NCBI GenBank assembly: GCA_016192065.1
Contig: JACPUX010000072.1
Location: 1-64,000 of the forward strand
Reading direction: 5' to 3'
Source of the DNA: Betaproteobacteria bacterium
Lineage (GTDB): Bacteria > Pseudomonadota > Gammaproteobacteria > Burkholderiales > Casimicrobiaceae
DNA length: 64,000 nt
The notes under the pieces are model-generated. The model saw only the letters and a program-made list of their open reading frames with translations. It did not search any database and had not been told where the DNA came from. This document shows positions 1-64,000 of the stretch, one piece after another (positions within the stretch are counted from its first letter, which is position 1; each line of letters opens with the position of its first letter). A program made the translations under genes and the position numbers.

Positions 1-145
1 CTCACCCCCTCCCGGCGGGAGGGGGCCGGGGGGAGGGGTCCATCCAGCCCGCCCGGCCGCCCGAAGGGGGCGCAAGCCAATCCCCGGAGCGGGCAGGGCC
101 CGCGAACCGCACTCACCCCCTCCCGGCGGGAGGGGGCCGGGGGGA
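1..145. repeat. two copies of a GC-rich interspersed repeat upstream of ispH
   Basis: A unit beginning CTCACCCCCTCCCGG and ending in a G-rich run occurs at 1-38 and again at 112-145. Each copy can fold, since CCCTCCCG faces CGGGAGGG. A related copy in the opposite orientation lies at 5442-5479. The second copy ends about 30 bases before the conserved start of the IspH protein, where a ribosome binding site and start codon would be expected. This looks like an intergenic repeat family rather than coding DNA, although the ispH frame stays open through it. Confidence 0.7.
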
Positions 146-176
146 ACGCACACCAGCGAGCGCACCGGAACAAACC

Positions 177-1091
177 ATCACCCTGGCCAACCCACGCGGT
201 TTCTGCGCTGGCGTGGACCGCGCCATCGCCATCGTGGAGCGTGCCCTGGAGCGATTCGGCGCCCCCATTTACGTGCGCCATGAAGTCGTTCACAACCGCT
301 ACGTGGTGGATGACCTGCGGCGCAAAGGCGCGGTTTTTATCGAAGAGCTTGCCGAGGTGCCTGTCGGAGCTACCGTGATTTTCAGTGCCCATGGCGTGTC
401 GCAAGCGGTGCGCGCGGAAGCTGAAGGGCGTGGCTTGCGGGTTTTCGATGCGACCTGCCCGCTGGTCACCAAGGTCCATAGCGAAGTCGCGCGCATGCAC
501 GGCCAGGACCGCGAAATCATCATGATTGGCCATGCTGGCCACCCCGAGGTGGAAGGCACCATGGGCCAGGTGCGCCAGGGCATGCACTTAGTGGAAGACA
601 TCACCGATGTGGCGCGGCTCGCGGTCAAAGACCCGGCCAAATTGGCCTACGTTACCCAGACCACGCTGTCGGTGGATGACGCCGCCGCCATCATCGAGGC
701 CTTGCGGCGACGTTTCCCGCAAATCCTGGCGCCGCGCAAGGACGACATCTGCTACGCCACCCAAAACCGCCAGGACGCGGTGAAAGCGTTGGCGAAAGAG
801 AACGAAGTGGTGTTGATCGTCGGTTCGCCCAACAGCTCCAACTCCAACCGCTTGCGCGAGGTCGCCGCGCATGCCGGAGCACGGGCCTACATGCTCGACC
901 GTGCCGCGGATCTTCGCCCCGAATGGCTGGAGGGGATCAAAAGCGTGGGCTTGAGCGCTGGCGCCTCGGCGCCGGAAGTGCTGGTTCAGGAAGTGATCGA
1001 GCGTTTGCGGTCGCTGGGTGTGAGCGCCGTGCAAGAACTCGATGGGGTCCAGGAACGAACGGTGTTCGGTTTACCCAAGGAGTTGCTATAG
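177..1091 (+). CDS. ispH: 4-hydroxy-3-methylbut-2-enyl diphosphate reductase IspH
   Basis: IspH catalyses the last step of the MEP isoprenoid pathway, the reductive dehydroxylation of HMBPP to IPP and DMAPP, using a [4Fe-4S] cluster in the cytosol. Family motifs are clear: [13 protein letters not shown] at the N-terminus, [52 protein letters not shown] and SSNSNRL. The first canonical start, GTG at 213, lies after the first cluster cysteine (TGC at 204-206), so translation must begin upstream. No ATG, GTG or TTG occurs in this frame back to base 1. I placed the start at ATC 177, where homology begins. The true start is either a non-standard codon or has been lost. Identity is certain; the start is not. 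Confidence 0.88.
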
Positions 1092-1423
1092 CGGTCACAC
1101 CGATGTCTGCTCTGGTGGACTCGGCCCCGCGGGCCCTATTCCATTTCCAAATCAAGCGTTAGCTTGGTCGGCTTGGCTGCGCGGCGCCAAGGCAACGGCG
1201 CCGCGCAGGCGCCGCGTGTCGCCCGGCCTCGCTGGGCCGCTTCGCGGGGCGGCGCCGCGAGTCTCAGCCGGCATTGACGATCTGCCGCGCATTTCGTGCC
1301 CACAGATAGATGGCAGCGAGCGCGGCTCAGAACCTTGACCTTCGCGGGGCGGCAAAGCGTGGACTGAACCGCCGAGAAACACCACCATCGAGAACCATTT
1401 TCGGATTATCGCAGAGGTCGACC
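1092..1423. other. 332-bp intergenic region with palindromic repeats
   Basis: No protein-coding gene is supported here. At 1114-1145 there is a copy of the GGTGGA...CGGCC repeat family also seen at 23902 and at 34090-34250. GC-rich palindromic stretches follow at about 1185-1260. The end, 1411-1423, carries a GAGG ribosome binding site for the YihY-family gene. No convincing promoter could be assigned. Confidence 0.5.
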
Positions 1424-2611
1424 ATGAAGCAGGCCACCCTTGCCAGGAACCACTTTCGCCGCTGGCGCAACCGCCCGCGCGTTCGGCGCGTCTGGGACTT
1501 CGTCGCCCTGGTGGTGGAGCGTTTTCGTCTCCACCGCTGTTCGCAAACCGCTTCGAGCCTGGCCTTCACCACGCTGCTGGCATTGGTGCCGGCGCTGGTG
1601 ATCTTCCTGGGAATCTTCTCGCTTTCGCCATATTTCGCCGGGTTCGCCAAAGCCCTCAAGGTGTTCTTGTTCGCCAACCTGGTGCCCGATGCGGCGGGCA
1701 AGATCACCACGGTGTACATGAGTCAGTTCATTAGCCATGCCGGTAAGCTCACCGCCGCGGGTACCGCGGTGCTTTCCGTTTCCGTGCTGCTGTTGCTGCT
1801 CACTCTCGACCAGGCCTTCAACGCTATCTGGCTGGTGCGCAAAGTGCGTCCGCTCTGGCGGCGGGTGCTGCGCTATGTGGTCGGGATGATCGGCGGCCCC
1901 TTGCTCATCGGCATATTGCTGGGGCTGGCGACACGCTGGCTGGGCAAGGCCGCGGGTTGGGGGCCGGTGCTTTCGGAGATCAGCGGCGGCGTTTCCGACC
2001 TGCTGCCATTCGTCTTGACCACTTTGCTGCTGGCGCTGCTATTTCGCGTCATTCCCAAGCGCTATGTGCCCTGGAAGCATGCTTTGATGGGGGGCTTGCT
2101 GACCGCTCTGGTGATCGAGTTGCTCGAAGTTGGCTTCGCGCTCTATGTGCGGTATCTCGGCACCTTCAAGCTGATCTACGGCGCTTTTGCCAGCGTGCCG
2201 ATCTTTCTGCTGTGGATTTACTGCCTCTGGGTGGTGGTGCTCCTAGGCGCCATCGTCACGGCCACGCTGCCGTATTGGGGGCGACCCAGAGCCTTGGCGC
2301 GCCCCATGGTCTGGGACCAGTATCGCTTGGGTCTGCGCGTGCTCGCCGTTCTGCGGGGCCTTGGCGGCGCGAGCACTAAACGCGCCAAAGGCTGGCAGAG
2401 TCTGGCCGCACGTTGCGATACCGGTTTCGATGTGTTGGGCGCCACCCTCGACGCCTTGCATGATGCCGGCTGGATCAGTGAAACGCGCACCGGCTGGACC
2501 CTCACCGAGGCCGGTGAAACCGTGCCCGATGAAGTCGTGCTGCGCCTCTTCCTGGGCTCAAGCGTGCAAGAGGAATTCCACGACGGGATCGATTTGCGCC
2601 GGATCGAGTAG
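1424..2611 (+). CDS. YihY family inner membrane protein (UPF0761)
   Basis: A 395-residue integral membrane protein of the YihY/virulence-factor BrkB family, once wrongly called ribonuclease BN. The start ATG at 1424 follows GAGG and gives MKQATLARNHF; a longer reading from 1310 would add 38 unrelated residues. About six hydrophobic segments are visible, including residues around LAFTTLLALVPALVIF, ending in FLLWIYCLWVVVLLGAIV. A soluble C-terminal tail of about 110 residues looks winged-helix-like (KGWQSLAARC...TLTEAGETV). The cellular role of the family is unsettled. The 3' end overlaps the convergent hydrolase gene by about 54 bases. Confidence 0.85.
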   Translation: MKQATLARNHFRRWRNRPRVRRVWDFVALVVERFRLHRCSQTASSLAFTTLLALVPALVIFLGIFSLSPYFAGFAKALKVFLFANLVPDAAGKITTVYMSQFISHAGKLTAAGTAVLSVSVLLLLLTLDQAFNAIWLVRKVRPLWRRVLRYVVGMIGGPLLIGILLGLATRWLGKAAGWGPVLSEISGGVSDLLPFVLTTLLLALLFRVIPKRYVPWKHALMGGLLTALVIELLEVGFALYVRYLGTFKLIYGAFASVPIFLLWIYCLWVVVLLGAIVTATLPYWGRPRALARPMVWDQYRLGLRVLAVLRGLGGASTKRAKGWQSLAARCDTGFDVLGATLDALHDAGWISETRTGWTLTEAGETVPDEVVLRLFLGSSVQEEFHDGIDLRRIE

Positions 2612-3415
2612 CATGGGTGCGTGCCCGACCGCGGGGAATTCGAGCAAGCGCGCGCAGGGTCCGCGCTGGGTCATGGCCAGGGCGGTGTCGTGACGCAAAA
2701 GGTCGGAGTCGGCCCCGCGCAGCAACAGCGTGGGCACCTTGATGGCGTCCCAGAGCGGCCACAACTCGATGTCCTGGCCGGTGACGGCGCGGAAAGCCTC
2801 GCCGATGCCCGGATCGTAGGCCAGAGCGTAGCGACCATCCGGCAATTGCCGTGCCGTGGTCGCAGCGAGGTGATGCCATTGTGCGTCGCTGAGCGCCCCA
2901 AACGGTGCCGAGACCTCGCGGATATGGCGCTCCAGGGCGGGGAAATCCGCGAATTTCGGGTCTTGCCCCACATAGCTGGCGATTCGCGCCAACGCCTCCT
3001 TTTGCAGCAGCGGCCCGGCATCGTTGACGACCAGGCGGCGCAGCGGCGTGCCAGGCTGCGCGGCCATGATCATGCCCAGCACGGCGCCCATCGAGGTGCC
3101 CACCCAATCCACCGCCGCGGCGCCACTGCGGGCGATCAGCGCGGTCAGGAGCGGCAAATAGATTTCCGCCCGATAATCAAGCGGGTCGGCCAGCCAATCG
3201 CTTTGCCCCCGGCCCGGCATGTCGATGCACAAGACGCGCCGCCGCGGCGCCAGGGCACGGGCGAGATCATCGAAATCCCGGCCGTTGCGGGTAAGGCCGT
3301 GGACGCAGATCACGATCTCGGGGTTGGCGGCATCGCCCCATTCGTAGTAGCGGCAGCGATAGAAGCCTTTGCTGGCCAGGCCCAGCAGCGTGCCTTCGCG
3401 GGGTGTCGTGTGCAT
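2558..3415 (-). CDS. alpha/beta hydrolase
   Basis: A 285-residue alpha/beta-hydrolase fold protein. The oxyanion region is HGLTRNG near residue 39, the nucleophile elbow is GTSMGA with Ser108, the acid is probably Asp in LLRGADSD, and the histidine lies in VGHAPML near the C-terminus. The start ATG at 3415 gives MHTTPREG; upstream residues in the same frame have no homology character. It overlaps neither the patatin stop (3423) nor its frame and is probably translated from the same leftward transcript as the patatin and Nudix genes. The substrate cannot be read from sequence. Confidence 0.85.
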   Translation of the reverse strand: MHTTPREGTLLGLASKGFYRCRYYEWGDAANPEIVICVHGLTRNGRDFDDLARALAPRRRVLCIDMPGRGQSDWLADPLDYRAEIYLPLLTALIARSGAAAVDWVGTSMGAVLGMIMAAQPGTPLRRLVVNDAGPLLQKEALARIASYVGQDPKFADFPALERHIREVSAPFGALSDAQWHHLAATTARQLPDGRYALAYDPGIGEAFRAVTGQDIELWPLWDAIKVPTLLLRGADSDLLRHDTALAMTQRGPCARLLEFPAVGHAPMLLDPAQIDPVVEFLLHA

Positions 3416-3422
3416 GTCGTGA

Positions 3423-4601
3423 TTACCGGAACTCAGGTGGAAAAAGCGGCGTGAAGCGCGAGGCATCGCTGCCGAGGAAGGCCTCGATTTCGTCGCGCCG
3501 GGCCAGCGCATCGCGGTAGCCCAGGTCCATCAAAGCACGGCAGAATTCGCCATCGAACAAAAGATAGGACAAGAGGTTGGCCCCGCCGCCATCGCTCTTG
3601 CCCAGGCGGCGCAAGAACAGCTTCACTGGGCCGGGCAGGCGATGGGCGTAGCGCACGGCGATGCGGGCGATGTCCTCGGTGGGGTTGATGACCAGTACGT
3701 TGACGTGTTCGAGATTCATGCCGCGCGTCGCCAGGTCGTCGCGCGGTACCAGACTCACCAGCTTGTTGATGTGCTGCAAGCGCTCGATGTCGGTCGAGAG
3801 GTTGTCCAGAAAGATGCTGGACAGCGCGTGGCCAGCGATCTGCGCCAGGGACGGGTAGCGTGTGGGCGCATCGGTGGCCGGACTGCGCGTGGCCAACTGG
3901 CCCACCGCTACCACCAGGATGCGCTTGGCGCCCAAATGCAAGGCCGGGCTGATCGGCGCCAGTTGCCGCATCGAACCATCGGCGTAGTACTCGGTGCCAA
4001 TGCGCGCCGCCGGAAAAATGAAGGGAATGGCGCTCGAGGCCATCAGATGATCGACCGAAAGTTTGGCCGGCACGCCTTCGCGCCGCGTGCGGCGCCAAGG
4101 GTTGAGCGAATGCGCGCCTTGGTAAAAAGTCATGGCCTTGCCCGAGGCATAGCTCGTGGCGTTGATCGACAGCGACAGCAAATGCCCTTGTGCGATCAGA
4201 CGATCGATGCGGCTGAAATCGATTTCCCGGTGCAGCATCATGCGCAGCGGCCGGTTGTCGAACAGCGAAATCGTCTTGCCGCTGCCCCCGACCAGCGCCG
4301 AGGACAGCCAGCGCAAAGCGGTGCGCGCCACCCCGCGGGCGTCCGAGCGGTACACCCGCCCGACCTCCAGGCGCGACCACAGGCGGATCAGCCGGGCAAT
4401 GCCGAGGCGAATGTTGTCGGCGTGGTTGGCGAGCATGGCGGCATTGATGGCACCGGCGGAGGTGCCGCAAATCACCGGAAAGGGCGCGCAACGCTCCCGC
4501 GGCAGAATGTGCGTGATCGCGCGGAGCGCACCGATCTGATAAGCCGCGCGCGCGCCGCCGCCGCTCAAAACCAGGCCAGTGATCTCGGGCGAACCGCTCA
4601 C
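3423..4601 (-). CDS. patatin-like phospholipase family protein
   Basis: A 392-residue patatin-domain protein, a serine lipid acyl hydrolase with a Ser-Asp dyad. The oxyanion loop GGGARAAY spans residues 14-21, the nucleophile Ser48 lies in GTSAG, and the catalytic Asp208 lies in the YADGS motif. No signal peptide is evident, so the protein is probably cytosolic or membrane-associated. Its start overlaps the end of the Nudix gene by four bases (ATGA type), which indicates translational coupling. The physiological lipid substrate is unknown. Confidence 0.88.
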   Translation of the reverse strand: MSGSPEITGLVLSGGGARAAYQIGALRAITHILPRERCAPFPVICGTSAGAINAAMLANHADNIRLGIARLIRLWSRLEVGRVYRSDARGVARTALRWLSSALVGGSGKTISLFDNRPLRMMLHREIDFSRIDRLIAQGHLLSLSINATSYASGKAMTFYQGAHSLNPWRRTRREGVPAKLSVDHLMASSAIPFIFPAARIGTEYYADGSMRQLAPISPALHLGAKRILVVAVGQLATRSPATDAPTRYPSLAQIAGHALSSIFLDNLSTDIERLQHINKLVSLVPRDDLATRGMNLEHVNVLVINPTEDIARIAVRYAHRLPGPVKLFLRRLGKSDGGGANLLSYLLFDGEFCRALMDLGYRDALARRDEIEAFLGSDASRFTPLFPPEFR

Positions 4602-5287
4602 CGACTAGCGTCCAGCAGCGTGTGGTAGAACATCAGCAAGATGCTGGCAGTGGCGCCCCAGATGTAATGCCCCTGGTAGGGTACCGAGAAATAGTGACGC
4701 GCGCGGTCGCCCAGATCGTAGCGATGGCGACGATAGTTGGCGGGGTCGAGCAGAAAGGGCAGGGGCACGCTGAACACCGTGGCAACTTCTTTAGGCTCGA
4801 GCACGAAATCCACCGGCTCCTCGATCCAACCGATCACCGGCGTGACGCGATAGCCGGTGATGGTGTCGTAATGCGCCAGGCGCCCCAGCGTTTGCACGAG
4901 GGAGGCCGGCAAGCCGATTTCCTCCTCGGCCTCGCGCAGGGCGGTCGCCTCGGCGGACTCTTGGGCGTCTTCGCAGCGTCCGCCGGGAAAAGCGATCTGC
5001 CCGGCATGGTCGCCCATGGCCTGACTACGCTGGGTGAGAATGACCTCCAGGCGTGCCTCGCGCTGCACCAGGGGGATCAGTACCGCCGCGGGCGTGCTGC
5101 GATGTTCGCGTCCGGGCAGGCGCAGGCCGTCACCCGACTGCATCACCAGCGCTGGCGGAGGGTGCGCCAGACGCTCGCGCAGCCAATCCGGACGCGCTTG
5201 CGGCGCCAGGCCGAGCAAGGTGTCGGCGGGCCCGCGGGCGTTGGCGAGCGCCTGCCAGATCGGCGGGCCGGTAAAGGTATCAGACAT
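4598..5287 (-). CDS. Nudix hydrolase, probable CoA pyrophosphatase
   Basis: A 229-residue Nudix protein. The Nudix box is intact: GGRCEDAQ, then REAEEEIGL, with the metal-binding REAEEE core. The CoA-pyrophosphatase-type sequence before the box (PLVQREARLEVILTQRSQAMGDHAGQIAFPGG) matches the NUDT7/YeaB class, which splits CoA or related dinucleotides. The start ATG at 5287 gives MSDTFTGPP; sequence upstream in frame is repeat-like. It is the first gene of a three-gene leftward operon with the patatin and the hydrolase. Confidence 0.88.
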   Translation of the reverse strand: MSDTFTGPPIWQALANARGPADTLLGLAPQARPDWLRERLAHPPPALVMQSGDGLRLPGREHRSTPAAVLIPLVQREARLEVILTQRSQAMGDHAGQIAFPGGRCEDAQESAEATALREAEEEIGLPASLVQTLGRLAHYDTITGYRVTPVIGWIEEPVDFVLEPKEVATVFSVPLPFLLDPANYRRHRYDLGDRARHYFSVPYQGHYIWGATASILLMFYHTLLDASR

Positions 5288-5441
5288 TTGGCGCTGTTGT
5301 TTCCCGGAACTGTGGTGCCGGCGCGGCCGGTACCTCCGGCTTCGGCGTCGAGCCCCGTGCATGTTTCTGCGACCAGTTCTCGGTCGAACTTTAGCGCGAA
5401 ATGGTGCGTTTGTGGGAGCCAAGTCGGGCCGCCCACGGCTG

Positions 5442-5475
5442 CCCCTTTCCCCCGGCCCCTTCCGGGGGAAAGGGG
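5442..5475. repeat. perfect 14-bp inverted repeat
   Basis: CCCCTTTCCCCCGG at 5442-5455 is mirrored by CCGGGGGAAAGGGG at 5462-5475 with a six-base loop. With flanking GTGAG this matches, in the opposite orientation, the repeats at 1-38 and 112-145. It lies in the 282-bp gap between the Nudix start and the thioredoxin gene stop. No T-run follows, so it is better seen as an interspersed repeat than as an intrinsic terminator. Confidence 0.65.
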
Positions 5476-5569
5476 TGAGCGTACTTCGCGGGCCATGTTC
5501 CTAGCGCTCGGGCCTCAACGTACGGGCGTCTTGCCCCACGGCGGTCAGGGAGCAGCGCAGCGGCGCTTT

Positions 5570-6613
5570 CTACTTCAAGAGTTCGACCCGCTCGCCCTTG
5601 GCGCGCCGGGCCGCGGCCCGTGCTTCGATGAAGCGCTGGAACTCGGGTTGTTCACGATAGGCGCCAGAGGCGATGTACTCCAGTGACGAAGCCAAATGAA
5701 AAGCACGCAAATAGCCCTCGACGCGGAAAATCTCACGCCCGGCGGTATCGAAGAACGCCAGGCTCGGGGTATAGACGATGTTCAGGCGGCGCGCCCAGTC
5801 GCGCATGCGGAGTTCTTCGCCACCGGGCAGTTTGAGCGTCTCGGCCGCCGCAACATCCACGCGCGCCGCTCGAAAGCGTGGCAGCAGCGCCGCCACCTCG
5901 GGCCGGGTGAAGCCCTCGCCATGCATTTCGTCGCACGCGGCGCAGACCTTTTGCTCGAAGAGCACCATGGTCGGGCGCGGATCGGGACGGCTCAGGTCGA
6001 GCGGCGCCGGCAGCAGCCAGGGCTCGGGATGCAGCGTGCCGCTGGCCGGTTCGCGCGGCTTGGTGAGCTGATAGTCGCCGAAAGACTGCTGCCGCTCCAG
6101 CTTGCCCGAGACGTACTCCAGGGCCGCCTCGAACTGGTGCGGCGGGATGTAGCCGTTGAGCCGCAGGGCCACCTCGCCGCGTTCATCAAGCAGCAGCACG
6201 GTGGGCGTGAATTGCACCCGCAGGTTCTTGGCGAAGGCCTTCTCCGTGGTGACGCGCCCCGCCAGGTCGGTCACTTCGCGGTCGCCCCAGAGGTTGATCG
6301 AGATCACCTCGAAATGCCGCCGGGTCGTATCGGCGATGGTTTTCTGCCCGAAGTTGTCCAGCAGGAGCTTGGTGCAATAGGGGCAGTTGTCCTGATGAAA
6401 ATAGATCATCACGCGCTTGCCCACCTGCGCGGCCTCGGCGACGTCTTCGCGCAGATCGAGAAAGGAGACTTTGAACCATGCCGGCTCAGGCACTTCGTAA
6501 CGGCCAGGGGAGGCGCCGGCGGGCACCGCCGGGGTCGCCGCGAAGACGGGCAGAACAAGGCTCGCGCCCAGAAGCAGGCCGCCTGCCAACACTTCGATCC
6601 ATCGTCCGAGCAT
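5570..6613 (-). CDS. secreted tandem thioredoxin-fold protein (SoxW-like)
   Basis: A 347-residue protein with an N-terminal hydrophobic signal (residues 1-26, ending in VFAAT) and two thioredoxin-like halves. The first has the redox motif CPYC (Cys77, Cys80) and cis-Pro region FTPTVLLLD; the second has CAAC (Cys224, Cys227) and YTPSLAFFD. Single-domain SoxW thioredoxins accompany sox genes and help keep periplasmic Sox proteins active. This protein lies next to the tusA-dsrE2-sox cluster and is divergent from it, so a similar role is likely. The two-domain form is larger than usual SoxW. Confidence 0.75.
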   Translation of the reverse strand: MLGRWIEVLAGGLLLGASLVLPVFAATPAVPAGASPGRYEVPEPAWFKVSFLDLREDVAEAAQVGKRVMIYFHQDNCPYCTKLLLDNFGQKTIADTTRRHFEVISINLWGDREVTDLAGRVTTEKAFAKNLRVQFTPTVLLLDERGEVALRLNGYIPPHQFEAALEYVSGKLERQQSFGDYQLTKPREPASGTLHPEPWLLPAPLDLSRPDPRPTMVLFEQKVCAACDEMHGEGFTRPEVAALLPRFRAARVDVAAAETLKLPGGEELRMRDWARRLNIVYTPSLAFFDTAGREIFRVEGYLRAFHLASSLEYIASGAYREQPEFQRFIEARAAARRAKGERVELLK

Positions 6614-6740
6614 CTTGCCTCCTGTCTCGGGGGCACGCCCCCGCCGCTGGGCCGATCGGGCGGAAGGCGATCGACCGCGTTCATTTCGAGCGTCGCCATC
6701 AGCATAGCAAACCGGCCTGCGGCGGCGGCGCTTTGAGCCT

Positions 6741-6811
6741 TACCCATTTGGCGTAGCCCGGATCACCCGTCGCGGCTATAGACGCTCCCTAGGGGAATTG
6801 CGCCTAATACC
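6741..6811 (+). promoter_or_regulatory. candidate promoter/regulatory block upstream of tusA, shared with sat
   Basis: The 49 bases at 6763-6811 align without gaps to 40747-40795 upstream of sat. Shared segments are TCACCC, CGG, TATAGACGCTC and, after equal spacing, GCCTAATACC. The block ends 67 bases before the tusA ATG, and 76 bases before the sat ATG. TACCCAT at 6741-6747 fits the NarL-type heptamer TACYNMT. TATAGA at 6777-6782 could be a -10 hexamer without a good -35, as at activator-dependent promoters. Function is inferred; the block might instead be an interspersed repeat. Confidence 0.45.
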
Positions 6812-6878
6812 ACAGGCCGGAAAGGGCCGGAACGCACGGCGCGGCGGGCGCAAGGACGAAGTCATCGGGAGCTTATTG

Positions 6879-7106
6879 ATGGATTACGACAAGGAAATCG
6901 ATCTCAGGGGACTCAACTGTCCCTTGCCCATCGTCAAGACCAAGAAGCAGCTTGGCGAACTGGGCTCGGGGCAGGTCCTCAAAGTGGTCACCAGCGATCC
7001 GGGTTCGATGCGCGATATGGTGGCCTTTACCAAGGCCACGCGCAACGAGCTGCTGTCCTCGGAAGAAGTCGACAGCGAGTACGTCTTCTTCATTCGCAAG
7101 TCTTGA
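6879..7106 (+). CDS. tusA: sulfur carrier protein TusA
   Basis: A 75-residue TusA/SirA-like sulfur carrier. The start ATG at 6879 follows GGGAG. The active-site motif is LNCPLPIVK with the persulfide-carrying Cys14 in the CPxP signature. In sulfur oxidisers TusA moves sulfane sulfur in the cytoplasm to DsrEFH and DsrC. It is followed 104 bases later by dsrE2, a partner commonly found beside tusA in such bacteria. The rhodanese gene that often completes the set is not present here. Confidence 0.9.
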   Translation: MDYDKEIDLRGLNCPLPIVKTKKQLGELGSGQVLKVVTSDPGSMRDMVAFTKATRNELLSSEEVDSEYVFFIRKS

Positions 7107-7210
7107 GCACCTAGCCTCGGCGCCACCAAGCCGGCCGGGCCCCGGACCGGCGCATTCTCAAGCAGGACAGCGGGCGCCGCGTGGCGCCCCGGGGATTTAT
7201 TGGAGGAAAG

Positions 7211-7684
7211 ATGTCAGACACCAAGCGCATGGCGCTCATTGCCACCAAGGGCACGCTGGACATGGCGTATCCACCCTTCATACTCGCTTCCACCGCCGCG
7301 ACCATGGGCTGGGAGGTTGGGATCTTCTTCACCTTCTATGGTCTTCAGCTCCTGAGGAAAGACCTCTCGGGCATTCACATCAGCCCCTTGGCCAATCCGG
7401 CCATGCCCATGCCGGTGCCTATGCCGGTATTGATGCAGGTGATGCCAGGCATGGAAGCCATGGCCACCAGCATGATGAAAGGCACGCTCAAGAAGAAGGG
7501 TGTGGCCACGCTGGAAGAGCTGCGCACGGTGTGCGTCGAGTCCGAGGTGAAACTCATCGCTTGCCAGATGACCGTGGATCTTTTCGACTTCAAGACCAGT
7601 GATTTCATCGCCGGCATCGAATACGGCGGTGCCGCCACCTTTCTGGAGTTCGCCGGCGACGCCGACATCTGCCTGTTCATCTGA
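7211..7684 (+). CDS. dsrE2: DsrE2-family sulfur transfer protein
   Basis: A 157-residue DsrE/DsrF-like family member of the DsrE2 type. The start ATG at 7211 has a strong GGAGGA site. It shows the family opening (MALIATKGTLDMAYPPFILASTAA in outline), a hydrophobic segment GWEVGIFFTFYGLQLL and a conserved cysteine in ACQMT that would carry persulfide. A Met/Pro-rich loop lies near residues 62-88. Its place directly after tusA supports a role in cytoplasmic sulfur trafficking. It is larger than the classic DsrE of the dsr operon and should not be confused with the gene at 28069. Confidence 0.85.
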   Translation: MSDTKRMALIATKGTLDMAYPPFILASTAATMGWEVGIFFTFYGLQLLRKDLSGIHISPLANPAMPMPVPMPVLMQVMPGMEAMATSMMKGTLKKKGVATLEELRTVCVESEVKLIACQMTVDLFDFKTSDFIAGIEYGGAATFLEFAGDADICLFI

Positions 7685-7749
7685 AACCGCGGCGGGAACG
7701 GCCGGGAACCGTCGCCTTTTACCGCGGCCCTTCGGGGCAAGGAGGACTT

Positions 7750-9270
7750 ATGAAGAAGAGCACCATCGCCAGGGCGCTTGCCGCGTTATGCCTAGCGGGC
7801 AGCGGCGCGCCGGCACTGGCCACCAATGGCATGAATATGGAAGGTTACGGGCCGATCGCCACGGGGATGGGGGGTGCGTCCATGGCTTTCGACAACGGCA
7901 CCGCCGGCGTCATTAACAATCCCGCCACCCTGGGCCTGATGGGCGAGGGCAGCCGCATCGACGTGGCCCTTGGCTTTCTGGGGCCGAACGTCTCCTCGTC
8001 GGCCATGGGGATGCGCTCCGACTCCCGAGGCGACGCGTACTACATGCCGGCATTTGGTTTCGTCGCCAAGCGGGGCGCGCTGAGCTACGGCGTGGGTGTC
8101 TTCGCGCAAGGCGGCATGGGCACGGAATACGGCACCAGCTCCATTCTGAATGGCTACCGCTCGGCCATGGGCAGCATGGGCATGAATGGTGTTCCCGTCG
8201 CCATGGGTGGCGACGGCTTGCCGGCCAACGAGAATCGCTCCGAGGTGGGCGTGGGCGCGCTAATTTTTCCGGTCGCTTTTAATGTCAGCCCCAATCTGAC
8301 CATCGGCGGCGCCCTCGACTACAAGTGGGCGGGCATGGATGTGATGATGCAGCTGCCCGGTGCCACCATGGCCGGGATGATGCAGCCCGGAGGCAGCGGT
8401 GTGGGCAGCATTTCGGGGAGCATGGTCAACGGCTTTGGCTTGGCGATGACGCCTGGTTCGGGTGGTCCCGGCGTGGCGATGCTGAGCGACCTCAATTGGG
8501 GGCAATTCAAGTTCTCCAATAGCAACGATTACACCGGACGCGCCAATGCCACGGGCTGGGGCGGCCGGTTTGGATTGGTCTACAAGGCCAGCCCGGAACT
8601 GAGCTTTGGCGCGAGCTATCATCTCCAGTCGAAGATCGCCGACCTCGAAGGCCGTGCTGACCTGGCGATGAACGTCAATATGATGAACAACGCCATGACC
8701 AATGTGCCGGTCAACGTTTCCGGACGCATCGCAGTGCATGACTTTCAGTGGCCTTCGATGTTCGGCGTGGGGGCGGCCTATCAAGCGGGTGGCCAATGGC
8801 TGATTGCGGCGGACTACCGGCGCATCAACTGGAGCGAGGTCATGGACAAGTTCCGCATGACTTTTACCGCCGACCCGCAGCAAAGCGATCCCGCCGCCCA
8901 GGGCATATTGCAGTTCATGGCCGCCAACGGGATTACCTCTGGTGATTTGAGTGCGGTTCTGAACCAGCACTGGAAGAACCAGAATGTCTTGCAGGTTGGT
9001 GTGTCCTACCGGGCAAGCGATGCGCTGACCCTGCGCGCCGGATTCAACACCGCCAACAATCCGGTGCCCAATGACACCGTGAACGCCCTTTTTCCGGCCA
9101 CCGTGAAAACCCATTACACCATTGGTCTGGGCTACGCCTTCAGCAAGGTCTCCGAAGTAAACTTCTCAGCCACCTTCGCGAGCAAGAACACGGTTGAAAA
9201 CTCGGGCGCTGGAATGAGCATCAGCCACAGCCAGTTCAATTGGCAACTGATGTACACTCATCGCTTGTAG
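7750..9270 (+). CDS. outer membrane transport protein, OMPP1/FadL/TodX family
   Basis: A 506-residue outer membrane beta-barrel protein with a signal peptide ending at PALA-TNG. The mature N-terminus (TNGMNMEGYGPIATGMGGASMAFDNGTAGVINNPA) is characteristic of FadL-type channels, which pass hydrophobic molecules through the outer membrane. It closes with aromatic-ending strands (FNWQLMYTHRL). It lies between dsrE2 and soxY on the same strand with its own AAGGAGG site, so it is probably part of the sulfur gene unit. Transport of a hydrophobic sulfur species is a hypothesis only. The sequence is unusually rich in Met and Gly. Confidence 0.85.
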   Translation: MKKSTIARALAALCLAGSGAPALATNGMNMEGYGPIATGMGGASMAFDNGTAGVINNPATLGLMGEGSRIDVALGFLGPNVSSSAMGMRSDSRGDAYYMPAFGFVAKRGALSYGVGVFAQGGMGTEYGTSSILNGYRSAMGSMGMNGVPVAMGGDGLPANENRSEVGVGALIFPVAFNVSPNLTIGGALDYKWAGMDVMMQLPGATMAGMMQPGGSGVGSISGSMVNGFGLAMTPGSGGPGVAMLSDLNWGQFKFSNSNDYTGRANATGWGGRFGLVYKASPELSFGASYHLQSKIADLEGRADLAMNVNMMNNAMTNVPVNVSGRIAVHDFQWPSMFGVGAAYQAGGQWLIAADYRRINWSEVMDKFRMTFTADPQQSDPAAQGILQFMAANGITSGDLSAVLNQHWKNQNVLQVGVSYRASDALTLRAGFNTANNPVPNDTVNALFPATVKTHYTIGLGYAFSKVSEVNFSATFASKNTVENSGAGMSISHSQFNWQLMYTHRL

Positions 9271-9422
9271 AGCGGCCATGGACAGCACGACTGGCCCGGT
9301 GATCTCGTCCTGTTCTTTACCTGCAATGTTCCGGCGCGGCCCGAGGCGTCGGCCGCAACATGGCTTGCCGGGCACGTGTCTTCTTTAGCCGTCAGTTGAC
9401 GATTCAATCCCTGGAGGATCTT

Positions 9423-9884
9423 ATGTTGATTCATCGTCGCCGAGTCTTGCGCTGGGGTGCTGGCGCCTTGTTGGCGGGAGTCGCCGGCCTGGCGATGCCG
9501 CTGCGCCTACTGGCCGCGGAATGGAAAAAATCCGCCTTCACCGCGCGTGACCCCAAGACCGCGCTCACCGAGTTGGGTATCGGCAATTACACCGAAAGCC
9601 GGGAGGTGCTGCTGAAGGCTCCCGACATCGCCGAAAACGGTGCCGTGGTGCCGGTGGAAGTAAGCAGTCTATTGCCCAACACCACGGAAATCCTTGTCGT
9701 CGGCGAGAAGAACCCCGTCCCTCTGGTAGCGCGCTTCATCATCGGCCCGGGCATGGCGCCGGAGATTTCGCTGCGCATGAAAATGGCTGAAACCGGCAAG
9801 GTGCGTGCGCTGGTGAAATCGGGCGGAAACTATTACAGCAGCGCCAAGGAAGTGAAAATCACCATCGGCGGCTGTGGCGGCTAA
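9423..9884 (+). CDS. soxY: thiosulfate oxidation carrier protein SoxY
   Basis: A 153-residue periplasmic protein. Sulfur intermediates are bound to the cysteine of the C-terminal swinging arm, seen here as GGCGG at the very end. The N-terminus has a Tat-like signal (MLIHRRRVLRWGAGALLAGV, cleavage near LLAAE). The start ATG at 9423 follows CTGGAGGATCTT. The SoxY fold region (VPVEVSSLLPNTTEILVVGEKNPVPLVARF) is typical. It is followed directly by soxZ, with which it forms the SoxYZ complex exported by the folded-protein route. Confidence 0.95.
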   Translation: MLIHRRRVLRWGAGALLAGVAGLAMPLRLLAAEWKKSAFTARDPKTALTELGIGNYTESREVLLKAPDIAENGAVVPVEVSSLLPNTTEILVVGEKNPVPLVARFIIGPGMAPEISLRMKMAETGKVRALVKSGGNYYSSAKEVKITIGGCGG

Positions 9885-9898
9885 GGCAAGGAGCGATC

Positions 9899-10210
9899 AT
9901 GGCGGATTCGATCAAAGTGCGCGCCCAAATGCAGGGCAGTGGCGCCGAGGTGCGGGTGCTGATCAATCACCCGATGGAAACCGGGGTGCGCAAGGACGAG
10001 AAAGGCGCGGTGGTGCCGGCGCATTTCATTCAGAGTCTGCGCATCACCCATAACGGCAATGCGGTGCTGGAGTCGCTTTGGGGGGTGGGCATCTCGCAGA
10101 ACCCCTATTTGCGACTCAAGCTCGCTTCGGCCAAGCCCGGCGACAAGATCGCGGTCGCGTGGGAAGACAACCTCGGGAAGAAAGACGCCACGGAGGTGAC
10201 GGTGCAGTAG
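9899..10210 (+). CDS. soxZ: thiosulfate oxidation carrier complex protein SoxZ
   Basis: A 103-residue protein without a signal peptide, consistent with co-export bound to SoxY. Family features are RAQMQGSGAEVRVLINHPMETG, FIQSLRITHNG and the immunoglobulin-like strand pattern ending in KIAVAWEDNLGKKD. It lies 14 bases after soxY with AAGGAG before the ATG. SoxYZ presents the substrate to SoxXA and SoxB. Confidence 0.95.
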   Translation: MADSIKVRAQMQGSGAEVRVLINHPMETGVRKDEKGAVVPAHFIQSLRITHNGNAVLESLWGVGISQNPYLRLKLASAKPGDKIAVAWEDNLGKKDATEVTVQ

Positions 10211-10256
10211 TCAAGGAATGCCCCAAAGAAGAACTCACGGGGCGGAAGGAGGAAGC

Positions 10257-11522
10257 ATGCGCAAAAAAATCGGGGTGGGCCTCGTGCTCGCCGCATTGGG
10301 TATCCTCGGCGGCTGCCAGATTTTCGGAGATTGGGGATCGAAAAGCGAGGCGCCTTTGGCGCTGGAGGGTTCGGCGGCACCGACACCCTGGAAGCGCTAC
10401 ACGGTCGAGCCCTTGGGCGTTCGCTGGCCGCAAACCGACTGGAAGAATTTCAATAACCTCGTGCAGACGGTGTCGCCGCCGGTGGGCGCTTTACCCAAGA
10501 TCGAGGGCCCCATTCCTGGCGATGCCGAAAAAGGCAAGAAACTCGTCGTTGACCGCAGCCGGGGGGGCGGTTGCATCACCTGTCATATCCTGGGCAATAC
10601 CGGTTCGCAGCCGGGGAATCCGGGACCTGACCTTTCGCTCATCGGCGCGCAACGTACGCCGGAATGGCTGTTCGCCCAGATCTGGGATGCGCGCCACACC
10701 AACCCGCAGAGCTTCATGCCGCCCTGGGGTGCGCATGGTGTCTTTAACGTCGAGGAAGTGCGCGACATGGTCGCTTTTCTCATGACCCTGAAGACGCCGG
10801 CGGAATTCAAAAACGAGAACGAAAATCCCAACAAACGGCCCGCGCCTGTGGAGACGCGGCCCAACCTCGATCCCACCGAGAACCCAGCCGCTTTCGCGTC
10901 CGACAAAGGTGCCGCCGCGTTCCGCACCGTGGGTGCCAAAGGCAAAGCATGCAGTGACTGCCACAGCGATCCAGCGCGCCAGTTCAGGACCTGGGGCGCG
11001 CAAATGCCGCGGTATGAGGCGCGGCTCGACAAAGTCTTGGGCGTGGAGGAGTTCGTCACCCGCCACGCGCGTGCCACGACCGGCGCTGATTACCCGATGC
11101 AGGGTGAGACCAACCTCGCTCTGGCGATTTACCTTCGCGCTCTAGCCAACGGTCAGCCCATTGCAGTCGATACTTCGAGCTCCGGTGCGGCGGCGGCCTT
11201 GGCCCGCGGTCAGGCACTGATGGACAAGAAAGTGGGGCAGCTCAACTTCTCCTGCCGCGACTGCCACGATCCGGAACGAGGCGGCAATCACTGGTTCCGT
11301 GGCCAGTACGTGAGCGGTCTGCCCAATCTGTTGGGCCATTTCCCCACCTGGCGTACCGCACGCGGCGAAGTTTGGGACATCCGCAAGCGCTTCCAGTGGT
11401 GCAACGTTTCCGTGCGCGCCAACGAACTGCCGCCCGATGCACGCGAGTACGGCGACATCGAACTCGCGCTCACCGCCTTGAATGCCGGCCGCAAGATCTC
11501 CGTGCCGGGGATACGCCATTGA
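10257..11522 (+). CDS. soxXA: fused SoxX-SoxA triheme cytochrome c
   Basis: A single 421-residue protein combining SoxX and SoxA, which are usually separate subunits. Residues 1-20 resemble a lipoprotein signal (GILGGC, Cys20). The SoxX half (about 85-180) has the haem motif CITCH at 106-110 and a likely axial Met154 in SFMPPWG. The SoxA half has CSDCH (232-236) and CRDCH (333-337) plus Cys382 in RFQWCNVS, the position of the cysteine persulfide haem ligand. A low-complexity linker (NENENPNKRPAPVE) joins the halves. SoxXA oxidatively couples thiosulfate to SoxY. The start ATG 10257 follows AAGGAGGA. The reading frame is continuous with no frameshift. Confidence 0.92.
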   Translation: MRKKIGVGLVLAALGILGGCQIFGDWGSKSEAPLALEGSAAPTPWKRYTVEPLGVRWPQTDWKNFNNLVQTVSPPVGALPKIEGPIPGDAEKGKKLVVDRSRGGGCITCHILGNTGSQPGNPGPDLSLIGAQRTPEWLFAQIWDARHTNPQSFMPPWGAHGVFNVEEVRDMVAFLMTLKTPAEFKNENENPNKRPAPVETRPNLDPTENPAAFASDKGAAAFRTVGAKGKACSDCHSDPARQFRTWGAQMPRYEARLDKVLGVEEFVTRHARATTGADYPMQGETNLALAIYLRALANGQPIAVDTSSSGAAAALARGQALMDKKVGQLNFSCRDCHDPERGGNHWFRGQYVSGLPNLLGHFPTWRTARGEVWDIRKRFQWCNVSVRANELPPDAREYGDIELALTALNAGRKISVPGIRH

Positions 11523-11544
11523 TCCCAAGTCCCGACACGGTTTC

Positions 11545-11615
11545 GTAGGAACGGCCTTGGCCACGAAGGGCGGTCGCTACGACGCACCACCCTTTCGCGG
11601 GCAGGCCTGCTCCTG
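11545..11615. repeat. REP-like pair between soxXA and soxB
   Basis: Two opposed copies of a REP-like unit lie at 11545-11567 (GTAGGAACGGCCTTGG core) and 11593-11615 (TTCGCGGGCAGGCCTGC core). The general form, GTAGGAGCGG then GCCCGCGAA, is that of known bacterial REP palindromes. Similar opposed pairs occur at 29504, 34744 and 44814. Confidence 0.65.
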
Positions 11616-11645
11616 CAAAACCAAATCTCGGCGTAGGTTCACGCC

Positions 11646-13352
11646 ATGAACCGGCGCGAATTTTTTAACGTGCTCGCGGCGGCCGGCGCCTGCGGTCTCA
11701 ATTGGCGCCAGGCCAGCGCGGCGCAGGCGGAAAGCCAACTCTACGATCCGCCCCCGTTTGGCCGGGTCTCGCTGCTGCATTTCACCGACTGCCACGCGCA
11801 ACTGCTCCCAAGCTACTATCGCGAGCCGTCGATGAACCTCGGCGCCGGCGCGGCGCGCGGGCGCCCGCCGCATTTGGTGGGCGCGGCGCTGCTCAAGCAC
11901 TTTCAGATCGCCGCCGGCAGCCCCCAAGCGCATGCCTTCACCTACCTCGACTTCGAGCGCGCCGCGCGGCGCTTTGGCAAGGTGGGCGGCTTCGCGCATC
12001 TCGCCACCCTGGTGAAGCGGCTCAAAGCCTCGCGCCCCGGCGCCTTGCTGCTCGATGGCGGCGACACCTGGCAAGGCTCGGCGGTGTCGCTGTGGACCCA
12101 AGGCCGCGACATGATCGAAGCCGCCAAGCTTCTGGGCGTCGAGATCATGACCGCACATTGGGAATTCACCTACGGCGCGGCGCGGGTGCAGGAAGCGATC
12201 GCCAAAGAGCTTGCCGGACGCATCGAGTTCCTGGCGCAGAACGTGAAGACCCTGGATTTCGGCGACCCGGTGTTCGCCGCGTCCACCCTGCGGCATGTGA
12301 ATGGCGTGGCGGTGGGCATCGTCGGCCAGGCCTTTCCCTACACGCCCATCGCCAATCCGCGCCACCTCATTCCCGATTGGACTTTCGGCATCAACGAAGA
12401 CGACTTGCAAGCCGCGGTCAATGCCTTGCGCGGCAAGGGTGCGGCGGCGGTGGTGCTCTTGTCGCACAACGGCATGGACGTGGACATGAAGCTTGCCTCG
12501 CGCCTGCGCGGCATCGACGCCATCCTCGGCGGCCATACGCACGACGGCTTGCCGCGCGCGATGGTGGTGGACAACCCGAGCGGCAAGACCGTGGTCACCA
12601 ACGCCGGCTCCAATGGCAAATACCTGGGTGTGCTGGATCTCGAAGTGAAAGGCAAAGCCGTCAGCGACTTCCGCTACCGTCTGCTGCCGGTGTTCTCCGA
12701 CCTGCTGCCCGCCGATGCCGCCATGAGCGCGTTGATCGACAAGACCCGCGCGCCCCATCGCGCCAAACTCGAAGAACCGCTGGCGCGCACCGAAGGTTTG
12801 CTCTATCGGCGCGGCAACTTCAACGGCTCCTGGGACCAGTTGATCCTCGACGCCCTGATGGCCGAAAAAGACGCCCCCATCGCCTTTTCACCGGGCTTTC
12901 GCTGGGGCACCACGCTGCTGCCCAACAGCACCATCACCATGGAAGATCTGCTCAGTCAGACCGCCATCACTTACCCCCACACCACGGTTACCGAAATGAG
13001 CGGGGCGACCATCAAGACCATTCTGGAAGACGTCGCCGACAACCTCTTCAACCCCGACCCCTACTACCAGCAAGGCGGCGACATGGTGCGCGTGGGCGGG
13101 CTCAAGTACCGCTGCCAGCCGCACGCCGCCATGGGCAGGCGCATCAGCGACATGCAGCTCGCCGGAAAACCCATCGAAGCCGACAAGACCTACCGCGTGG
13201 CCGGCTGGGCGCCGGTGGCACCGGGAGCGCGGGGCGAACCGATCTGGGAACTCGTCGCCCGCTGGCTGCGCACGCAAAAAACCCTCGCGGCGCGCAGGCC
13301 CAACCTGCCGGAACTCGTGGGCGTGGCGGGGGATGCCGGGTGGGCGGGGTGA
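11646..13352 (+). CDS. soxB: thiosulfohydrolase SoxB
   Basis: A 568-residue periplasmic dimanganese enzyme that hydrolyses the terminal sulfone from SoxY-bound intermediates to release sulfate. The Tat-type signal NRREFFNVLAAAG starts the protein. Metal-site motifs are HFTDCHAQ, LLDGGDTWQGS, AHWEFTYG, LLSHNGMDVD and GGHTHDGL, all as in the SoxB branch of the 5'-nucleotidase superfamily. It lies 123 bases after soxXA, separated by REP-like elements. No soxC or soxD follows, consistent with the branched Sox pathway in which the remaining sulfane sulfur goes to Dsr. Confidence 0.95.
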   Translation: MNRREFFNVLAAAGACGLNWRQASAAQAESQLYDPPPFGRVSLLHFTDCHAQLLPSYYREPSMNLGAGAARGRPPHLVGAALLKHFQIAAGSPQAHAFTYLDFERAARRFGKVGGFAHLATLVKRLKASRPGALLLDGGDTWQGSAVSLWTQGRDMIEAAKLLGVEIMTAHWEFTYGAARVQEAIAKELAGRIEFLAQNVKTLDFGDPVFAASTLRHVNGVAVGIVGQAFPYTPIANPRHLIPDWTFGINEDDLQAAVNALRGKGAAAVVLLSHNGMDVDMKLASRLRGIDAILGGHTHDGLPRAMVVDNPSGKTVVTNAGSNGKYLGVLDLEVKGKAVSDFRYRLLPVFSDLLPADAAMSALIDKTRAPHRAKLEEPLARTEGLLYRRGNFNGSWDQLILDALMAEKDAPIAFSPGFRWGTTLLPNSTITMEDLLSQTAITYPHTTVTEMSGATIKTILEDVADNLFNPDPYYQQGGDMVRVGGLKYRCQPHAAMGRRISDMQLAGKPIEADKTYRVAGWAPVAPGARGEPIWELVARWLRTQKTLAARRPNLPELVGVAGDAGWAG

Positions 13353-13456
13353 GGCAAGCGCAGCCGCGACGCTGACGAAGCAGGATCGCCGGCGCGATAC
13401 GGCATCGGTGTCGAGCGGGGCCGAACGGCGTACAGTCGCAGCTACGAGGCCGACCG

Positions 13457-14266
13457 ATGACCCTCCCACTGCCCACGATCTTCATCTCCCACGGCGCGCC
13501 AAGCTTCGCGCTGGAGCCAGGCATCGCCGGCGCGCGCCTCGCAGACTTGGGCAAAACGCTGCCACGGCCCCAGGCCGTGGTGGTGATCTCGCCGCATTGG
13601 CAAACGCCAGGCATCGCAGTCACCGCGGCGGCGGCCCCCGCGACCTTGCACGACTTCGCCGGATTTGGCGCCGCGCTGGAGCAATTGCGCTACGCCGCGC
13701 CGGGCGACCCCGAACTCGCCGCCGAAGTGGCCACGCTCCTCGGGGCGGCGGGCTGGCCTGCGCGGCTTGACCCGCAACGCGGTCGCGATCATGGCGTTTG
13801 GGTGCCGCTGCTGCACCTTTACCCCGCGGCCGATCTGCCGGTGATTCAAGTCTCCATGCCCCTGCGGCTCGATGCCAAGGGCGCCTGGGCGCTGGGCACG
13901 GCGCTCTCCCCACTGGCCCGACGGGGGGTGCTGCTCATCGGTTCAGGCAGCCTCACCCACAACCTTTATGAACTCCAGCCCGATCACCTCGAGCCCCAAG
14001 CCTATGTCGCCGAATTCGCCGCCTGGGTGCGGGACGCCCTGCGCCACGCCGACCGCGAGCGTCTGCTCGACACGCTGCGCTTGGCGCCGCATGCCACGCG
14101 CGCCCACCCCACACCGGAACACTTCCTGCCCCTTATCCTTGCCGCCGGCGCGGCCCGCCTGGGCGAGGCGGGCGGGGCCGCCAGCGTACAGGTGCTGCCC
14201 GGGGAGGTCATGCATGGGGTGCTGGCCATGGAGGGGTATCTGTTTGCCAACACATCGGTGCCGTGA
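13457..14266 (+). CDS. DODA-type extradiol dioxygenase (LigB/YgiD family)
   Basis: A 269-residue class III extradiol ring-cleavage dioxygenase fold protein. Metal-binding histidines are expected in FISHGAPS (residue 11), VISPHW, RDHGVWVPL and GSLTHNL, all present. The YgiD group acts on DOPA-like catechols in vitro, but the native substrate is usually unknown. It starts 104 bases after soxB on the same strand; a link to sulfur metabolism is not indicated by sequence. Confidence 0.88.
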   Translation: MTLPLPTIFISHGAPSFALEPGIAGARLADLGKTLPRPQAVVVISPHWQTPGIAVTAAAAPATLHDFAGFGAALEQLRYAAPGDPELAAEVATLLGAAGWPARLDPQRGRDHGVWVPLLHLYPAADLPVIQVSMPLRLDAKGAWALGTALSPLARRGVLLIGSGSLTHNLYELQPDHLEPQAYVAEFAAWVRDALRHADRERLLDTLRLAPHATRAHPTPEHFLPLILAAGAARLGEAGGAASVQVLPGEVMHGVLAMEGYLFANTSVP

Positions 14267-14497
14267 GGCTCTGTACTGTCGTCGATCGCTCGCGGCCGCA
14301 GCGCCCCGGAGACGCCCTCAGCCGGACTGGCGACGGCGGTTCCAAGTCCGGCATCAACGCGGCCGAGCCAGGCCATTGGCGAACATGCATGCCTGCGGCT
14401 AGGCAGATGGACAAAAGACCAACGAGAGACCTCGTTCTTGGCGGCGCCGCGAAGCGGCACACCCTGGTCTGTGCCCCAGCGGGGCTCAGACCAGGGT
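14267..14497. other. left flank of CRISPR array with terminal hairpin
   Basis: This 231-bp gap has no supported gene. Its last 37 bases (14461-14497) form a long hairpin: ACCCTGGTCTG pairs with CAGACCAGGGT, and an inner GCCCC pairs with GGGGC around an AGC loop, with one T-T mismatch. The hairpin ends exactly one base before the first CRISPR repeat. Because predicted crRNAs read rightwards, this is the promoter-side flank of the array and a candidate leader, though it is not AT-rich. Confidence 0.55.
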
Positions 14498-16813
14498 GTT
14501 GTAGCTCCCTCTCTCACCCCGGAAGGCTACAATCCAGACCGTCGACGGCAATATCGTCGAGCAGGTTGTAGCTCCCTCTCTCACCCCGGAAGGCTACAAT
14601 CCCGCCCGTCTTGACCCCCGCCGCCACTTGGGTTGTAGCTCCCTCTCTCACCCCGGAAGGCTACAATCGAGCGAAACAACGAGTGCGCCCAGATCCGAGT
14701 TGTAGCTCCCTCTCTCACCCCGGAAGGCTACAATCCTACAAGTCCAAAGAGGCGCTGCGGGCCGGGTTGTAGCTCCCTCTCTCACCCCGGAAGGCTACAA
14801 TCATCGCGCCCGCGATAGTTTGTCAATCGGCGGTTGTAGCTCCCTCTCTCACCCCGGAAGGCTACAATCGCGCCGCGCAATCATCATCCGCCAGGGCAAG
14901 TTGTAGCTCCCTCTCTCACCCCGGAAGGCTACAATCCCTGGCCCAGCGCATTCTGGCCGCGCTTTGGTTGTAGCTCCCTCTCTCACCCCGGAAGGCTACA
15001 ATCCGCTTCATCAGTTGATAGCAGATCTGGCCGGTTGTAGCTCCCTCTCTCACCCCGGAAGGCTACAATCGGGGGTGACGCAGGGTACGCGGTGCGCCTC
15101 GTTGTAGCTCCCTCTCTCACCCCGGAAGGCTACAATCCACGTCGACCAGAGCCAGCGCGACGCCAAACGTTGTAGCTCCCTCTCTCACCCCGGAAGGCTA
15201 CAATCGAAATTGATACCGCTTGCAAAGGAGTCTTGGTTGTAGCTCCCTCTCTCACCCCGGAAGGCTACAATCGAAGCCGGGGCCATAATGCGACACGGCG
15301 GGGTTGTAGCTCCCTCTCTCACCCCGGAAGGCTACAATCAAGTTCAACTGCACCGCGGCGGCAAGGCCGGTTGTAGCTCCCTCTCTCACCCCGGAAGGCT
15401 ACAATCCACGAACTACACCGGCACCGCCGGGCAAACGTTGTAGCTCCCTCTCTCACCCCGGAAGGCTACAATCTGCGGGTGCTGGAGCAACTGCGCGGAG
15501 TGGGTTGTAGCTCCCTCTCTCACCCCGGAAGGCTACAATCTCAAGACCTCAAGACCCCGCCCTCGTTCCTGTTGTAGCTCCCTCTCTCACCCCGGAAGGC
15601 TACAATCCCGCATAGGTGTGGTAATGCTTACGGCGTTGTTGTAGCTCCCTCTCTCACCCCGGAAGGCTACAATCCCGGCCAGCGGAAGTCATCCTTTTAA
15701 ACCGGTTGTAGCTCCCTCTCTCACCCCGGAAGGCTACAATCTTTGGGTAGACGGTGGTGGCGACGCAGACGGTTGTAGCTCCCTCTCTCACCCCGGAAGG
15801 CTACAATCATTTGCGGCGTATTCACCTTCGTTCAGCGCGTTGTAGCTCCCTCTCTCACCCCGGAAGGCTACAATCGGCGACTACGAGGACTCGGCGCCGC
15901 TCGCGGTTGTAGCTCCCTCTCTCACCCCGGAAGGCTACAATCCTCGGCACCGAACTGTGGACCGCGCTGCGCGTTGTAGCTCCCTCTCTCACCCCGGAAG
16001 GCTACAATCAGGATCGGACGGGTATGCGACGATCTACGCGTTGTAGCTCCCTCTCTCACCCCGGAAGGCTACAATCTTCGCGCAGATCATCATTGCGCTT
16101 CTGCGCGTTGTAGCTCCCTCTCTCACCCCGGAAGGCTACAATCGACCGGGGAGCGCGGGGCGGAATGGGCAAAGTTGTAGCTCCCTCTCTCACCCCGGAA
16201 GGCTACAATCTGGGGTCTTAACGTATGTCGGCATGCGGTTGTTGTAGCTCCCTCTCTCACCCCGGAAGGCTACAATCCAAAAGAGATGTTGGGAGCGCGA
16301 CGGCGCAGTTGTAGCTCCCTCTCTCACCCCGGAAGGCTACAATCCAACCGGACCTCGCGTATAAAGCGCGCGAGGTTGTAGCTCCCTCTCTCACCCCGGA
16401 AGGCTACAATCCCCAAAAACAGCGCATCCATAGTGTGTTTTGTTGTAGCTCCCTCTCTCACCCCGGAAGGCTACAATCAGGTGTCGGTCATGATGGGCTC
16501 GCGTCAGGGTTGTAGCTCCCTCTCTCACCCCGGAAGGCTACAATCAAACGAGAAATGTCGATGGTCGAATTCTTGGTTGTAGCTCCCTCTCTCACCCCGG
16601 AAGGCTACAATCCGGATCGAGCGGCATGCCGCTCACGTCGCAGTTGTAGCTCCCTCTCTCACCCCGGAAGGCTACAATCCTGGCTGAGGCGATACAGGCA
16701 TACGAAGCCGTTGTAGCTCCCTCTCTCACCCCGGAAGGCTACAATCTTCAACCCGGACTGGCCGAAAAGCCGGCCAGTTGTAGCTCCCTCTCTCACCCCG
16801 GAAGGCTACAATC
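14498..16813 (+). CRISPR. type II-C CRISPR array, 35 repeats and 34 spacers
   Basis: Thirty-five identical 37-bp repeats begin GTTGTAGCTCCC and end GGCTACAATC (36 bp if the invariant last C is given to the spacers). Spacers are 30 bp, except the tenth, which is 31 bp. Repeat starts step by 67 bases from 14498 to 15101, then from 15169 to 16777. The repeat ends are inverted (TTGTAGC/GCTACAA). The repeat closely resembles the Neisseria type II-C repeat. The anti-repeat at 21487 pairs with the rightward transcript, so crRNAs read on the + strand, as a terminator at 16826 also suggests. Both terminal repeats are undegraded. TACAAT at each repeat end could be a -10 element, as known for Neisseria. 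Confidence 0.98.
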
Positions 16814-16825
16814 TGGCGTCGCGTG

Positions 16826-16861
16826 AATCCCCGTCTGGCTTGGCCTGCACGGGGATTTTTT
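16826..16861 (+). terminator. intrinsic terminator at the end of the CRISPR array
   Basis: AATCCCCGT (16826-16834) pairs with ACGGGGATT (16849-16857), followed by a run of T to 16861. The T-run is on the + strand only, so it would stop rightward array transcription 13 bases after the last repeat, before it enters the convergent cas2 gene. Confidence 0.8.
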
Positions 16862-16876
16862 CGTCGGTTTCGGTCT

Positions 16877-17185
16877 TCAGAAGAGCACCAACTGGTTTGC
16901 CGTGACCTTTTTTTCCTGGAAAAGCGGCATGCCAACCAATAGCTGGATGCCGGCGTACTGTTTTTCCGTGATGGTCATGCAGCGCACCGAACCCTCTGGA
17001 GGAAGGTTGTCGACAAGCCGCTTCAGATGCTTCTCCTGGGCATCCGATCCATTGAGGAGGCGCCCGTAGACCGACCACTGGATCATGTCGTAGCCGTCGT
17101 TGAGCAGGAAGCGGCGGAACTGCACATAGGCTCGCTTTTCGGTCTTGGTGACCATGGGCAGGTCGAAGAAGACGAGCAAGCGCAT
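16877..17185 (-). CDS. cas2: CRISPR-associated endonuclease Cas2
   Basis: A 102-residue Cas2, the structural partner of Cas1 in spacer acquisition. The ferredoxin-fold first strand MRLLVFFDLPM carries the conserved Asp, and KRAYVQFRRFLLNDGYDMIQWSVYGR is typical of type II-C Cas2. I chose ATG 17185, which has CGAGG upstream and gives the usual N-terminus. A GTG at 17209, one base after the cas1 stop, would add eight residues. It is the last gene of the leftward cas9-cas1-cas2 operon. Confidence 0.93.
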   Translation of the reverse strand: MRLLVFFDLPMVTKTEKRAYVQFRRFLLNDGYDMIQWSVYGRLLNGSDAQEKHLKRLVDNLPPEGSVRCMTITEKQYAGIQLLVGMPLFQEKKVTANQLVLF

Positions 17186-17210
17186 GTATCGCCTCGTCTC
17201 GACGCCCACC

Positions 17211-18095
17211 TCAACACTCCAGCCGGTGGGGCTGCAAGCCGATCAGGACGGGCAGGTCCAGTTCCCTGGCGTCTTCTTCGTAGACGCGCACCAGGCTCTC
17301 CACTGCGTACTCGATAGCCGAGAGAGCGGACATCCTGCCTTGCGGCATGGCGACATCCACGTTGAGCAAGGCGACCAAGGCTGACTTGTCCGCCGGGATC
17401 AGGTCGCCCTCGGTGGCCGCAGGGTGTTTGGCAACATGCAGGTCAACAAGGGGACGGAACGGTTCGATCAGGTCGTCGGCGAGGTTGAAGGCGTTCTGCT
17501 CGCTGTCGTGGCACAAGCCGACGGTCGGATGCAGGCCGTGGGCGACCAGGCCGCGGGCGATGGCGCCACGCAACACGGCGTAGCCATAGTCCAGGGCGGC
17601 ATTGGTCCAGCGTTCCTCCGCACGATGGAATTCCGGGCCGAAGAGCTGGGAGAAGTAGAAGGCGGCGGCCTGGCCTTCGAGGTTTTCGGAATCGCCGGAA
17701 CGCACTCGCCGGGCATAGGATTCGAGGCGATCGACGCCTTTCTTCCCGCAGAGCCGCAGGCAGGCCGCCTGGTTCTCGATCTTGCGGCGCACGATGGCGG
17801 CCCAGGCCTGCTTGGCCGCCGGTTTGGCGACTCCAAGCTGCTTGCGCATCATGCGCGTCGCCCGCGAGTGGGAGAGGAAAGGCAGGAACACGCCGGCCGG
17901 CTGGTGGTTGTTGCCGGTGGCGTAGAGGCCGATGCCGTATTCGGCGCAGGCCGACAGCACCGGATGGGTGAGGGTGATTTCGCGGTGGTTGAGGACGATG
18001 ACGGCGATGTCCTCGAAAGGCACGAAGGCGGTTTCCTCCTGCTCGATGGCGAGGGAGTAATGTTCCCGCCTCAGCTTGGCGGGGCGGGAGATCAT
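17211..18095 (-). CDS. cas1: CRISPR-associated endonuclease Cas1
   Basis: A 294-residue Cas1 integrase. The start ATG 18095 gives MISRPAKLRREHYSLAIEQ, the normal type II Cas1 N-terminus; the frame upstream belongs to cas9 in another phase. It is preceded by cas9 with a four-base gap. Conserved regions include the LNHREITLTHPVLSACAEYGI segment, QLFGPEFHRAEERWTNAALDYGYAVLRG and LHPTVGLCHDSEQNAFNLADDLIEPFRP, which hold the Glu, His and acidic metal ligands. Together with Cas2 it inserts new spacers. Neither csn2 nor cas4 follows, which places the system in subtype II-C. Confidence 0.97.
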   Translation of the reverse strand: MISRPAKLRREHYSLAIEQEETAFVPFEDIAVIVLNHREITLTHPVLSACAEYGIGLYATGNNHQPAGVFLPFLSHSRATRMMRKQLGVAKPAAKQAWAAIVRRKIENQAACLRLCGKKGVDRLESYARRVRSGDSENLEGQAAAFYFSQLFGPEFHRAEERWTNAALDYGYAVLRGAIARGLVAHGLHPTVGLCHDSEQNAFNLADDLIEPFRPLVDLHVAKHPAATEGDLIPADKSALVALLNVDVAMPQGRMSALSAIEYAVESLVRVYEEDARELDLPVLIGLQPHRLEC

Positions 18096-18099
18096 GACG

Positions 18100-21000
18100 C
18101 TACGCCAGACCACGGCGCACCTCGGGAGGGGCGGGGTAGATGTGGCCGAGGGCGTCGACGTGGAATTTTTCAACGGACAACGCCGTCTTGACGCCGATGC
18201 CCTCGAACAAGCCATCCTTGCCAGCTTGCTGGTTTCGGTCGTGCGCCCAGATGTTCAGATTCCCGGTTCCTCGGTGACAGCTTGCGTAGTAACCCAGGAT
18301 GGGCGCCTTGTTCCTTTGTCTGACGCGAATCAGATCGTTCGGGTGCAGCGAAAAGCAGAAGTCGAAGCCGTCGTCGATCAAAGTCCAGTCGCCTTCGTCC
18401 TTGAACGCCACTATCGCCCGCCCCGGCAATTCCTTCGCGACCGCGTGATGCACATAGACCGGCACGAGATGATATTTGCCGTCCTTCTTGTGCCTGAACA
18501 CATCGACCCGCAGCATGGAGTCGTTTTTCGCGATGCCGCCGCGCACCGGGATGCCGGAGAGCTTGTCGATCAGCACGGTGACGCTGCGGACGATGGGGCC
18601 GGTCGGATTGCCGTCGCGGTCCGGCTTGCGCAGCGGATCGCCCGGCGGAAAGGCCTTGTCGCCTTTGCCGCCGTGTGCTTCCAGCCGCGCGCGGATCGCT
18701 GCATAGAGTTTTTCGTTGCGGTGCGGATCGATCAGCTTGTCCAGGTCGTTCAGGGTGAGGCTGGCGAGCGGCACCTTCTGGGTGACGCTGCCCTGTGCTT
18801 TGAGCCGCTCCGGCTGGGCATAGATGGTGTCCTTGTGCGCCGCGCCGCCGTTGCGCCGCTGCGGCGCGCGGGAGACGAAGAGGGGCCGCAACGCTTCCAG
18901 CGCTTCCGCCGGCCAGTGATCCAGCGCCGAAATCCTTGCGTGCAACTCGGCGGGGTCGTCGATGTGCAGGCGCGCATCCAGTTCGTTGCGGAAATTCGGC
19001 CAGGGATCGGGGAAGTGCTCATGCAACTGCCGGTACATGGCCGGATTGACGATCTCGCCGGTTTCCGCGTCGACAAACCCTTCGCGCACCTTCTCCAATT
19101 CCCTTCGCCGGGCATAGTCGGATAGCCGCTTGACCATGCCGTGGCTGCAGGCGGCCACTACGGCGGCATCGAGCGCATGGTGGCGATCGCTTTCGCCGCG
19201 CAGCTTGGCGAGGCCCCAGCGCGCGCGCAGGAAGGCCGTCATCTGGCCGCTCAGCACCACACAGCGTTTCGCCTCGCTGCCGTCGGCCAGCTTGAGATAG
19301 CCTTCGACGTAGTTCTTGAAGAAGCGGCAGATGTAGCGGGTGTCGTTGAGGTTGCGGTCACGGAATTCCTCGGCGGCCTTGCCGGCGAAGTCTTTGCGCA
19401 GCAGGCGGCTGCGCTTGGCGAGGCGGTAGGACTTGTTGGATTCGACGCAGACGACGAATTGCCGCCAGCGCCCGCTCTCCTTTGCGCCGTCGAGATACTC
19501 GTAGGGCGTGCGGTTGCCCTTGTCGCGGTTTTCCTTGGCGAGCACCAGCACCTTGTTGTTCTTGCTGTCGTCGAAACTGCGGGAGTAGGGCAGGGCATGG
19601 TCGATCTCGGCATAGCCGATATCGTGCAGCACGCGATGCAGGTCGAGCGGTTCGAGGGAATAGGCGCACTTGCCCTGCTGCTCGCGGTAAAGCTGGAACT
19701 TCTCGAACTCGCGGCTCTTGGCCGGTATTTTGAATTCTCCCTCGAATGCCGCCTTGTCCTTCTCGTTGCGCTCGCGGTACTCGTCCTGCGCCTTCTTGAC
19801 CTTGTTCCGTTCGTCCAGAGGACGGGCCAGGTCGCGCGCCATCTCGATGTGGACGGCGGCGGGCGAGCCGTAACGGCGCACCAGAGCGTTCAGGACTTTG
19901 CGCGCCTGGTTGAGCGCGCGCAGGACGACGGGGTTGCGCGGTACGTCCAGTTCTTCGCTGAACACCATGCGGCCGTCCTTGTCGCGCCCGGCATAGAGCG
20001 GCGGCAGGGTCTTGTGGCCGCCTTCGCCCGCCTTGCGAAGCTGGCTGTGGTGGTAGCCGGCCGCCGCACAGGCTTCGTCGTAGCGCAGGCCTGCCTCCAT
20101 GTGCGGCACAATCTTCCGCAGGGCCTTGAGCGACAGGGCGTGGAATGTGTCGAAACGGAGGTCCAGCAGGGCGTCGATCGTCTTTTCGCCGCCGGGCAAA
20201 GTCAGTTTCCGCAACTCGGCGGCAACTTCGTCATCGTCCTTGAAAACGCTCAGCACCCAGGCGATTTGATCGAGCAGTTCGGGATCGCCGCCCGTGGCGG
20301 CGCCGGCCATGCCTTCCCATTCGGTTTCCAGCCCCTTGTCCTTCAGGGTCTTGCGCAGTTCCTGCCAGGCGGGCAGCCGGATGAGTTTCTCGACTTCAGG
20401 GTCTTTGGCTTTGCCTTCTGCCTGTTGCGCAGCGGTAGGGTAGGAGAGCCCGACGACTTTGAAGGCATCCGGCAGTTGGCCCGCCTTGACCAAGGCGGCG
20501 CGCAGCTGCTTGTAGGTAAAATCGCCTGCCTGCTTGTAGGGGAGCGGCAGGGCGGTCTGTCGTTCTGCTTCGTTTAGGCCGCGGGTGACGCCATCGACGA
20601 CGATGCGCAAATTGTTGAGCCGCGTGAGCCAGACATGCCGCTCCGCGGTGAAGCTCGCCTTCGGAGCGCGGTATTCGTTGTCTTCGAAGGTGCATTTGCC
20701 GAGCATCTTGAGGAGATCATTGCCGGCCAGCGGGGCTTTTTGCTCCCAAAACAAACCGGACTTCCGGTCACCGTGGCCGAGGATGGCTGCCTCCAGTTCG
20801 GAGGTTGCATGGGGGTTTCCGAGTTCCCGCTGCCGCCGGAACAGGAGGGCCAACTCGTCAGCCAGCAGGATGCGAGAGAGGGCCTTGCCGTAGTCGCCCT
20901 GCTTGTTGCGCTGGGCATCGGGGAACTCAGCCAGAACCATTTCGGCGGCGCTGCGGTAACCCTTTTCCGCCATCCGTTTCCTGGTGTCGTCAAGCCCCTT

Positions 21001-21456
21001 CTTGACCTTGCCGCCTTCGCCTTTGCTGTCCGCTTCGGCCTGCTTTTTTTCGGCGCGGCTGATCCAGTGGAAGCCCCGGTGTTTGCATAAGTGATAGATC
21101 ACGCGCGCCCATTCATCCCTGGACTGCAGGCGGTCGAGCGCTTCGACCCGGACGGACCACAGCGACCGGCTAAACGGATTCTTGGGCTGGAAGTGCTGTA
21201 AGTCGGTGATCAGGCCATGACGTTTGAGCAGGCGAGCGAGTTTGGTTAACCGCCACGCGCGGCGACGGAGCCGGCGTCGCATGAGGCGGGCGCTTCGCCT
21301 CACGAGATTGAGCGAGTCTCCCTCCTTTGCAGTCTCGGCCTTGTCGAAACATCGAACGCCAAGATCGATGATGCGATCGGTTCCAAGCAAACACCAGCCG
21401 ACCGAAGCAATGCCGATGTCCAGCCCCAGCGTATAGGGGATGTTTTGCGTTTGCAT
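18100..21456 (-). CDS. cas9: CRISPR-associated endonuclease Cas9 (type II-C)
   Basis: A 1118-residue Cas9, close in size to Neisseria Cas9. RuvC-I is YTLGLDIGIASVGW with Asp13, followed by an arginine-rich bridge helix (RRSARLMRRRLRRRAWRL). RuvC-II is VHIEMARDL near residue 537. The HNH domain shows EIDHALPYSRSFDDSKNNKV with His near 617, and RuvC-III shows DRHHALDAAVVAA near 762. All catalytic residues appear intact. The start ATG 21456 follows AGGGAGG; the frame upstream of it runs through the tracrRNA gene and is not protein. It is the first gene of cas9-cas1-cas2. The PAM cannot be read from sequence alone. Confidence 0.98.
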   Translation of the reverse strand: MQTQNIPYTLGLDIGIASVGWCLLGTDRIIDLGVRCFDKAETAKEGDSLNLVRRSARLMRRRLRRRAWRLTKLARLLKRHGLITDLQHFQPKNPFSRSLWSVRVEALDRLQSRDEWARVIYHLCKHRGFHWISRAEKKQAEADSKGEGGKVKKGLDDTRKRMAEKGYRSAAEMVLAEFPDAQRNKQGDYGKALSRILLADELALLFRRQRELGNPHATSELEAAILGHGDRKSGLFWEQKAPLAGNDLLKMLGKCTFEDNEYRAPKASFTAERHVWLTRLNNLRIVVDGVTRGLNEAERQTALPLPYKQAGDFTYKQLRAALVKAGQLPDAFKVVGLSYPTAAQQAEGKAKDPEVEKLIRLPAWQELRKTLKDKGLETEWEGMAGAATGGDPELLDQIAWVLSVFKDDDEVAAELRKLTLPGGEKTIDALLDLRFDTFHALSLKALRKIVPHMEAGLRYDEACAAAGYHHSQLRKAGEGGHKTLPPLYAGRDKDGRMVFSEELDVPRNPVVLRALNQARKVLNALVRRYGSPAAVHIEMARDLARPLDERNKVKKAQDEYRERNEKDKAAFEGEFKIPAKSREFEKFQLYREQQGKCAYSLEPLDLHRVLHDIGYAEIDHALPYSRSFDDSKNNKVLVLAKENRDKGNRTPYEYLDGAKESGRWRQFVVCVESNKSYRLAKRSRLLRKDFAGKAAEEFRDRNLNDTRYICRFFKNYVEGYLKLADGSEAKRCVVLSGQMTAFLRARWGLAKLRGESDRHHALDAAVVAACSHGMVKRLSDYARRRELEKVREGFVDAETGEIVNPAMYRQLHEHFPDPWPNFRNELDARLHIDDPAELHARISALDHWPAEALEALRPLFVSRAPQRRNGGAAHKDTIYAQPERLKAQGSVTQKVPLASLTLNDLDKLIDPHRNEKLYAAIRARLEAHGGKGDKAFPPGDPLRKPDRDGNPTGPIVRSVTVLIDKLSGIPVRGGIAKNDSMLRVDVFRHKKDGKYHLVPVYVHHAVAKELPGRAIVAFKDEGDWTLIDDGFDFCFSLHPNDLIRVRQRNKAPILGYYASCHRGTGNLNIWAHDRNQQAGKDGLFEGIGVKTALSVEKFHVDALGHIYPAPPEVRRGLA

Positions 21457-21480
21457 CCTGGCCTCCCTTGCCGATACAAT
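21451..21480 (+). promoter_or_regulatory. predicted tracrRNA promoter overlapping the cas9 start
   Basis: TTGCAT (21451-21456) and TACAAT (21475-21480) are spaced by 18 bases and point rightwards, away from cas9. A start near 21487 would place the anti-repeat at the RNA 5' end. The -35 hexamer covers the cas9 start codon on the other strand. Confidence 0.6.
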
Positions 21481-21486
21481 GACCGC

Positions 21487-21590
21487 ATTGTAGCCTTCCG
21501 GGGTGAGAGCCGTTGCTACAATAAGGTGGCCGCCTTCGGGCGGCGACCGAATCCGGCCCGACAGGGAAACCTGTCGGGCCTTAGTTTTTT
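21487..21590 (+). ncRNA. tracrRNA
   Basis: The 5' part (21487-21522) complements the CRISPR repeat: ATTGTAGCCTTCCGG and GGTGAGAG match its reverse complement, a short CCGTT bulge follows, then GCTACAA pairs again. The segment GAGAGCCGTTGCTACAATAA closely resembles the Neisseria tracrRNA. It is followed by a GCCGCC-TTCG-GGCGGC hairpin (about 21530-21543) and a terminal stem GGCCCGACAGG/CCTGTCGGGCC (21555-21580) ahead of TTAGTTTTTT. It lies 30 bases from cas9 and is divergent from it. Its predicted length is about 100 nt. Confidence 0.93.
21555..21590 (+). terminator. intrinsic terminator of tracrRNA
   Basis: GGCCCGACAGG pairs with CCTGTCGGGCC across a GAAA loop and is followed by TTAGTTTTTT. 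This doubles as the last structural hairpin of the tracrRNA. Confidence 0.88.
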
Positions 21591-21761
21591 GTGCTTTGCA
21601 CAAACGGGTGGCGCCGGTGAGTGCCGCCCGCGGCGAACCTGTGGTGCGGATAGGCGACCTTACTGATTGTCCGCGCGCGCTCTACTGAATGGAGTCCTGG
21701 CCGCTTTCCGGAGGCACCGACCAACAGAGCGGCCTCACCACAGACGCCCTGCATCTGCGCA

Positions 21762-21932
21762 TCACGCCCTCGCCGCACCTAGCGCCAAAAAGAGCAGCAG
21801 TGGGTGGTCGGGGGCGTTCGTGAAACCGTAGCGTTGATAGAAGCGCGCGGCGGTTTCGTCGATGGCGTCGACGAAGAGGCCGCAGTCGAAACCTTCCCAG
21901 TCATGGGCGCCAGGCAAAGCTTGAATCAACAT
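21762..21932 (-). pseudogene. truncated GNAT acetyltransferase toxin remnant (TacT-like)
   Basis: A 56-codon frame, ATG 21932 to TGA 21762, overlaps the end of the DUF1778 gene and encodes only the C-terminal part of a GNAT toxin. LFVDAIDETAARFYQRYGF and PDHPLLLFLAL match the conserved end of TacT-type toxins. The usual N-terminal two thirds, including the acetyl-CoA binding loop, are absent between the antitoxin and this stump. An internal deletion that spared the antitoxin is the simplest explanation. The fragment should be catalytically inactive. Confidence 0.78.
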
Positions 21933-22212
21933 CGCTGCGCTGGGCCTTTCGGTAGCGCTTGAGTGCGGACTTCAATTGAGCCTTCGGTTCGCTTGGCTTA
22001 CCTAGCAGATCGAGCAGCCAATTCCAGTCCCGAGGCGAGAGCCGTATCACCTCTTCGCGCTCGATGACTGCCTGTGCCTCCTTGAGCGCGGCCTGCACGA
22101 GAAACTGGCTGACCGTGGCGCCCGAAAGCTCGGCGGCGCGGCCAAGAGTTTCATGAACTTTGCGCGGGACGCGGACGCCAATGCGATGCAGCTTGAACTT
22201 GGCTGCTTCCAT
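21901..22212 (-). CDS. DUF1778 family antitoxin (TacA-like)
   Basis: A 103-residue ribbon-helix-helix type antitoxin. The DNA-binding part is RIGVRVPRKVHETLGRAAELSGATVSQFLVQAALKEAQAVI, followed by a toxin-neutralising tail with LKSALKRYRKAQ. TacA-type antitoxins bind their promoter and block the partner GNAT toxin, which acetylates charged tRNAs. The start ATG 22212 follows AAGGAG. The toxin downstream survives only as a C-terminal stump, so this is probably an orphan antitoxin that may still regulate its own promoter or guard against related toxins. Confidence 0.85.
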   Translation of the reverse strand: MEAAKFKLHRIGVRVPRKVHETLGRAAELSGATVSQFLVQAALKEAQAVIEREEVIRLSPRDWNWLLDLLGKPSEPKAQLKSALKRYRKAQRSDVDSSFAWRP

Positions 22213-22314
22213 AAGCGACTCCTTGGTCCGGGCTGACCTTGTAGATCATCGATGCCAAAATGACGCCATGACCACCAGACGCCTTTTGGGGCACGCTTCC
22301 AGAACGGCGCTCGA

Positions 22315-23817
22315 TCACGCCCCAAACTGACACGCCCCCCGCCCGGCGGGCGGCGCTTCCGGGGCCTCCGCCGCCACCCCGCGAACGTGAATCTGCCCCC
22401 GCGGCACACCCGCCGCGCGCAGGCCGTGGAGAATCTGCGCGGCGAATTCGGGCGGGCCGGCGACGTAGATGTCGCAAAGGGCCACGAAGAGGTCAGCTTG
22501 CATAGCTTCGACCAGTTCCAGCGCGCCTTGGGCGGGGTCGGTGGCGGTGAAGAGGGAGACGTCGAACTGGTCCAACGCTTCGCTCCAGGCGCGGCAGAGT
22601 TTGTCGAGGAAGTGGCCATCGGAGCGGGTCGTCAGCCAGTAGAGCGAAATTGCTTCCGCGGCGTCGATGGCCATGGTGTGTTCCATGAGGCCTTTGATCG
22701 GCGCCATGCCGAGGTCACAGGCGATGAACACGAGTTGCGTGCCGCCGTCATGCAGCACGAATTCGCCCTCGGGACCGGTGACGCGCACGCTGTCGCCCTT
22801 CTTCAGTTGCCCGGCTAAAACGGCCAGGGTGAGGGCATCGGGCGCTTCGCGAGCGAGGAAGAAGTGCAGATTTAAATCGTCGCAGGGGCAATTGGCGATG
22901 GGCAGGGTGGTCTCGTGGCCGTGCCAGGCGAGACGCACTTCCTGGCCCGAGAGAAAACGCAGGCGCTGTTGTTCGGGCATCACCAGATGCAAGTCGAGGG
23001 TGTGCTCGGCCAGGGGTGTCACGGCTCGCACGCGCGCTTCCAGCGTTTGCAGCGGCAGGTCTTGGGGGCCGCGCGCCTCCAGGGCTTCGAGCACGAGGTC
23101 GCTGGAGGCCGCAGTGTGGGTGCACAGCAGGGTGTAGCCCCGGGCCTTTTCGGCGTCCGACAGGGCATAACGCTGCGGCGCGGTTTGCGCGACGCTGCCT
23201 TCCACCACCCGGGCTTTGCACAGGCCGCAACTACCATCGGTGCAACCGTAGTTCACACGACAGCCGGCCGACAGCGCGGCTTGCAGCAGGGTGTTGCGGC
23301 CTTCGACCAGAAATTCGCGGCCGCTGGGGCGCAGGCTCACCTGGGCGGACATGATTTTCAGCACGTCGTCGATGATGGCCAGCACATCTTTGGCGGGCGA
23401 TTCGACAGGTGCGGCGAGGGCGCGGTCCAGGCGCTCGGCCAGGGCGGCGAGCGCGGGTGGGGCGGATTGCGCGTTGAGCGCATGCAGACTCTGGGAGAGT
23501 TCGTCGAGAAGGCTGCGGCTTCTTTGCAATTCGTCGCGGGCGTCGGCCAACTCGCGGGCCTGGGCATAAAGGCGCTGCGCCAGCACCTTTTGCGGTGGCA
23601 GGCCAACCGCGTCGCCGCGTCCCGGGATCGGCGGGCGATGGGGCAGGGCATGGGCCGGATCGGGCACCGCAGCCTGGGGGAAGGCACGCAGAAGTTCGTC
23701 GCTGGCGATGCGCCCGTCGAGCGTGCGCAAGGCCCCGGCGCGAATCTTGCGCTCCAGGGTGCCGCGCGACACACCCACCAATTGCGAGGCGCGCCAGACC
23801 GTGAGCCAGTGGGTCAT
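22315..23817 (-). CDS. HTH / [2Fe-2S] ferredoxin / flavin-NAD reductase fusion
   Basis: A 500-residue multidomain protein. Residues 1-45 (WRASQLVGVSRGTLERKIRAGAL) look like a helix-turn-helix. A Gln/Ala-rich helical stretch (about 80-150) follows. Next is a plant-type [2Fe-2S] domain with CRVNYGCTDGSCGLC and LLCTH, then a ferredoxin-reductase-like FAD domain and NAD-binding domain (FIACDLGMAPIKGL). The reductase half resembles NADH-dependent phenol hydroxylase or glucoseen reductases. Joining a DNA-binding domain to an electron-transfer module suggests a redox-responsive role, but that is inference. It ends a leftward cluster divergent from dsrA. Confidence 0.8.
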   Translation of the reverse strand: MTHWLTVWRASQLVGVSRGTLERKIRAGALRTLDGRIASDELLRAFPQAAVPDPAHALPHRPPIPGRGDAVGLPPQKVLAQRLYAQARELADARDELQRSRSLLDELSQSLHALNAQSAPPALAALAERLDRALAAPVESPAKDVLAIIDDVLKIMSAQVSLRPSGREFLVEGRNTLLQAALSAGCRVNYGCTDGSCGLCKARVVEGSVAQTAPQRYALSDAEKARGYTLLCTHTAASSDLVLEALEARGPQDLPLQTLEARVRAVTPLAEHTLDLHLVMPEQQRLRFLSGQEVRLAWHGHETTLPIANCPCDDLNLHFFLAREAPDALTLAVLAGQLKKGDSVRVTGPEGEFVLHDGGTQLVFIACDLGMAPIKGLMEHTMAIDAAEAISLYWLTTRSDGHFLDKLCRAWSEALDQFDVSLFTATDPAQGALELVEAMQADLFVALCDIYVAGPPEFAAQILHGLRAAGVPRGQIHVRGVAAEAPEAPPAGRGACQFGA

Positions 23818-23901
23818 GGGTGGCGCGGGGTGAATTCGCGTGCGCTTCGCGCCCGCTTGATCCGCCCCAAAGGGTTGAGGGCGTGGGTGGGATTTGGGTA
23901 G

Positions 23902-23940
23902 GGTGGATTAAGGCCTGTAGGGCCGCAGCCTTCCGGTGCC
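23902..23940. repeat. interspersed GGTGGATT repeat copy
   Basis: GGTGGATTAAGGCCTGTAGG at 23902 begins a half-conserved copy of the palindromic family found at 34090-34121 and 34219-34250, here inverted relative to them. It lies in the 166-bp gap between the helical hypothetical gene and the HTH-ferredoxin gene. No other feature is evident in that gap. Confidence 0.5.
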
Positions 23941-23983
23941 AGAGCACCTGAAGCGGCGCCAAGGCCACGCCCCAGCCGCACCG

Positions 23984-24571
23984 CTAGTCCCCCATGGCCT
24001 GCGCGGCCCCACGCCGGCTCGTGGGCGCGAGGCCCAAGAGATCAAGGATCGCCTGGCGCAGGGTTTCCGCGGCTTGCGGGCCTTCGATCTCCATCACCTG
24101 GTCGTGAACCCAAGGCTGGTCGCGCTCGGGCAGATGTTCGCCGAGGAAGCTGGCTAAGCAGCGCAGAAAGGGGAAGCTCGGCCGGCCCTCCGCCCACCCG
24201 CATTCGGCATAGGTTTCGCCGCGGGTGTTGCAGCGCTCGATGAAAGCGCTGCGCGAGCCGCTGCCCAGGAGTTCGGTTTCGTTCTCTTCGTGCAGTTCAG
24301 ACAGCTTTTCGGCGAAGGCCTGGGTGAAGGCGAGGCGCGCGGTCTCATCCAGGTGCTCGTAGGCCACCCGGTCGGCGATGGCGACCAAAAAAGCCAGGAA
24401 TTCGGCCAGAAAGCCGAAATACCGCCGCCCGGCGGCCAGTTCGAAGTCCGCCGCCCGCATGTTGCCGAGGGCCGCACGGGCGAGGCGCCAGGCGGTTACC
24501 GCGGCGGCGTGGGCGATGGCTTCCGGCGGCTTCGGGCCGGTCTCGCGGAACCAGTGGCTGCGCACGCGCAT
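23984..24571 (-). CDS. conserved hypothetical protein, mostly alpha-helical
   Basis: A 195-residue soluble protein that I do not recognise. It is rich in Ala, Leu and Glu, and predicted helices dominate (AAAVTAWRLARAALGNMRAADFEL, then RRYFGFLAEFLAFLVAIADRVAYEHL). A central segment contains ECGWAEGRPSFPFLRCLASFLG. Three cysteines are visible but no metal-binding motif. It resembles in general character the all-helical chaperones for redox enzymes, without matching their signatures. It sits between the tandem TusA gene and the HTH-ferredoxin reductase gene, 12 bases from the former, so an accessory role in Dsr sulfur metabolism is likely. Confidence 0.65.
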   Translation of the reverse strand: MRVRSHWFRETGPKPPEAIAHAAAVTAWRLARAALGNMRAADFELAAGRRYFGFLAEFLAFLVAIADRVAYEHLDETARLAFTQAFAEKLSELHEENETELLGSGSRSAFIERCNTRGETYAECGWAEGRPSFPFLRCLASFLGEHLPERDQPWVHDQVMEIEGPQAAETLRQAILDLLGLAPTSRRGAAQAMGD

Positions 24572-24583
24572 GGGCTACGCTGC

Positions 24584-25075
24584 TCAGTGTCTTTTCTTGA
24601 TGTAGAACTCATAGTCCCCAGGCGCGGTTTCCACCGTGGCGACCAGTTCCAGGCCGGTCGCTCGGGTCCAGCCGACGATGTCGCCGCTGATGCCTGGGCA
24701 GTTGGACAGCAGCCGCAGGGTCTCCCCCACACCCATGCCGTTGAGGAGTTTCTTGGCCTCGACAATCGGCCCTGGGCAAGCCACGCCGCGGATGTCGAGC
24801 GTGGCGTTGGCGCCCGGCTGGCGCGACTTGCCTTTCTGGATGTAGTAGGCGGTGGCGCCCTGAGTGAGTTTCTCGGTCTTGAGGATCGCGCAATGCGTAA
24901 CCTTGGCCCAGGAGAAAAGATCACTTTCCGTGCCCGGGCAATCGGAAATCAGCATCAGCACCTGACCGGGCTCCAGGGTATCGACCACGCGCTTGGCGCC
25001 CAGAATGGGGCCGGGGCAAGTGGAGCCGGTGAGATCGAGCGTGACATTGGGTTTTGCAGGGTTTTCGCTGGACAT
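24584..25075 (-). CDS. tandem TusA-domain sulfurtransferase
   Basis: A 163-residue protein made of two TusA-like domains in a row. The first has STCPGPILGAKR and the second VACPGPIVEAKK, each with the CPGP active cysteine; each also has a second conserved DCPG or NCPG segment further on. The start ATG 25075 gives MSSENPAKPN. Single TusA proteins carry sulfane sulfur as a persulfide; two carriers in one chain could hand sulfur between domains or bind two partners. It is divergent from dsrA and separate from the classical tusA at 6879. Confidence 0.85.
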   Translation of the reverse strand: MSSENPAKPNVTLDLTGSTCPGPILGAKRVVDTLEPGQVLMLISDCPGTESDLFSWAKVTHCAILKTEKLTQGATAYYIQKGKSRQPGANATLDIRGVACPGPIVEAKKLLNGMGVGETLRLLSNCPGISGDIVGWTRATGLELVATVETAPGDYEFYIKKRH

Positions 25076-25109
25076 GATGATCAGTAGCTCAAAAGTGGAA
25101 ATCTGGGAC

Positions 25110-25358
25110 TCATTCGGAGGGCGTCGGTGAATCGCCGGGCTGCGGGCGGGCCATTTCGCTCCTGGCCCAGGCGAGCATGGCCTCCGCCCAGCGGGTGGCG
25201 GTGACCGGATCGGTATCGACGGTGGTGAACCGGCTGCGTTCACGGATGCGCACCCGCAACTGCCGCATGCCGCCGCCTTCGTAAGCAATTTCCTGCAATT
25301 CGATCTCCTGTCCGGTGAGCGGGAGCTTGAACTTGTCGAGCCTGGATTCGGGATTCAT
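25110..25358 (-). CDS. small conserved hypothetical protein
   Basis: An 82-residue protein starting at ATG 25358 (MNPESRLDKFKLPLTGQEIEL). A longer frame reaches back to 25460, but the added 34 residues are Ala/Pro-rich. The core LQEIAYEGGGMRQLRVRIRERSRFTTVDTDPVTATRWAEAMLAWARSE looks like a small alpha/beta domain without cysteines. It is the first gene of the leftward cluster opposite dsrA. The function is unknown; location suggests a Dsr-associated accessory protein. Confidence 0.65.
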   Translation of the reverse strand: MNPESRLDKFKLPLTGQEIELQEIAYEGGGMRQLRVRIRERSRFTTVDTDPVTATRWAEAMLAWARSEMARPQPGDSPTPSE

Positions 25359-25460
25359 GGGCCTTCCGCCTGCTTGCCAGGGGCCATTTTGCGCGGCATT
25401 TGCCGGCTTGTCAGCGCCGTCTTTCGGGATCGGTGCGGCGGCCTTCCGGGGCTTGCCCAA

Positions 25461-25652
25461 GTACCTGGGTATTCAGCGCGGAACGGCCCCTGGCGGTCTA
25501 TAGCCATGGCGGGCAAAGCGGCATACTCCGAATGGGTAGCATGTTTGCCCCCGTGAGAGTGATAGCGGCCAAAGTGGCTCGATCAGTACGATTCACAACA
25601 TTCGCCGCACCCGGCAGGTACCCGTTGCGACGGGCGGAATGGAGGATTTGCG
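25461..25652. promoter_or_regulatory. divergent regulatory region between the accessory operon and dsrA
   Basis: This 192-bp gap separates the leftward accessory genes from the rightward dsr operon. ATGGGTA at 25532-25538 is, on the other strand, TACCCAT, which fits the NarL-type heptamer TACYNMT. CTATAG at 25498-25503 recalls the TATAGA element upstream of tusA and sat, but the remaining spacing differs. GGAGG before the dsrA ATG is its ribosome binding site. Assignments of promoters here are tentative. Confidence 0.4.
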
Positions 25653-26954
25653 ATGGCCAAGGACATGCACAAAACACCCATGCTCGACGAGCTGGAAAGC
25701 GGGCCCTGGCCGAGCTTCGTCACCGGCTTGAAGCGCCTGGCCAAGGACAAGGACTACATGGTCGACCTTTTGGGCCAGCTCGAACACTCCTACGAAACCC
25801 GCAAGGGCTACTGGAAGGGCGGCACGGTCGGCGTCTATGGCTACGGCGGCGGGGTGATTCCGCGTTTCTCCGAAGTAGCGAGCCAGTTTCCGCTGTCCTC
25901 GGAGTTCCACACCCTGCGGGTGATGCCGCCCGCGGGCATGCATTACAGCACCGACATCCTCAGGAAGCTCTGCGACGTTTGGGAAAGAACCGGCTCGGGC
26001 CTCATTGCCCTGCACGGCCAGAGCGGCGACATCATGTTCCAGGGCGCCAGCACCGCGCAAGTGCAAGAGGCCTTTGACGCCATCAACGAGCTGGGTTTCG
26101 ACTTGGGCGGTGCCGGCCCGGCGGTGCGCACCTCGATGTCCTGCGTGGGGGCGGCGCGCTGCGAACAGTCGTGCTTCGATGAGGCGCGGGCGCATCGGCA
26201 AGTGATCAATACCTTCCTCGACGACATTCACCGGCCTTCACTGCCCTACAAGTTCAAGTTCAAGTTCTCCGGCTGCGCCAACGACTGCATGAACAGCATT
26301 CAGCGCTCGGACATGGCGGTGATCGGCACCTGGCGCGACAACATGCGTACCGACGAGGAACTCGCACGCCAGTGGTACGCCAGGCACGGCATGAACGAAC
26401 TGGTGAACGACGTCATCACCCGCTGCCCGACCAAAGCCATCCAATTGAAGAAGAAGAGCGAACTCGCCCAGGGTGAGCGCATCTCCAGCGTGGCTCTCAA
26501 TGACGAGCTGGCGTTGGAGATCAGTAATCGGGATTGCGTACGATGCATGCATTGCATCAATGTGATGACCGGAGCGCTGGCGCACGGCGAAGACACCGGC
26601 GTGACCATTCTGGTCGGCGGTAAGCGCACCCTGAAGATTGGCGACCTCATGGGCACGGTGGTGGTGCCCTTCATGCCGATGAAAACCGACCAGGATTACG
26701 AAGCGCTGGTCGAGCTGGGCCAGAAGGCGATCGACTTCTTCGCCGAGAACGCCCTGGAACACGAACGCACCGGCGAGATGATCGAGCGCATCGGCTTGGT
26801 CAATTTCCTGGAAGCGCTCGAACTCCCGGTCGATGCCAATATGGTCAATCATCCGCGCACCAACCCCTATGTGCGCACCGACGGCTGGGACGAGGAAGTT
26901 GCGCGGGTCAAGGCGCGCCAGGCGAACCAGGCCTCGGCGGAAGCCGGCGAATAG
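25653..26954 (+). CDS. dsrA: dissimilatory sulfite reductase alpha subunit (oxidative type)
   Basis: A 433-residue DsrA. With DsrB it forms the cytoplasmic siroheme enzyme that oxidises DsrC-bound sulfane sulfur to sulfite in sulfur oxidisers. The siroheme/[4Fe-4S] cysteines lie in SCVGAARCEQSC and FSGCANDC, and a ferredoxin-type cluster is formed by NRDCVRCMHCINVMTGAL. The start ATG is preceded by GGAGGATTTGCG. It heads dsrABEFHCMKLJOPN. The order and the presence of dsrEFH and dsrL indicate the oxidative (reverse) direction. Confidence 0.97.
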   Translation: MAKDMHKTPMLDELESGPWPSFVTGLKRLAKDKDYMVDLLGQLEHSYETRKGYWKGGTVGVYGYGGGVIPRFSEVASQFPLSSEFHTLRVMPPAGMHYSTDILRKLCDVWERTGSGLIALHGQSGDIMFQGASTAQVQEAFDAINELGFDLGGAGPAVRTSMSCVGAARCEQSCFDEARAHRQVINTFLDDIHRPSLPYKFKFKFSGCANDCMNSIQRSDMAVIGTWRDNMRTDEELARQWYARHGMNELVNDVITRCPTKAIQLKKKSELAQGERISSVALNDELALEISNRDCVRCMHCINVMTGALAHGEDTGVTILVGGKRTLKIGDLMGTVVVPFMPMKTDQDYEALVELGQKAIDFFAENALEHERTGEMIERIGLVNFLEALELPVDANMVNHPRTNPYVRTDGWDEEVARVKARQANQASAEAGE

Positions 26955-26982
26955 CGGCGGAACACAGCACGGAGCACGAAAC

Positions 26983-28053
26983 ATGGCAGAAATGCGCACC
27001 CCGATCGAAAGCGGCGTTCCCGACAACAAGCCCTATCTGCATCCGCTGATGCTCAAGAACTACGGCCGCTGGCGCTACCACGACCGGCCGCGGCCTGGTG
27101 TGCTGCACCACGTCGCCAAGAGCGGCGACGAAATCTGGACGGTGCGTGCCGGAACGCAGCGGCAGATGGACCTCTACACCATTCGCAAACTTTGCGACAT
27201 CGCCGACCAGTTCGCCGACGGCTTCATGCGCTTCACCATCCGCAGCAACGTGGAAATCATGGTGGGCAAGGAGGCCCAGGTCGCACCCCTGATCAAAGCC
27301 CTCGCCGACGCCGGTTTTCCGGTGGGCGGCACGGGCAATTCCGTTTCGTCCATCGCGCATACCCAAGGCTGGTTGCATTGCGATATCCCCGGCACCGATG
27401 CATCAGGCGCGGTCAAAGCGCTGATGGACGAACTGATCGAGGAGTTCACCCACGAGGAAATGCCCAACCGGGTCCGGCTGTCCACCTCCTGCTGCGAAAT
27501 CAATTGCGGCGGCCAGGCCGATCTGGCGGTGGTGATCCAGCACACCAAGCCGCCCAAGATCAACCACGACCTCGTGGCCAACATCTGCGAGCGCCCGGCG
27601 GTGATCGCCCGCTGCCCGGTGGCGGCGATTCGTCCGGCGCTGGTCAACGGCAAGCCCTCGCTGGAAGTGGACGAAAAGAAGTGCGTCTGCTGTGGCGCCT
27701 GTTATCCGCCTTGTCCGCCGATGCAGATCAACGACCCCGAGTATTCCAAGTTTGCCATCTGGGTCGGCGGCAAGAACGGCAATGCCCGCGGCAAACCTAC
27801 CTTCATGAAGATGGTGGCCGCCGGCTTGCCCAACCATCCGCCGCGCTGGCCGGAAGTGTCGGCGGTGGTGAAGCGGATTCTCTACGCCTACAAGGACGAC
27901 GCGCGCCCTTGGGAACGCATGGCCGATTGGATCGAGCGCATCGGCTGGCCGCGCTTCTTCGAGAAGACCGAGCTGCCGTTCACCAAGTACCTCATCGACG
28001 ATTGGCGCGGCTCACGCGTTAGTCTTAATGCCTCAACCCACATCCGATTCTAA
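26983..28053 (+). CDS. dsrB: dissimilatory sulfite reductase beta subunit
   Basis: A 356-residue DsrB. The start ATG 26983 gives MAEMRTPIESGVPDNKPYLHP; a longer upstream frame overlaps dsrA and is not credible. Cluster-binding residues are seen in LSTSCCEINCGGQADLA and in the ferredoxin motif KKCVCCGACYPPCPP. RIRSNVEIM-like and GNSVSSIAHTQGW segments match the siroheme pocket region of DsrB. It follows dsrA after a 28-base gap. Confidence 0.97.
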   Translation: MAEMRTPIESGVPDNKPYLHPLMLKNYGRWRYHDRPRPGVLHHVAKSGDEIWTVRAGTQRQMDLYTIRKLCDIADQFADGFMRFTIRSNVEIMVGKEAQVAPLIKALADAGFPVGGTGNSVSSIAHTQGWLHCDIPGTDASGAVKALMDELIEEFTHEEMPNRVRLSTSCCEINCGGQADLAVVIQHTKPPKINHDLVANICERPAVIARCPVAAIRPALVNGKPSLEVDEKKCVCCGACYPPCPPMQINDPEYSKFAIWVGGKNGNARGKPTFMKMVAAGLPNHPPRWPEVSAVVKRILYAYKDDARPWERMADWIERIGWPRFFEKTELPFTKYLIDDWRGSRVSLNASTHIRF

Positions 28054-28068
28054 ACGAGGACGCCAAGC

Positions 28069-28428
28069 GTGAAGTTCGGCTTGATGATCAACGAAGGGCC
28101 CTACACCCACCAGGCCTCGGACAGCGCCTACCAGTTCGCGCTGGCGGCTCTGGCCAAGGGGCACGAGATCGAACGCGTGTTTTTCTATCACGACGGGGTG
28201 AACAACGCCACCAAGCTCACCGAGCCCCCGCAGGACGACCGCCACATCGTCAACCGCTGGAGCAAGCTCGGCGCCGACCACGGCATCGACTTGGTGGTGT
28301 GCGTGGCGGCGGCGCTACGACGGGGCATCCGCGAAGAGAATCTGGCCAAGGGCTTTCGCATCTCGGGTCTGGGGCAGCTGGTGGAATCGGGCATGCAAGC
28401 CGACCGCCTGCTGGTGTTCGGGGATTGA
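28069..28428 (+). CDS. dsrE: sulfur relay protein DsrE (TusD-like)
   Basis: A 119-residue subunit of the DsrEFH heterohexamer, which accepts sulfur from TusA and passes it to DsrC. The reactive cysteine is in the LVVCVAAALRRG segment. GTG is the start codon, 15 bases after dsrB, with GAGGAC upstream. The presence of dsrEFH is diagnostic of sulfur-oxidising rather than sulfate-reducing dsr loci. Confidence 0.95.
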   Translation: MKFGLMINEGPYTHQASDSAYQFALAALAKGHEIERVFFYHDGVNNATKLTEPPQDDRHIVNRWSKLGADHGIDLVVCVAAALRRGIREENLAKGFRISGLGQLVESGMQADRLLVFGD

Positions 28429-28439
28429 TCGAGGCGTCC

Positions 28440-28829
28440 ATGACTGATTTCGAAGACTACGGCGACATCCCGGCCAAGCGCTTCATGTTCGTCAACCGCA
28501 AGGCGCCGTACGGCACCGTGTACGCCCTGGAAGGTCTGGAAGTCGTGCTGATCAGTGCCGCCTTCGACCAGGACGTGTGTATTGCCTTCATGGATGATGG
28601 CGTCTTCCAGCTCGTGAAAGGGCAGGAGACCCAGACCGTCGGCATGAAGAATTTCTCGCCCACGTTTCGCGCGCTCGAAGGCTACGACATCGAGAAGCTC
28701 TACGTCGAGCGCGAATCGCTGGCCCTGCGCGGCCTCAGCGAGGCCGACCTGCTGGTGCCGGTGCAAGTGATGGACAGCGCTGAACTCGGGGCGCTCATGG
28801 CCGAGCAGGACGTAGTCATCAGTTTCTAG
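28440..28829 (+). CDS. dsrF: sulfur relay protein DsrF (TusC-like)
   Basis: A 129-residue subunit of DsrEFH. The start ATG 28440 gives MTDFEDYGDIPAKRFMFVNRKAPYGTVYALEGLEV, the normal DsrF beginning. It lies 11 bases after dsrE and 11 bases before dsrH. Confidence 0.94.
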   Translation: MTDFEDYGDIPAKRFMFVNRKAPYGTVYALEGLEVVLISAAFDQDVCIAFMDDGVFQLVKGQETQTVGMKNFSPTFRALEGYDIEKLYVERESLALRGLSEADLLVPVQVMDSAELGALMAEQDVVISF

Positions 28830-28840
28830 CGTGGAAGATC

Positions 28841-29140
28841 ATGCTGCATATCGTCAACAAGTCGCCGTATGAAAGAAACACCCTGGAGAGCTGCCTGCGG
28901 CTCGCTCGGAAAGGCAGCAAAGTGCTGCTGATCGAAGATGCGGTCACCGCCGCGGTCCGCGGCGGTGACTTTGCGGCGAAGCTCGGCGCGGCGATGGAAC
29001 TGATGGAGATCTACGCCCTGGTCCCCGACTTGGCAGCGCGCGGTCTGAAAGATCGGGTGCTGCCGGGCGTGCGTCTCGTCGATTATGGCGGCTTCGTCGA
29101 TCTCGCGGCCGAGAACAAACCCGTGCAGTCCTGGCTGTAA
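28841..29140 (+). CDS. dsrH: sulfur relay protein DsrH (TusB-like)
   Basis: A 99-residue subunit of DsrEFH. MLHIVNKSPYERNTLESCLRLARKGSKVLLIEDAV is typical of DsrH, with its conserved cysteine in ESCL. The chain ends in VQSWL. It is followed 19 bases later by dsrC, its sulfur acceptor. Confidence 0.94.
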   Translation: MLHIVNKSPYERNTLESCLRLARKGSKVLLIEDAVTAAVRGGDFAAKLGAAMELMEIYALVPDLAARGLKDRVLPGVRLVDYGGFVDLAAENKPVQSWL

Positions 29141-29159
29141 ACCCGTCGCAGGAGCAATC

Positions 29160-29492
29160 ATGAGCATCGAAGTGAATGGCAAGACCTTTGAGACCGACGA
29201 GGAAGGTTATCTCACCAATCTCGCCGATTGGAGCGAAGACGTGGCCGATATCATCGCCAAGCAGGAGAACGTGGAGATGACGCCCAGTCACTGGGAGGTG
29301 GTCAATTTTTTGCGCAAGTACTATGACGAATACCAGATCGCCCCGGCGGTGCGTGTGCTGACCAAGGCGATCGGCAAATCACTGGGGCCGGAAAAGGGCA
29401 ACAGCAAGTATCTCTATGAGCTTTTCCCCTACGGTCCGGCCAAGCAGGCCTGCAAGATCGCCGGTCTACCCAAACCCACCGGCTGCGTCTAG
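29160..29492 (+). CDS. dsrC: sulfur-carrier protein DsrC
   Basis: A 110-residue DsrC, the protein substrate of DsrAB that can form a trisulfide. The two conserved C-terminal cysteines are present in CKIAGLPKPTGCV, with one penultimate and one ten residues before it. The start ATG 29160 follows AGGAG. It stands between dsrH and dsrM. A second DsrC relative without cysteines lies at 38338. Confidence 0.96.
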   Translation: MSIEVNGKTFETDEEGYLTNLADWSEDVADIIAKQENVEMTPSHWEVVNFLRKYYDEYQIAPAVRVLTKAIGKSLGPEKGNSKYLYELFPYGPAKQACKIAGLPKPTGCV

Positions 29493-29503
29493 CCGTGAAA
29501 TTT

Positions 29504-29577
29504 GCAGGAGCGGCCCCGGCCGCGAACGCGCCATGGACACGCCGGCAACGCTCTTCGCGGGCAAGCCCGCTCCTACC
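29504..29577. repeat. REP-like pair between dsrC and dsrM
   Basis: GCAGGAGCGGCCCCGG at 29504 faces TTCGCGGGCAAGCCCGCTCC at 29554-29573. The second copy is a near-perfect match to the well-known GTAGGAGCGGGCTTGCCCGCGAA palindrome type. Opposed copies separated by about 25 bases resemble a BIME. The pair could stabilise or attenuate the dsrC transcript relative to dsrM. Confidence 0.7.
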
Positions 29578-29598
29578 TTGAACGGTGTCGGCTGAACC

Positions 29599-30300
29599 AT
29601 GGACTTGGCACCGGCCATTCTGGCCTATCTCGTGACGGCGGTGTTAGTGCTGGGTCTCGCCTGGCGCATCGCCAAGTTTATGCGCGCTCCGGTGGGCCTG
29701 CCGATCGCCGTGACCCCGGCGCCGCGGACCAGCGCCGGAGTCGCGTGGCGCCTCACCAAGGAAGTGCTGGTATTCGCCAGCCTGTTCCAGAGCAACAAGT
29801 GGACCTGGTTTTTCGGCTGGATTTTCCACGCGGCGCTGGCGCTGGTGCTGCTGCGCCATTTGCGTTACTTTCTGGAGCCCGTACCGACGTGGGTACTCTG
29901 GTTGCAGCCCTGGGGCCGATATGCCGGCTTCGCCATGGTCTTCGGGCTCCTGGGGCTGTGGGCCCGCCGGCTCCTGGTAGCGCGGGTGCGCTTCATCTCG
30001 ACGCCTTCGGATCACCTCATGCTGCTGTTGCTCGGGCTCATCGGGTTTTCCGGACTGATGATGAGTTTTGTGATCCACACCGATCTGATCGCCCTGAAGC
30101 GCTTCACCCTGGGGCTGTTCACTTTCGAATGGTCCGCCCTGCCGGGCGGTCCGCTGCTGGTGCATCTCCTGGCGGTGGGTGTGCTGCTGATGATTGTTCC
30201 GGTGAGTAAGCTGCTGCATGTGCCCGGGGTGTTTCTGAGCCCCAGCCGCGCGCGCGCGGACACCGGACGTAGGCCGGTCGCTCGGCGCGAGGGAGCCTAG
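29599..30300 (+). CDS. dsrM: DsrM, cytochrome b subunit of the DsrMKJOP complex
   Basis: A 233-residue membrane protein of the NarI-like gamma subunit family, expected to bind two b-type haems and exchange electrons with quinones. Hydrophobic segments include residues 7-24, about 75-90, GFAMVFGLLGLW, HLMLLLLGLIGFSGLMMSFVI and LLVHLLAVGVLLMIVPVSKLLH. Histidines in FHAAL, RHLRYF, VHLL and LLHV are haem ligand candidates. It follows dsrC after a 106-bp gap with REP-like elements. Confidence 0.92.
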   Translation: MDLAPAILAYLVTAVLVLGLAWRIAKFMRAPVGLPIAVTPAPRTSAGVAWRLTKEVLVFASLFQSNKWTWFFGWIFHAALALVLLRHLRYFLEPVPTWVLWLQPWGRYAGFAMVFGLLGLWARRLLVARVRFISTPSDHLMLLLLGLIGFSGLMMSFVIHTDLIALKRFTLGLFTFEWSALPGGPLLVHLLAVGVLLMIVPVSKLLHVPGVFLSPSRARADTGRRPVARREGA

Positions 30301-30310
30301 GGTGAAGCGG

Positions 30311-30462
30311 CCCCCACGCTCGCTTCGCTCGCTGCCCCCTAGGGGGGCGTGTCAGTGCCTTCGAGCGGTCGGGCGGCACTGCTTGAAGGTTCCCCCACGC
30401 TCGCTTCGCTCGCTGCCCCCTGTGGGGGCGTGTCAGTGCCTTCGAGCGGTCGGGCGGCACTG
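30311..30462. repeat. direct 71-bp duplication before dsrK
   Basis: A 71-base unit at 30311-30381 is repeated at 30392-30462 with two substitutions (CTAGGGG versus CTGTGGG). It begins CCCCCACGCTCGCTTCGC and ends GGGCGGCACTG. The second copy stops two bases before the dsrK ATG, so the ribosome binding site of dsrK must lie inside repeat sequence and no good Shine-Dalgarno is visible. Confidence 0.85.
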
Positions 30463-30464
30463 AC

Positions 30465-31964
30465 ATGGCCACGCCCAGCTTCGCTGTTCCCGCGCTGGCT
30501 GAGGAGAGCCTGCCGCCGCCGCTGCAGCCGGGCGCGATGGCGCACAGCAAGCCCTATGTGGCCAACAAGGCGATCCAGGAGGCGCTCGATTACCCCGGCG
30601 AACTGGTGTCCGACTGGCATGACCGGGCGCTGACCAAGCTGGCGGAAATCCTGAAGCGCAACCGCGCGCTCCAGGTCTACCTCGACGCCTGCGTGCATTG
30701 CGGTGCGTGCACCGACAAATGCCACTACTTCCTGGGCACCGGCGATCCGCGCAATATGCCGGTGGCACGGCAGGAACTCTTGCGCTCGGTGTATCGGCGC
30801 CATTTCACACTGCCGGGCAAGCTCTTTGGCTCGCTGGTGGGGGCGCAGGAACTCACCAAGGAGCGCCTGGAGGAGTGGTACAGCTACTTCTACCAATGCT
30901 CGGAATGCCGGCGCTGCTCGGTGTTCTGCCCCTATGGCATCGATACCGCCGAGTTCACCATGGCGGCGCGCGAGGTGCTCAACACCGTGGGCATGGGGCA
31001 GAAGTACGCCAATGAGATCATCGGCAAGGTCCACCGCATCGGCAACAACCTCGGTCTGCCGGGACCAGCCTTGATCGACACCCTCGAGGGCCTGGAGGAA
31101 GACGTCAAAGAGGAAACCGGCGCCGAGGTGCGTTTTCCGATCGACCAGCAAGGCGCCGAAGTGCTGCTGGTCACGCCATCCGCGGATTTCTTCGCCGAAC
31201 CGCATGTGGAAAGCTTGATCGGCTATGCCAAGGTCTTTCACGCTGCGGGGATTTCCTGGACGCTGTCGAGCCATGCCTCCGAGGCTGGCAATTTCGGGCT
31301 TTTCACCGGCAATGAAGCGCAGATGCAAAAGATCTCGCAACGCGTGCGCGAGGCGGTGCTGGAGCTGGGCGTCAAGCGCATTGTGGTCGGCGAGTGCGGT
31401 CACGCCTGGCGGGTCGCGTACAACTACTGGCAGAAGTTGATCGGGCCCTTCGACTTCCTCGATCCACGCTATCCGGTGCCGCAGCACATTTGCGAATTCA
31501 CCCATGAGCTGATCGAACGCCAGGCGCTGGTTTTCGACAAGGAAGCCAATGACCACCGCATCATCACCTTCCATGACTCCTGCAATGTTGCCCGCGCCTC
31601 GTCCATGGGCAAGGTGCCGGGCGGCCAGTTCGAATTGCCGCGCGCGATCATCCGCGCCGTGGCCAATCATTTTCATGAAATGGCGCCCGACACCATCCGT
31701 GAGAAGACCTTTTGCTGCGGCGGCGGCGGCGGTCTGCTGACCGACGAATTGCTGGAGTTGCGGGTGAAAGGCGCCTCCCCGCGTATGAATGCCTTGAAAC
31801 AGGTGGTCGATCACCATCAAGTCAATTTCATGGCGACCATTTGCGCTATTTGCAAGGCGCAGTTTTCCAAAGTGCTGCCGATGTACGGTTTCGAGATGGG
31901 CATGGTAGGGGGCGTACATCAATTGGTTAGCACCGCCATACGGCTGGGTAGAAATTGTGAATAG
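30465..31964 (+). CDS. dsrK: DsrK, HdrD-like iron-sulfur subunit of DsrMKJOP
   Basis: A 499-residue cytoplasmic Fe-S protein related to the catalytic subunit of heterodisulfide reductase. Two ferredoxin motifs are seen, VHCGACTDKC and CSECRRCSVFC, plus CCG-type cysteines in ECGHAW, DSCN, FCCGGGGG and CAICK that hold the special [4Fe-4S] cluster. It is the likely site where the DsrC trisulfide or disulfide is processed. A duplicated repeat precedes the start, so the exact start is somewhat uncertain; MAHSKPYV at residue 25 is an alternative. Confidence 0.95.
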   Translation: MATPSFAVPALAEESLPPPLQPGAMAHSKPYVANKAIQEALDYPGELVSDWHDRALTKLAEILKRNRALQVYLDACVHCGACTDKCHYFLGTGDPRNMPVARQELLRSVYRRHFTLPGKLFGSLVGAQELTKERLEEWYSYFYQCSECRRCSVFCPYGIDTAEFTMAAREVLNTVGMGQKYANEIIGKVHRIGNNLGLPGPALIDTLEGLEEDVKEETGAEVRFPIDQQGAEVLLVTPSADFFAEPHVESLIGYAKVFHAAGISWTLSSHASEAGNFGLFTGNEAQMQKISQRVREAVLELGVKRIVVGECGHAWRVAYNYWQKLIGPFDFLDPRYPVPQHICEFTHELIERQALVFDKEANDHRIITFHDSCNVARASSMGKVPGGQFELPRAIIRAVANHFHEMAPDTIREKTFCCGGGGGLLTDELLELRVKGASPRMNALKQVVDHHQVNFMATICAICKAQFSKVLPMYGFEMGMVGGVHQLVSTAIRLGRNCE

Positions 31965-32029
31965 ATCTACTCCGCGACCATTTCTTAACCACCTCTGAGT
32001 CTCTGCGCGACGGCAAGAAGGAGTTCTTT

Positions 32030-33991
32030 ATGTCCGAACATCTCCCCCCATCCGGTACGCCCAAGGCCTTGTCTTTCCGGCGCTATCGCGACGGCGATCA
32101 CGCGCCCTTGCCCTGGCAGCAGGAAATCTTCGATGCGGGGCACAGCCACAAGTGCCCCACCTATGTGCTGAGTTCGCCGCCGTGTCAGGCCAATTGCCCG
32201 TCCGGGGAAGACATCCGCGGCTATCTCGACATCGTGCGCGGCATCGAAAAGCCGCCCGCGGGTATGAATTGGCAGGAGTACGCCTTCCAGCGCCTCACTG
32301 AGGCCAACCCCTTTCCCGCGGTGATGGGCCGGGTATGCCCGGCGCCCTGCGAAAAGGGCTGCAACCGCAATGAAGTCGATGACCGCGTAGGCATCAACGC
32401 AGTGGAGCATTTTCTGGGTGAATACGCCATCGCCCAGGGCCTGCAATTCAGCCGCGCGGCTCAGCCCAGCGGCAAGAAAGTGGCGGTGATCGGTGGCGGT
32501 CCAGCCGGTTTGTCTTGCGCCTATCACCTGGCGCGACGCGGTCATGCCGTGACCATTTTCGACCAGCACCAAGCCTTGGGCGGGATGATGCGTTATGGCA
32601 TTCCCGGATTCCGCACCCCGCGCGAGGTGCTCGACGCGGAGATCCAGCGCATCCTCGATCTGGGCGTGGAAGTACGCCTCAATTGCCGGGTCGGCAGCGA
32701 GGTGAGCATGGAGAGCATCCGCGCCGAGTTTGACGCCGTGTTCTTCGGCCTGGGCGCGCAATCGGGCCGACCCTTGCCGGTACCCGGAGCGGACGCGCCC
32801 AATTGCGTCAACGCCATCGCGTTCCTGCGCGCCTTCAATGATGGGCGCATGCGGTATGTGGGCAAACGCGTGGTGGTGGTTGGCGGCGGCGATACCTCGA
32901 TCGATGTCGCCACCGTGGCACGGCGTCTGGGGCACATCAGCAACGGCGCCGCCCCGAGCAGGCCGGAGCAGGCGATTCTGGGCCGCGCGGCGCAGGATGT
33001 CGCGGAAGTTTCGGCGCGGCAGGGGGCGGAAGTGACCCTCACCTCGGTGTTCACCCTCGACAAGATGCAGGCGAGCCGGCAGGAAATCGAACACGCGCAG
33101 GCCGAAGGCATTCGCTTTCGCGACGGGTATGCGCCCATCGAGGTGCTGCGCGACGCCTCCGGGCGCGCCACCGGCTTGCGCATCGCCAAGTGCGAAGCCA
33201 AATTCGTCGGCGCACGGCTGGAAATCACGACCGTGCCGGGCAGTGAAGAGGACATTCCCGCCGACCTGATTGTCTCGGCGATCGGCCAGGCGGTCGATTT
33301 CACCGGGCTCGAAGCCTACGACAACGGCAAGGGCGGCCTCGCCGCCGACCGAGCCTTTCAGCTTGTCGGCCAGCCCGGCGTATTCGCCGGGGGTGACGTG
33401 CTGCGGCCGCACCTTCTGACCAGCGCCATCGGCCAGGGACGCATTGCCGCGGAAGGCATCGACAGCTTTCTCGCCGGCCAGGAATTGCCCAAGCGCCCCC
33501 GGGTCGATGTGGACTTCTTTGAGGTGCCCACAAAGCTTCGGGAGCGGGGCCTGTCGCTCACCGCGGCCACCGAAGCGATGCGCGGCACCGACGTGAGCAG
33601 TGCCGCCATTCACAATTTCGAGAATCGTTCCGATCGCTACGTCATTCGGCACAGCGAGATGTTTCTGGGGCATTTCCCGTTCACCCGCCGGGCAGAGCGC
33701 GGCATCACCACACTGTCCGCCGACGCGGTCCTGGGCAATTTCGCCGAGCGCATCGAGGCACTGGACGAAGCCAGCACGGTCACCGAGGCGAAGCGCTGCA
33801 TGAGTTGCGGTTTGTGTTTCGAATGCGACAACTGCGTGATCTATTGTCCGCAAAAAGCGGTGTTTAAGGTGCCCAAAGCGAAATCCACCACCGGACGCTA
33901 TGTTGATACCGACTACACCCGTTGCATCGGCTGCCACATCTGCCGCGACGTGTGCCCAACTGGGTACATCCAGATGGGGCTGGGCGAGTAG
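32030..33991 (+). CDS. dsrL: DsrL, NAD(P)H:acceptor oxidoreductase
   Basis: A 653-residue flavoprotein related to the glutamate synthase small subunit. It takes electrons from DsrAB during sulfur oxidation and passes them to NAD(P). N-terminal cysteines (CPTYVLSSPPCQANCPSGEDI, then CPAPCEKGCNRNEV) bind Fe-S clusters. FAD- and NAD-binding GxGxxG motifs are VIGGGPAGLSCAY and VVVGGGDTSIDVA. The C-terminal ferredoxin part has CMSCGLCFECDNCVIYCP and CIGCHICRDVCPTGYIQMG. AAGGAG precedes the start. It follows dsrK after 65 bases. Confidence 0.96.
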   Translation: MSEHLPPSGTPKALSFRRYRDGDHAPLPWQQEIFDAGHSHKCPTYVLSSPPCQANCPSGEDIRGYLDIVRGIEKPPAGMNWQEYAFQRLTEANPFPAVMGRVCPAPCEKGCNRNEVDDRVGINAVEHFLGEYAIAQGLQFSRAAQPSGKKVAVIGGGPAGLSCAYHLARRGHAVTIFDQHQALGGMMRYGIPGFRTPREVLDAEIQRILDLGVEVRLNCRVGSEVSMESIRAEFDAVFFGLGAQSGRPLPVPGADAPNCVNAIAFLRAFNDGRMRYVGKRVVVVGGGDTSIDVATVARRLGHISNGAAPSRPEQAILGRAAQDVAEVSARQGAEVTLTSVFTLDKMQASRQEIEHAQAEGIRFRDGYAPIEVLRDASGRATGLRIAKCEAKFVGARLEITTVPGSEEDIPADLIVSAIGQAVDFTGLEAYDNGKGGLAADRAFQLVGQPGVFAGGDVLRPHLLTSAIGQGRIAAEGIDSFLAGQELPKRPRVDVDFFEVPTKLRERGLSLTAATEAMRGTDVSSAAIHNFENRSDRYVIRHSEMFLGHFPFTRRAERGITTLSADAVLGNFAERIEALDEASTVTEAKRCMSCGLCFECDNCVIYCPQKAVFKVPKAKSTTGRYVDTDYTRCIGCHICRDVCPTGYIQMGLGE

Positions 33992-34089
33992 GGACGCACC
34001 GGAATGCGCATCACACGCCCACCGATCACAGGATGGATGAAGCAGCCGCAGTGCGACTGCGAATCCACTGTGAGCTTGTCCGCGTCGAT

Positions 34090-34250
34090 GGTGAATTCGG
34101 CCCTGCGGGCCTTAATCCACCCCACGGTGCAGGGGCGCGGTCCCCTAGAGTGGATGGCGCCGCCGCGTCGCGGCTGCACTTCCCCCAGGGCATGGTCCGG
34201 TCGCGGAGGGGTACCCATGGTGGATTCAGCCCTGCGGGGTTTAATCCACC
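34090..34250. repeat. two palindromic GGTGGATT-type repeats between dsrL and dsrJ
   Basis: Copies at 34090-34121 and 34219-34250 share the plan GGTG(G/A)ATTC, GCCCTGCGGG, TTAATCCACC, and each can fold on itself. Flanking ACGGT(G/C)CAGGGG is also shared. They fill the 283-bp gap between dsrL and dsrJ. Other copies are at 1114-1145 and 23902. Confidence 0.7.
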
Positions 34251-34274
34251 CGACGGTCCAGGGGTGCCAGGATC

Positions 34275-34682
34275 ATGCTTAGGCGCATTCGCGCCGCGCG
34301 AGGCTCGGTGGCGATCGCGCTGGCGCTGGTGATCGCGGTCCTCGCCGGGTTTACGGTCGCGGCCGCGCGCGACCGCGTGCCGGAGCGGGCACCGGTCTTC
34401 GATACTCCGCGCGGCGAGCAGTGCATCGCCGAGGTTACGGAAATGCGCCGCAATCACATGCGGCATCTGGTGCATCAGCGCGATGCAGTGGTGCGCGAAG
34501 GCAAGCGCGAAGCGCGCCAGGGTTTGCAGGACTGCATTGCCTGCCACGCGGGCGAGAAAAGCGGCTCGGTGCTCGGCGAGACCGGTTTCTGTGCGAGCTG
34601 CCATCGCTACGCCGCGGTGAGCATCGATTGTTTTGAATGCCACTCGCCGCGCGCGGCGCCCAAGAACGGGGAGCAGCGATGA
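34275..34682 (+). CDS. dsrJ: DsrJ, periplasmic triheme cytochrome c
   Basis: A 135-residue cytochrome with an N-terminal signal anchor (VAIALALVIAVLAGFTVAAA) and three haem motifs: CIACH, CASCH and CFECH. DsrJ is the periplasmic subunit of DsrMKJOP; one of its haems is known to have unusual ligation in other species. ATG 34275 is the start. It is separated from dsrL by palindromic repeats but keeps the normal order L-J-O-P. Confidence 0.92.
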   Translation: MLRRIRAARGSVAIALALVIAVLAGFTVAAARDRVPERAPVFDTPRGEQCIAEVTEMRRNHMRHLVHQRDAVVREGKREARQGLQDCIACHAGEKSGSVLGETGFCASCHRYAAVSIDCFECHSPRAAPKNGEQR

Positions 34683-34743
34683 ATTCTCGCTCCCGGCCTC
34701 CCACCATGAGGCCCGCGGCCACCCGGCCCGGCGCGCCCCAGGC

Positions 34744-34826
34744 AAGAACCGCCTTGCCCGCGAAGGGATCGCCCCGGGGATCTGGGCTCGTTCGGAAACG
34801 CCGGTTCGCGGCCAAGGCCGCTCCGG
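34744..34826. repeat. REP-like pair between dsrJ and dsrO
   Basis: AGAACCGCCTTGCCCGCGAA (from 34744) and TTCGCGGCCAAGGCCGCTCC (from 34804) are opposed REP-like copies. They lie in the 193-bp gap between dsrJ and dsrO, which shows no supported gene. Confidence 0.6.
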
Positions 34827-34875
34827 CCCTTCGGCCGAACGGCCATGGCGATCTGAATCCTAGCGTTGGAGGCGC

Positions 34876-35682
34876 ATGGTGAAGGCGGTAGTCAAGGCGT
34901 CGCCCACGCTGCGCAACCAACCTCTTCCGACCGACCGGAGTTGCGGGGAAGGCACACCCGAGTTCCATCGCCGCCGACTGGTCGCGGCGGGCCTCGCCGC
35001 ACTGACCACCGCGGCCTTGTTGCCGGGCTGGGTGCTGATCGAACATGCCGGCGCGCAAACGCCGGCCGCGGGCGCGAGCCCCAAGCGGCGCTGGGGCCTT
35101 TTGATCGACACCACTCGCTGCACCGCTACTTGCGAGGCCTGCATCAGCGCCTGCCAAATTGAAAACGGCCTGGAGGCACCGAAGAGCCAGACTGACGCGC
35201 GGTGGATCCGCAAACTCGCGCTCAAGGACGCCAAGAGCGGCCGCGAGCATTTCCTGCCGATGATGTGCCAGCATTGTGCCAACCCGCCTTGCGTCGATGT
35301 CTGTCCGACCGGGGCCTCGTTCCGGAGGGTGGACGGCGTGGTGCTGGTGGACCGGCACCGTTGCATCGGCTGCCGCTATTGCATGATGGCCTGTCCTTAC
35401 CAGGCCCGCTCCTTCGTGCATGAGCCGCAGCGCGATCAGCGCCCGGAGGTGCCGCGCGGCAAGGGCACGGTCGAAGCGTGCAGCCTGTGCGTGCATCGCC
35501 TCGATCGCGGTGGCGTTCCGGCCTGCGTCGAAGCCTGTGCCGCGAGCGGCGGCGGGGCCATGCTCTTCGGCGATCTCCACGATCCGGCCAGCGAGATCTC
35601 CCGCCGCCTGGCCGAAGTACAGGCGACCCGCGTGCGTGCCGACCTGGGGCTGGACCCCGGTGTCTCCTACCTGGGTATCTGA
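34876..35682 (+). CDS. dsrO: DsrO, periplasmic ferredoxin-like iron-sulfur protein
   Basis: A 268-residue protein with a Tat-like signal (HRRRLVAAGLAALTTAALLPG) and four cysteine-rich cluster motifs: CTATCEACISAC, CQHCANPPCVDVC, CIGCRYCMMAC and CSLCVHRLDRGGVPACVEAC. It belongs to the TtrB/DmsB-like ferredoxin family and joins DsrJ to the membrane subunit DsrP. The start ATG 34876 follows TTGGAGG. The N-terminal 28 residues before the Tat motif are longer than usual. Confidence 0.94.
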   Translation: MVKAVVKASPTLRNQPLPTDRSCGEGTPEFHRRRLVAAGLAALTTAALLPGWVLIEHAGAQTPAAGASPKRRWGLLIDTTRCTATCEACISACQIENGLEAPKSQTDARWIRKLALKDAKSGREHFLPMMCQHCANPPCVDVCPTGASFRRVDGVVLVDRHRCIGCRYCMMACPYQARSFVHEPQRDQRPEVPRGKGTVEACSLCVHRLDRGGVPACVEACAASGGGAMLFGDLHDPASEISRRLAEVQATRVRADLGLDPGVSYLGI

Positions 35683-35694
35683 GGTGAATCGATC

Positions 35695-36879
35695 GTGAAA
35701 TCCGTCTACTTCGAGCTGCCTTGGCGCCCTGGCGTTCTGCTGACTCTGGGCGGGTTGGCGGCGATGGTTCTGCTGGGGCTGGTCGCCGCGCACCGCATGG
35801 AGAGCGTCGGCCATGTGGTCACCGGCATGAACAATCACATCGTCTGGGGCCTGCCCCATGTGTTTGCGGTGTTTCTGATCGTCGCCGCTTCCGGGGCGCT
35901 CAATGCCGCGTCCCTCGCCTCCGTCTTCGGGCAGACCGCGTTCAAGCCCTTGGCTCGGCTCTCGGGGGTGCTTGCGCTGTGCCTGCTGGCGGGTGGGCTG
36001 GCGGTGTTGGTACTCGACTTGGGGCGCCCGGAGCGCCTGGTGGTGGCGATGACCAACTACAATTTTCGCTCGATCTTCGCCTGGAATGTCTTTCTTTATA
36101 CCGGCTTCTTCGCCGTCGTGGCGGCCTACCTCCTGACCATGATGGACCGCAGACTCGATCGGCACACCCGGCTGGCCGGCTGGGCGGCGTTCCTGTGGCG
36201 GCTCTTGCTCACCACCGGCACCGGTTCGATCTTCGGCTTTCTGCTGGCCCGCGAGGCCTATCACTCGGCGTTGCTGGCGCCAACTTTCATCGCCTATTCC
36301 TTCGTGTACGGTACGGCTTTCTTTTCGCTGTTGCTGCTGGTGCTCCGCGCCGGCGGCTTCGAGCTCGCGCCTCCGGCTCTGTGTGCCCGGTTAGGGCGGC
36401 TCCTGGCGGTCTTTATCGGCGTCGCCCTGTACTTCGTGGCGCTCTTTCATCTCACCCAGCTCTATGTCGCGCCACGCCGCGAGGTCGAGCGCTTTCTCTT
36501 GCTCGAGGGCGGCGTCTATACCGCGCTCTTCTGGCTGGGGCAGATCGGCCTGGGCGGCGTGCTGCCCTTGCTGTTGCTCCTGCGGGAACGTTTCGCCCGA
36601 CGCGCCGGCACTCTTGCCCTGGCCTCACTTCTGGCCTTAGGCGGCGGACTGGTACAGATGTACGTCACGCTCATCGCCGGCCAGGCCTATCCCTTGCGGC
36701 TCTTTCCGGGCTTCAGCGTGAGCGGCAGCTTCGAAGATGGCAAGGTGCATGCCTATGCGCCGAGCTGGCCGGAATTGCTGCTGGGTCTGGGTGGCGTCGC
36801 TCTGGCGCTCTTGATCTTGGTGCTGGCGATGAAGTTCCTGCGTCTCCTGCCCGATCGGCTGGAAGGCCTGGAGGACTGA
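35695..36879 (+). CDS. dsrP: DsrP, NrfD-like integral membrane subunit
   Basis: A 394-residue polytopic protein of the NrfD/PsrC family with about ten hydrophobic segments, for example GVLLTLGGLAAMVLLGLVA, HVFAVFLIVAASGALNA and LLLGLGGVALALLILVLAM. It is the second quinone-reactive module of DsrMKJOP. GTG is the start, 12 bases after the dsrO stop. It is followed two bases later by dsrN. Confidence 0.93.
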   Translation: MKSVYFELPWRPGVLLTLGGLAAMVLLGLVAAHRMESVGHVVTGMNNHIVWGLPHVFAVFLIVAASGALNAASLASVFGQTAFKPLARLSGVLALCLLAGGLAVLVLDLGRPERLVVAMTNYNFRSIFAWNVFLYTGFFAVVAAYLLTMMDRRLDRHTRLAGWAAFLWRLLLTTGTGSIFGFLLAREAYHSALLAPTFIAYSFVYGTAFFSLLLLVLRAGGFELAPPALCARLGRLLAVFIGVALYFVALFHLTQLYVAPRREVERFLLLEGGVYTALFWLGQIGLGGVLPLLLLLRERFARRAGTLALASLLALGGGLVQMYVTLIAGQAYPLRLFPGFSVSGSFEDGKVHAYAPSWPELLLGLGGVALALLILVLAMKFLRLLPDRLEGLED

Positions 36880-36881
36880 TC

Positions 36882-38327
36882 ATGAATCATCAAACCTTGC
36901 CGCGGCTGCTGATTTCCGCCGCCCACAAATCCTCGGGCAAGACCACGGTGAGCACTGGGCTGGCCGCCGCCCTGGGGCTTCGGGGCCTGCAGGTGCAGAC
37001 CTTCAAGAAGGGACCGGACTACATTGATCCGATGTGGCTCACCGCGGCCTCCGGGCGCGCCTGCCGCAACCTCGATCCCTATTTGCAGGGCTGGGAGGAA
37101 ATCGGCGCCTTGTTCCGGCGGGCCGCGCAAGGCGCGGCCTTGGCACTGGTGGAAGGGAACAAAGGCCTGCATGACGGCCTGGCGCTGGACGGCAGCAATT
37201 CCAGCGCGGCGCTGGCTCGACATCTTGCTTTGCCGGTGGTGTTGGTGCTCGATGCGCGCGGCATGACCCGCGGCATCGCCCCCTTGCTGCTGGGCCAGCA
37301 GGCCTTTGAGCGCGAGGTGCAGATCGCGGGGGTGATTCTGAATCGAGTCAGCGGCGCCCGGCATGAAGCAAAACTGCGCGCCGTGATCGAGGCTTATACC
37401 GACATTCCGGTGCTGGGCGCGATCGCCAGTGACGCGCGGCTGGAAATCACCGAACGCCACTTGGGGCTCGTGCCCAGCAATGAGTGCCACGAAGCGCAGG
37501 CGCGCATCGCCGCCATGGCGCAGGCCGTCGCCGAGCAGGTCGATCTCCCGCGCCTGCTGGAGGTCGCGCGCGCGGCGCCGCCGCTGGCGTTCGGCTCTAC
37601 GCCGCACCAACTCCTGCGGTTGCCGGTGCGGCGTCACTTGCGTATTGCCATTGCGCGTGATGCCGCCTTCGGCTTCTACTACGCCGACGACCTCGAAGCA
37701 CTCCAGCAGGCCGGTTGCACGCTGGTACCCTTCGACACGCTGCGCGATGCGCGCTTGCCCAAGGTTGACGGGCTGTTTCTGGGAGGCGGTTTTCCCGAGT
37801 CTTTCCTGATCGAACTCGAAGCCAACGCCAGCCTGCGCGAAGACATCCGGCAGGCCATCGAGGAAGGATTGCCGGTTCACGCCGAATGCGGCGGCCTGAT
37901 GTACCTGGCGCGCACGCTCAGTTGGCGGGGCACCACCGCGCGTATGGTCGGCGCGTTGCCGGCGGATGCGCTCATGCACGACCGGCCGGTCGGGCGGGGC
38001 TATGTGCATCTGCGCGAGACCGCGCAACACCCTTGGCCGAGCGGCGCCGCACCAGCCGAGATCATCCGCGCCCACGAGTTCCATTACTCCAGCCTGGAAA
38101 AACTGCCCGCCGACATCGTCTTCGCCTACGAGGTCCAGCGCGGTCATGGCATCGACGGGCGGCACGACGGCCTGGTGTACCGCAATCTGCTCGCTTCCTA
38201 CAGCCATCGCCGCAACGTCGGCGCGGACCATTGGGCACAGCGCTTCGCCGCGTTCGTGGCCAGACATCGCCGGGGACAGCAGCCGGAGCACGCCGAAGTG
38301 GCGCCGCGGCGGTTGGCGGGCGGCTAG
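36882..38327 (+). CDS. dsrN: DsrN, siroheme amidase (cobyrinate a,c-diamide synthase family)
   Basis: A 481-residue glutamine-dependent amidotransferase that amidates the siroheme of DsrAB. The P-loop is HKSSGKTTVSTGL near the N-terminus, with KKGPDYIDPMW and RNLDP typical of the CobB/CbiA family. The C-terminal class I glutaminase part has HAECGGLMYL with the nucleophilic cysteine and a distal EFHYSSL histidine. The start ATG 36882 sits two bases after the dsrP stop. A longer frame running through dsrP is spurious. Confidence 0.93.
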   Translation: MNHQTLPRLLISAAHKSSGKTTVSTGLAAALGLRGLQVQTFKKGPDYIDPMWLTAASGRACRNLDPYLQGWEEIGALFRRAAQGAALALVEGNKGLHDGLALDGSNSSAALARHLALPVVLVLDARGMTRGIAPLLLGQQAFEREVQIAGVILNRVSGARHEAKLRAVIEAYTDIPVLGAIASDARLEITERHLGLVPSNECHEAQARIAAMAQAVAEQVDLPRLLEVARAAPPLAFGSTPHQLLRLPVRRHLRIAIARDAAFGFYYADDLEALQQAGCTLVPFDTLRDARLPKVDGLFLGGGFPESFLIELEANASLREDIRQAIEEGLPVHAECGGLMYLARTLSWRGTTARMVGALPADALMHDRPVGRGYVHLRETAQHPWPSGAAPAEIIRAHEFHYSSLEKLPADIVFAYEVQRGHGIDGRHDGLVYRNLLASYSHRRNVGADHWAQRFAAFVARHRRGQQPEHAEVAPRRLAGG

Positions 38328-38337
38328 AGACCGGCGC

Positions 38338-38694
38338 ATGGCGGACGCGTCCCACACCACCCACCTCGAAGTCCAAGGCCGTCTGGTCGCCACCGACAGT
38401 GAAGGCTACTTGCGCAATCTAGAGGACTGGACGGAAGCGTTCGCCATGGCCCAGGCCGAACGCGAAGGCCTGGTGCTCACTGCCGAACACTGGCAAATCA
38501 TTCGATATTTGCGCGCCTACTACGAAGAGCACGGTGTGCAGGCGCAGGTGCGGGCCATGATCAAGCACTTCACGGCCTTGTGGGGGGTAGAGCGCGGCAG
38601 CAATCGCCACTTGCACGAAATCTTCCCCCGCGGCGGACCGCAGAAGCAAGGCAATCGTCTCGCGGGATTACTGCGAACCAAGGGCGAGCACTAA
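38338..38694 (+). CDS. DsrC-like protein lacking catalytic cysteines (RspA-type)
   Basis: A 118-residue relative of DsrC/TusE. The fold-defining stretches are kept (VATDSEGYLRNLEDWTEAFAMAQAEREGLVLTAEHWQIIRYLRAYYEEHGVQAQVRAMIKHF). The C-terminal arm reads GNRLAGLLRTKGEH, so both cysteines of DsrC are missing and the whole protein has no cysteine. Family members of this kind have been proposed to be regulatory. It starts 10 bases after dsrN and ends next to a convergent NarL-like regulator gene, which fits that idea. Confidence 0.85.
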   Translation: MADASHTTHLEVQGRLVATDSEGYLRNLEDWTEAFAMAQAEREGLVLTAEHWQIIRYLRAYYEEHGVQAQVRAMIKHFTALWGVERGSNRHLHEIFPRGGPQKQGNRLAGLLRTKGEH

Positions 38695-38735
38695 GCCGGG
38701 CGGTTTTTTGGGGGGGGCGCCGACACCGCGCCGGG

Positions 38736-39407
38736 TCAGTGTACGGCGCGGTTGGGCGCCACCGACTTGTGTTCCACCGCGAACACCGCGGCCTCGACGC
38801 GCGAAGTCAGATTGAGCTTGGCGAGGATGTGGCGCACATGCAGCTTCACGGTGTCGGGGCTGATATCCAGGGCACGAGCGATGGACTTGTTGCTCTGACC
38901 GCGCGCGAGATGATCGAGGATCTCCCTTTCACGCGAGGTGAGCAGCGCCAAGAGGTCTTCCTTGGTGTTCTTCTGGCCGTACGATTGCAGCATATGCGCC
39001 AGCTTCATGGTCATGGCCGGGGCGATCACCACTTCGCCCTGGGCGGCGCGCAGGAACGAATCGACGATATCTTCGGGCTCCATGTCCTTCAGAAGATAGC
39101 CGCGCACGCCGGCACGAATGGCGTTGCCCAGGTCCTCTTCGCTGTCGCTCACCGTGAGGATCACCACCGGCACCGTGATGCCTTCCTCGCGCAGCCTGAG
39201 CAGCATGGTGATGCCATCGCTCTGGGGCATGCGCAGGTCCATCATGACGATGTCGGGCGTCAATTCCCGGATCAGGCGGCTGGCCTCGTTGGGGTTGCCG
39301 GTCATGCCGACCACTTGCACGCCGGCGCGGTGTTCCAGGAGGTCGGCCAGCCCCCGCCGGCACAGAGCATGATCGTCGATGAGCAGGGCGCGGACGGTTT
39401 CACTCAT
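38736..39407 (-). CDS. NarL/FixJ-family response regulator
   Basis: A 223-residue regulator. The receiver has the acidic pair DD at 11-12, phospho-acceptor Asp57 in VMMDLRMP, and Lys in LLKDMEPEDI. The C-terminal LuxR-type HTH is LTSREREILDHLARGQSNKSIARALDISPDTVKLHVRHILAKLNL. It resembles NarL/NarP. It overlaps its sensor kinase gene by four bases. Set between dsr and sat-apr, it is a candidate regulator of these sulfur genes. Confidence 0.93.
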   Translation of the reverse strand: MSETVRALLIDDHALCRRGLADLLEHRAGVQVVGMTGNPNEASRLIRELTPDIVMMDLRMPQSDGITMLLRLREEGITVPVVILTVSDSEEDLGNAIRAGVRGYLLKDMEPEDIVDSFLRAAQGEVVIAPAMTMKLAHMLQSYGQKNTKEDLLALLTSREREILDHLARGQSNKSIARALDISPDTVKLHVRHILAKLNLTSRVEAAVFAVEHKSVAPNRAVH

Positions 39408-40639
39408 GGGGATTCACTCCTGACTCCGGCAATGGGAAAGACCAGGCGCACGCGAGTGCCGTTGGCAGGCGCGCTTTCGATGGCGATTTCCCCCCCTAGG
39501 TGCTGGGCGCGTTCGCGCATGATGTTGAGGCCGAAATGCGCCACCGCGTCGGCTGCGCCGCGTTCCGCGAAGCCGCTCACTTGCAGGCCCGAGCCGTCGT
39601 CTTCGATGGTGATTTCGCAGTTCTCGGCGAGGCGGCGGATGGCCAGGCGCGCATGCCGGGCGCCGGAGTGTTTGCAGATATTGGCCAGAGCCTCCTGCAC
39701 GATGTTGAAGGCCTGCATTTCCTGATCCATGGACAGGTGCAGCTCGGGGGTCTGGTTATCGAATTCGAGCAGCACGCCGGTCTTGTCGAAATATTTGTCG
39801 GCGGTATCGCGCAGCGCCTGGATCAGGCCCTGTGAACCCAGGCGGCGCCGAAAATGCGTCAGGAGTTCACGCAGCGTGGCATAAGCGCTCGACAGTGCCT
39901 CATTGACATCATTGATGTACTTGCCCAGGCGCGCTTCGTTGCGATCGGCGGCGGCTTTTTCGAGCAGCACCATGCGCATCTTCATGTAGGACAAAGTCTG
40001 CGCCAAGGAGTCATGCACTTCGTTGGCCATCATCTGGCGCTCGTGCATGACCGTCGCGCGCAGGTTCTCCCGCGCCAGCCGGGCGTTCTCCAGGGCCAGG
40101 CCCAGAAGTTCGCCGATGGAGCGGAGCAAAGCCTGCTCCTCCCCGCCGGGCGGGCGCGGGGTGGCGAAGAAGAGGTTGTACACGCCCAGCACGCGCCCTT
40201 TGTGCGCCAGCGGCACCGCCAGCACTCGCTGGCACTGGCGCCCGAAGAAATCGGGCGAGGCGTGTTCGGCGCAATTACGCAGGTCTTCGAGATCCAGGAT
40301 TGAATTGAGCCGCACCGCCTCGCCACAGGCGCCGCAGGGGCGATCAATGGCGAGTTCGCTTTCGAGCACCTCCGGCGGCAGGCCGAGCGCCCCGACCAGG
40401 CGCAGCTCCTGCCCGTTGTCGCTCAACACGCGCGCGGCGCCAGCGCTGGCGCCGGCAAGGCCGACGATCACTTCGAGAAAACGCCGCAGCAATCCGTCGA
40501 GATCCTCTTCGCTGGACAAGCTGCTGGCGATTTCGGAAAGGATGGCTCCAGGGAGGGGCACCGTCGCGGGCACCGGCGCAGGCGGTGGCGTGGTGTGCGA
40601 GAAAACACTGGACCGAGCATGGTTGGGGGGGGGTCCCAT
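39404..40639 (-). CDS. GAF-domain sensor histidine kinase (NarX-like, cytosolic)
   Basis: A 411-residue HisKA_3-type kinase. No membrane segment is visible. Residues about 45-190 form a GAF domain with CGACGEAV and further cysteines (NCAEH, RQCQRV) that could sense redox state or a bound cofactor. The H-box is ERQMMANEVHDSLAQTL near residue 210; the catalytic part has EALANICKHSGA and the G-box EDDGSGL, then FGLNIMRERAQHLGG. It pairs with the downstream response regulator. It resembles the cytosolic end of NarX/NarQ. The start is followed on the other side by the divergent sat promoter. Confidence 0.92.
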   Translation of the reverse strand: MGPPPNHARSSVFSHTTPPPAPVPATVPLPGAILSEIASSLSSEEDLDGLLRRFLEVIVGLAGASAGAARVLSDNGQELRLVGALGLPPEVLESELAIDRPCGACGEAVRLNSILDLEDLRNCAEHASPDFFGRQCQRVLAVPLAHKGRVLGVYNLFFATPRPPGGEEQALLRSIGELLGLALENARLARENLRATVMHERQMMANEVHDSLAQTLSYMKMRMVLLEKAAADRNEARLGKYINDVNEALSSAYATLRELLTHFRRRLGSQGLIQALRDTADKYFDKTGVLLEFDNQTPELHLSMDQEMQAFNIVQEALANICKHSGARHARLAIRRLAENCEITIEDDGSGLQVSGFAERGAADAVAHFGLNIMRERAQHLGGEIAIESAPANGTRVRLVFPIAGVRSESP

Positions 40640-40724
40640 GGGGCTATTCTAGGGGCTCACCCGCGCCCATGCAAGACCCATTCAATATCGCGCAAACCCG
40701 CGCCCCACAATGGTTTCACGCCAC

Positions 40725-40795
40725 TACCCGGAAGGGGTATCCGCGCTCACCCCTCACGGTTATAGACGCTCTCGACCCATCCCATGCCTAATACC
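40725..40795 (+). promoter_or_regulatory. candidate promoter/regulatory block upstream of sat, shared with tusA
   Basis: 40747-40795 aligns without gaps to 6763-6811 upstream of tusA (shared TCACCC, CGG, TATAGACGCTC, GCCTAATACC). Just upstream, TACCC at 40725-40729 and GGGTA at 40735-40739 form a small inverted repeat, and AGGGGTA (40733-40739) is a reverse TACYNMT heptamer. The region is shared by sat and the divergent kinase gene. Confidence 0.45.
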
Positions 40796-40871
40796 GCGAA
40801 GCCGCCAAGGGCGTTGCCTTCTGCTTCTCACCACTGCGTCGGCACTGCGCCGATGTGCTCCTGGACCCACG

Positions 40872-42149
40872 ATGATCCAAAGTTCCTCCCCTGTTGCCGA
40901 ACTCGCCGCGCCGCCGCGGCACCGCGATGCCGCGGCCCGGCTGGTGCCCCCACATGCCAGTGTGGAGCTGCTGCCACTGCTGCTTGCCGGCCGGGCGCTC
41001 GCGCAAGCGCGCGAACGCGCCGCCACGCTGCCTCGCCTCAAGGTGAGCTCGCGCGAACGCGGCGACATCATCATGCTGGGCATTGGCGGTTTCACGCCTT
41101 TGCAAGGCTTCATGCGCCGTGACGATTGGCTCGGTGTATGCGAAGAAATGCGCACCACTAGCGGAGTATTCTGGCCGATACCGATCACGCTCTCCGCCAG
41201 CCGCGAGTTTGCCCGCTCGATCGCCAGCGGCGACGAGATCGCGCTGATCGATCCGGAAAACGATGAGCCGCTCGCCATCATGCGGGTCGAGGAGCAATAC
41301 CGCATCGACAAGCAGCACGAGTGCATGAGCGTGTTCCGCACCGCCGACGCGGCGCATCCAGGCGTAAAAATGGTGCTGGAGCAGGGCGAGATCAATCTGG
41401 CCGGCCCACTGCAAGTGCTTTCCACCGGCGGCTTTGCCGAGAAATACGGGGCACTCTTTCTCACCCCGGCGCAGACCCGTGAACTCTTCAGCGCCCTCAA
41501 CTGGTCGCGCATCGCCGCCTTCCAGACCCGCAATCCCATGCACCGATCGCACGAATACCTGGTCAAGGTGGCGATCGAGGTTTTCGACGGCGTACTGGTG
41601 CATTCTCTGCTCGGGGCCTTGAAGCCTGGCGATATTCCCGCCGAGGTACGCACTCGGGCGATCTCCGTTCTGGCCCAGAAATACTTCGTGGACAAGACCG
41701 TGGTGCAGGCCGGCTATCCCTTGGATATGCGCTATGCCGGCCCGCGCGAAGCACTGTTGCACGCGCTTTTCCGCCAGAACTACGGCTGCTCGCACTTGAT
41801 CGTCGGACGCGACCACGCCGGCGTCGGCGACTACTACGGGCCTTTCGACGCCCACCACATCTTCGATGAAATCCCCAAGGGCGCACTCAAGATCGAGCCC
41901 TTGAAAATCGACTGGACCTTCTGGTGCTACCGCTGCGGCGGCATGGCTTCGGGCCGCACCTGTCCGCATGGCGATGCCGATCGCTTGCTGGTTTCGGGCA
42001 CCAAACTGCGCAAGTGGCTTTCCGAAGGCGCGCCGGTGCCCAGCGAATTCAGCCGTCCGGAGGTGTTGGAGATCCTGCGCGAATACTACGCCGGGATCGA
42101 TGCCGCCGACCGCGTAGAAGTGAAACTCGCCGGACACTCGGCGCGATAG
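40872..42149 (+). CDS. sat: sulfate adenylyltransferase (ATP sulfurylase) Sat
   Basis: A 425-residue homo-oligomeric ATP sulfurylase. In sulfur oxidisers it runs towards ATP, converting APS and pyrophosphate to ATP and sulfate. Motifs include [21 protein letters not shown] (nucleotide site) and [17 protein letters not shown] zinc-type motif [16 protein letters not shown] lies in the C-terminal part. The start ATG 40872 was preferred over an earlier in-frame ATG at 40710, which would add a non-homologous leader spanning the conserved promoter block. Confidence 0.95.
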
Positions 42150-42167
42150 TTCTGATAGGAGAAAGCG

Positions 42168-42638
42168 ATGCCAAGTTTTGTACGTACGGAGAAGTGCGAC
42201 GGCTGCAAGGGGCAAGACAAGACCGCTTGCATGTACATTTGCCCGCACAACCTCATGGCCCTGGACAAGGACGGCTCCAAGACCGGCCACGCCATGAAGG
42301 CCTGGAACCAGGAGCCGGAACAATGCTGGGAGTGCTACTCCTGCGTGAAGATTTGCCCGCAAGGCGCGATCGAGGTTCGCCACTACGCCGACATCGTCCC
42401 TCTGGGCGGATCGGTGCAGCCGATGCGCGGTTCGGACTCGATCATGTGGACCATACGCTTTCGCAATGGCACCCTGAAGCGCTTCAAATTCCCAATCCGG
42501 ACTACGCCCGAAGGCTCCATCGATCCGTATGGCGGCAAGGCCATGCCCAAGCTCGCCGATCTGGAGAAGCCGGGTTTCTTCACGCAGAACAACGGCTTTC
42601 GCCCCGGCAAGCCGGAAGAGCTGCTGCGTAAACGCTGA
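42168..42638 (+). CDS. aprB: adenylylsulfate reductase beta subunit AprB
   Basis: A 156-residue subunit with two [4Fe-4S] clusters, CDGCKGQDKTACMYICP and CWECYSCVKICPQGAI, followed by the tail that wraps AprA (PIRTTPEGSIDPYGGKAMP). It carries electrons from the FAD of AprA towards the membrane. It starts 18 bases after sat with a strong AGGAGA site. Confidence 0.96.
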   Translation: MPSFVRTEKCDGCKGQDKTACMYICPHNLMALDKDGSKTGHAMKAWNQEPEQCWECYSCVKICPQGAIEVRHYADIVPLGGSVQPMRGSDSIMWTIRFRNGTLKRFKFPIRTTPEGSIDPYGGKAMPKLADLEKPGFFTQNNGFRPGKPEELLRKR

Positions 42639-42765
42639 ACCAGTGCGCCCATTTGATGCGTCGCGCTCCCGCGCCCCAGCTTTCGACCCGGCACCGCGAG
42701 GGATCCGGGAAGTTGGTGGGTCGCTGGTGCGAACGGAATAGAACTCTGCCCTCAGGTGAAAGAAA

Positions 42766-44799
42766 ATGACTCAAGGCACGTTTGAGAACCCCGAAGTGGT
42801 CCAGGAAGAACTGGACATCCTGCTGATCGGCGGCGGTATGGCCTGCTGCGGCGCCGCTTATGAACTGATGCGCTGGGCCGAGGCCGCCAAGGCCGAAACC
42901 GGCGTCGAACTCAAGATCAAACTGGTCGACAAGGCCGCGCTCGATCGCTCCGGCGCGGTGGCGCAGGGCCTCTCCGCCATCAACACTTACATCGGCCCCG
43001 AGCAGGATCCGGCCGACTACGCCCGCATGGTCTCCAATGACCTGATGGGCATCACCCGCGATGACCTCGCTTACGACCTCGGTCGGCATGTCGATGAATC
43101 GGTGCATCTGTTCGAGGAGTGGGGCCTGCCGATCTGGAAAACCGACGCCGAAGGTGTACGCCACGATGGCGCCGAGAGCCAGCGCGAAGGCCTGCCGGCC
43201 CTGAAAGACGGGGGCAAGCCGGTGCGTTCGGGCAAGTGGCAAATCATGATCAATGGCGAATCCTACAAATGGATCGTCGCCGAGGCCGCCAAGAAGGCGC
43301 TGAGTCTGTCGCGGATCCAGGAGCGGGTGTTCATCGTCAAGCTGTTGAACGACCGCAACGATCCCTCGCGCATCGCCGGCGCGATCGGGTTTTCAGTGCG
43401 CGAGAACAAGATCTTCGTCTACAAGGCCAAGGCAGTGCTGCTGGCCGCTGGGGGCTGTGTGAACCTGTTCCGGCCGCGCTCGGTGGGCGAGGGGACCGGC
43501 CGCGCCTGGTACCCGGTGTGGAACGCCGGTTCCACCTACGCCATGGCCGCCGAGGCTGGTGCCGAGCTGACCATGATGGAAAACCGCTTTGTGCCGGCCC
43601 GCTTCAAGGACGGCTACGGCCCAGTGGGCGCCTGGTTCCTCTTGTTCAAAGCCAAGGCGGTCAACGCTTATGGCGAGGACTACATGGTCAGGAACAAGGA
43701 GCTGCTCAACGACTACCCCCCCTATGGGCAGGCGGCGGTGCCGGCGTCGTGCCTGCGCAACCACCTCATGCTCAAGGAGATGCGTGAAGGTCGCGGTCCC
43801 ATCTACATGGACACCGTCACCGCGCTGGCCAAGCTGCGCGAAACTCTTTCGCCGAAGGAAGTGAAACACCTCGAAGCCGAGGCCTGGGAGGATTTTCTCG
43901 ACATGTGCATCGGGCAGTGCGGCATTTGGGTGGGCGAGAACATCGAACCCGAGAAGAAGATGAGCGAGCTTATGCCCACCGAGCCTTACCTGCTCGGTTC
44001 GCACTCGGGCTGTTGCGGCATCTGGGTTTCGGGTCCCGAGGATCTCGGTGCGCCGACCGCCGCGGAAGGCGATTACGACACCGTTCCGGCCCATCTACCG
44101 CGCGGCTGGAGCTGGGGTTACCGCTCGATGACCACGATCAAGGGCCTGTTTACCGCCGGCGATGGCGTGGGCGCTTCCGGTCACAAGTTCTCCTCCGGAT
44201 CACATGCCGAAGGACGCCTCGCCGCCAAAGCCATGGTCCGCTTCGCGCTGGACCAGAAGGATTGGCGGCCAGAACTCGACACCCCGGTGGAACAGTTGGC
44301 GGAGGAGATCTATCAGCCAGTTCGCAATTTTCTGGAACACAAGGATTACTCCACCGCGATCGACGTCAACCCGCACTACATTACCCCCAAGATGCTTCAG
44401 TTCCGCCTCCAGAAGATCATGGACGAATATGTCGCCGGGGTCGCCACCTATTACACCACCAACGACAAGATGCTGGCCGTGGCCGAAGAGAAGCTCTCCC
44501 TGCTCAAGGAAGATGCCGCCAAGATGCGCGCCAAAGATCTGCACGAACTTTTGCGCGCGTGGGAGAACTATCACCGCATTCTGACCGCCGAAGCGCATAT
44601 GAAACACATCCAGTTCCGCGAAGAGAGTCGCTATCCGGGCTTTTATTACCGCACCGACAAGAACTTCGTCGATGAGCAAAACTGGAAGTGCTTCGTCAAT
44701 TCAGTGTACGACCGGAAGAGCCACCAGTGGACCTGCTTCAAGAGGAAGCACGTCGACCTCGTGGACAAGTCGAAGCTCTTCAAACCGGCGGCGCATTGA
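42766..44799 (+). CDS. aprA: adenylylsulfate reductase alpha subunit AprA
   Basis: A 677-residue FAD subunit of APS reductase, which oxidises sulfite and AMP to APS in this pathway. The FAD motif is LLIGGGMACCGAAYE. Other recognisable parts are DKAALDRSGAVAQGLSAINTY, DDLAYDLGRHVDESVHLFEEWGLP, LLAAGGCVNLFRPRS and the flavin end SGHKFSSGSHAEGRLAAKAM. It is 127 bases downstream of aprB with AGGTGAAAG before the ATG. Confidence 0.97.
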   Translation: MTQGTFENPEVVQEELDILLIGGGMACCGAAYELMRWAEAAKAETGVELKIKLVDKAALDRSGAVAQGLSAINTYIGPEQDPADYARMVSNDLMGITRDDLAYDLGRHVDESVHLFEEWGLPIWKTDAEGVRHDGAESQREGLPALKDGGKPVRSGKWQIMINGESYKWIVAEAAKKALSLSRIQERVFIVKLLNDRNDPSRIAGAIGFSVRENKIFVYKAKAVLLAAGGCVNLFRPRSVGEGTGRAWYPVWNAGSTYAMAAEAGAELTMMENRFVPARFKDGYGPVGAWFLLFKAKAVNAYGEDYMVRNKELLNDYPPYGQAAVPASCLRNHLMLKEMREGRGPIYMDTVTALAKLRETLSPKEVKHLEAEAWEDFLDMCIGQCGIWVGENIEPEKKMSELMPTEPYLLGSHSGCCGIWVSGPEDLGAPTAAEGDYDTVPAHLPRGWSWGYRSMTTIKGLFTAGDGVGASGHKFSSGSHAEGRLAAKAMVRFALDQKDWRPELDTPVEQLAEEIYQPVRNFLEHKDYSTAIDVNPHYITPKMLQFRLQKIMDEYVAGVATYYTTNDKMLAVAEEKLSLLKEDAAKMRAKDLHELLRAWENYHRILTAEAHMKHIQFREESRYPGFYYRTDKNFVDEQNWKCFVNSVYDRKSHQWTCFKRKHVDLVDKSKLFKPAAH

Positions 44800-44813
44800 G
44801 GTTCTCTCCGTAT

Positions 44814-44881
44814 TTCGCGGTCAGGGCCGCTCCTCCAGCCGCAGAGCCGGGATTTTGGAGGGACGGGCTTGCCCGCAATGG
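44814..44881. repeat. REP-like pair after aprA
   Basis: TTCGCGGTCAGGGCCGCTCC at 44815 faces GGGACGGGCTTGCCCGC at 44862-44878. This is the fourth opposed REP-like pair in the window, in the 112-bp gap between aprA and the YkgJ-family gene. Confidence 0.6.
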
Positions 44882-44911
44882 TAGGTCCATTTCGGCACCT
44901 TGCTTGCGGCC

Positions 44912-45805
44912 ATGAGCGCGATCGGAGAACGTCCACTGACGAGTCCAGTGGCGCCTGAAATGCTCGCCGGAACGGCGCCGCTGCAATTCCGCTGCGAGCG
45001 CGGCGTGGCCTGCTGGAATGCCTGCTGCAGCAACATCGATCTGGCGCTCACGCCCTACGACATCTTGCGACTCAAGGAGCGCCTGGAGCTTTCCTCCAGC
45101 GAATTCCTGGCGCAATACACGCTACCCTACGAGCTGGAAAAGGACGGTATCGCCGGCGTGAAATTGAAGCCCGTCGCCGGTGGCACGGCCTGCCCCTTCA
45201 TGCGCGAAGACGGCTGCGGCGTTTACGAACAACGGCCGACCGCCTGCCGCTATTACCCCTTGGCTTTGCTGTCGCTGCGCAAGGAAAACGAGGTCCGCGA
45301 CCAAAGCTCTTATGCGCTGGTGCGCGAGGCGCATTGCCTGGGCCACGGCCGAGGTCCGGCTCGCCCCATCGACACCTATCGCGAGGAGCAGGGCATCCCG
45401 CCCGGGGACGAAGCCGCGCACGGCTGGCGCGAGCTGATCCTCAAGAAAAAGTCTCTGGGCCCAGCCATAGGCAAGCCTTCGAAGCGAAGCCTGGAGCTGT
45501 TCTTTATGGTCTGCTACGACCTCGATCGCTTCCGCAACTTCGTGGCCAGCGACGGATTCGGCGCCATTTACGACCTTCCTGCCGAGGAACTGCACACCCT
45601 GCTCATCGAAGACGCCGCGCTCTTGCAATTCGGGTTCCGGTTCCTGCGGCAAGTGCTGTTCGGCGAACAAAGCATTGCCCTCAAGGCCGATGCCGCGACA
45701 GAGCGACATGCACGCCAGCAGGACAAGCTCGCGCGGCTCGAACGCGAGGCGGCACTGCGCCGAGCGCAGGACGAGGGGGAAATCGAAGCCGCGGAAGACG
45801 ATTGA
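44912..45805 (+). CDS. YkgJ family cysteine cluster protein
   Basis: A 297-residue protein with the YkgJ (CxxxCxxC) zinc or iron-sulfur signature: CERGVACWNACCSNIDL, then CPFMREDGCGVYEQRPTACRYYPLAL. The C-terminal half (about 190-297) is helical and charged. Start ATG 44912 gives MSAIGERPL; a TTG at 44900 is a weaker option. The function of YkgJ proteins is unknown. Its location behind aprA suggests co-transcription with sat-aprBA, but no mechanism follows from that. Confidence 0.82.
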   Translation: MSAIGERPLTSPVAPEMLAGTAPLQFRCERGVACWNACCSNIDLALTPYDILRLKERLELSSSEFLAQYTLPYELEKDGIAGVKLKPVAGGTACPFMREDGCGVYEQRPTACRYYPLALLSLRKENEVRDQSSYALVREAHCLGHGRGPARPIDTYREEQGIPPGDEAAHGWRELILKKKSLGPAIGKPSKRSLELFFMVCYDLDRFRNFVASDGFGAIYDLPAEELHTLLIEDAALLQFGFRFLRQVLFGEQSIALKADAATERHARQQDKLARLEREAALRRAQDEGEIEAAEDD

Positions 45806-45886
45806 GCTTGAGGGCCGGCGCGGCGTCTCCTGGCGACGTGTTGGCTCGGCAATTTCACGAACCTGAAATTCCATGGAGGATTGGCA

Positions 45887-46453
45887 ATGAAACGAGTCCT
45901 GTGTTTGGTGCTGACCACCATCGGCGCCCAGTTGGCCCTGGCGCAGAACAATACAGCTTGGGTGGAGGAAGCGCGCAAAGTGGCGACTTCGGTGCCGCCC
46001 AAGCTTCTCAAAGTACTCAATGACGAGATCGCCAAAGGCGGCCATGAAGGCGCCATTGGCGTTTGTCGCGAAAAAGCGCCGCAGATGGCCAAAGCGGCCT
46101 CCGAAGAATCCGGCTGGATGATTCGCCGGGTGAGCCTCAAAAACCGCAACCCCAAGGCCGTGCCCGACGCCTGGGAGCGCGCCGCGCTGGAAGAATTTGA
46201 CCGCCGCGCCGCTGCCGGCGAAAAGCCGCCGACCTTCGAAAAAGCCGAAGTCGTCAACGAAGGCGGCACATCGTTCAGACGCTATATGCGCGCTCTGCCG
46301 GTGCAAGAAATCTGTTTGGGTTGCCATGGTCCGGCGGATAAGCTCACCGACGCCGTCAAAGCCAAGCTCAAGGCCAGCTATCCCGAGGACCGGGGCACCG
46401 GTTACAAATTGGGTGACATCCGCGGCGCCATGACCATCAAGAAAGCAATGTAG
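45887..46453 (+). CDS. periplasmic Tll0287-like (DUF3365) haem protein
   Basis: A 188-residue secreted protein with a signal peptide (MKRVLCLVLTTIGAQLALAQ) and one c-type haem motif, CLGCHG. The fold region (AIGVCREKAPQMAKAASEESGWMIRRVSLKNRNPKAVPDAWE) and the distal GTSFRRYMRALPV segment match DUF3365/Tll0287-like domains, which hold haem in a PAS-like fold. The start ATG 45887 follows ATGGAGGATTGGCA. It lies 115 bases before an FccB-like gene and could be its electron acceptor. Confidence 0.82.
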   Translation: MKRVLCLVLTTIGAQLALAQNNTAWVEEARKVATSVPPKLLKVLNDEIAKGGHEGAIGVCREKAPQMAKAASEESGWMIRRVSLKNRNPKAVPDAWERAALEEFDRRAAAGEKPPTFEKAEVVNEGGTSFRRYMRALPVQEICLGCHGPADKLTDAVKAKLKASYPEDRGTGYKLGDIRGAMTIKKAM

Positions 46454-46568
46454 CGGCGGCATTGTAGTTCGCGTTTTCGCCTCTGCGTGAGTTTTCGAGT
46501 CTGCTCGGTGCAGCCGCGATCGGCAAGTGGTGAGGACGATTCGCAACGTTCTGATCCTAGGAGGAAGA

Positions 46569-47831
46569 ATGAATACGATCGACTCGCACAAGCGGCGCAG
46601 CCTGCTCCAAGGCGCCGCTGCGGTAGCGGCGCTTTCCATGGTGGGCTGCGCCAGTGTGGGCACCGGCGCGAAGCCGCGCGTGGTGGTGGTGGGTGGTGGT
46701 TGGGGCGGCCTGGGCGCGCTGCGCGCGCTCGCCGCGAGCGGCAAGGTGGACATCACCATGGTCGAGCCCAACGACGGCTTCATGTCCTGTCCGCTCAGCA
46801 TCTTGTATATCGCCGGTTATGCGCCGGCCAGCGACTTCCAGCGCAGTTATGGTGTCGTCGACGCGCTCGGCGTGCGCCGCGTGAAGGATGTCGTCCTCGA
46901 CATCGACCGCGCCGCCCGCATGGTCAAGACTGCCTCGCAAAACATTCCCTACGACTTCCTCGTCCTGGCGACCGGCCTCGAATACATGGAAGAGACTCTG
47001 CCCGGCTATGCGGCCGCAAGGGACCAGTTGCCCGTCGGCTTCCGCGCCTTCGAGCAGTCCGCCGTGCAGCGCCAGGTGGCCACCTTCCTCGAGCAGGGCG
47101 GCCACTACGTCATCACCGTTCCGAAGCCGCCCTATCGCTGCCCGCCGGCACCCTACGAGCGCGCCTGCCTGATCGCCCAGCGCATGAAGGAGAAGGGCAC
47201 CAAGGGCAAAATCATCGTCGTCGATGCCAACAAAGGCCCGATGCCGCCGCCGCTGGCCAAGCCCATGCTGACGGCGATGAAGGAGATGTACGGGGCGCAG
47301 ATCGAATACATCAACGAGGTCGATCCGAAGTCCATCGACGCTGGCAAGAAGGTGCTGTCCACCACCAAGGGCGACGTCCCCTTCCACCACGCCAACATCA
47401 TCCTGCCGATGCGCGCGCCCGGTCTGATTCGTAAGGCCGGCCTCGGCGAGCGCTTCGCCGCCATCGAGCTGCCCAGCTTCCAAAGCAAGAAAGACAAGAA
47501 CATCTTCGTCGTCGGCGACTCGCAGGGTGCGCCGCTGCCTAAGAGCGGCCACATCGCCTTCGGCGCCGGGCAGCAGGCCGGCGAGCAGATCCTCGCCACC
47601 CTCGCCGGCAAGTACAAGGAGGCCGGCCTGGGCGACGAGGTCACCCTGCCCGGCGCGATCTGCTGGGGCAAGGTGTCCACCTCGCTGGCCATCATGATCA
47701 ACGTGACCTCCAGCGTCTCCGTCGGCGATCCGCCTAAGGTCAAGTACCAGGTCGACCCGGCCGCAAACGCCGCCTCGAGCAAGGGTGCGATGGACTGGGG
47801 TCGCGATATGTGGAATGCGATGTTGAGTTGA
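46569..47831 (+). CDS. FccB-like sulfide dehydrogenase flavoprotein
   Basis: A 420-residue flavoprotein of the flavocytochrome c sulfide dehydrogenase/SQR family. The N-terminus has a Tat motif (KRRSLLQGAAAVAALS) followed by a lipobox-like VGC. The FAD motif is VVVVGGGWGGLGALRAL. Active-site cysteine candidates are PYRCPPAPYERA and AICWG, matching the two redox cysteines of FccB. It would oxidise sulfide in the periplasm. No fccA cytochrome follows, but a haem protein gene precedes it. The start ATG 46569 follows AGGAGGAAG. Confidence 0.88.
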   Translation: MNTIDSHKRRSLLQGAAAVAALSMVGCASVGTGAKPRVVVVGGGWGGLGALRALAASGKVDITMVEPNDGFMSCPLSILYIAGYAPASDFQRSYGVVDALGVRRVKDVVLDIDRAARMVKTASQNIPYDFLVLATGLEYMEETLPGYAAARDQLPVGFRAFEQSAVQRQVATFLEQGGHYVITVPKPPYRCPPAPYERACLIAQRMKEKGTKGKIIVVDANKGPMPPPLAKPMLTAMKEMYGAQIEYINEVDPKSIDAGKKVLSTTKGDVPFHHANIILPMRAPGLIRKAGLGERFAAIELPSFQSKKDKNIFVVGDSQGAPLPKSGHIAFGAGQQAGEQILATLAGKYKEAGLGDEVTLPGAICWGKVSTSLAIMINVTSSVSVGDPPKVKYQVDPAANAASSKGAMDWGRDMWNAMLS

Positions 47832-47839
47832 TTGCACTG

Positions 47840-47870
47840 GCCGAGCGAGGTGGGCGAGCGCCCGCTCGGC
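47840..47870. terminator. possible bidirectional hairpin between convergent genes
   Basis: GCCGAGCG (47840-47847) pairs with CGCTCGGC (47863-47870) in the 99-bp gap between the rightward FccB-like gene and the leftward hdrB. No clear T-run follows on either strand, so this is only a possible terminator. Confidence 0.35.
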
Positions 47871-47930
47871 TCAAACTTGTTGACGGGAATTTGGTTTTGG
47901 CCGGATCCGAACTCGCGCAGAGCCGGTGAA

Positions 47931-48833
47931 TCAGCGCTTCTCGGCGGCGTCGATGAGCTTGTCGGGGGCGATCAGATGCCCGTCGAGTCCTGCTTCCTTG
48001 GCACTCGCGCCGTAGGCGGTGGCCAAGAGTTCGCTGTAATACACCACCGGCATGTTGAGCTTGGTGCCTTGCTTTTCGTTGATCTGCGATTGATAGACCT
48101 CGACGTTCGCCTGGCATAGCGGGCAGGGCGTGACGATCATATCGGCGCCTTGATCGTACGCCGACTCCACGATCATCTTGATCTGCGCCTGGGACTTTTC
48201 CGGTTCTGTGAAGGCCAGCGCACCCCCGCAGCAAGTGACCTTTTGATCGTAATCGCTGAGCGCCGTCGCTCCGGCGGCTTCGATCAGGCGATCGAGATAC
48301 TGCGGATTCTCGAAGGATTCTCCGGCAATCCCAAACGGCCGATTGGTCTGGCAGCCGACGTAACCTGCGATCTTGAGGCCTTCCAGGGCCTTGACCACGG
48401 GTTTGGCCAGCGTTTCGAGGCCAAGATCTTCGATCAGCACTTCGACCATGTGCCGCACCTTGGCTTTGCCCTGGTACTCGAGTCCAGCGACTTCCAGCGC
48501 CTCGTTGGCATCAGCGCGCAGCGGTTCGCTGGCAACCAACTGCTCGCGCGTCTCTCGCGCGGCCAGCCAGCAGGCGGCGCAGGTCGCCACCACGTCTTGT
48601 CCGGGAAGATGCTTTTCGGCGAGTGCGAGGTTTCGGGCATTGAGCACTTGGCGCGACAGCTCGCTGCCCCCAGCGTAGCTGATCGAGGCGCCGCAGCAAT
48701 TCCAATCTGGTATGGCGGTCAGCCGCAGCGCAAGTTTGTTGCAGACGGCATTGACCGAAGTGAGGTAGTTGGCCGCCGATGCGCCTTTTTGCGAGGAGCA
48801 GCCCGGGTAGAAGGCGTAGTTCTTTTCCGCCAT
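47931..48833 (-). CDS. hdrB: HdrB-like CCG-domain protein of the Qmo-Hdr complex
   Basis: A 300-residue protein with two CCG domains: YPGCSSQ with NCCGASISYAGG and CAACW in the first half, and VGCQTNRPFG with TCCGGALAF and CPLCQAN in the second. Such domains hold non-cubane [4Fe-4S] clusters in heterodisulfide reductases. It replaces, with hdrC, the QmoC subunit of sulfate reducers. Start ATG 48833 (MAEKNYAFYPGC); upstream in-frame residues belong to hdrC in another phase. It is the last gene of qmoA-qmoB-hdrC-hdrB. Confidence 0.9.
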   Translation of the reverse strand: MAEKNYAFYPGCSSQKGASAANYLTSVNAVCNKLALRLTAIPDWNCCGASISYAGGSELSRQVLNARNLALAEKHLPGQDVVATCAACWLAARETREQLVASEPLRADANEALEVAGLEYQGKAKVRHMVEVLIEDLGLETLAKPVVKALEGLKIAGYVGCQTNRPFGIAGESFENPQYLDRLIEAAGATALSDYDQKVTCCGGALAFTEPEKSQAQIKMIVESAYDQGADMIVTPCPLCQANVEVYQSQINEKQGTKLNMPVVYYSELLATAYGASAKEAGLDGHLIAPDKLIDAAEKR

Positions 48834-48844
48834 GATCTTTGCTT

Positions 48845-49465
48845 TCAATGTCCGTGCTGCGCTTTTCGCCGGGCTTCGATTTCCCGCGCCTTGGCCAACA
48901 TGGCCTTGATGCCGTTTGCGTCGGCGCAGCGGTGTCCGCCCACAAGCTCCGCTGGGTTCAAGCGTCCGGCGCGCAGAAGACCCCACGCCACGGTGCGCAT
49001 CGCCCAGGCCTGCTTGAAACCCGCGACTAGCCCTTCGCGAAAATACAGCCCCAGAGTGAGGCGCATTTCATTGACTCGGCCGGTGCGCGTGCAGTTTTCC
49101 CAGAACTGGAGCGAGAAATCGCGCGTCGCTTGCAGTTTCGGAGCCAGGCCAAGTTTCTGCGCATACGAAGCGAGGCCGTGCATGATGTGCGTGACTGGAA
49201 GTTGGCGCGGGCAACGCACCACACAGTTGTAGCAAGAGGTGCATAGCCACATCGACTCGCTTCGCAGTACCGCCTCGCGCTGGCCGGCACGGATCATCAT
49301 GAAGATTTTCTGCGGCGAGTGCTCCCAGTGCGGCCCGAAAGGGCAAGAACCAGCGCAAACGCCGCATTGCATGCACATCTTGACCCAGGTGCCGCCCTCG
49401 ACTTCGCGCTCGACTTCGGCGAGGAACTCCCTCCGGTAGGCTGAGGAATGGTCCGCTTCACTCAT
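48845..49465 (-). CDS. hdrC: HdrC-like ferredoxin-type subunit
   Basis: A 206-residue iron-sulfur protein with two clusters: CMQCGVCAGSCPFGPHW and CTSCYNCVVRCPRQLP. The HdrC-like C-terminal region is helical and soluble, with no membrane domain, in contrast to QmoC, which fuses HdrC to HdrE. The start ATG 49465 lies four bases after the qmoB stop. An ATG at 49477 would add MPKI. Confidence 0.88.
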   Translation of the reverse strand: MSEADHSSAYRREFLAEVEREVEGGTWVKMCMQCGVCAGSCPFGPHWEHSPQKIFMMIRAGQREAVLRSESMWLCTSCYNCVVRCPRQLPVTHIMHGLASYAQKLGLAPKLQATRDFSLQFWENCTRTGRVNEMRLTLGLYFREGLVAGFKQAWAMRTVAWGLLRAGRLNPAELVGGHRCADANGIKAMLAKAREIEARRKAQHGH

Positions 49466-49469
49466 GATC

Positions 49470-51677
49470 TTAGGCAAACCCCTTCATCGGGCTCATGCCG
49501 ATTTCGAACATTTTGGCCACGTACTCGTCGATAAGCCGAGGCAGGCGTTCGACATCGGTGATGGCGACTTCGTAGGTGGCCACGCGCTCGGGCTCCAGCC
49601 CCATCTGCTTCAAGGTGTCCTCGATCTTGCTCAAGCGATAAGCTGCCATCTCCGATCCGCGGACAAAGTGGCACTGATAATCTTCGCCTTTCTTGCAGCC
49701 CAGGAGCATCACGCCGTCCCAACCGCCGTTCAAGGCGTCAGTGATCCAGATGGTGTTCACTGAACCCAGGCAGCGCACCGGGATCACGCGCACGAAGGCG
49801 GAGTAGCGCCGCCCCTGCATCGCAGCGGTGTCCAGTGCCGGGTAGGCATCGTTTTCGCAGGCCAGCACCAGGACCCGCGGCTTTTCGGAGAACTCGTCGG
49901 GCATGTCGATGGACTTGATCTGGCTGCCCACGGTATCGACCGAATAGTTTTCAAAGGAAATCACCCGCACCGGACAAGCCCCCATGCAAGTTCCGCAACG
50001 TCGACAGCGGCTTTCATTGAATACCGGGTAGCGGTTTTCGTCCTCGTCGATGGCGCCGAAGGGGCACTCCACGGTGCAGCGCTTGCACTGGGTGCAGCCT
50101 TCGAGCCGGACCATGGGGTAGGAGAGATCCCCCGAACGCGGATGCAGGGCGCGCCCCTGGGCGGCGCTTTCGACCGCCTGAATCGCCTTGAGCGCCGCTC
50201 CGGTGGCGTCTTCCATGGCCTGAGCCAGATCCATGGGCCGGCGCACGGGGCCGGCGGAGTAGATGCCGGTGCGGCGGGTTTCATACGGAAAGCAGATGAA
50301 ATGCGAATCGGTAAACCCGTATTTCAGTTGCGGCAAGTCGGGGCCCTGGCGATAGGCGAGCTTCAGTACCGAATTGGCCGCCGCGACCGCACGCTCTTCC
50401 TCGGGAAGATCGATATCGGTGCCCGAGCGCGGCACCTGTCCCGTGGCAAGCACCACCAAGTCGGCTTCGACCGCGCTGTCGGTATCGAGAATCAGATCGC
50501 GGAACGCCACGCGCAAGCCCTCGCCTTGAGGTGTAACCGCCTTGGCCTCGCCTTTCACGAAAGTCACGCCCTGGGTCTGGGCGCTGCGATAAAAATCCTC
50601 GCCCATGCCGGGAAGCCGCAGGTCGGTGTAGAGCACCACGGTATCCACGTCGCTCTGCGCCGCCTTGAAATACATCGCCTGTTTGACGCTGGTGGCACAG
50701 CAATGGCCGGAACAATAGGCGAGGTGGCGACCCGTGGCGTCGCGCTGCCCGGCGCACTGAATAAACACCACGGTTCGCACCGGTCGGCCGTCGCCCCGAC
50801 GAATGGGTGCGCCATCACTCGCCCTGGCCAGGCTTTCGAGGCCGGCCTGGTCGATCACCCAGGGGCTCATGCCGCCGCCCAGTTCGGGCAGACGTTCGAT
50901 GGGGTAGGGCGTGAAGCCGGTGGCCTGGATGATCGCGCCAACCTCCTCGGTGATTTGCCCCTGGTCCGCAGTGGCGATATCCACACTGAACCGGCCGGGC
51001 GCGCCGCGCGTTTCCAGCACGGTGGCGCCCAGGTGACAGCGCAGCAGTGGATGATCCGCCGCGCGGCGCACCAGTTCATCGATGCCGGTGGGCTGCGGCA
51101 CGGCATAGGGCGCGCGCCAAGGGGTACGCCGCCACCATTGCGCGGCCCAGCCGCCAAGCTGCGGCGCGATTTCGACAATCACTGCCTCGTGACCCATGTC
51201 CGCCGCGGCGAGCGCGGCGGTCAGGCCCGAGGCGCCACCGCCCAGCACCAGGATGCGGCGATTGCCGGCGGCCTTGGGGTTGGCTTGCGGCAGCTTCAAT
51301 TTCTTCAGTTCGGCGCAGCCCATACGCAAATAATCAGCCGCCATCTCCTGGCGGAGCTCCGGCGCGTTCTCACCTTCTGGTACGGACCAGAGCACGCCTT
51401 CGCGCCAGTTGCAGCGCGCCAAGGCAAGTCCGGGAAAGTTGAAGGCCTCGGTCTTGGCGCGTCGCGAGCAGCCGGCGATCAACAGGTGGGTGAGACCCTG
51501 TTCCTGGATCTCAGCATGAAGAGCAGCGACGCTCGCCGCGGAGCACGCCTGGGGATCCTCGCGCAGCACCCCGATCTTGCCTTCCTTCTGGGCAATCCGG
51601 GCCAATTCCTTGAGGTCCAGGGCCTCGCCGATACCACAACCGGTACACAGGACGGCGGCGGTCTTGATTTCGCTCAT
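49470..51677 (-). CDS. qmoB: QmoB, HdrA/MvhD-type flavoprotein
   Basis: A 735-residue flavin and iron-sulfur protein. N-terminal CTGCGIGEALDL is followed by an HdrA-like FAD core (VLGGGASGLTAALAAADMG). Further motifs are FIQCAGQRD and YCSGHCCATS, two ferredoxin clusters (CTQCKRCTVECPFGAI and CRRCGTCMGACPVRVI), and a C-terminal MvhD domain (about 600-735, with LGCKKGEDYQCHFVRG). QmoB works with QmoA to connect APS reductase to the quinone pool. It overlaps qmoA by four bases. Confidence 0.92.
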   Translation of the reverse strand: MSEIKTAAVLCTGCGIGEALDLKELARIAQKEGKIGVLREDPQACSAASVAALHAEIQEQGLTHLLIAGCSRRAKTEAFNFPGLALARCNWREGVLWSVPEGENAPELRQEMAADYLRMGCAELKKLKLPQANPKAAGNRRILVLGGGASGLTAALAAADMGHEAVIVEIAPQLGGWAAQWWRRTPWRAPYAVPQPTGIDELVRRAADHPLLRCHLGATVLETRGAPGRFSVDIATADQGQITEEVGAIIQATGFTPYPIERLPELGGGMSPWVIDQAGLESLARASDGAPIRRGDGRPVRTVVFIQCAGQRDATGRHLAYCSGHCCATSVKQAMYFKAAQSDVDTVVLYTDLRLPGMGEDFYRSAQTQGVTFVKGEAKAVTPQGEGLRVAFRDLILDTDSAVEADLVVLATGQVPRSGTDIDLPEEERAVAAANSVLKLAYRQGPDLPQLKYGFTDSHFICFPYETRRTGIYSAGPVRRPMDLAQAMEDATGAALKAIQAVESAAQGRALHPRSGDLSYPMVRLEGCTQCKRCTVECPFGAIDEDENRYPVFNESRCRRCGTCMGACPVRVISFENYSVDTVGSQIKSIDMPDEFSEKPRVLVLACENDAYPALDTAAMQGRRYSAFVRVIPVRCLGSVNTIWITDALNGGWDGVMLLGCKKGEDYQCHFVRGSEMAAYRLSKIEDTLKQMGLEPERVATYEVAITDVERLPRLIDEYVAKMFEIGMSPMKGFA

Positions 51678-52963
51678 CCCTTCAACTCCTCGGCGCGCGC
51701 CGCTGCCCGGGTTACCTGTAAGGCCCGCAAGGCGGCCGCGGTGGCGCTCTGCACGGCGCGATTGACATCCAGAGGCGCTGCCGCCCCGCCGGCACCAAAC
51801 TGGCCTCCGTCGCTCGAACCCTCGATGAAACCGCTGGCGTCGCGAATCAGATCCTCGGGGAGATCCAGACCGTTGGTTTCCGGTTCCATGCCCACCGCCA
51901 GCACCACCAGATCGTGTTCACGGGCGTAGCGGTGGTACCCCTCGGTATCGACGCCATGGAGTACCAGTTGGCCGGACTGAGCGTTATGCACGATGCGCGC
52001 CACCTTGGACTTGAGGAACTTCACTCGAGCATCGGCGCGTACCTGCTGGTAGAAGTTTTCGAAGCGGTCGATGGCACGGATGTCGATGTAATAGACCGTG
52101 GCCTGCGCGCCTTCGGGAGCGGCTTCGCGCAAATACTGGGTTTGCTTCAGGGACACCATGCAGCACACCCGCGAGCAGTGCCGCAGATGGTTTTCGTCGC
52201 GCGATCCCGCGCACTGGATAAAGGCGATGTTGGTCGCCGGTTCGCCGTTCGAGGGCCGCAGAATTCGTCCGCGCGTCGGGCCGCGCGGGTCGGCCAAGCG
52301 CTCGAATTCGACGCTGGTGACCACGTCCAGGTAGCGGCCGTAGCCGTAGGGCTGGATTTTGACGGCATCGTAAGGTTTCCAGCCGGTGGCCCAGATGATG
52401 CTGCCGACCGAAAGTTCGATCGTTTCCACGCCCATCTGCAAGTCGATCGCACCCACCGGGCAAGCCGCCCGCGCTGCCTCTGCTTCCGGGGAACCGAGCA
52501 GGGAGGCATCGAGCACATAGCGCTGGGGGTGGGCGAGGGCGTGGGGAAGGTACGCCGCTTTGATCGTGTCGAGGCCTTGGTTGTAGGGATTGGGAATGGT
52601 CCGCGTCACTACCTTGGCACATTCGCCGCAGGCCGTGCAACGTTCATTGACGTAGCGCGGGGCGAGTTTGACCTGCACCCGGTAATTACCGCGGCGGCCG
52701 GAGACTTCGGTGACTTCGGCCAAGGTCAGCACCCGAACTCGAGGGTTCGCGCGCAGACGGCGCAGATTGATCTCCAGGCCGCAGAGTGGGTGGCAGAGCT
52801 TGGGAAAATAGCGGTAGATCTGCGCGGTGCGCCCACCCAGGCTGGCATTGCGCTCGACCAGAACCACCTCGGCACCACACTCCGCCGCTTCGAGCGCGGC
52901 ACTCATGCCGGAAATACCGCCGCCGATCACAAGCAGAGTCTGGTTGGTGGCGATGGCGTTCAT
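51674..52963 (-). CDS. qmoA: QmoA, HdrA-like flavoprotein
   Basis: A 429-residue HdrA-like flavoprotein. The FAD motif is LVIGGGISGMSAALEAAECGAEVVLVERNASLGG. Cysteines in KLCHPLCGLEINLRRL and RCTACGECAKV, plus FIQCAGSRDENHLRHCSRVCC, match QmoA. The end of the protein has AVGMEPETNG. It is the first gene of the leftward qmoAB-hdrCB operon, 27 bases from the phosphoesterase gene. The set is convergent with aprBA-to-FccB. Direction of electron flow in vivo (APS reductase to quinone) is from family knowledge. Confidence 0.92.
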   Translation of the reverse strand: MNAIATNQTLLVIGGGISGMSAALEAAECGAEVVLVERNASLGGRTAQIYRYFPKLCHPLCGLEINLRRLRANPRVRVLTLAEVTEVSGRRGNYRVQVKLAPRYVNERCTACGECAKVVTRTIPNPYNQGLDTIKAAYLPHALAHPQRYVLDASLLGSPEAEAARAACPVGAIDLQMGVETIELSVGSIIWATGWKPYDAVKIQPYGYGRYLDVVTSVEFERLADPRGPTRGRILRPSNGEPATNIAFIQCAGSRDENHLRHCSRVCCMVSLKQTQYLREAAPEGAQATVYYIDIRAIDRFENFYQQVRADARVKFLKSKVARIVHNAQSGQLVLHGVDTEGYHRYAREHDLVVLAVGMEPETNGLDLPEDLIRDASGFIEGSSDGGQFGAGGAAAPLDVNRAVQSATAAALRALQVTRAAARAEELKG

Positions 52964-52990
52964 GTCGGGGGCCAGGTGGGTTTCACGAGC

Positions 52991-53500
52991 TCAAGCGAGG
53001 CGGCGGATTTCGAACCGCATGCCGGCCAAGTCAGCGAGCATCCAGGTGGCCGGTGCGCCGATGCCCGCCACCGTGCCAGGGTTCAGGAGCCAGGTCTTGC
53101 CGCCGGCGATGTTCGCTTGTTCGCTCACCATGGCTTCATGGGTGTGGCCGCAGCAGACCAGATCGAAATCGCCGGTGCAAGCGTGCGCCCGCCCATGTTC
53201 CGGCAGGTGGGTGACGAAGATGCGCCGTCCCGCCAGATCGAAACGGGCGTCGGCGCCGTAATAATGCAGCAGCCCGCCGGATGTTGCCCCTAAATGGGCC
53301 AGCGCAAGCGGGTCGCCAAGGTTGTTGCCATGGACTACGTGGAGTGGCACATCGAGTTCCATGGCCGCACGCAGCGTATTGGCACCGATGATGTCGCCGC
53401 AGTGCAGAACCGCTTCCGCACCTTCCATCTTGGCGCTGGCCACCGCGGCAACCAGGGCGGGCGCGCGGTCGTGGCTGTCGGAAACGATGCAAATCTTCAT
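52991..53500 (-). CDS. YfcE/MJ0936-type metallophosphoesterase
   Basis: A 169-residue calcineurin-like phosphodiesterase. Metal ligands are visible in IVSDSHD, HCGDIIGAN, VHGNNL, VTHLPEHGR and CGHTHEAM. The start ATG 53500 gives MKICIVSDSHD, the usual N-terminus; the longer frame upstream is not homologous. It lies upstream of qmoA in the same direction with only a 27-bp gap, so co-transcription is possible. The physiological substrate is unknown. Confidence 0.88.
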   Translation of the reverse strand: MKICIVSDSHDRAPALVAAVASAKMEGAEAVLHCGDIIGANTLRAAMELDVPLHVVHGNNLGDPLALAHLGATSGGLLHYYGADARFDLAGRRIFVTHLPEHGRAHACTGDFDLVCCGHTHEAMVSEQANIAGGKTWLLNPGTVAGIGAPATWMLADLAGMRFEIRRLA

Positions 53501-53722
53501 CGGAATCGGGTCGGGTTGGGCGGTCGGCAAGCGCGCGCGCAAAGCGCGGCCCCAGAGTCGAAGTTGACCACAGGCGAATGCTCCAGGGTTATCACCCAGA
53601 GTGGTTATCCGGCGCCCCCCATACCGGTGATAGACGCCACGCCGGAGCGAGAAGAGCCGCTCGCCCCAAGGCCGGTATATAGTTAAAGATTCGTTCACGC
53701 ACCGTTCCCGAAACTTTTCGCC

Positions 53723-53926
53723 ATGGCCAAGAAATTTCCCGTCCATCCCAAACACCCGGAGCGCATCTGCTGGGGCTGCGACAAGTACTGCGCGGCCGAC
53801 GATCTGCATTGCGGCAATGGCACCGAACGTACGCCACACCCGACGGAACTGTTCGGGGATGATTGGCAGGATTGGGGACTAGCGGTTGAGGAGAACGCCG
53901 CCGAAGCGTCACGGCGGAGACCGTGA
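53723..53926 (+). CDS. DUF3079 domain protein
   Basis: A 67-residue protein, MAKKFPVHPKHPERICWGCDKYCAADDL, with cysteines CWGCDKYC and a later HCGNG, typical of DUF3079. The four cysteines could bind a metal. The tail WQDWGLAVEE is also typical. Divergent from the phosphoesterase gene across a 222-bp gap. The function of the family is unknown. Confidence 0.85.
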   Translation: MAKKFPVHPKHPERICWGCDKYCAADDLHCGNGTERTPHPTELFGDDWQDWGLAVEENAAEASRRRP

Positions 53927-54255
53927 CTCGCCGCCCAGGCCCTGGCGGCACGCGTGCGGCGGCGGTGTTTCCTGGGGCGCGGCCCTGGGTGACCGAGTCT
54001 GCTTGAGAGGCCCGAGGGAGAACCCCTAGGGAGACTTTACATAATACACATTATACGCATTGTGGTGTGGGAATGGGGTTGGATTTGCCCCCTCCAATCA
54101 GACCAACTTTCTGATCGATCTGCTTGATTGGTCTGCTCACTCTTCGCGCAGCAGTTTCAAAAGCCGCTCCAGGCGATTCAATTGTCATAAAAATTGGCGC
54201 ACTTGCGGGCACATGCGGTTAAAATAGGATTTCTCCGGCGCAATCGACAAGACCA
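53927..54255. other. 329-bp intergenic region containing a dif-like site
   Basis: No full gene is supported. The section 54035-54062 is a dif-like sequence (separate entry). On the minus strand near 54135-54180 a short frame reads NRLERLLKLLREE before a stop, perhaps the end of a lost gene. Just before the kinase start, TTGCGG (54204-54209) and TAGGAT (54226-54231), 16 bases apart, could be its promoter. Confidence 0.4.
54035..54062 (-). other. dif: candidate dif site (XerC/XerD chromosome dimer resolution site)
   Basis: Read on the minus strand, the 28 bases are an arm AATGCGTATAA, a centre TGTGTA and an arm TTATGTAAAGT. E. coli dif has GGTGCGCATAA, TGTATA and TTATGTTAAAT, so 22 of 28 positions agree and the 11-6-11 layout is kept. 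The two arms form the partial dyad ATAAT...ATTAT expected for XerC and XerD binding. It is an AT-rich island in an intergenic region of GC-rich DNA. If correct, the window covers the replication terminus. Confirmation needs genome-wide GC-skew and uniqueness checks. Confidence 0.75.
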
Positions 54256-55761
54256 GTGGATCAGGCCAAACAGAAGTTCGGGCGGTTTGAGGTTCAGCGC
54301 GAAATCGGGCGCGGCGCGATGGGTATTGTTTATCTCGCGCTTGATCCGGCCTTGCAGCGCCCCGTGGCGATCAAATCTCTGCGCCTGGCGGGCTCGGCCA
54401 CCGACCTCACCCCTGTGCAGCAGCGCTTCGTCGAGGAAGCTCGCGCTGCGGCTCGGCTCAATCACCCCAATATCGTCACCGTCTACGAGGTCGGCCAGGA
54501 AGGCGGCAATGCCTACATTGCCATGGAATACCTCGAAGGCCGCGAACTCAAGCAAATTCTGCTCGACGACCAGCCCGGCCTGACCTTCCGGGAAATCGCC
54601 GAAATCGTCGAACAAATCGCCGAAGCGCTGGACTACGCCCACAGCAATGGCATCGTTCATCGCGACGTCAAGCCGGCCAACATCATGCTGGTGCGCGGCA
54701 ACATTCCCAAGGTGCTCGATTTCGGCATCGCCATGCCGCCCACCGGCTCCGACGACGAGACCCTGAAATTCGTCGGCTCGCCCAAATACATGTCGCCCGA
54801 GCAGGTCGAAGGCGGCCCGGTCGATCGCCGTTCCGACGTGTTTTCGCTCGGCACGGTCATGTACGAGCTCTTGACCCGCCGTGCGCCTTTCGAAGGCGAA
54901 ACCCTGACCAGCGTGGTCTATCAGATCCTGCACGAAATGCCGCCGCCCCCGCAGGCGGTCAGCGGGAACACCCCGCGGTACCTGGCGCGTATCGTCGCGA
55001 GAGCGCTGGCCAAACGGCCAGAAGAACGCTACCAAAGCGCCGCCGAAATGGCCGCTGAGCTTAATCGCTATGCCCAGCGCGCGCAGGCCAAAGCCACCAT
55101 CAACAAGCGCAAGACCTCCGCCGACGCGCTCCCCTCGTTTTCCCCGCTCGACCCGGGGGCCACCAAGGGCGACGATGCGCTGTCCCGCACCATTCAACTC
55201 AGTCCCGGCGAAGTCGCGCAGGCGAAGCACCGGAATCGGCGAAGACGTCTGGTCGGCTGGCTGGCTGGCGCCACCGCGGCACTGTTGATTGGCATCGGCA
55301 TTTGGTCCAACCTCGGCGGCGGTAATGCCGCATCCCGCCAGGTGACAACGCCAACGCCGCCGCCTTCACTGGCCAATATCGGCACCACCAAGACCGATAC
55401 TTCGCCACTCGCCGAACCCCGCGCTCCAGAGTCGCCACCGCCCCTCCCGGTGGTCGAACCCGAGCCTAAGAAGATGGTCGAGAAGCCGGTACGCATCGCC
55501 AAGGTGGCGAAGCCGGTTGCGCCCCCGCCGGAGCCTGAACCGGCCTTGCCAGCGCCAGCCGCGGTGCAATTGGCGATCTCGCCCTGGGGCGAGATCTTTC
55601 TTGATGGCGCCAAGATCGGCGTCTCACCACCCCTGAAAGAGTTGCAAACCACGGCCGGGCGCCATAGGATTGAAATTCGCAACGGCGACGCCCCTCCTCA
55701 TGTGGCGGAGATCGATCTCGCCGGTCATGAAACCAAACGTATCAAATACAAATTCCAATGA
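54256..55761 (+). CDS. membrane-anchored serine/threonine protein kinase with C-terminal PEGA-like domain
   Basis: A 501-residue Hanks-type kinase. The glycine loop is IGRGAMGIVYLA, followed by the Lys in VAIKSL, HRDVKPANIML with the catalytic Asp, DFGIA and SPKYMSPEQVEG. A linker leads to one membrane segment (VGWLAGATAALLIGIGIWSN), then a Pro-rich stretch and a C-terminal PEGA-like domain (LAISPWGEIFLDGAKIGVSPPLKELQTTAGRHRIEIRNG). GTG is the start codon. It overlaps the downstream lipoprotein gene by four bases. Confidence 0.9.
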   Translation: MDQAKQKFGRFEVQREIGRGAMGIVYLALDPALQRPVAIKSLRLAGSATDLTPVQQRFVEEARAAARLNHPNIVTVYEVGQEGGNAYIAMEYLEGRELKQILLDDQPGLTFREIAEIVEQIAEALDYAHSNGIVHRDVKPANIMLVRGNIPKVLDFGIAMPPTGSDDETLKFVGSPKYMSPEQVEGGPVDRRSDVFSLGTVMYELLTRRAPFEGETLTSVVYQILHEMPPPPQAVSGNTPRYLARIVARALAKRPEERYQSAAEMAAELNRYAQRAQAKATINKRKTSADALPSFSPLDPGATKGDDALSRTIQLSPGEVAQAKHRNRRRRLVGWLAGATAALLIGIGIWSNLGGGNAASRQVTTPTPPPSLANIGTTKTDTSPLAEPRAPESPPPLPVVEPEPKKMVEKPVRIAKVAKPVAPPPEPEPALPAPAAVQLAISPWGEIFLDGAKIGVSPPLKELQTTAGRHRIEIRNGDAPPHVAEIDLAGHETKRIKYKFQ

Positions 55762-56180
55762 AGATTCGGGGATATCTGTTCTGGGCCGGTCTGGCCCTAA
55801 TGGCTGCGGGCTGCGCCCCGGTCGAGGTGAAACCCACCAGCGTAGCCGAATTGGCCAGCAAGGTGGCCGAGCAGTCACTGCTCGCCGGGCTCAAAGCCTA
55901 CGACGACGGCGAATACGAAGCGGCGGAAATCGCGTTGCGCAAAGCCTTGGCGGAACGCCTCGCTTTTCCCCGCGATGTCGCCACGGCGTGGAAATTTCTG
56001 GCGTTCATCCATTGCATTTCCAATCGTGGCGGTGAATGCGAAGCGGCTTTTCGGGAAGCCTTTGCCGCCGACCCGGCTTTTGACCTCGCCACGAAGGAAC
56101 GAGGCCACCCACTGTGGGGGCCGGTGTTTCTGAAGGTGAAGGAAACGCCGCGGCCGGCGCCCGCTAAACCATCGCGCTGA
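55758..56180 (+). CDS. TssQ-like lipoprotein
   Basis: A 140-residue lipoprotein with signal LALMAAGC. The region AYDDGEYEAAEIALRKALAERLAFPRDVATAWKFLAFIHCISNR followed by CEAAFREAFAADPAFDLA is TPR-like and matches T6SS-associated TssQ lipoproteins as I recall them. No type VI secretion gene lies in the window, so here it more probably serves the kinase with which it overlaps. Its stop codon abuts that of convergent radA with no gap. Confidence 0.7.
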   Translation: MKIRGYLFWAGLALMAAGCAPVEVKPTSVAELASKVAEQSLLAGLKAYDDGEYEAAEIALRKALAERLAFPRDVATAWKFLAFIHCISNRGGECEAAFREAFAADPAFDLATKERGHPLWGPVFLKVKETPRPAPAKPSR

Positions 56181-57542
56181 TCAGGCCTCGGCGCGGCAGC
56201 GCTGAATTGCCTCAGACACCGTTGCAACGCATTCAACATGCATATTTTCAATGCGTTGGCGCGGTTTGTTCATGTTTGGTATCAGCGCATGGGTAAAGCC
56301 CATTTTGGCGGCCTCCTTCAGGCGCTCCTGACCCCGCTGGACGGGCCGGATTTCGCCGGTCAATCCAATCTCACCAAATACAATAAGTTTATCTCGTAAT
56401 GATCTGTTTGTAATAGACGAATAGACCGCGAGCGTCACCGCCAAGTCGGCTGCGGGCTCGCTGATGCGCACGCCCCCGACGGCGTTGATGAACACATCTT
56501 GCTGGCCGCAATCGACACCGCCATGACGATGCAATACTGCCAGCAGCATGGCCAGCCGCTGCGGTTCCAGTCCAACCGAAAGCCGACGCGGAATGCCGCC
56601 CTGCACGGTGTCCACCAAGGCCTGAACCTCCACCAGCAGCGGCCGGGTTCCTTCGAGGGTGGCCACCACGCAACTTCCCGGCACTTCGCTGCGCTGCCCG
56701 GAAAGGAACAGGGCCGAGGGATTGCCGACTTCCCGCAAGCCACGTTCGGTCATAGCGAACACGCCCAGTTCGTTCACGGGTCCGAAGCGGTTCTTGATCG
56801 CCCGAACCAAGCGAAAATTGGAGTGGGTATCGCCTTCGAAATAAAGCACCGTATCGACGATGTGCTCCAGTACCCGCGGGCCGGCGATGGCACCATCCTT
56901 GGTGACGTGACCCACCAGCACCGTGGCGAGCCCCAGGCGCTTGGCCTGGCGGGTGAGCTGGGCGGCGCACTCGCGTACTTGCCCCACCGACCCGGGTGCA
57001 CTTTGCAGTGCGTCGCTGTACATGGTCTGGATGGAATCGATGACGACGATTTCCGGACGGGTCTCGGCCATCATGGCGAGGATACGTTCGAGCTGGATTT
57101 CCGCCAGCATTTCCACTGGTGCCGCGGCCAGCCCCAGGCGCTGGGCGCGCAGGGCAATCTGTTCGAGTGATTCCTCGCCAGTGACATACAGAGTTCGGCG
57201 GTTTTCGGCGACCTTCGCCAGGGTCTGCAAAAGCAAGGTGGATTTGCCGATACCGGGATCCCCGCCCAGCAACATCACCGCGCCTGGAACCCAGCCGCCA
57301 CCCAAAACGCGGTCGAACTCCGCCATTCCAGTCTGGTGCCGCTGGGTCGAAACCGCTGGGATATCCGGCAAGAGCACGCTGCCCCGACGCTGATCGGCCA
57401 GGGGCACAAAACGGGCGGTGCTTGCCGCGGCAAGGCTCTCCACCAGAGTGTTCCATTCCCCGCAATGCGGGCATTGGCCAGTCCATTTGGGCGTCTGGCC
57501 ACCGCAAGCGTTGCAACTGTAGAGTGTTTTGTCCTTAGCCAT
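56181..57542 (-). CDS. radA: DNA repair protein RadA
   Basis: A 453-residue RadA (Sms), a RecA-like helicase that helps process recombination intermediates. The N-terminal zinc finger is CNACGGQTPKWTGQCPHC. The Walker A is LLGGDPGIGKSTLLLQ, the RadA KNRFG motif is present (AIKNRFGPVNELGVFAM), and a Lon-like domain ends the protein (EIGLTGEIRPV). It overlaps the end of the upstream membrane protein gene by eight bases. Confidence 0.96.
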   Translation of the reverse strand: MAKDKTLYSCNACGGQTPKWTGQCPHCGEWNTLVESLAAASTARFVPLADQRRGSVLLPDIPAVSTQRHQTGMAEFDRVLGGGWVPGAVMLLGGDPGIGKSTLLLQTLAKVAENRRTLYVTGEESLEQIALRAQRLGLAAAPVEMLAEIQLERILAMMAETRPEIVVIDSIQTMYSDALQSAPGSVGQVRECAAQLTRQAKRLGLATVLVGHVTKDGAIAGPRVLEHIVDTVLYFEGDTHSNFRLVRAIKNRFGPVNELGVFAMTERGLREVGNPSALFLSGQRSEVPGSCVVATLEGTRPLLVEVQALVDTVQGGIPRRLSVGLEPQRLAMLLAVLHRHGGVDCGQQDVFINAVGGVRISEPAADLAVTLAVYSSITNRSLRDKLIVFGEIGLTGEIRPVQRGQERLKEAAKMGFTHALIPNMNKPRQRIENMHVECVATVSEAIQRCRAEA

Positions 57543-58344
57543 GGGTCAGGAGGTGCAGCAAAACCTGCCCGAAAGTATGCGCGCCGGGCACGTAGATCGC
57601 CGCCATCCAGGCGAAGCCCAAAGTCGCCGCGAAGACCAGCGCAACGGGAATCCAGGTGGCCCGCAGGATGCTCCCGATCCAATCGCCACGGGCGGTGGCG
57701 CGACCCGCACGGACCAGCCCGCCGGCCAGAGCCGCCTCAAAGGCAGCATCGACCAGCACCCCGGGGCCGGCATAGATCACGTAGGCAAACACCCCGCCGA
57801 CCACCGCGACCAGAATGATGACCGCCAGGACGAGGGGCCAGGCATCGTCGGCATCAAAATCCAACCCGGAAAGCAAGGAGCCGCCCTTGCCGCCAGAGGA
57901 TGAGCTGCTGAGCATCGGCGTGGGCATCGCTCCATCACCGGCGAACGATGCGCTCGCTCCCCCGCCGCCAAACTGCCCGCCGCCACCCTGCAAGCCGCCG
58001 ACACCGGTTCCGGAGCCCCCTCCCCCGCCCCAGCCATCGAGCAGACTCAGATCGACATCCGGCGCTTCGCGCCCTCGTTCCTCGCGCAGTTGCTGACCGT
58101 GTTCGCGCAGGCTGACCACCTGGCTGAGCCAAAGCCGCACGAACAGGAAAAAGGCGCCATAAGCGAGCAGCAGCGTCAGTGGGTAGCGCAGAAGCATCGA
58201 CTCCAGGCCCAGCCACAAGAGCACACGCGCGGCGACGATCCCGACCGCGACCGTGGCCGCCAGCAGTAGGCTAACGTGCAGGCGCAGCGAATAACGGGCC
58301 AGCAGGTGCTCGCGAAATCGCTCCTTGACGCCCTCAGTGGTCAT
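57535..58344 (-). CDS. conserved membrane protein of unknown function
   Basis: A 269-residue membrane protein. Start ATG 58344 gives MTTEGVKERFREHLLARYSLRLHVSLLLAATVAVGIV, overlapping the rfaE1 stop; a longer frame would overlap rfaE1 heavily. Two N-terminal membrane helices and three C-terminal hydrophobic stretches flank a Gly/Ser-rich middle (GGGGGSGTGVGGLQGGGG and SSSSSGGKGG). I do not recognise the family; it is a frequent neighbour of radA in betaproteobacteria as I recall. Confidence 0.7.
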   Translation of the reverse strand: MTTEGVKERFREHLLARYSLRLHVSLLLAATVAVGIVAARVLLWLGLESMLLRYPLTLLLAYGAFFLFVRLWLSQVVSLREHGQQLREERGREAPDVDLSLLDGWGGGGGSGTGVGGLQGGGGQFGGGGASASFAGDGAMPTPMLSSSSSGGKGGSLLSGLDFDADDAWPLVLAVIILVAVVGGVFAYVIYAGPGVLVDAAFEAALAGGLVRAGRATARGDWIGSILRATWIPVALVFAATLGFAWMAAIYVPGAHTFGQVLLHLLTHG

Positions 58345-59314
58345 CGCTCCCGCCTCGCAGCGTCTCGATGCTCTCCGCGGCGAGCAATTCTCCGGCCTGA
58401 ACCACCGCCGTCCCGAGCTTGCCGACGACGATGCCGGCGGCCAGATTGGCGACCCGCGCGGCATCCTGCAGCGGCGCACCGCCGGCAAGCATCACGCTCA
58501 AGGTAGCGATCACCGTGTCACCAGCGCCCGAGACGTCATAGACCTCGCGCGCCCGCGTGGGCAGATGGAGAACCCCCGCTTCGAGATAGAGGCTCATGCC
58601 TTCTTCGCTGCGAGTGACCAAGAGCGCTTCGAGCGCGAGCTTGGCGCGCAGTGCCTGGGCTTTTTCGGTGAGCTCGGTTTCGTTCCGCCAGCTACCCGCG
58701 ACCTGGCGGAATTCGCCGCGGTTGGGCGTGATCACGGTCGCACCGCGATAGCGTTCGTAATCTTCGCCCTTGGGGTCAACCAGCACCGGAAGGTGTCGCG
58801 TCCGCGCCAGTTCAATCATGCGCCCGATGTGGGCGAGGCCGCCCTTGCCGTAATCAGACAGCACCACCAAATCACATTCCGGCAGCAGGGCTTCGAACTC
58901 GTTGAGTTTTTCGGCGAGTACCTCGCGGCTAGGTACGGTTTCGAAGTCGATGCGCAGGAGCTGCTGTTGCCGGCCGATGACCCGGAGCTTGACCGTTGTG
59001 GGCAAGGTCGGATCACGTTGCAGGGCGGGCCGCACTCGCTCTTCCAGAAGCAGCTTTTCCAGTGTCGCCCCAGCCTCGTCGGTGCCCACCACACTCAGCA
59101 GCGTTACCTGCGCCCCCAGGGCGGCGACGTTGCGGGCGACGTTGGCGGCGCCTCCTGGGCGGGCCTCCTGGCGGGCGACCCGGACCACCGGCACCGGTGC
59201 CTCCGGAGAGATGCGTTCGACTTCGCCGAACCAGTAGCGGTCGAGCATGACATCGCCAACCACCAGGATGCGGGCTTGGCCGAGGCGATCGGCCAGATCG
59301 CGAAAGCTCGTCAT
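58334..59314 (-). CDS. rfaE1: D-glycero-beta-D-manno-heptose-7-phosphate kinase (RfaE1/HldA)
   Basis: A 326-residue PfkB-family kinase that phosphorylates heptose 7-phosphate in ADP-heptose synthesis for the LPS inner core. Motifs include VVGDVMLDRYWFGEVERISPEAPVPVV, PGGAANVARNVAALG and the catalytic GAGDTVIA. It is a single-domain protein, without the nucleotidyltransferase half found in bifunctional HldE. It lies within a leftward cell-envelope operon. Confidence 0.94.
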   Translation of the reverse strand: MTSFRDLADRLGQARILVVGDVMLDRYWFGEVERISPEAPVPVVRVARQEARPGGAANVARNVAALGAQVTLLSVVGTDEAGATLEKLLLEERVRPALQRDPTLPTTVKLRVIGRQQQLLRIDFETVPSREVLAEKLNEFEALLPECDLVVLSDYGKGGLAHIGRMIELARTRHLPVLVDPKGEDYERYRGATVITPNRGEFRQVAGSWRNETELTEKAQALRAKLALEALLVTRSEEGMSLYLEAGVLHLPTRAREVYDVSGAGDTVIATLSVMLAGGAPLQDAARVANLAAGIVVGKLGTAVVQAGELLAAESIETLRGGSDDH

Positions 59315-59342
59315 TGAACTTGCCGGCTGAACTCGGATCGGC

Positions 59343-60668
59343 TCAGACGCGCCGGCCGATGGCGTGATACTCGATGCCGGCGGCTTTGACCTGAACCGGA
59401 TCGTAGAGATTACGTCCGTCGAAGATCAGGCGCTGGCCGAGCAACGCCGCCAGGCGTTCGAAATCGGGACTGCGGAATTCTTGCCATTCGGTAGCGATCA
59501 CCAGGGCGTCGGCGCCATCGACGGCATGCAACGGCGAATCGGCGTACTTAAGCCAGGGGGCGTCCGGGAACACCCGCCGGGCCTCGTCCATGGCCACCGG
59601 GTCGTAGGCGGTGATGGTGGCGCCGCGTTGCGCCAAGGCATTGAGGATCACCCGCGAGGGCGCCTCGCGCATGTCATCGGTATTGGGCTTGAAGGCCAGA
59701 CCCCAGAGCGCAAAATGGCGCCCGTGCAGATCGGGGCCGAGTCTGGCGACGACTTTTTCCACCAAGCGCTGCTTCTGCCGCTCGTTCGCCGCTTCGACCG
59801 CCTCAAGAATCTGGAGCTCGAGGCCATGTTCCTGGCTGGTGCGCTGGAGCGCTTGCACATCCTTGGGGAAGCATGAGCCGCCATACCCGCAACCGGGGTA
59901 CAGGAAGTGATAGCCGATGCGCGGATCGGAACCGATGCCTTGGCGCACGTGCTCGATATCCGCACCCAGGCGCTCGGCCAGGTTCGCCAGCTCGTTCATG
60001 AAGGAAATTCGTGTCGCCAGCATGGCATTGGCGGCGTACTTGGTCAGTTCCGCGGAGCGCACGTCCATCACCAGTAGTCGCTCGTGGCTGCGCTGGAAGG
60101 GCGCATACAGCGCGCGCAAAGTGGCGATGGCGTGTTCATCCTCGGCACCGACGACGATGCGATCCGGTTTCATGAAATCGTCCACCGCCGCGCCTTCCTT
60201 CAGGAATTCGGGGTTCGAGACCACGCTGAAATCGAACTTCGCGCCACGTTGGTCGAGTTCATCCTGGACCGCCGCTCGCACCTTGTCGGCCGTGCCCACG
60301 GGAACGGTGGATTTGTCGATCACGATCTTGGACTCGTTCATCAGGCGCCCGATATTGCGCGCGGCGGCCAGCACGTACTGCAAATCGGCCGAACCATCCT
60401 CGTCCGGTGGCGTCCCCACGGCGATGAACTGGATGCGCCCGTGGGAGACCGCCGCGGCGACGTCGGTGGTGAAGCGCAGGCGTCCCGCTGCTTCATTGCG
60501 ACGGATCAGGGGCTCCAGCCCGGGTTCGTGGATGGTGACGCCGCCCGCCTTCAGGATGGCGATCTTGCGCGGGTCGGTATCGAGGCAGAGCACATCGTTG
60601 CCGACTTCGGACAGGCAGGTGCCCGTAACCAGGCCGACGTATCCAGTACCGACGATGGTGATTTTCAT
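59343..60668 (-). CDS. ugd: UDP-glucose 6-dehydrogenase
   Basis: A 441-residue UDP-glucose/GDP-mannose dehydrogenase. The NAD-binding start is [26 protein letters not shown]. Catalytic Cys lies in [15 protein letters not shown], with the Lys of [12 protein letters not shown]-glucuronate made here feeds exopolysaccharide or LPS. It overlaps pyrF by four bases. GDP-mannose as substrate is less likely from the sequence type. Confidence 0.93.
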
Positions 60669-61381
60669 GCTTGATCTTCCAGGCTTTGGTTGATGCGTTG
60701 CAGCTCACCGGCCGGATCAGCCGCATGAGTGATCGGTCGGCCGATGACCAGGTACGTGGCGCCCGCCGCGATGGCGGCCTCGGGGGTCATCACGCGCTTC
60801 TGATCTTGCGTTTCGGCGCCCGCCGGGCGAATGCCGGGCGTAACCAGACAGAAAGCGCTTCCATGCGTGTCCCGCAGGCGCATTGCCTCCTGCGCCGAGC
60901 AGACTACGCCGTCGAGTCCCCGCGATGCGCACAGCGCCGCCAGACGTTCCACCTGCGCCTGCGGCGTGGCCGGCACGCCCACTTCGGCGAGCGCCGGTGC
61001 GTCCAGGCTGGTGAGCACGGTGACGCCGATCAGCAAGGGGCGAGGCCGCCCAAGCCGCTGCGACTCCTCGGCGACGGCGCTATGCGCCGCCTGCAACATC
61101 GCACCGCCGCCCGAAGCGTGGATGTTCATCATCCAGACCCCCAGGCGCGTGGCCGAGCGGCAAGCCTGTGCAACGGTGTTGGGAATGTCGTGAAACTTGA
61201 GGTCGAGGAAGAGGCGAAAACCCCGGGCCACCAGCTCGCGCACAAGCTCAGGCCCGGCCGCGGTGAATAGTTCATTGCCGATCTTCAGGGCACAGGATTG
61301 CGGCCTGAGCTTGCTGGCGAAGTTCATTGCTGCTTCACGATCGGGGAAATCAAGGGCGACGATGACGGGAGACTCAGACAT
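60665..61381 (-). CDS. pyrF: orotidine 5'-phosphate decarboxylase
   Basis: A 238-residue PyrF, the last enzyme of UMP synthesis. The catalytic pattern is [11 protein letters not shown] with Lys and Asp, plus [13 protein letters not shown] at the start and the phosphate loop [22 protein letters not shown]. It overlaps lapB by eight bases at its 5' end and ugd at its 3' end. Confidence 0.96.
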
Positions 61382-62549
61382 GGCCTTCGGGAGCTTCAGT
61401 ACGCCGGGGTGAATAGGTTTCCCACTTGCCGCAGCCGGGACAGCGCCAATAGTACTGCTTCGCGCGAAAACCGCAATGCTCGCAGCGGTACATGCCGAGT
61501 CGGCGCGTGTGCTGGTGTACCAGACCCTTGACCAATTCCAGATCGTGGCGATGATCCGCCGGGGCGCTCAGGATCTGCGCCTGGAGTAGCTTGTCCAATC
61601 CTAACAGCGTTGGATTGCGGCGCAGTTCATCCTTGATGAGTTCGGTCGCGCCGAGCGGACCTTGATCGCGCAGTGTACGATCGAACAGGGTGTTCAAGAG
61701 ATCGAGTGAAGGGTATTGCTCCTGGTAGCTTTGCAGCAGCCGTTGCGCCTGTTCGCGCTCACCTTCTTCATCCAGAGCCCCGGCAATACGTTCGGCGACC
61801 AGCGAGAGATAGGCGGGATTCTGCGATTCCACCCGCTTCCAGGCGGCGATCGCTTCGCTGCGCTGGCCCTCGGCACTGGCCACATCGCCGGCAATGATGG
61901 TGGCGCGCACGCACAGCTTGTATTCCGACAGTGCCCGCTCGACCGCCTCGCGGGCGTCGCCAAAGCGAGATTCAGCCAGCGCGCCGGTGGCCAGTTCGCA
62001 GCAGTAATGCGCGATTTCCTTGAAGTAGGGCTGACGAGAGAGCGCTTCCATGCGCTTGGCGGTGGCGATTGCCTTGTTCCAGTCCTTCTCCTGCTCGTAG
62101 ATTTGGAGCAAATGCGTGAGCGAGGCGTGTTCATGGTCGGAACCGCTCAGCCGGTTGAAAAGCTCTTCGGCGCGGTCGAGCAAACCGGCGCGATGAAAAT
62201 CCTGGGCCAGTTCATACAGCACCGCAGGCTGTTTGGCGGACGGAAGATCGGGTCGGTCGAGCAGGCTCTGATGCATGCGAATGGCGCGCTCGATCTCGCC
62301 TTGTCGCCGAAAGAGGCTGCCCAGGGCGAAATGCAAATCGATGGTTTGCGGTTCCACCTTTACGACCTCGATGAACGCTTCGATGGCCTTGTCGGGCTGC
62401 TCGTTGAGGAGGAAGTTGAGTCCCTTGAAATAGGAGCTGGGCATCGCCCGCGATTCTTTCAGCAGATGCTTGATGTCGATGCGCGCTGCCAGCCAGCCCA
62501 TGCCGAAAAAAAGCGGCAGAGCGAGGAGCCACCAGAGTTCGAGTTCCAC
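61374..62549 (-). CDS. lapB: LapB (YciM), lipopolysaccharide assembly TPR protein
   Basis: A 391-residue inner-membrane anchored protein. After GTG 62549 comes the anchor [25 protein letters not shown], then a TPR array (for example [24 protein letters not shown]) and a C-terminal rubredoxin-type metal site [21 protein letters not shown]. LapB controls LpxC turnover and so LPS amount. The longer frame beginning at 62837 overlaps lapA and is spurious. Length agrees with known LapB. Confidence 0.93.
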
Positions 62550-62566
62550 CTTAGCGCGGTCGCCGC

Positions 62567-62851
62567 TCAGGCCGCGCTGGCGGCGCGGTCGGGCGCCGCG
62601 GGCCGCCTTCTGGTCCGCAGTTGCCGCCGCAGTTCGACGATCAGCCGGCGCTGCCGCACATTGCGAGTGATGCCGGCGCTCAGCCCGGCCGCCGCGCCGA
62701 CCACGAACGCGGCCAGGAGCAGCACCATCAGCGGAACCTGCCAGCGCGCACCCAAGAAGAAATTGAGACCTACGGGTTCCAGGTTCTTGAGCGACCACGC
62801 AAACAACACGAGAAACACCGCGGCTTTCCAAGCCCAACTCAGCGCACGCAT
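62567..62851 (-). CDS. lapA: LapA-domain membrane protein (DUF1049)
   Basis: A 94-residue protein with two membrane segments (AWKAAVFLVLFAWSL and VPLMVLLLAAFVVGAAAGLSAG) and a basic cytosolic tail. The EPVGLNFFLG motif between the helices is typical of LapA (YciS). It stands directly before lapB, the usual arrangement. ATG 62851 was chosen as the start. Confidence 0.88.
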   Translation of the reverse strand: MRALSWAWKAAVFLVLFAWSLKNLEPVGLNFFLGARWQVPLMVLLLAAFVVGAAAGLSAGITRNVRQRRLIVELRRQLRTRRRPAAPDRAASAA

Positions 62852-62865
62852 TGCGGCCTCCGAAA

Positions 62866-62902
62866 AGAAAAAAGGCGGCTCCACTCCGGGTGAAGCCGCC
62901 TT
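62866..62902 (-). terminator. intrinsic terminator after ihfB
   Basis: On the minus strand AAGGCGGCT pairs with AGCCGCCTT and is followed by a run of T (complement of the A-run 62866-62873). It sits 14 bases after the ihfB stop and would separate rpsA-ihfB from lapA-lapB transcription. Confidence 0.85.
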
Positions 62903-62915
62903 AGGCTAGATCATT

Positions 62916-63200
62916 CTACTGCTTGTAATCAACCCGTTCGCGCAGTTCCTTGCCGGCCTTGAAATGGGGCACGTATTTCTCGGGAACTTGCACTTTGTCG
63001 CCGGACTTTGGATTGCGTCCCACGCGTGGCGGGCGGTAGTTGAGTCCGAAACTGCCGAAGCCTCGAATCTCGATGCGGTCACCTCGCGCCAAACTCTCGC
63101 CCATGGCATCGAGGATCATCTTGACGGCGAGCTCCGCGTCCTTGGCGACCAGTTGCGGAAACTGGGCCGCCAGGCGGTCGATCAACTCCGATTTGGTCAT
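62916..63200 (-). CDS. ihfB: integration host factor subunit beta
   Basis: A 94-residue DNA-bending protein. [35 protein letters not shown] and the DNA-contacting arm [35 protein letters not shown] are characteristic of IhfB. It follows rpsA, the conserved order in proteobacteria. Confidence 0.95.
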
Positions 63201-63217
63201 CGCAATCCCCGCAGTGC

Positions 63218-64000
63218 TTATTCCTCGGCGCTCTTGTTATCGAGCTTGGCCTTGAGCAGCGCACCCAAGCTGGTCGTGCCCGAGGTGCCGGTCGGTTCGG
63301 CCGACAGCCGCTGGACCGCGTCGGACTCCTCGGCGTGGTCCTTGGCCTTCACCGACAGGTTGATGCTGCGGTTCTTACGGTCGATGTTGATGATCATGGC
63401 GCTGATCCTCTCGCCTTCCTTCAAGTGCGTGCGGATATCCTCGACGCGGTCGCGGGACAGCTCCGAGGCACGCAGATAACCTTCGACTTCGCCGTCGAGC
63501 TGAATGACCGCACCCTTGGCGTCCAGGGACTTGACCACGCCATCGACCACGGCGCCCTTGTCGTGAGTGGAGACATAGCTGTTGAAGGGATCGCCATCGA
63601 CTTGCTTGATGCCCAGGGAAATGCGCTCGCGATCGACGTCGATACCCAGCACCACAGCCTCGACTTCCTGGCCCTTGCGGTACTCGCGCACTGCGGCTTC
63701 GCCGGTGTTGGTCCAGGACAGATCGGACAGATGCACCAAGCCGTCGATGCCGCCGGGCAGGCCGATGAACACGCCGAAGTCAGTGATGGACTTGATCTGG
63801 CCCTTCACGCGATCGCCCTTCTTGTGGTTCATGGCGAAATCCTCCCAAGGATTGGGCATGCATTGCTTCATGCCCAGGGAGATGCGACGGCGGTCTTCGT
63901 CGATTTCGAGAATCATCACTTCGACTTCGTCGCCCAACTGCACCACCTTGGTCGGGTGGATGTTCTTGTTGGTCCAATCCATTTCGGAAACGTGCACCAG
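63218..64000 (-). CDS. rpsA: 30S ribosomal protein S1, C-terminal part (cut by window end)
   Basis: The last 260 codons of rpsA; the frame is open at base 64000. Several S1 RNA-binding domains are visible, for example [35 protein letters not shown] and [35 protein letters not shown]1 binds mRNA on the 30S subunit. The N-terminal half lies outside the window. Confidence 0.96.

Follow-up and report, generated by a model that had tools for sequence, protein, structure and literature searches.

A probable chromosomal dif site in the terminus region of an uncultured Casimicrobiaceae genome

Chromosome dimers are resolved by the dif/Xer system, in which FtsK moves along KOPS motifs to the dif site and triggers strand exchange there, with XerD acting first and XerC second. 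Within the order Burkholderiales, a dif sequence has been published for Bordetella pertussis Tohama I, AATTCGCATAATGTATATTATGTAAAGT (Carnoy and Roten 2009, PMC2731167). The XerC arm has already been reported as the more variable arm (PMC2731167, PMC3025954), and that of Burkholderia mallei is listed as TCGATAA (PMC2731167).

Here we describe a 28-bp site in a 64,000-nucleotide stretch of DNA (the window) that forms the left end of a 364-kb contig (C72) in the draft genome of a betaproteobacterium of the family Casimicrobiaceae. The assembly comprises 4,072,885 bases in 85 contigs and is 88.84 % complete. The site is almost certainly an ordinary chromosomal dif of the XerCD type. An initial annotation of the window had put forward this interpretation, and our analysis supports it: the reading rests on the sequence match, with no better match elsewhere, on the single copy, on the position of the change in GC skew and KOPS polarity, on conservation in relatives within diverged flanks, on orientation, and on the Xer and FtsK genes of the genome.

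Sequence, copy number and recombination machinery

The site is intergenic, between a DUF3079 gene that ends at 53926 and a Ser/Thr kinase gene that starts at 54256. Read on the minus strand it is AATGCGTATAA-TGTGTA-TTATGTAAAGT, an 11-6-11 layout; ACTTTACATAATACACATTATACGCATT is the plus-strand sequence of 54034-54061. The parts of the site are as follows.

54034..54061, minus strand: probable dif site, 28 bp, AATGCGTATAATGTGTATTATGTAAAGT; single copy, matching the dif of E. coli and B. pertussis and identical in the same-genus genome G001 within diverged flanks
54051..54061, minus strand: putative XerC-binding arm, AATGCGTATAA; assigned by homology, by aligning the site with those of E. coli and relatives
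54045..54050, minus strand: central hexamer TGTGTA, between both arms
54034..54044, minus strand: putative XerD-binding arm, TTATGTAAAGT; assigned by homology, with a TTATGT core in nearly all related sites listed

The initial annotation had placed the site at 54035-54062 on the minus strand. The site itself stands but the register was off by one base, and in the corrected register the agreement of 22 of 28 bases with E. coli dif holds; the proposed 11-6-11 XerC/XerD layout and intergenic placement were both confirmed on the sequence.

The next best site in the 364-kb contig agrees with E. coli dif at 18 of 28 positions. Against the B. pertussis dif the site scores 25 of 28 and the next best 17. 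Five simulated 4-Mb genomes, generated by a first-order Markov model with the same composition and dinucleotide statistics, gave best scores of 18-19 against E. coli dif and likewise 18-19 against that of B. pertussis; the match is thus far above chance expectation. Searching the window for E. coli dif at up to three mismatches returned no match, as expected from an agreement of 22/28. The 28-mer itself has one match at up to three mismatches in the whole 4.07-Mb draft (88.8 % complete), the single copy anticipated for a true dif, and neither a better nor a rival dif match was found elsewhere in the assembly. A looser core pattern gave only two-mismatch noise elsewhere in the assembly, at about the frequency of a reversed control.

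The genome encodes XerC above the NCBIfam cut-off, together with a second full-length Xer-type recombinase that scores 299 bits to the XerC model and is likely XerD; the XerD of G001 passes the cut-off of its own XerD model. FtsK_gamma is found above cut-off in two genes of the genome, one of them on the same contig, 78 kb from dif. The FtsK paralogues with a gamma domain (G000:C72:132259-132441 and G000:C57:22881-23063, G000 being this genome) have open frames of 782 and 1020 aa.

By homology, XerC and XerD would bind and recombine the site upon activation by FtsK. An odd number of homologous crossovers would leave the sister chromosomes joined as a dimer after replication, and the division septum is where this dimer would be resolved. 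FtsK, following KOPS that point to dif, would bring both dif copies together and activate XerD, which would carry out the first strand exchange; XerC would then complete the reaction.

GC skew, KOPS polarity and gene setting

The skew measurements cover the 364-kb contig and stretches of relatives. Over ~300 kb on the right-hand side of dif, almost all 10-kb bins have a negative GC skew. On the left-hand side, where the contig extends for only 54 kb, the signal is weak: its sign is mixed, the overall value is slightly positive, and cumulative skew peaks 13 kb left of dif. The skew profile of the window by itself was too weak to decide the matter, which was settled by the remainder of the contig and by G001. 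In G001, where 200 kb was covered on each side of dif, positive skew predominates on one flank and negative skew on the other, and the cumulative curve peaks 7 kb from dif. The skew switch that had been predicted at about 54 kb is thus clear in G001 and falls within about 13 kb of dif in the window, where the left arm is weak. The predicted switch in KOPS polarity is also present: plus and minus occurrences of GGGNAGGG number 9:1 left of dif and 23:57 right of it in the contig (Fisher p = 3e-4), and 27:12 versus 10:20 across dif in G001 (p = 0.004). The statement that the window contains the replication terminus therefore holds in the sense of the skew-switch and dif region.

Orientation was compared by reading genomes in the direction of dif, with 40 kb per side, in this genome, 11 relatives and E. 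coli. On the XerC side, KOPS are directed at dif in every one of them, E. coli included; on the XerD side they are directed back at dif, with G067 (3:2) as the one exception. In E. coli and in 11 of the other 12 genomes, the XerC side has the higher skew, G003 being level. Such a shared orientation of dif relative to KOPS and skew is not expected of a chance match.

The window also carries sulfur-oxidation and CRISPR genes, located as follows.

10.2-13.4 kb: SoxX-SoxA fusion and SoxB
14.5-21.6 kb: CRISPR-Cas9 region as a whole
14498 onward: CRISPR array, 35 copies of one exact 22-mer
18100-21603: Cas9, type II, 1167 aa
30-45 kb: dsr/sat/apr genes
30.5 kb: DsrK
32.0 kb: NAD(P)-binding protein, which may be DsrL, judging by its place after dsrK
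40.7 kb: ATP sulfurylase
42.8 kb: AprA

Since the sox, dsr/sat/apr and CRISPR-Cas9 genes share the window with dif, they lie within about 45 kb of it, in line with the earlier claim of about 50 kb from the terminus, and in this genome they are terminus-proximal. A single ORF at 10218-11522 matches both SoxX (residues 116-191) and SoxA (223-433), a SoxX-SoxA fusion adjoining soxB. The CRISPR array and Cas9 of this betaproteobacterium are located between the sox and the dsr/apr genes.

Conservation among relatives and rival readings

A degenerate dif pattern has a match in 48 of 80 genomes (this one included), nearly always one per genome, and a reversed control pattern has none in the same 80. 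Comparison with close relatives had been suggested as a check, and the same site is present in them, with all 28 bases identical in G001. The bases immediately outside the G001 28-mer differ from those of the window on both sides, and the surrounding intergenic DNA has no obvious similarity by eye. The order of the neighbouring genes is kept at 57-87 % protein identity (two HdrA-like flavoproteins, a phosphoesterase, DUF3079, the Ser/Thr kinase, radA and a membrane protein). Since the 28-mer is identical within diverged flanks, the conserved block coincides precisely with the functional unit of 28 bp. Among named genomes, a scan recovered the 26-base dif core only in JAPKHK010000001.1 (Casimicrobiaceae bacterium PDA_C_MAG.43).

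Two reading alternatives to a chromosomal dif were weighed and rejected. The 28-mer is palindromic, AT-rich and intergenic, lies 195 bases upstream of the kinase gene and has TATAAT on the minus strand within the dyad; on these grounds it could be a transcription-factor operator or a promoter element for that neighbour. However, a promoter scan did not find a sigma-70-like site, there is about one site per genome, and the site tracks the skew and KOPS switch. It also persists beside different neighbours: in G003 and G019, radA alone, among eight neighbours tested, was recovered near dif with a strong match. An operator or promoter is thus very improbable.

Integrative mobile elements that exploit Xer (IMEX) make use of sites that resemble dif and have 6-bp centres, and the site could likewise be the attachment or pdif site of such an element or of a plasmid. 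Against this, an integrated element would leave two copies and the assembly holds one, the genes on either side belong to the chromosome and show synteny with G001, and the 364-kb contig carries a chromosomal skew switch, which makes this origin exceedingly unlikely. Likewise, no XerCD-using element was seen inserted at the window dif, only one dif copy having been found. A chromosomal dif remains the preferred reading.

Two draft genomes have a second dif-like site whose central hexamer differs, at G007:C122:25517-25538 and G007:C360:18650-18671 in one and at L194 in the other (G043). Such sites may represent XerCD-exploiting elements, second replicons or contamination. Contigs of relatives break at dif in three places (G065:C5:166-191, G065:C11:3-28 and G021:C255:23-48, the last being L008), which hints at repeats or XerCD-dependent elements adjoining dif.

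The usual dif pattern has no match in one genus of the same family (g2, 11 genomes), and XerD is present in all 11. Sites were located there by following radA, a close neighbour of dif in several of the family's genera. Eight of the 11 carry a variant in which the centre and the XerD arm have their usual form (TTTATA-TTATGTTAAAY) but the XerC arm reads about TCGRGAA; standard dif patterns do not detect this variant (L186-L193, around position 1502 in each, from G002, G008, G018, G023, G034, G037, G040 and G043). The variant lies about 30-170 bases beyond radA in the seven genomes with both on one contig, and 0.05-8 kb from the local cumulative-skew maximum in the three genomes tested. Loss of the dif system in this genus was rejected, given the diverged-arm dif found beside radA. 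The XerC half-site has probably shifted at the level of the genus, with the locus beside radA unmoved; if true, XerC-arm co-evolution could be tested here.

Comparison with known dif sites

The arm of g2 resembles the TCGATAA of Burkholderia mallei, and since this arm and the variability of XerC arms are already published, the g2 dif is a variant inside known bounds. The window dif leaves the general picture of dif/Xer as it stands, but it provides an anchor for the terminus in an uncultured genome and is useful for annotation and contig ordering. It shares all 28 bases and the gene neighbours on both sides with the dif of G001, whereas the intergenic flanks differ. Compared to the B. pertussis Tohama I dif, it has three substitutions, two of them in the XerC arm (positions 4 and 7) and one in the centre (position 15). 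Six substitutions separate it from the dif of E. coli, with which it has in common the 11-6-11 layout and the orientation relative to skew and KOPS.
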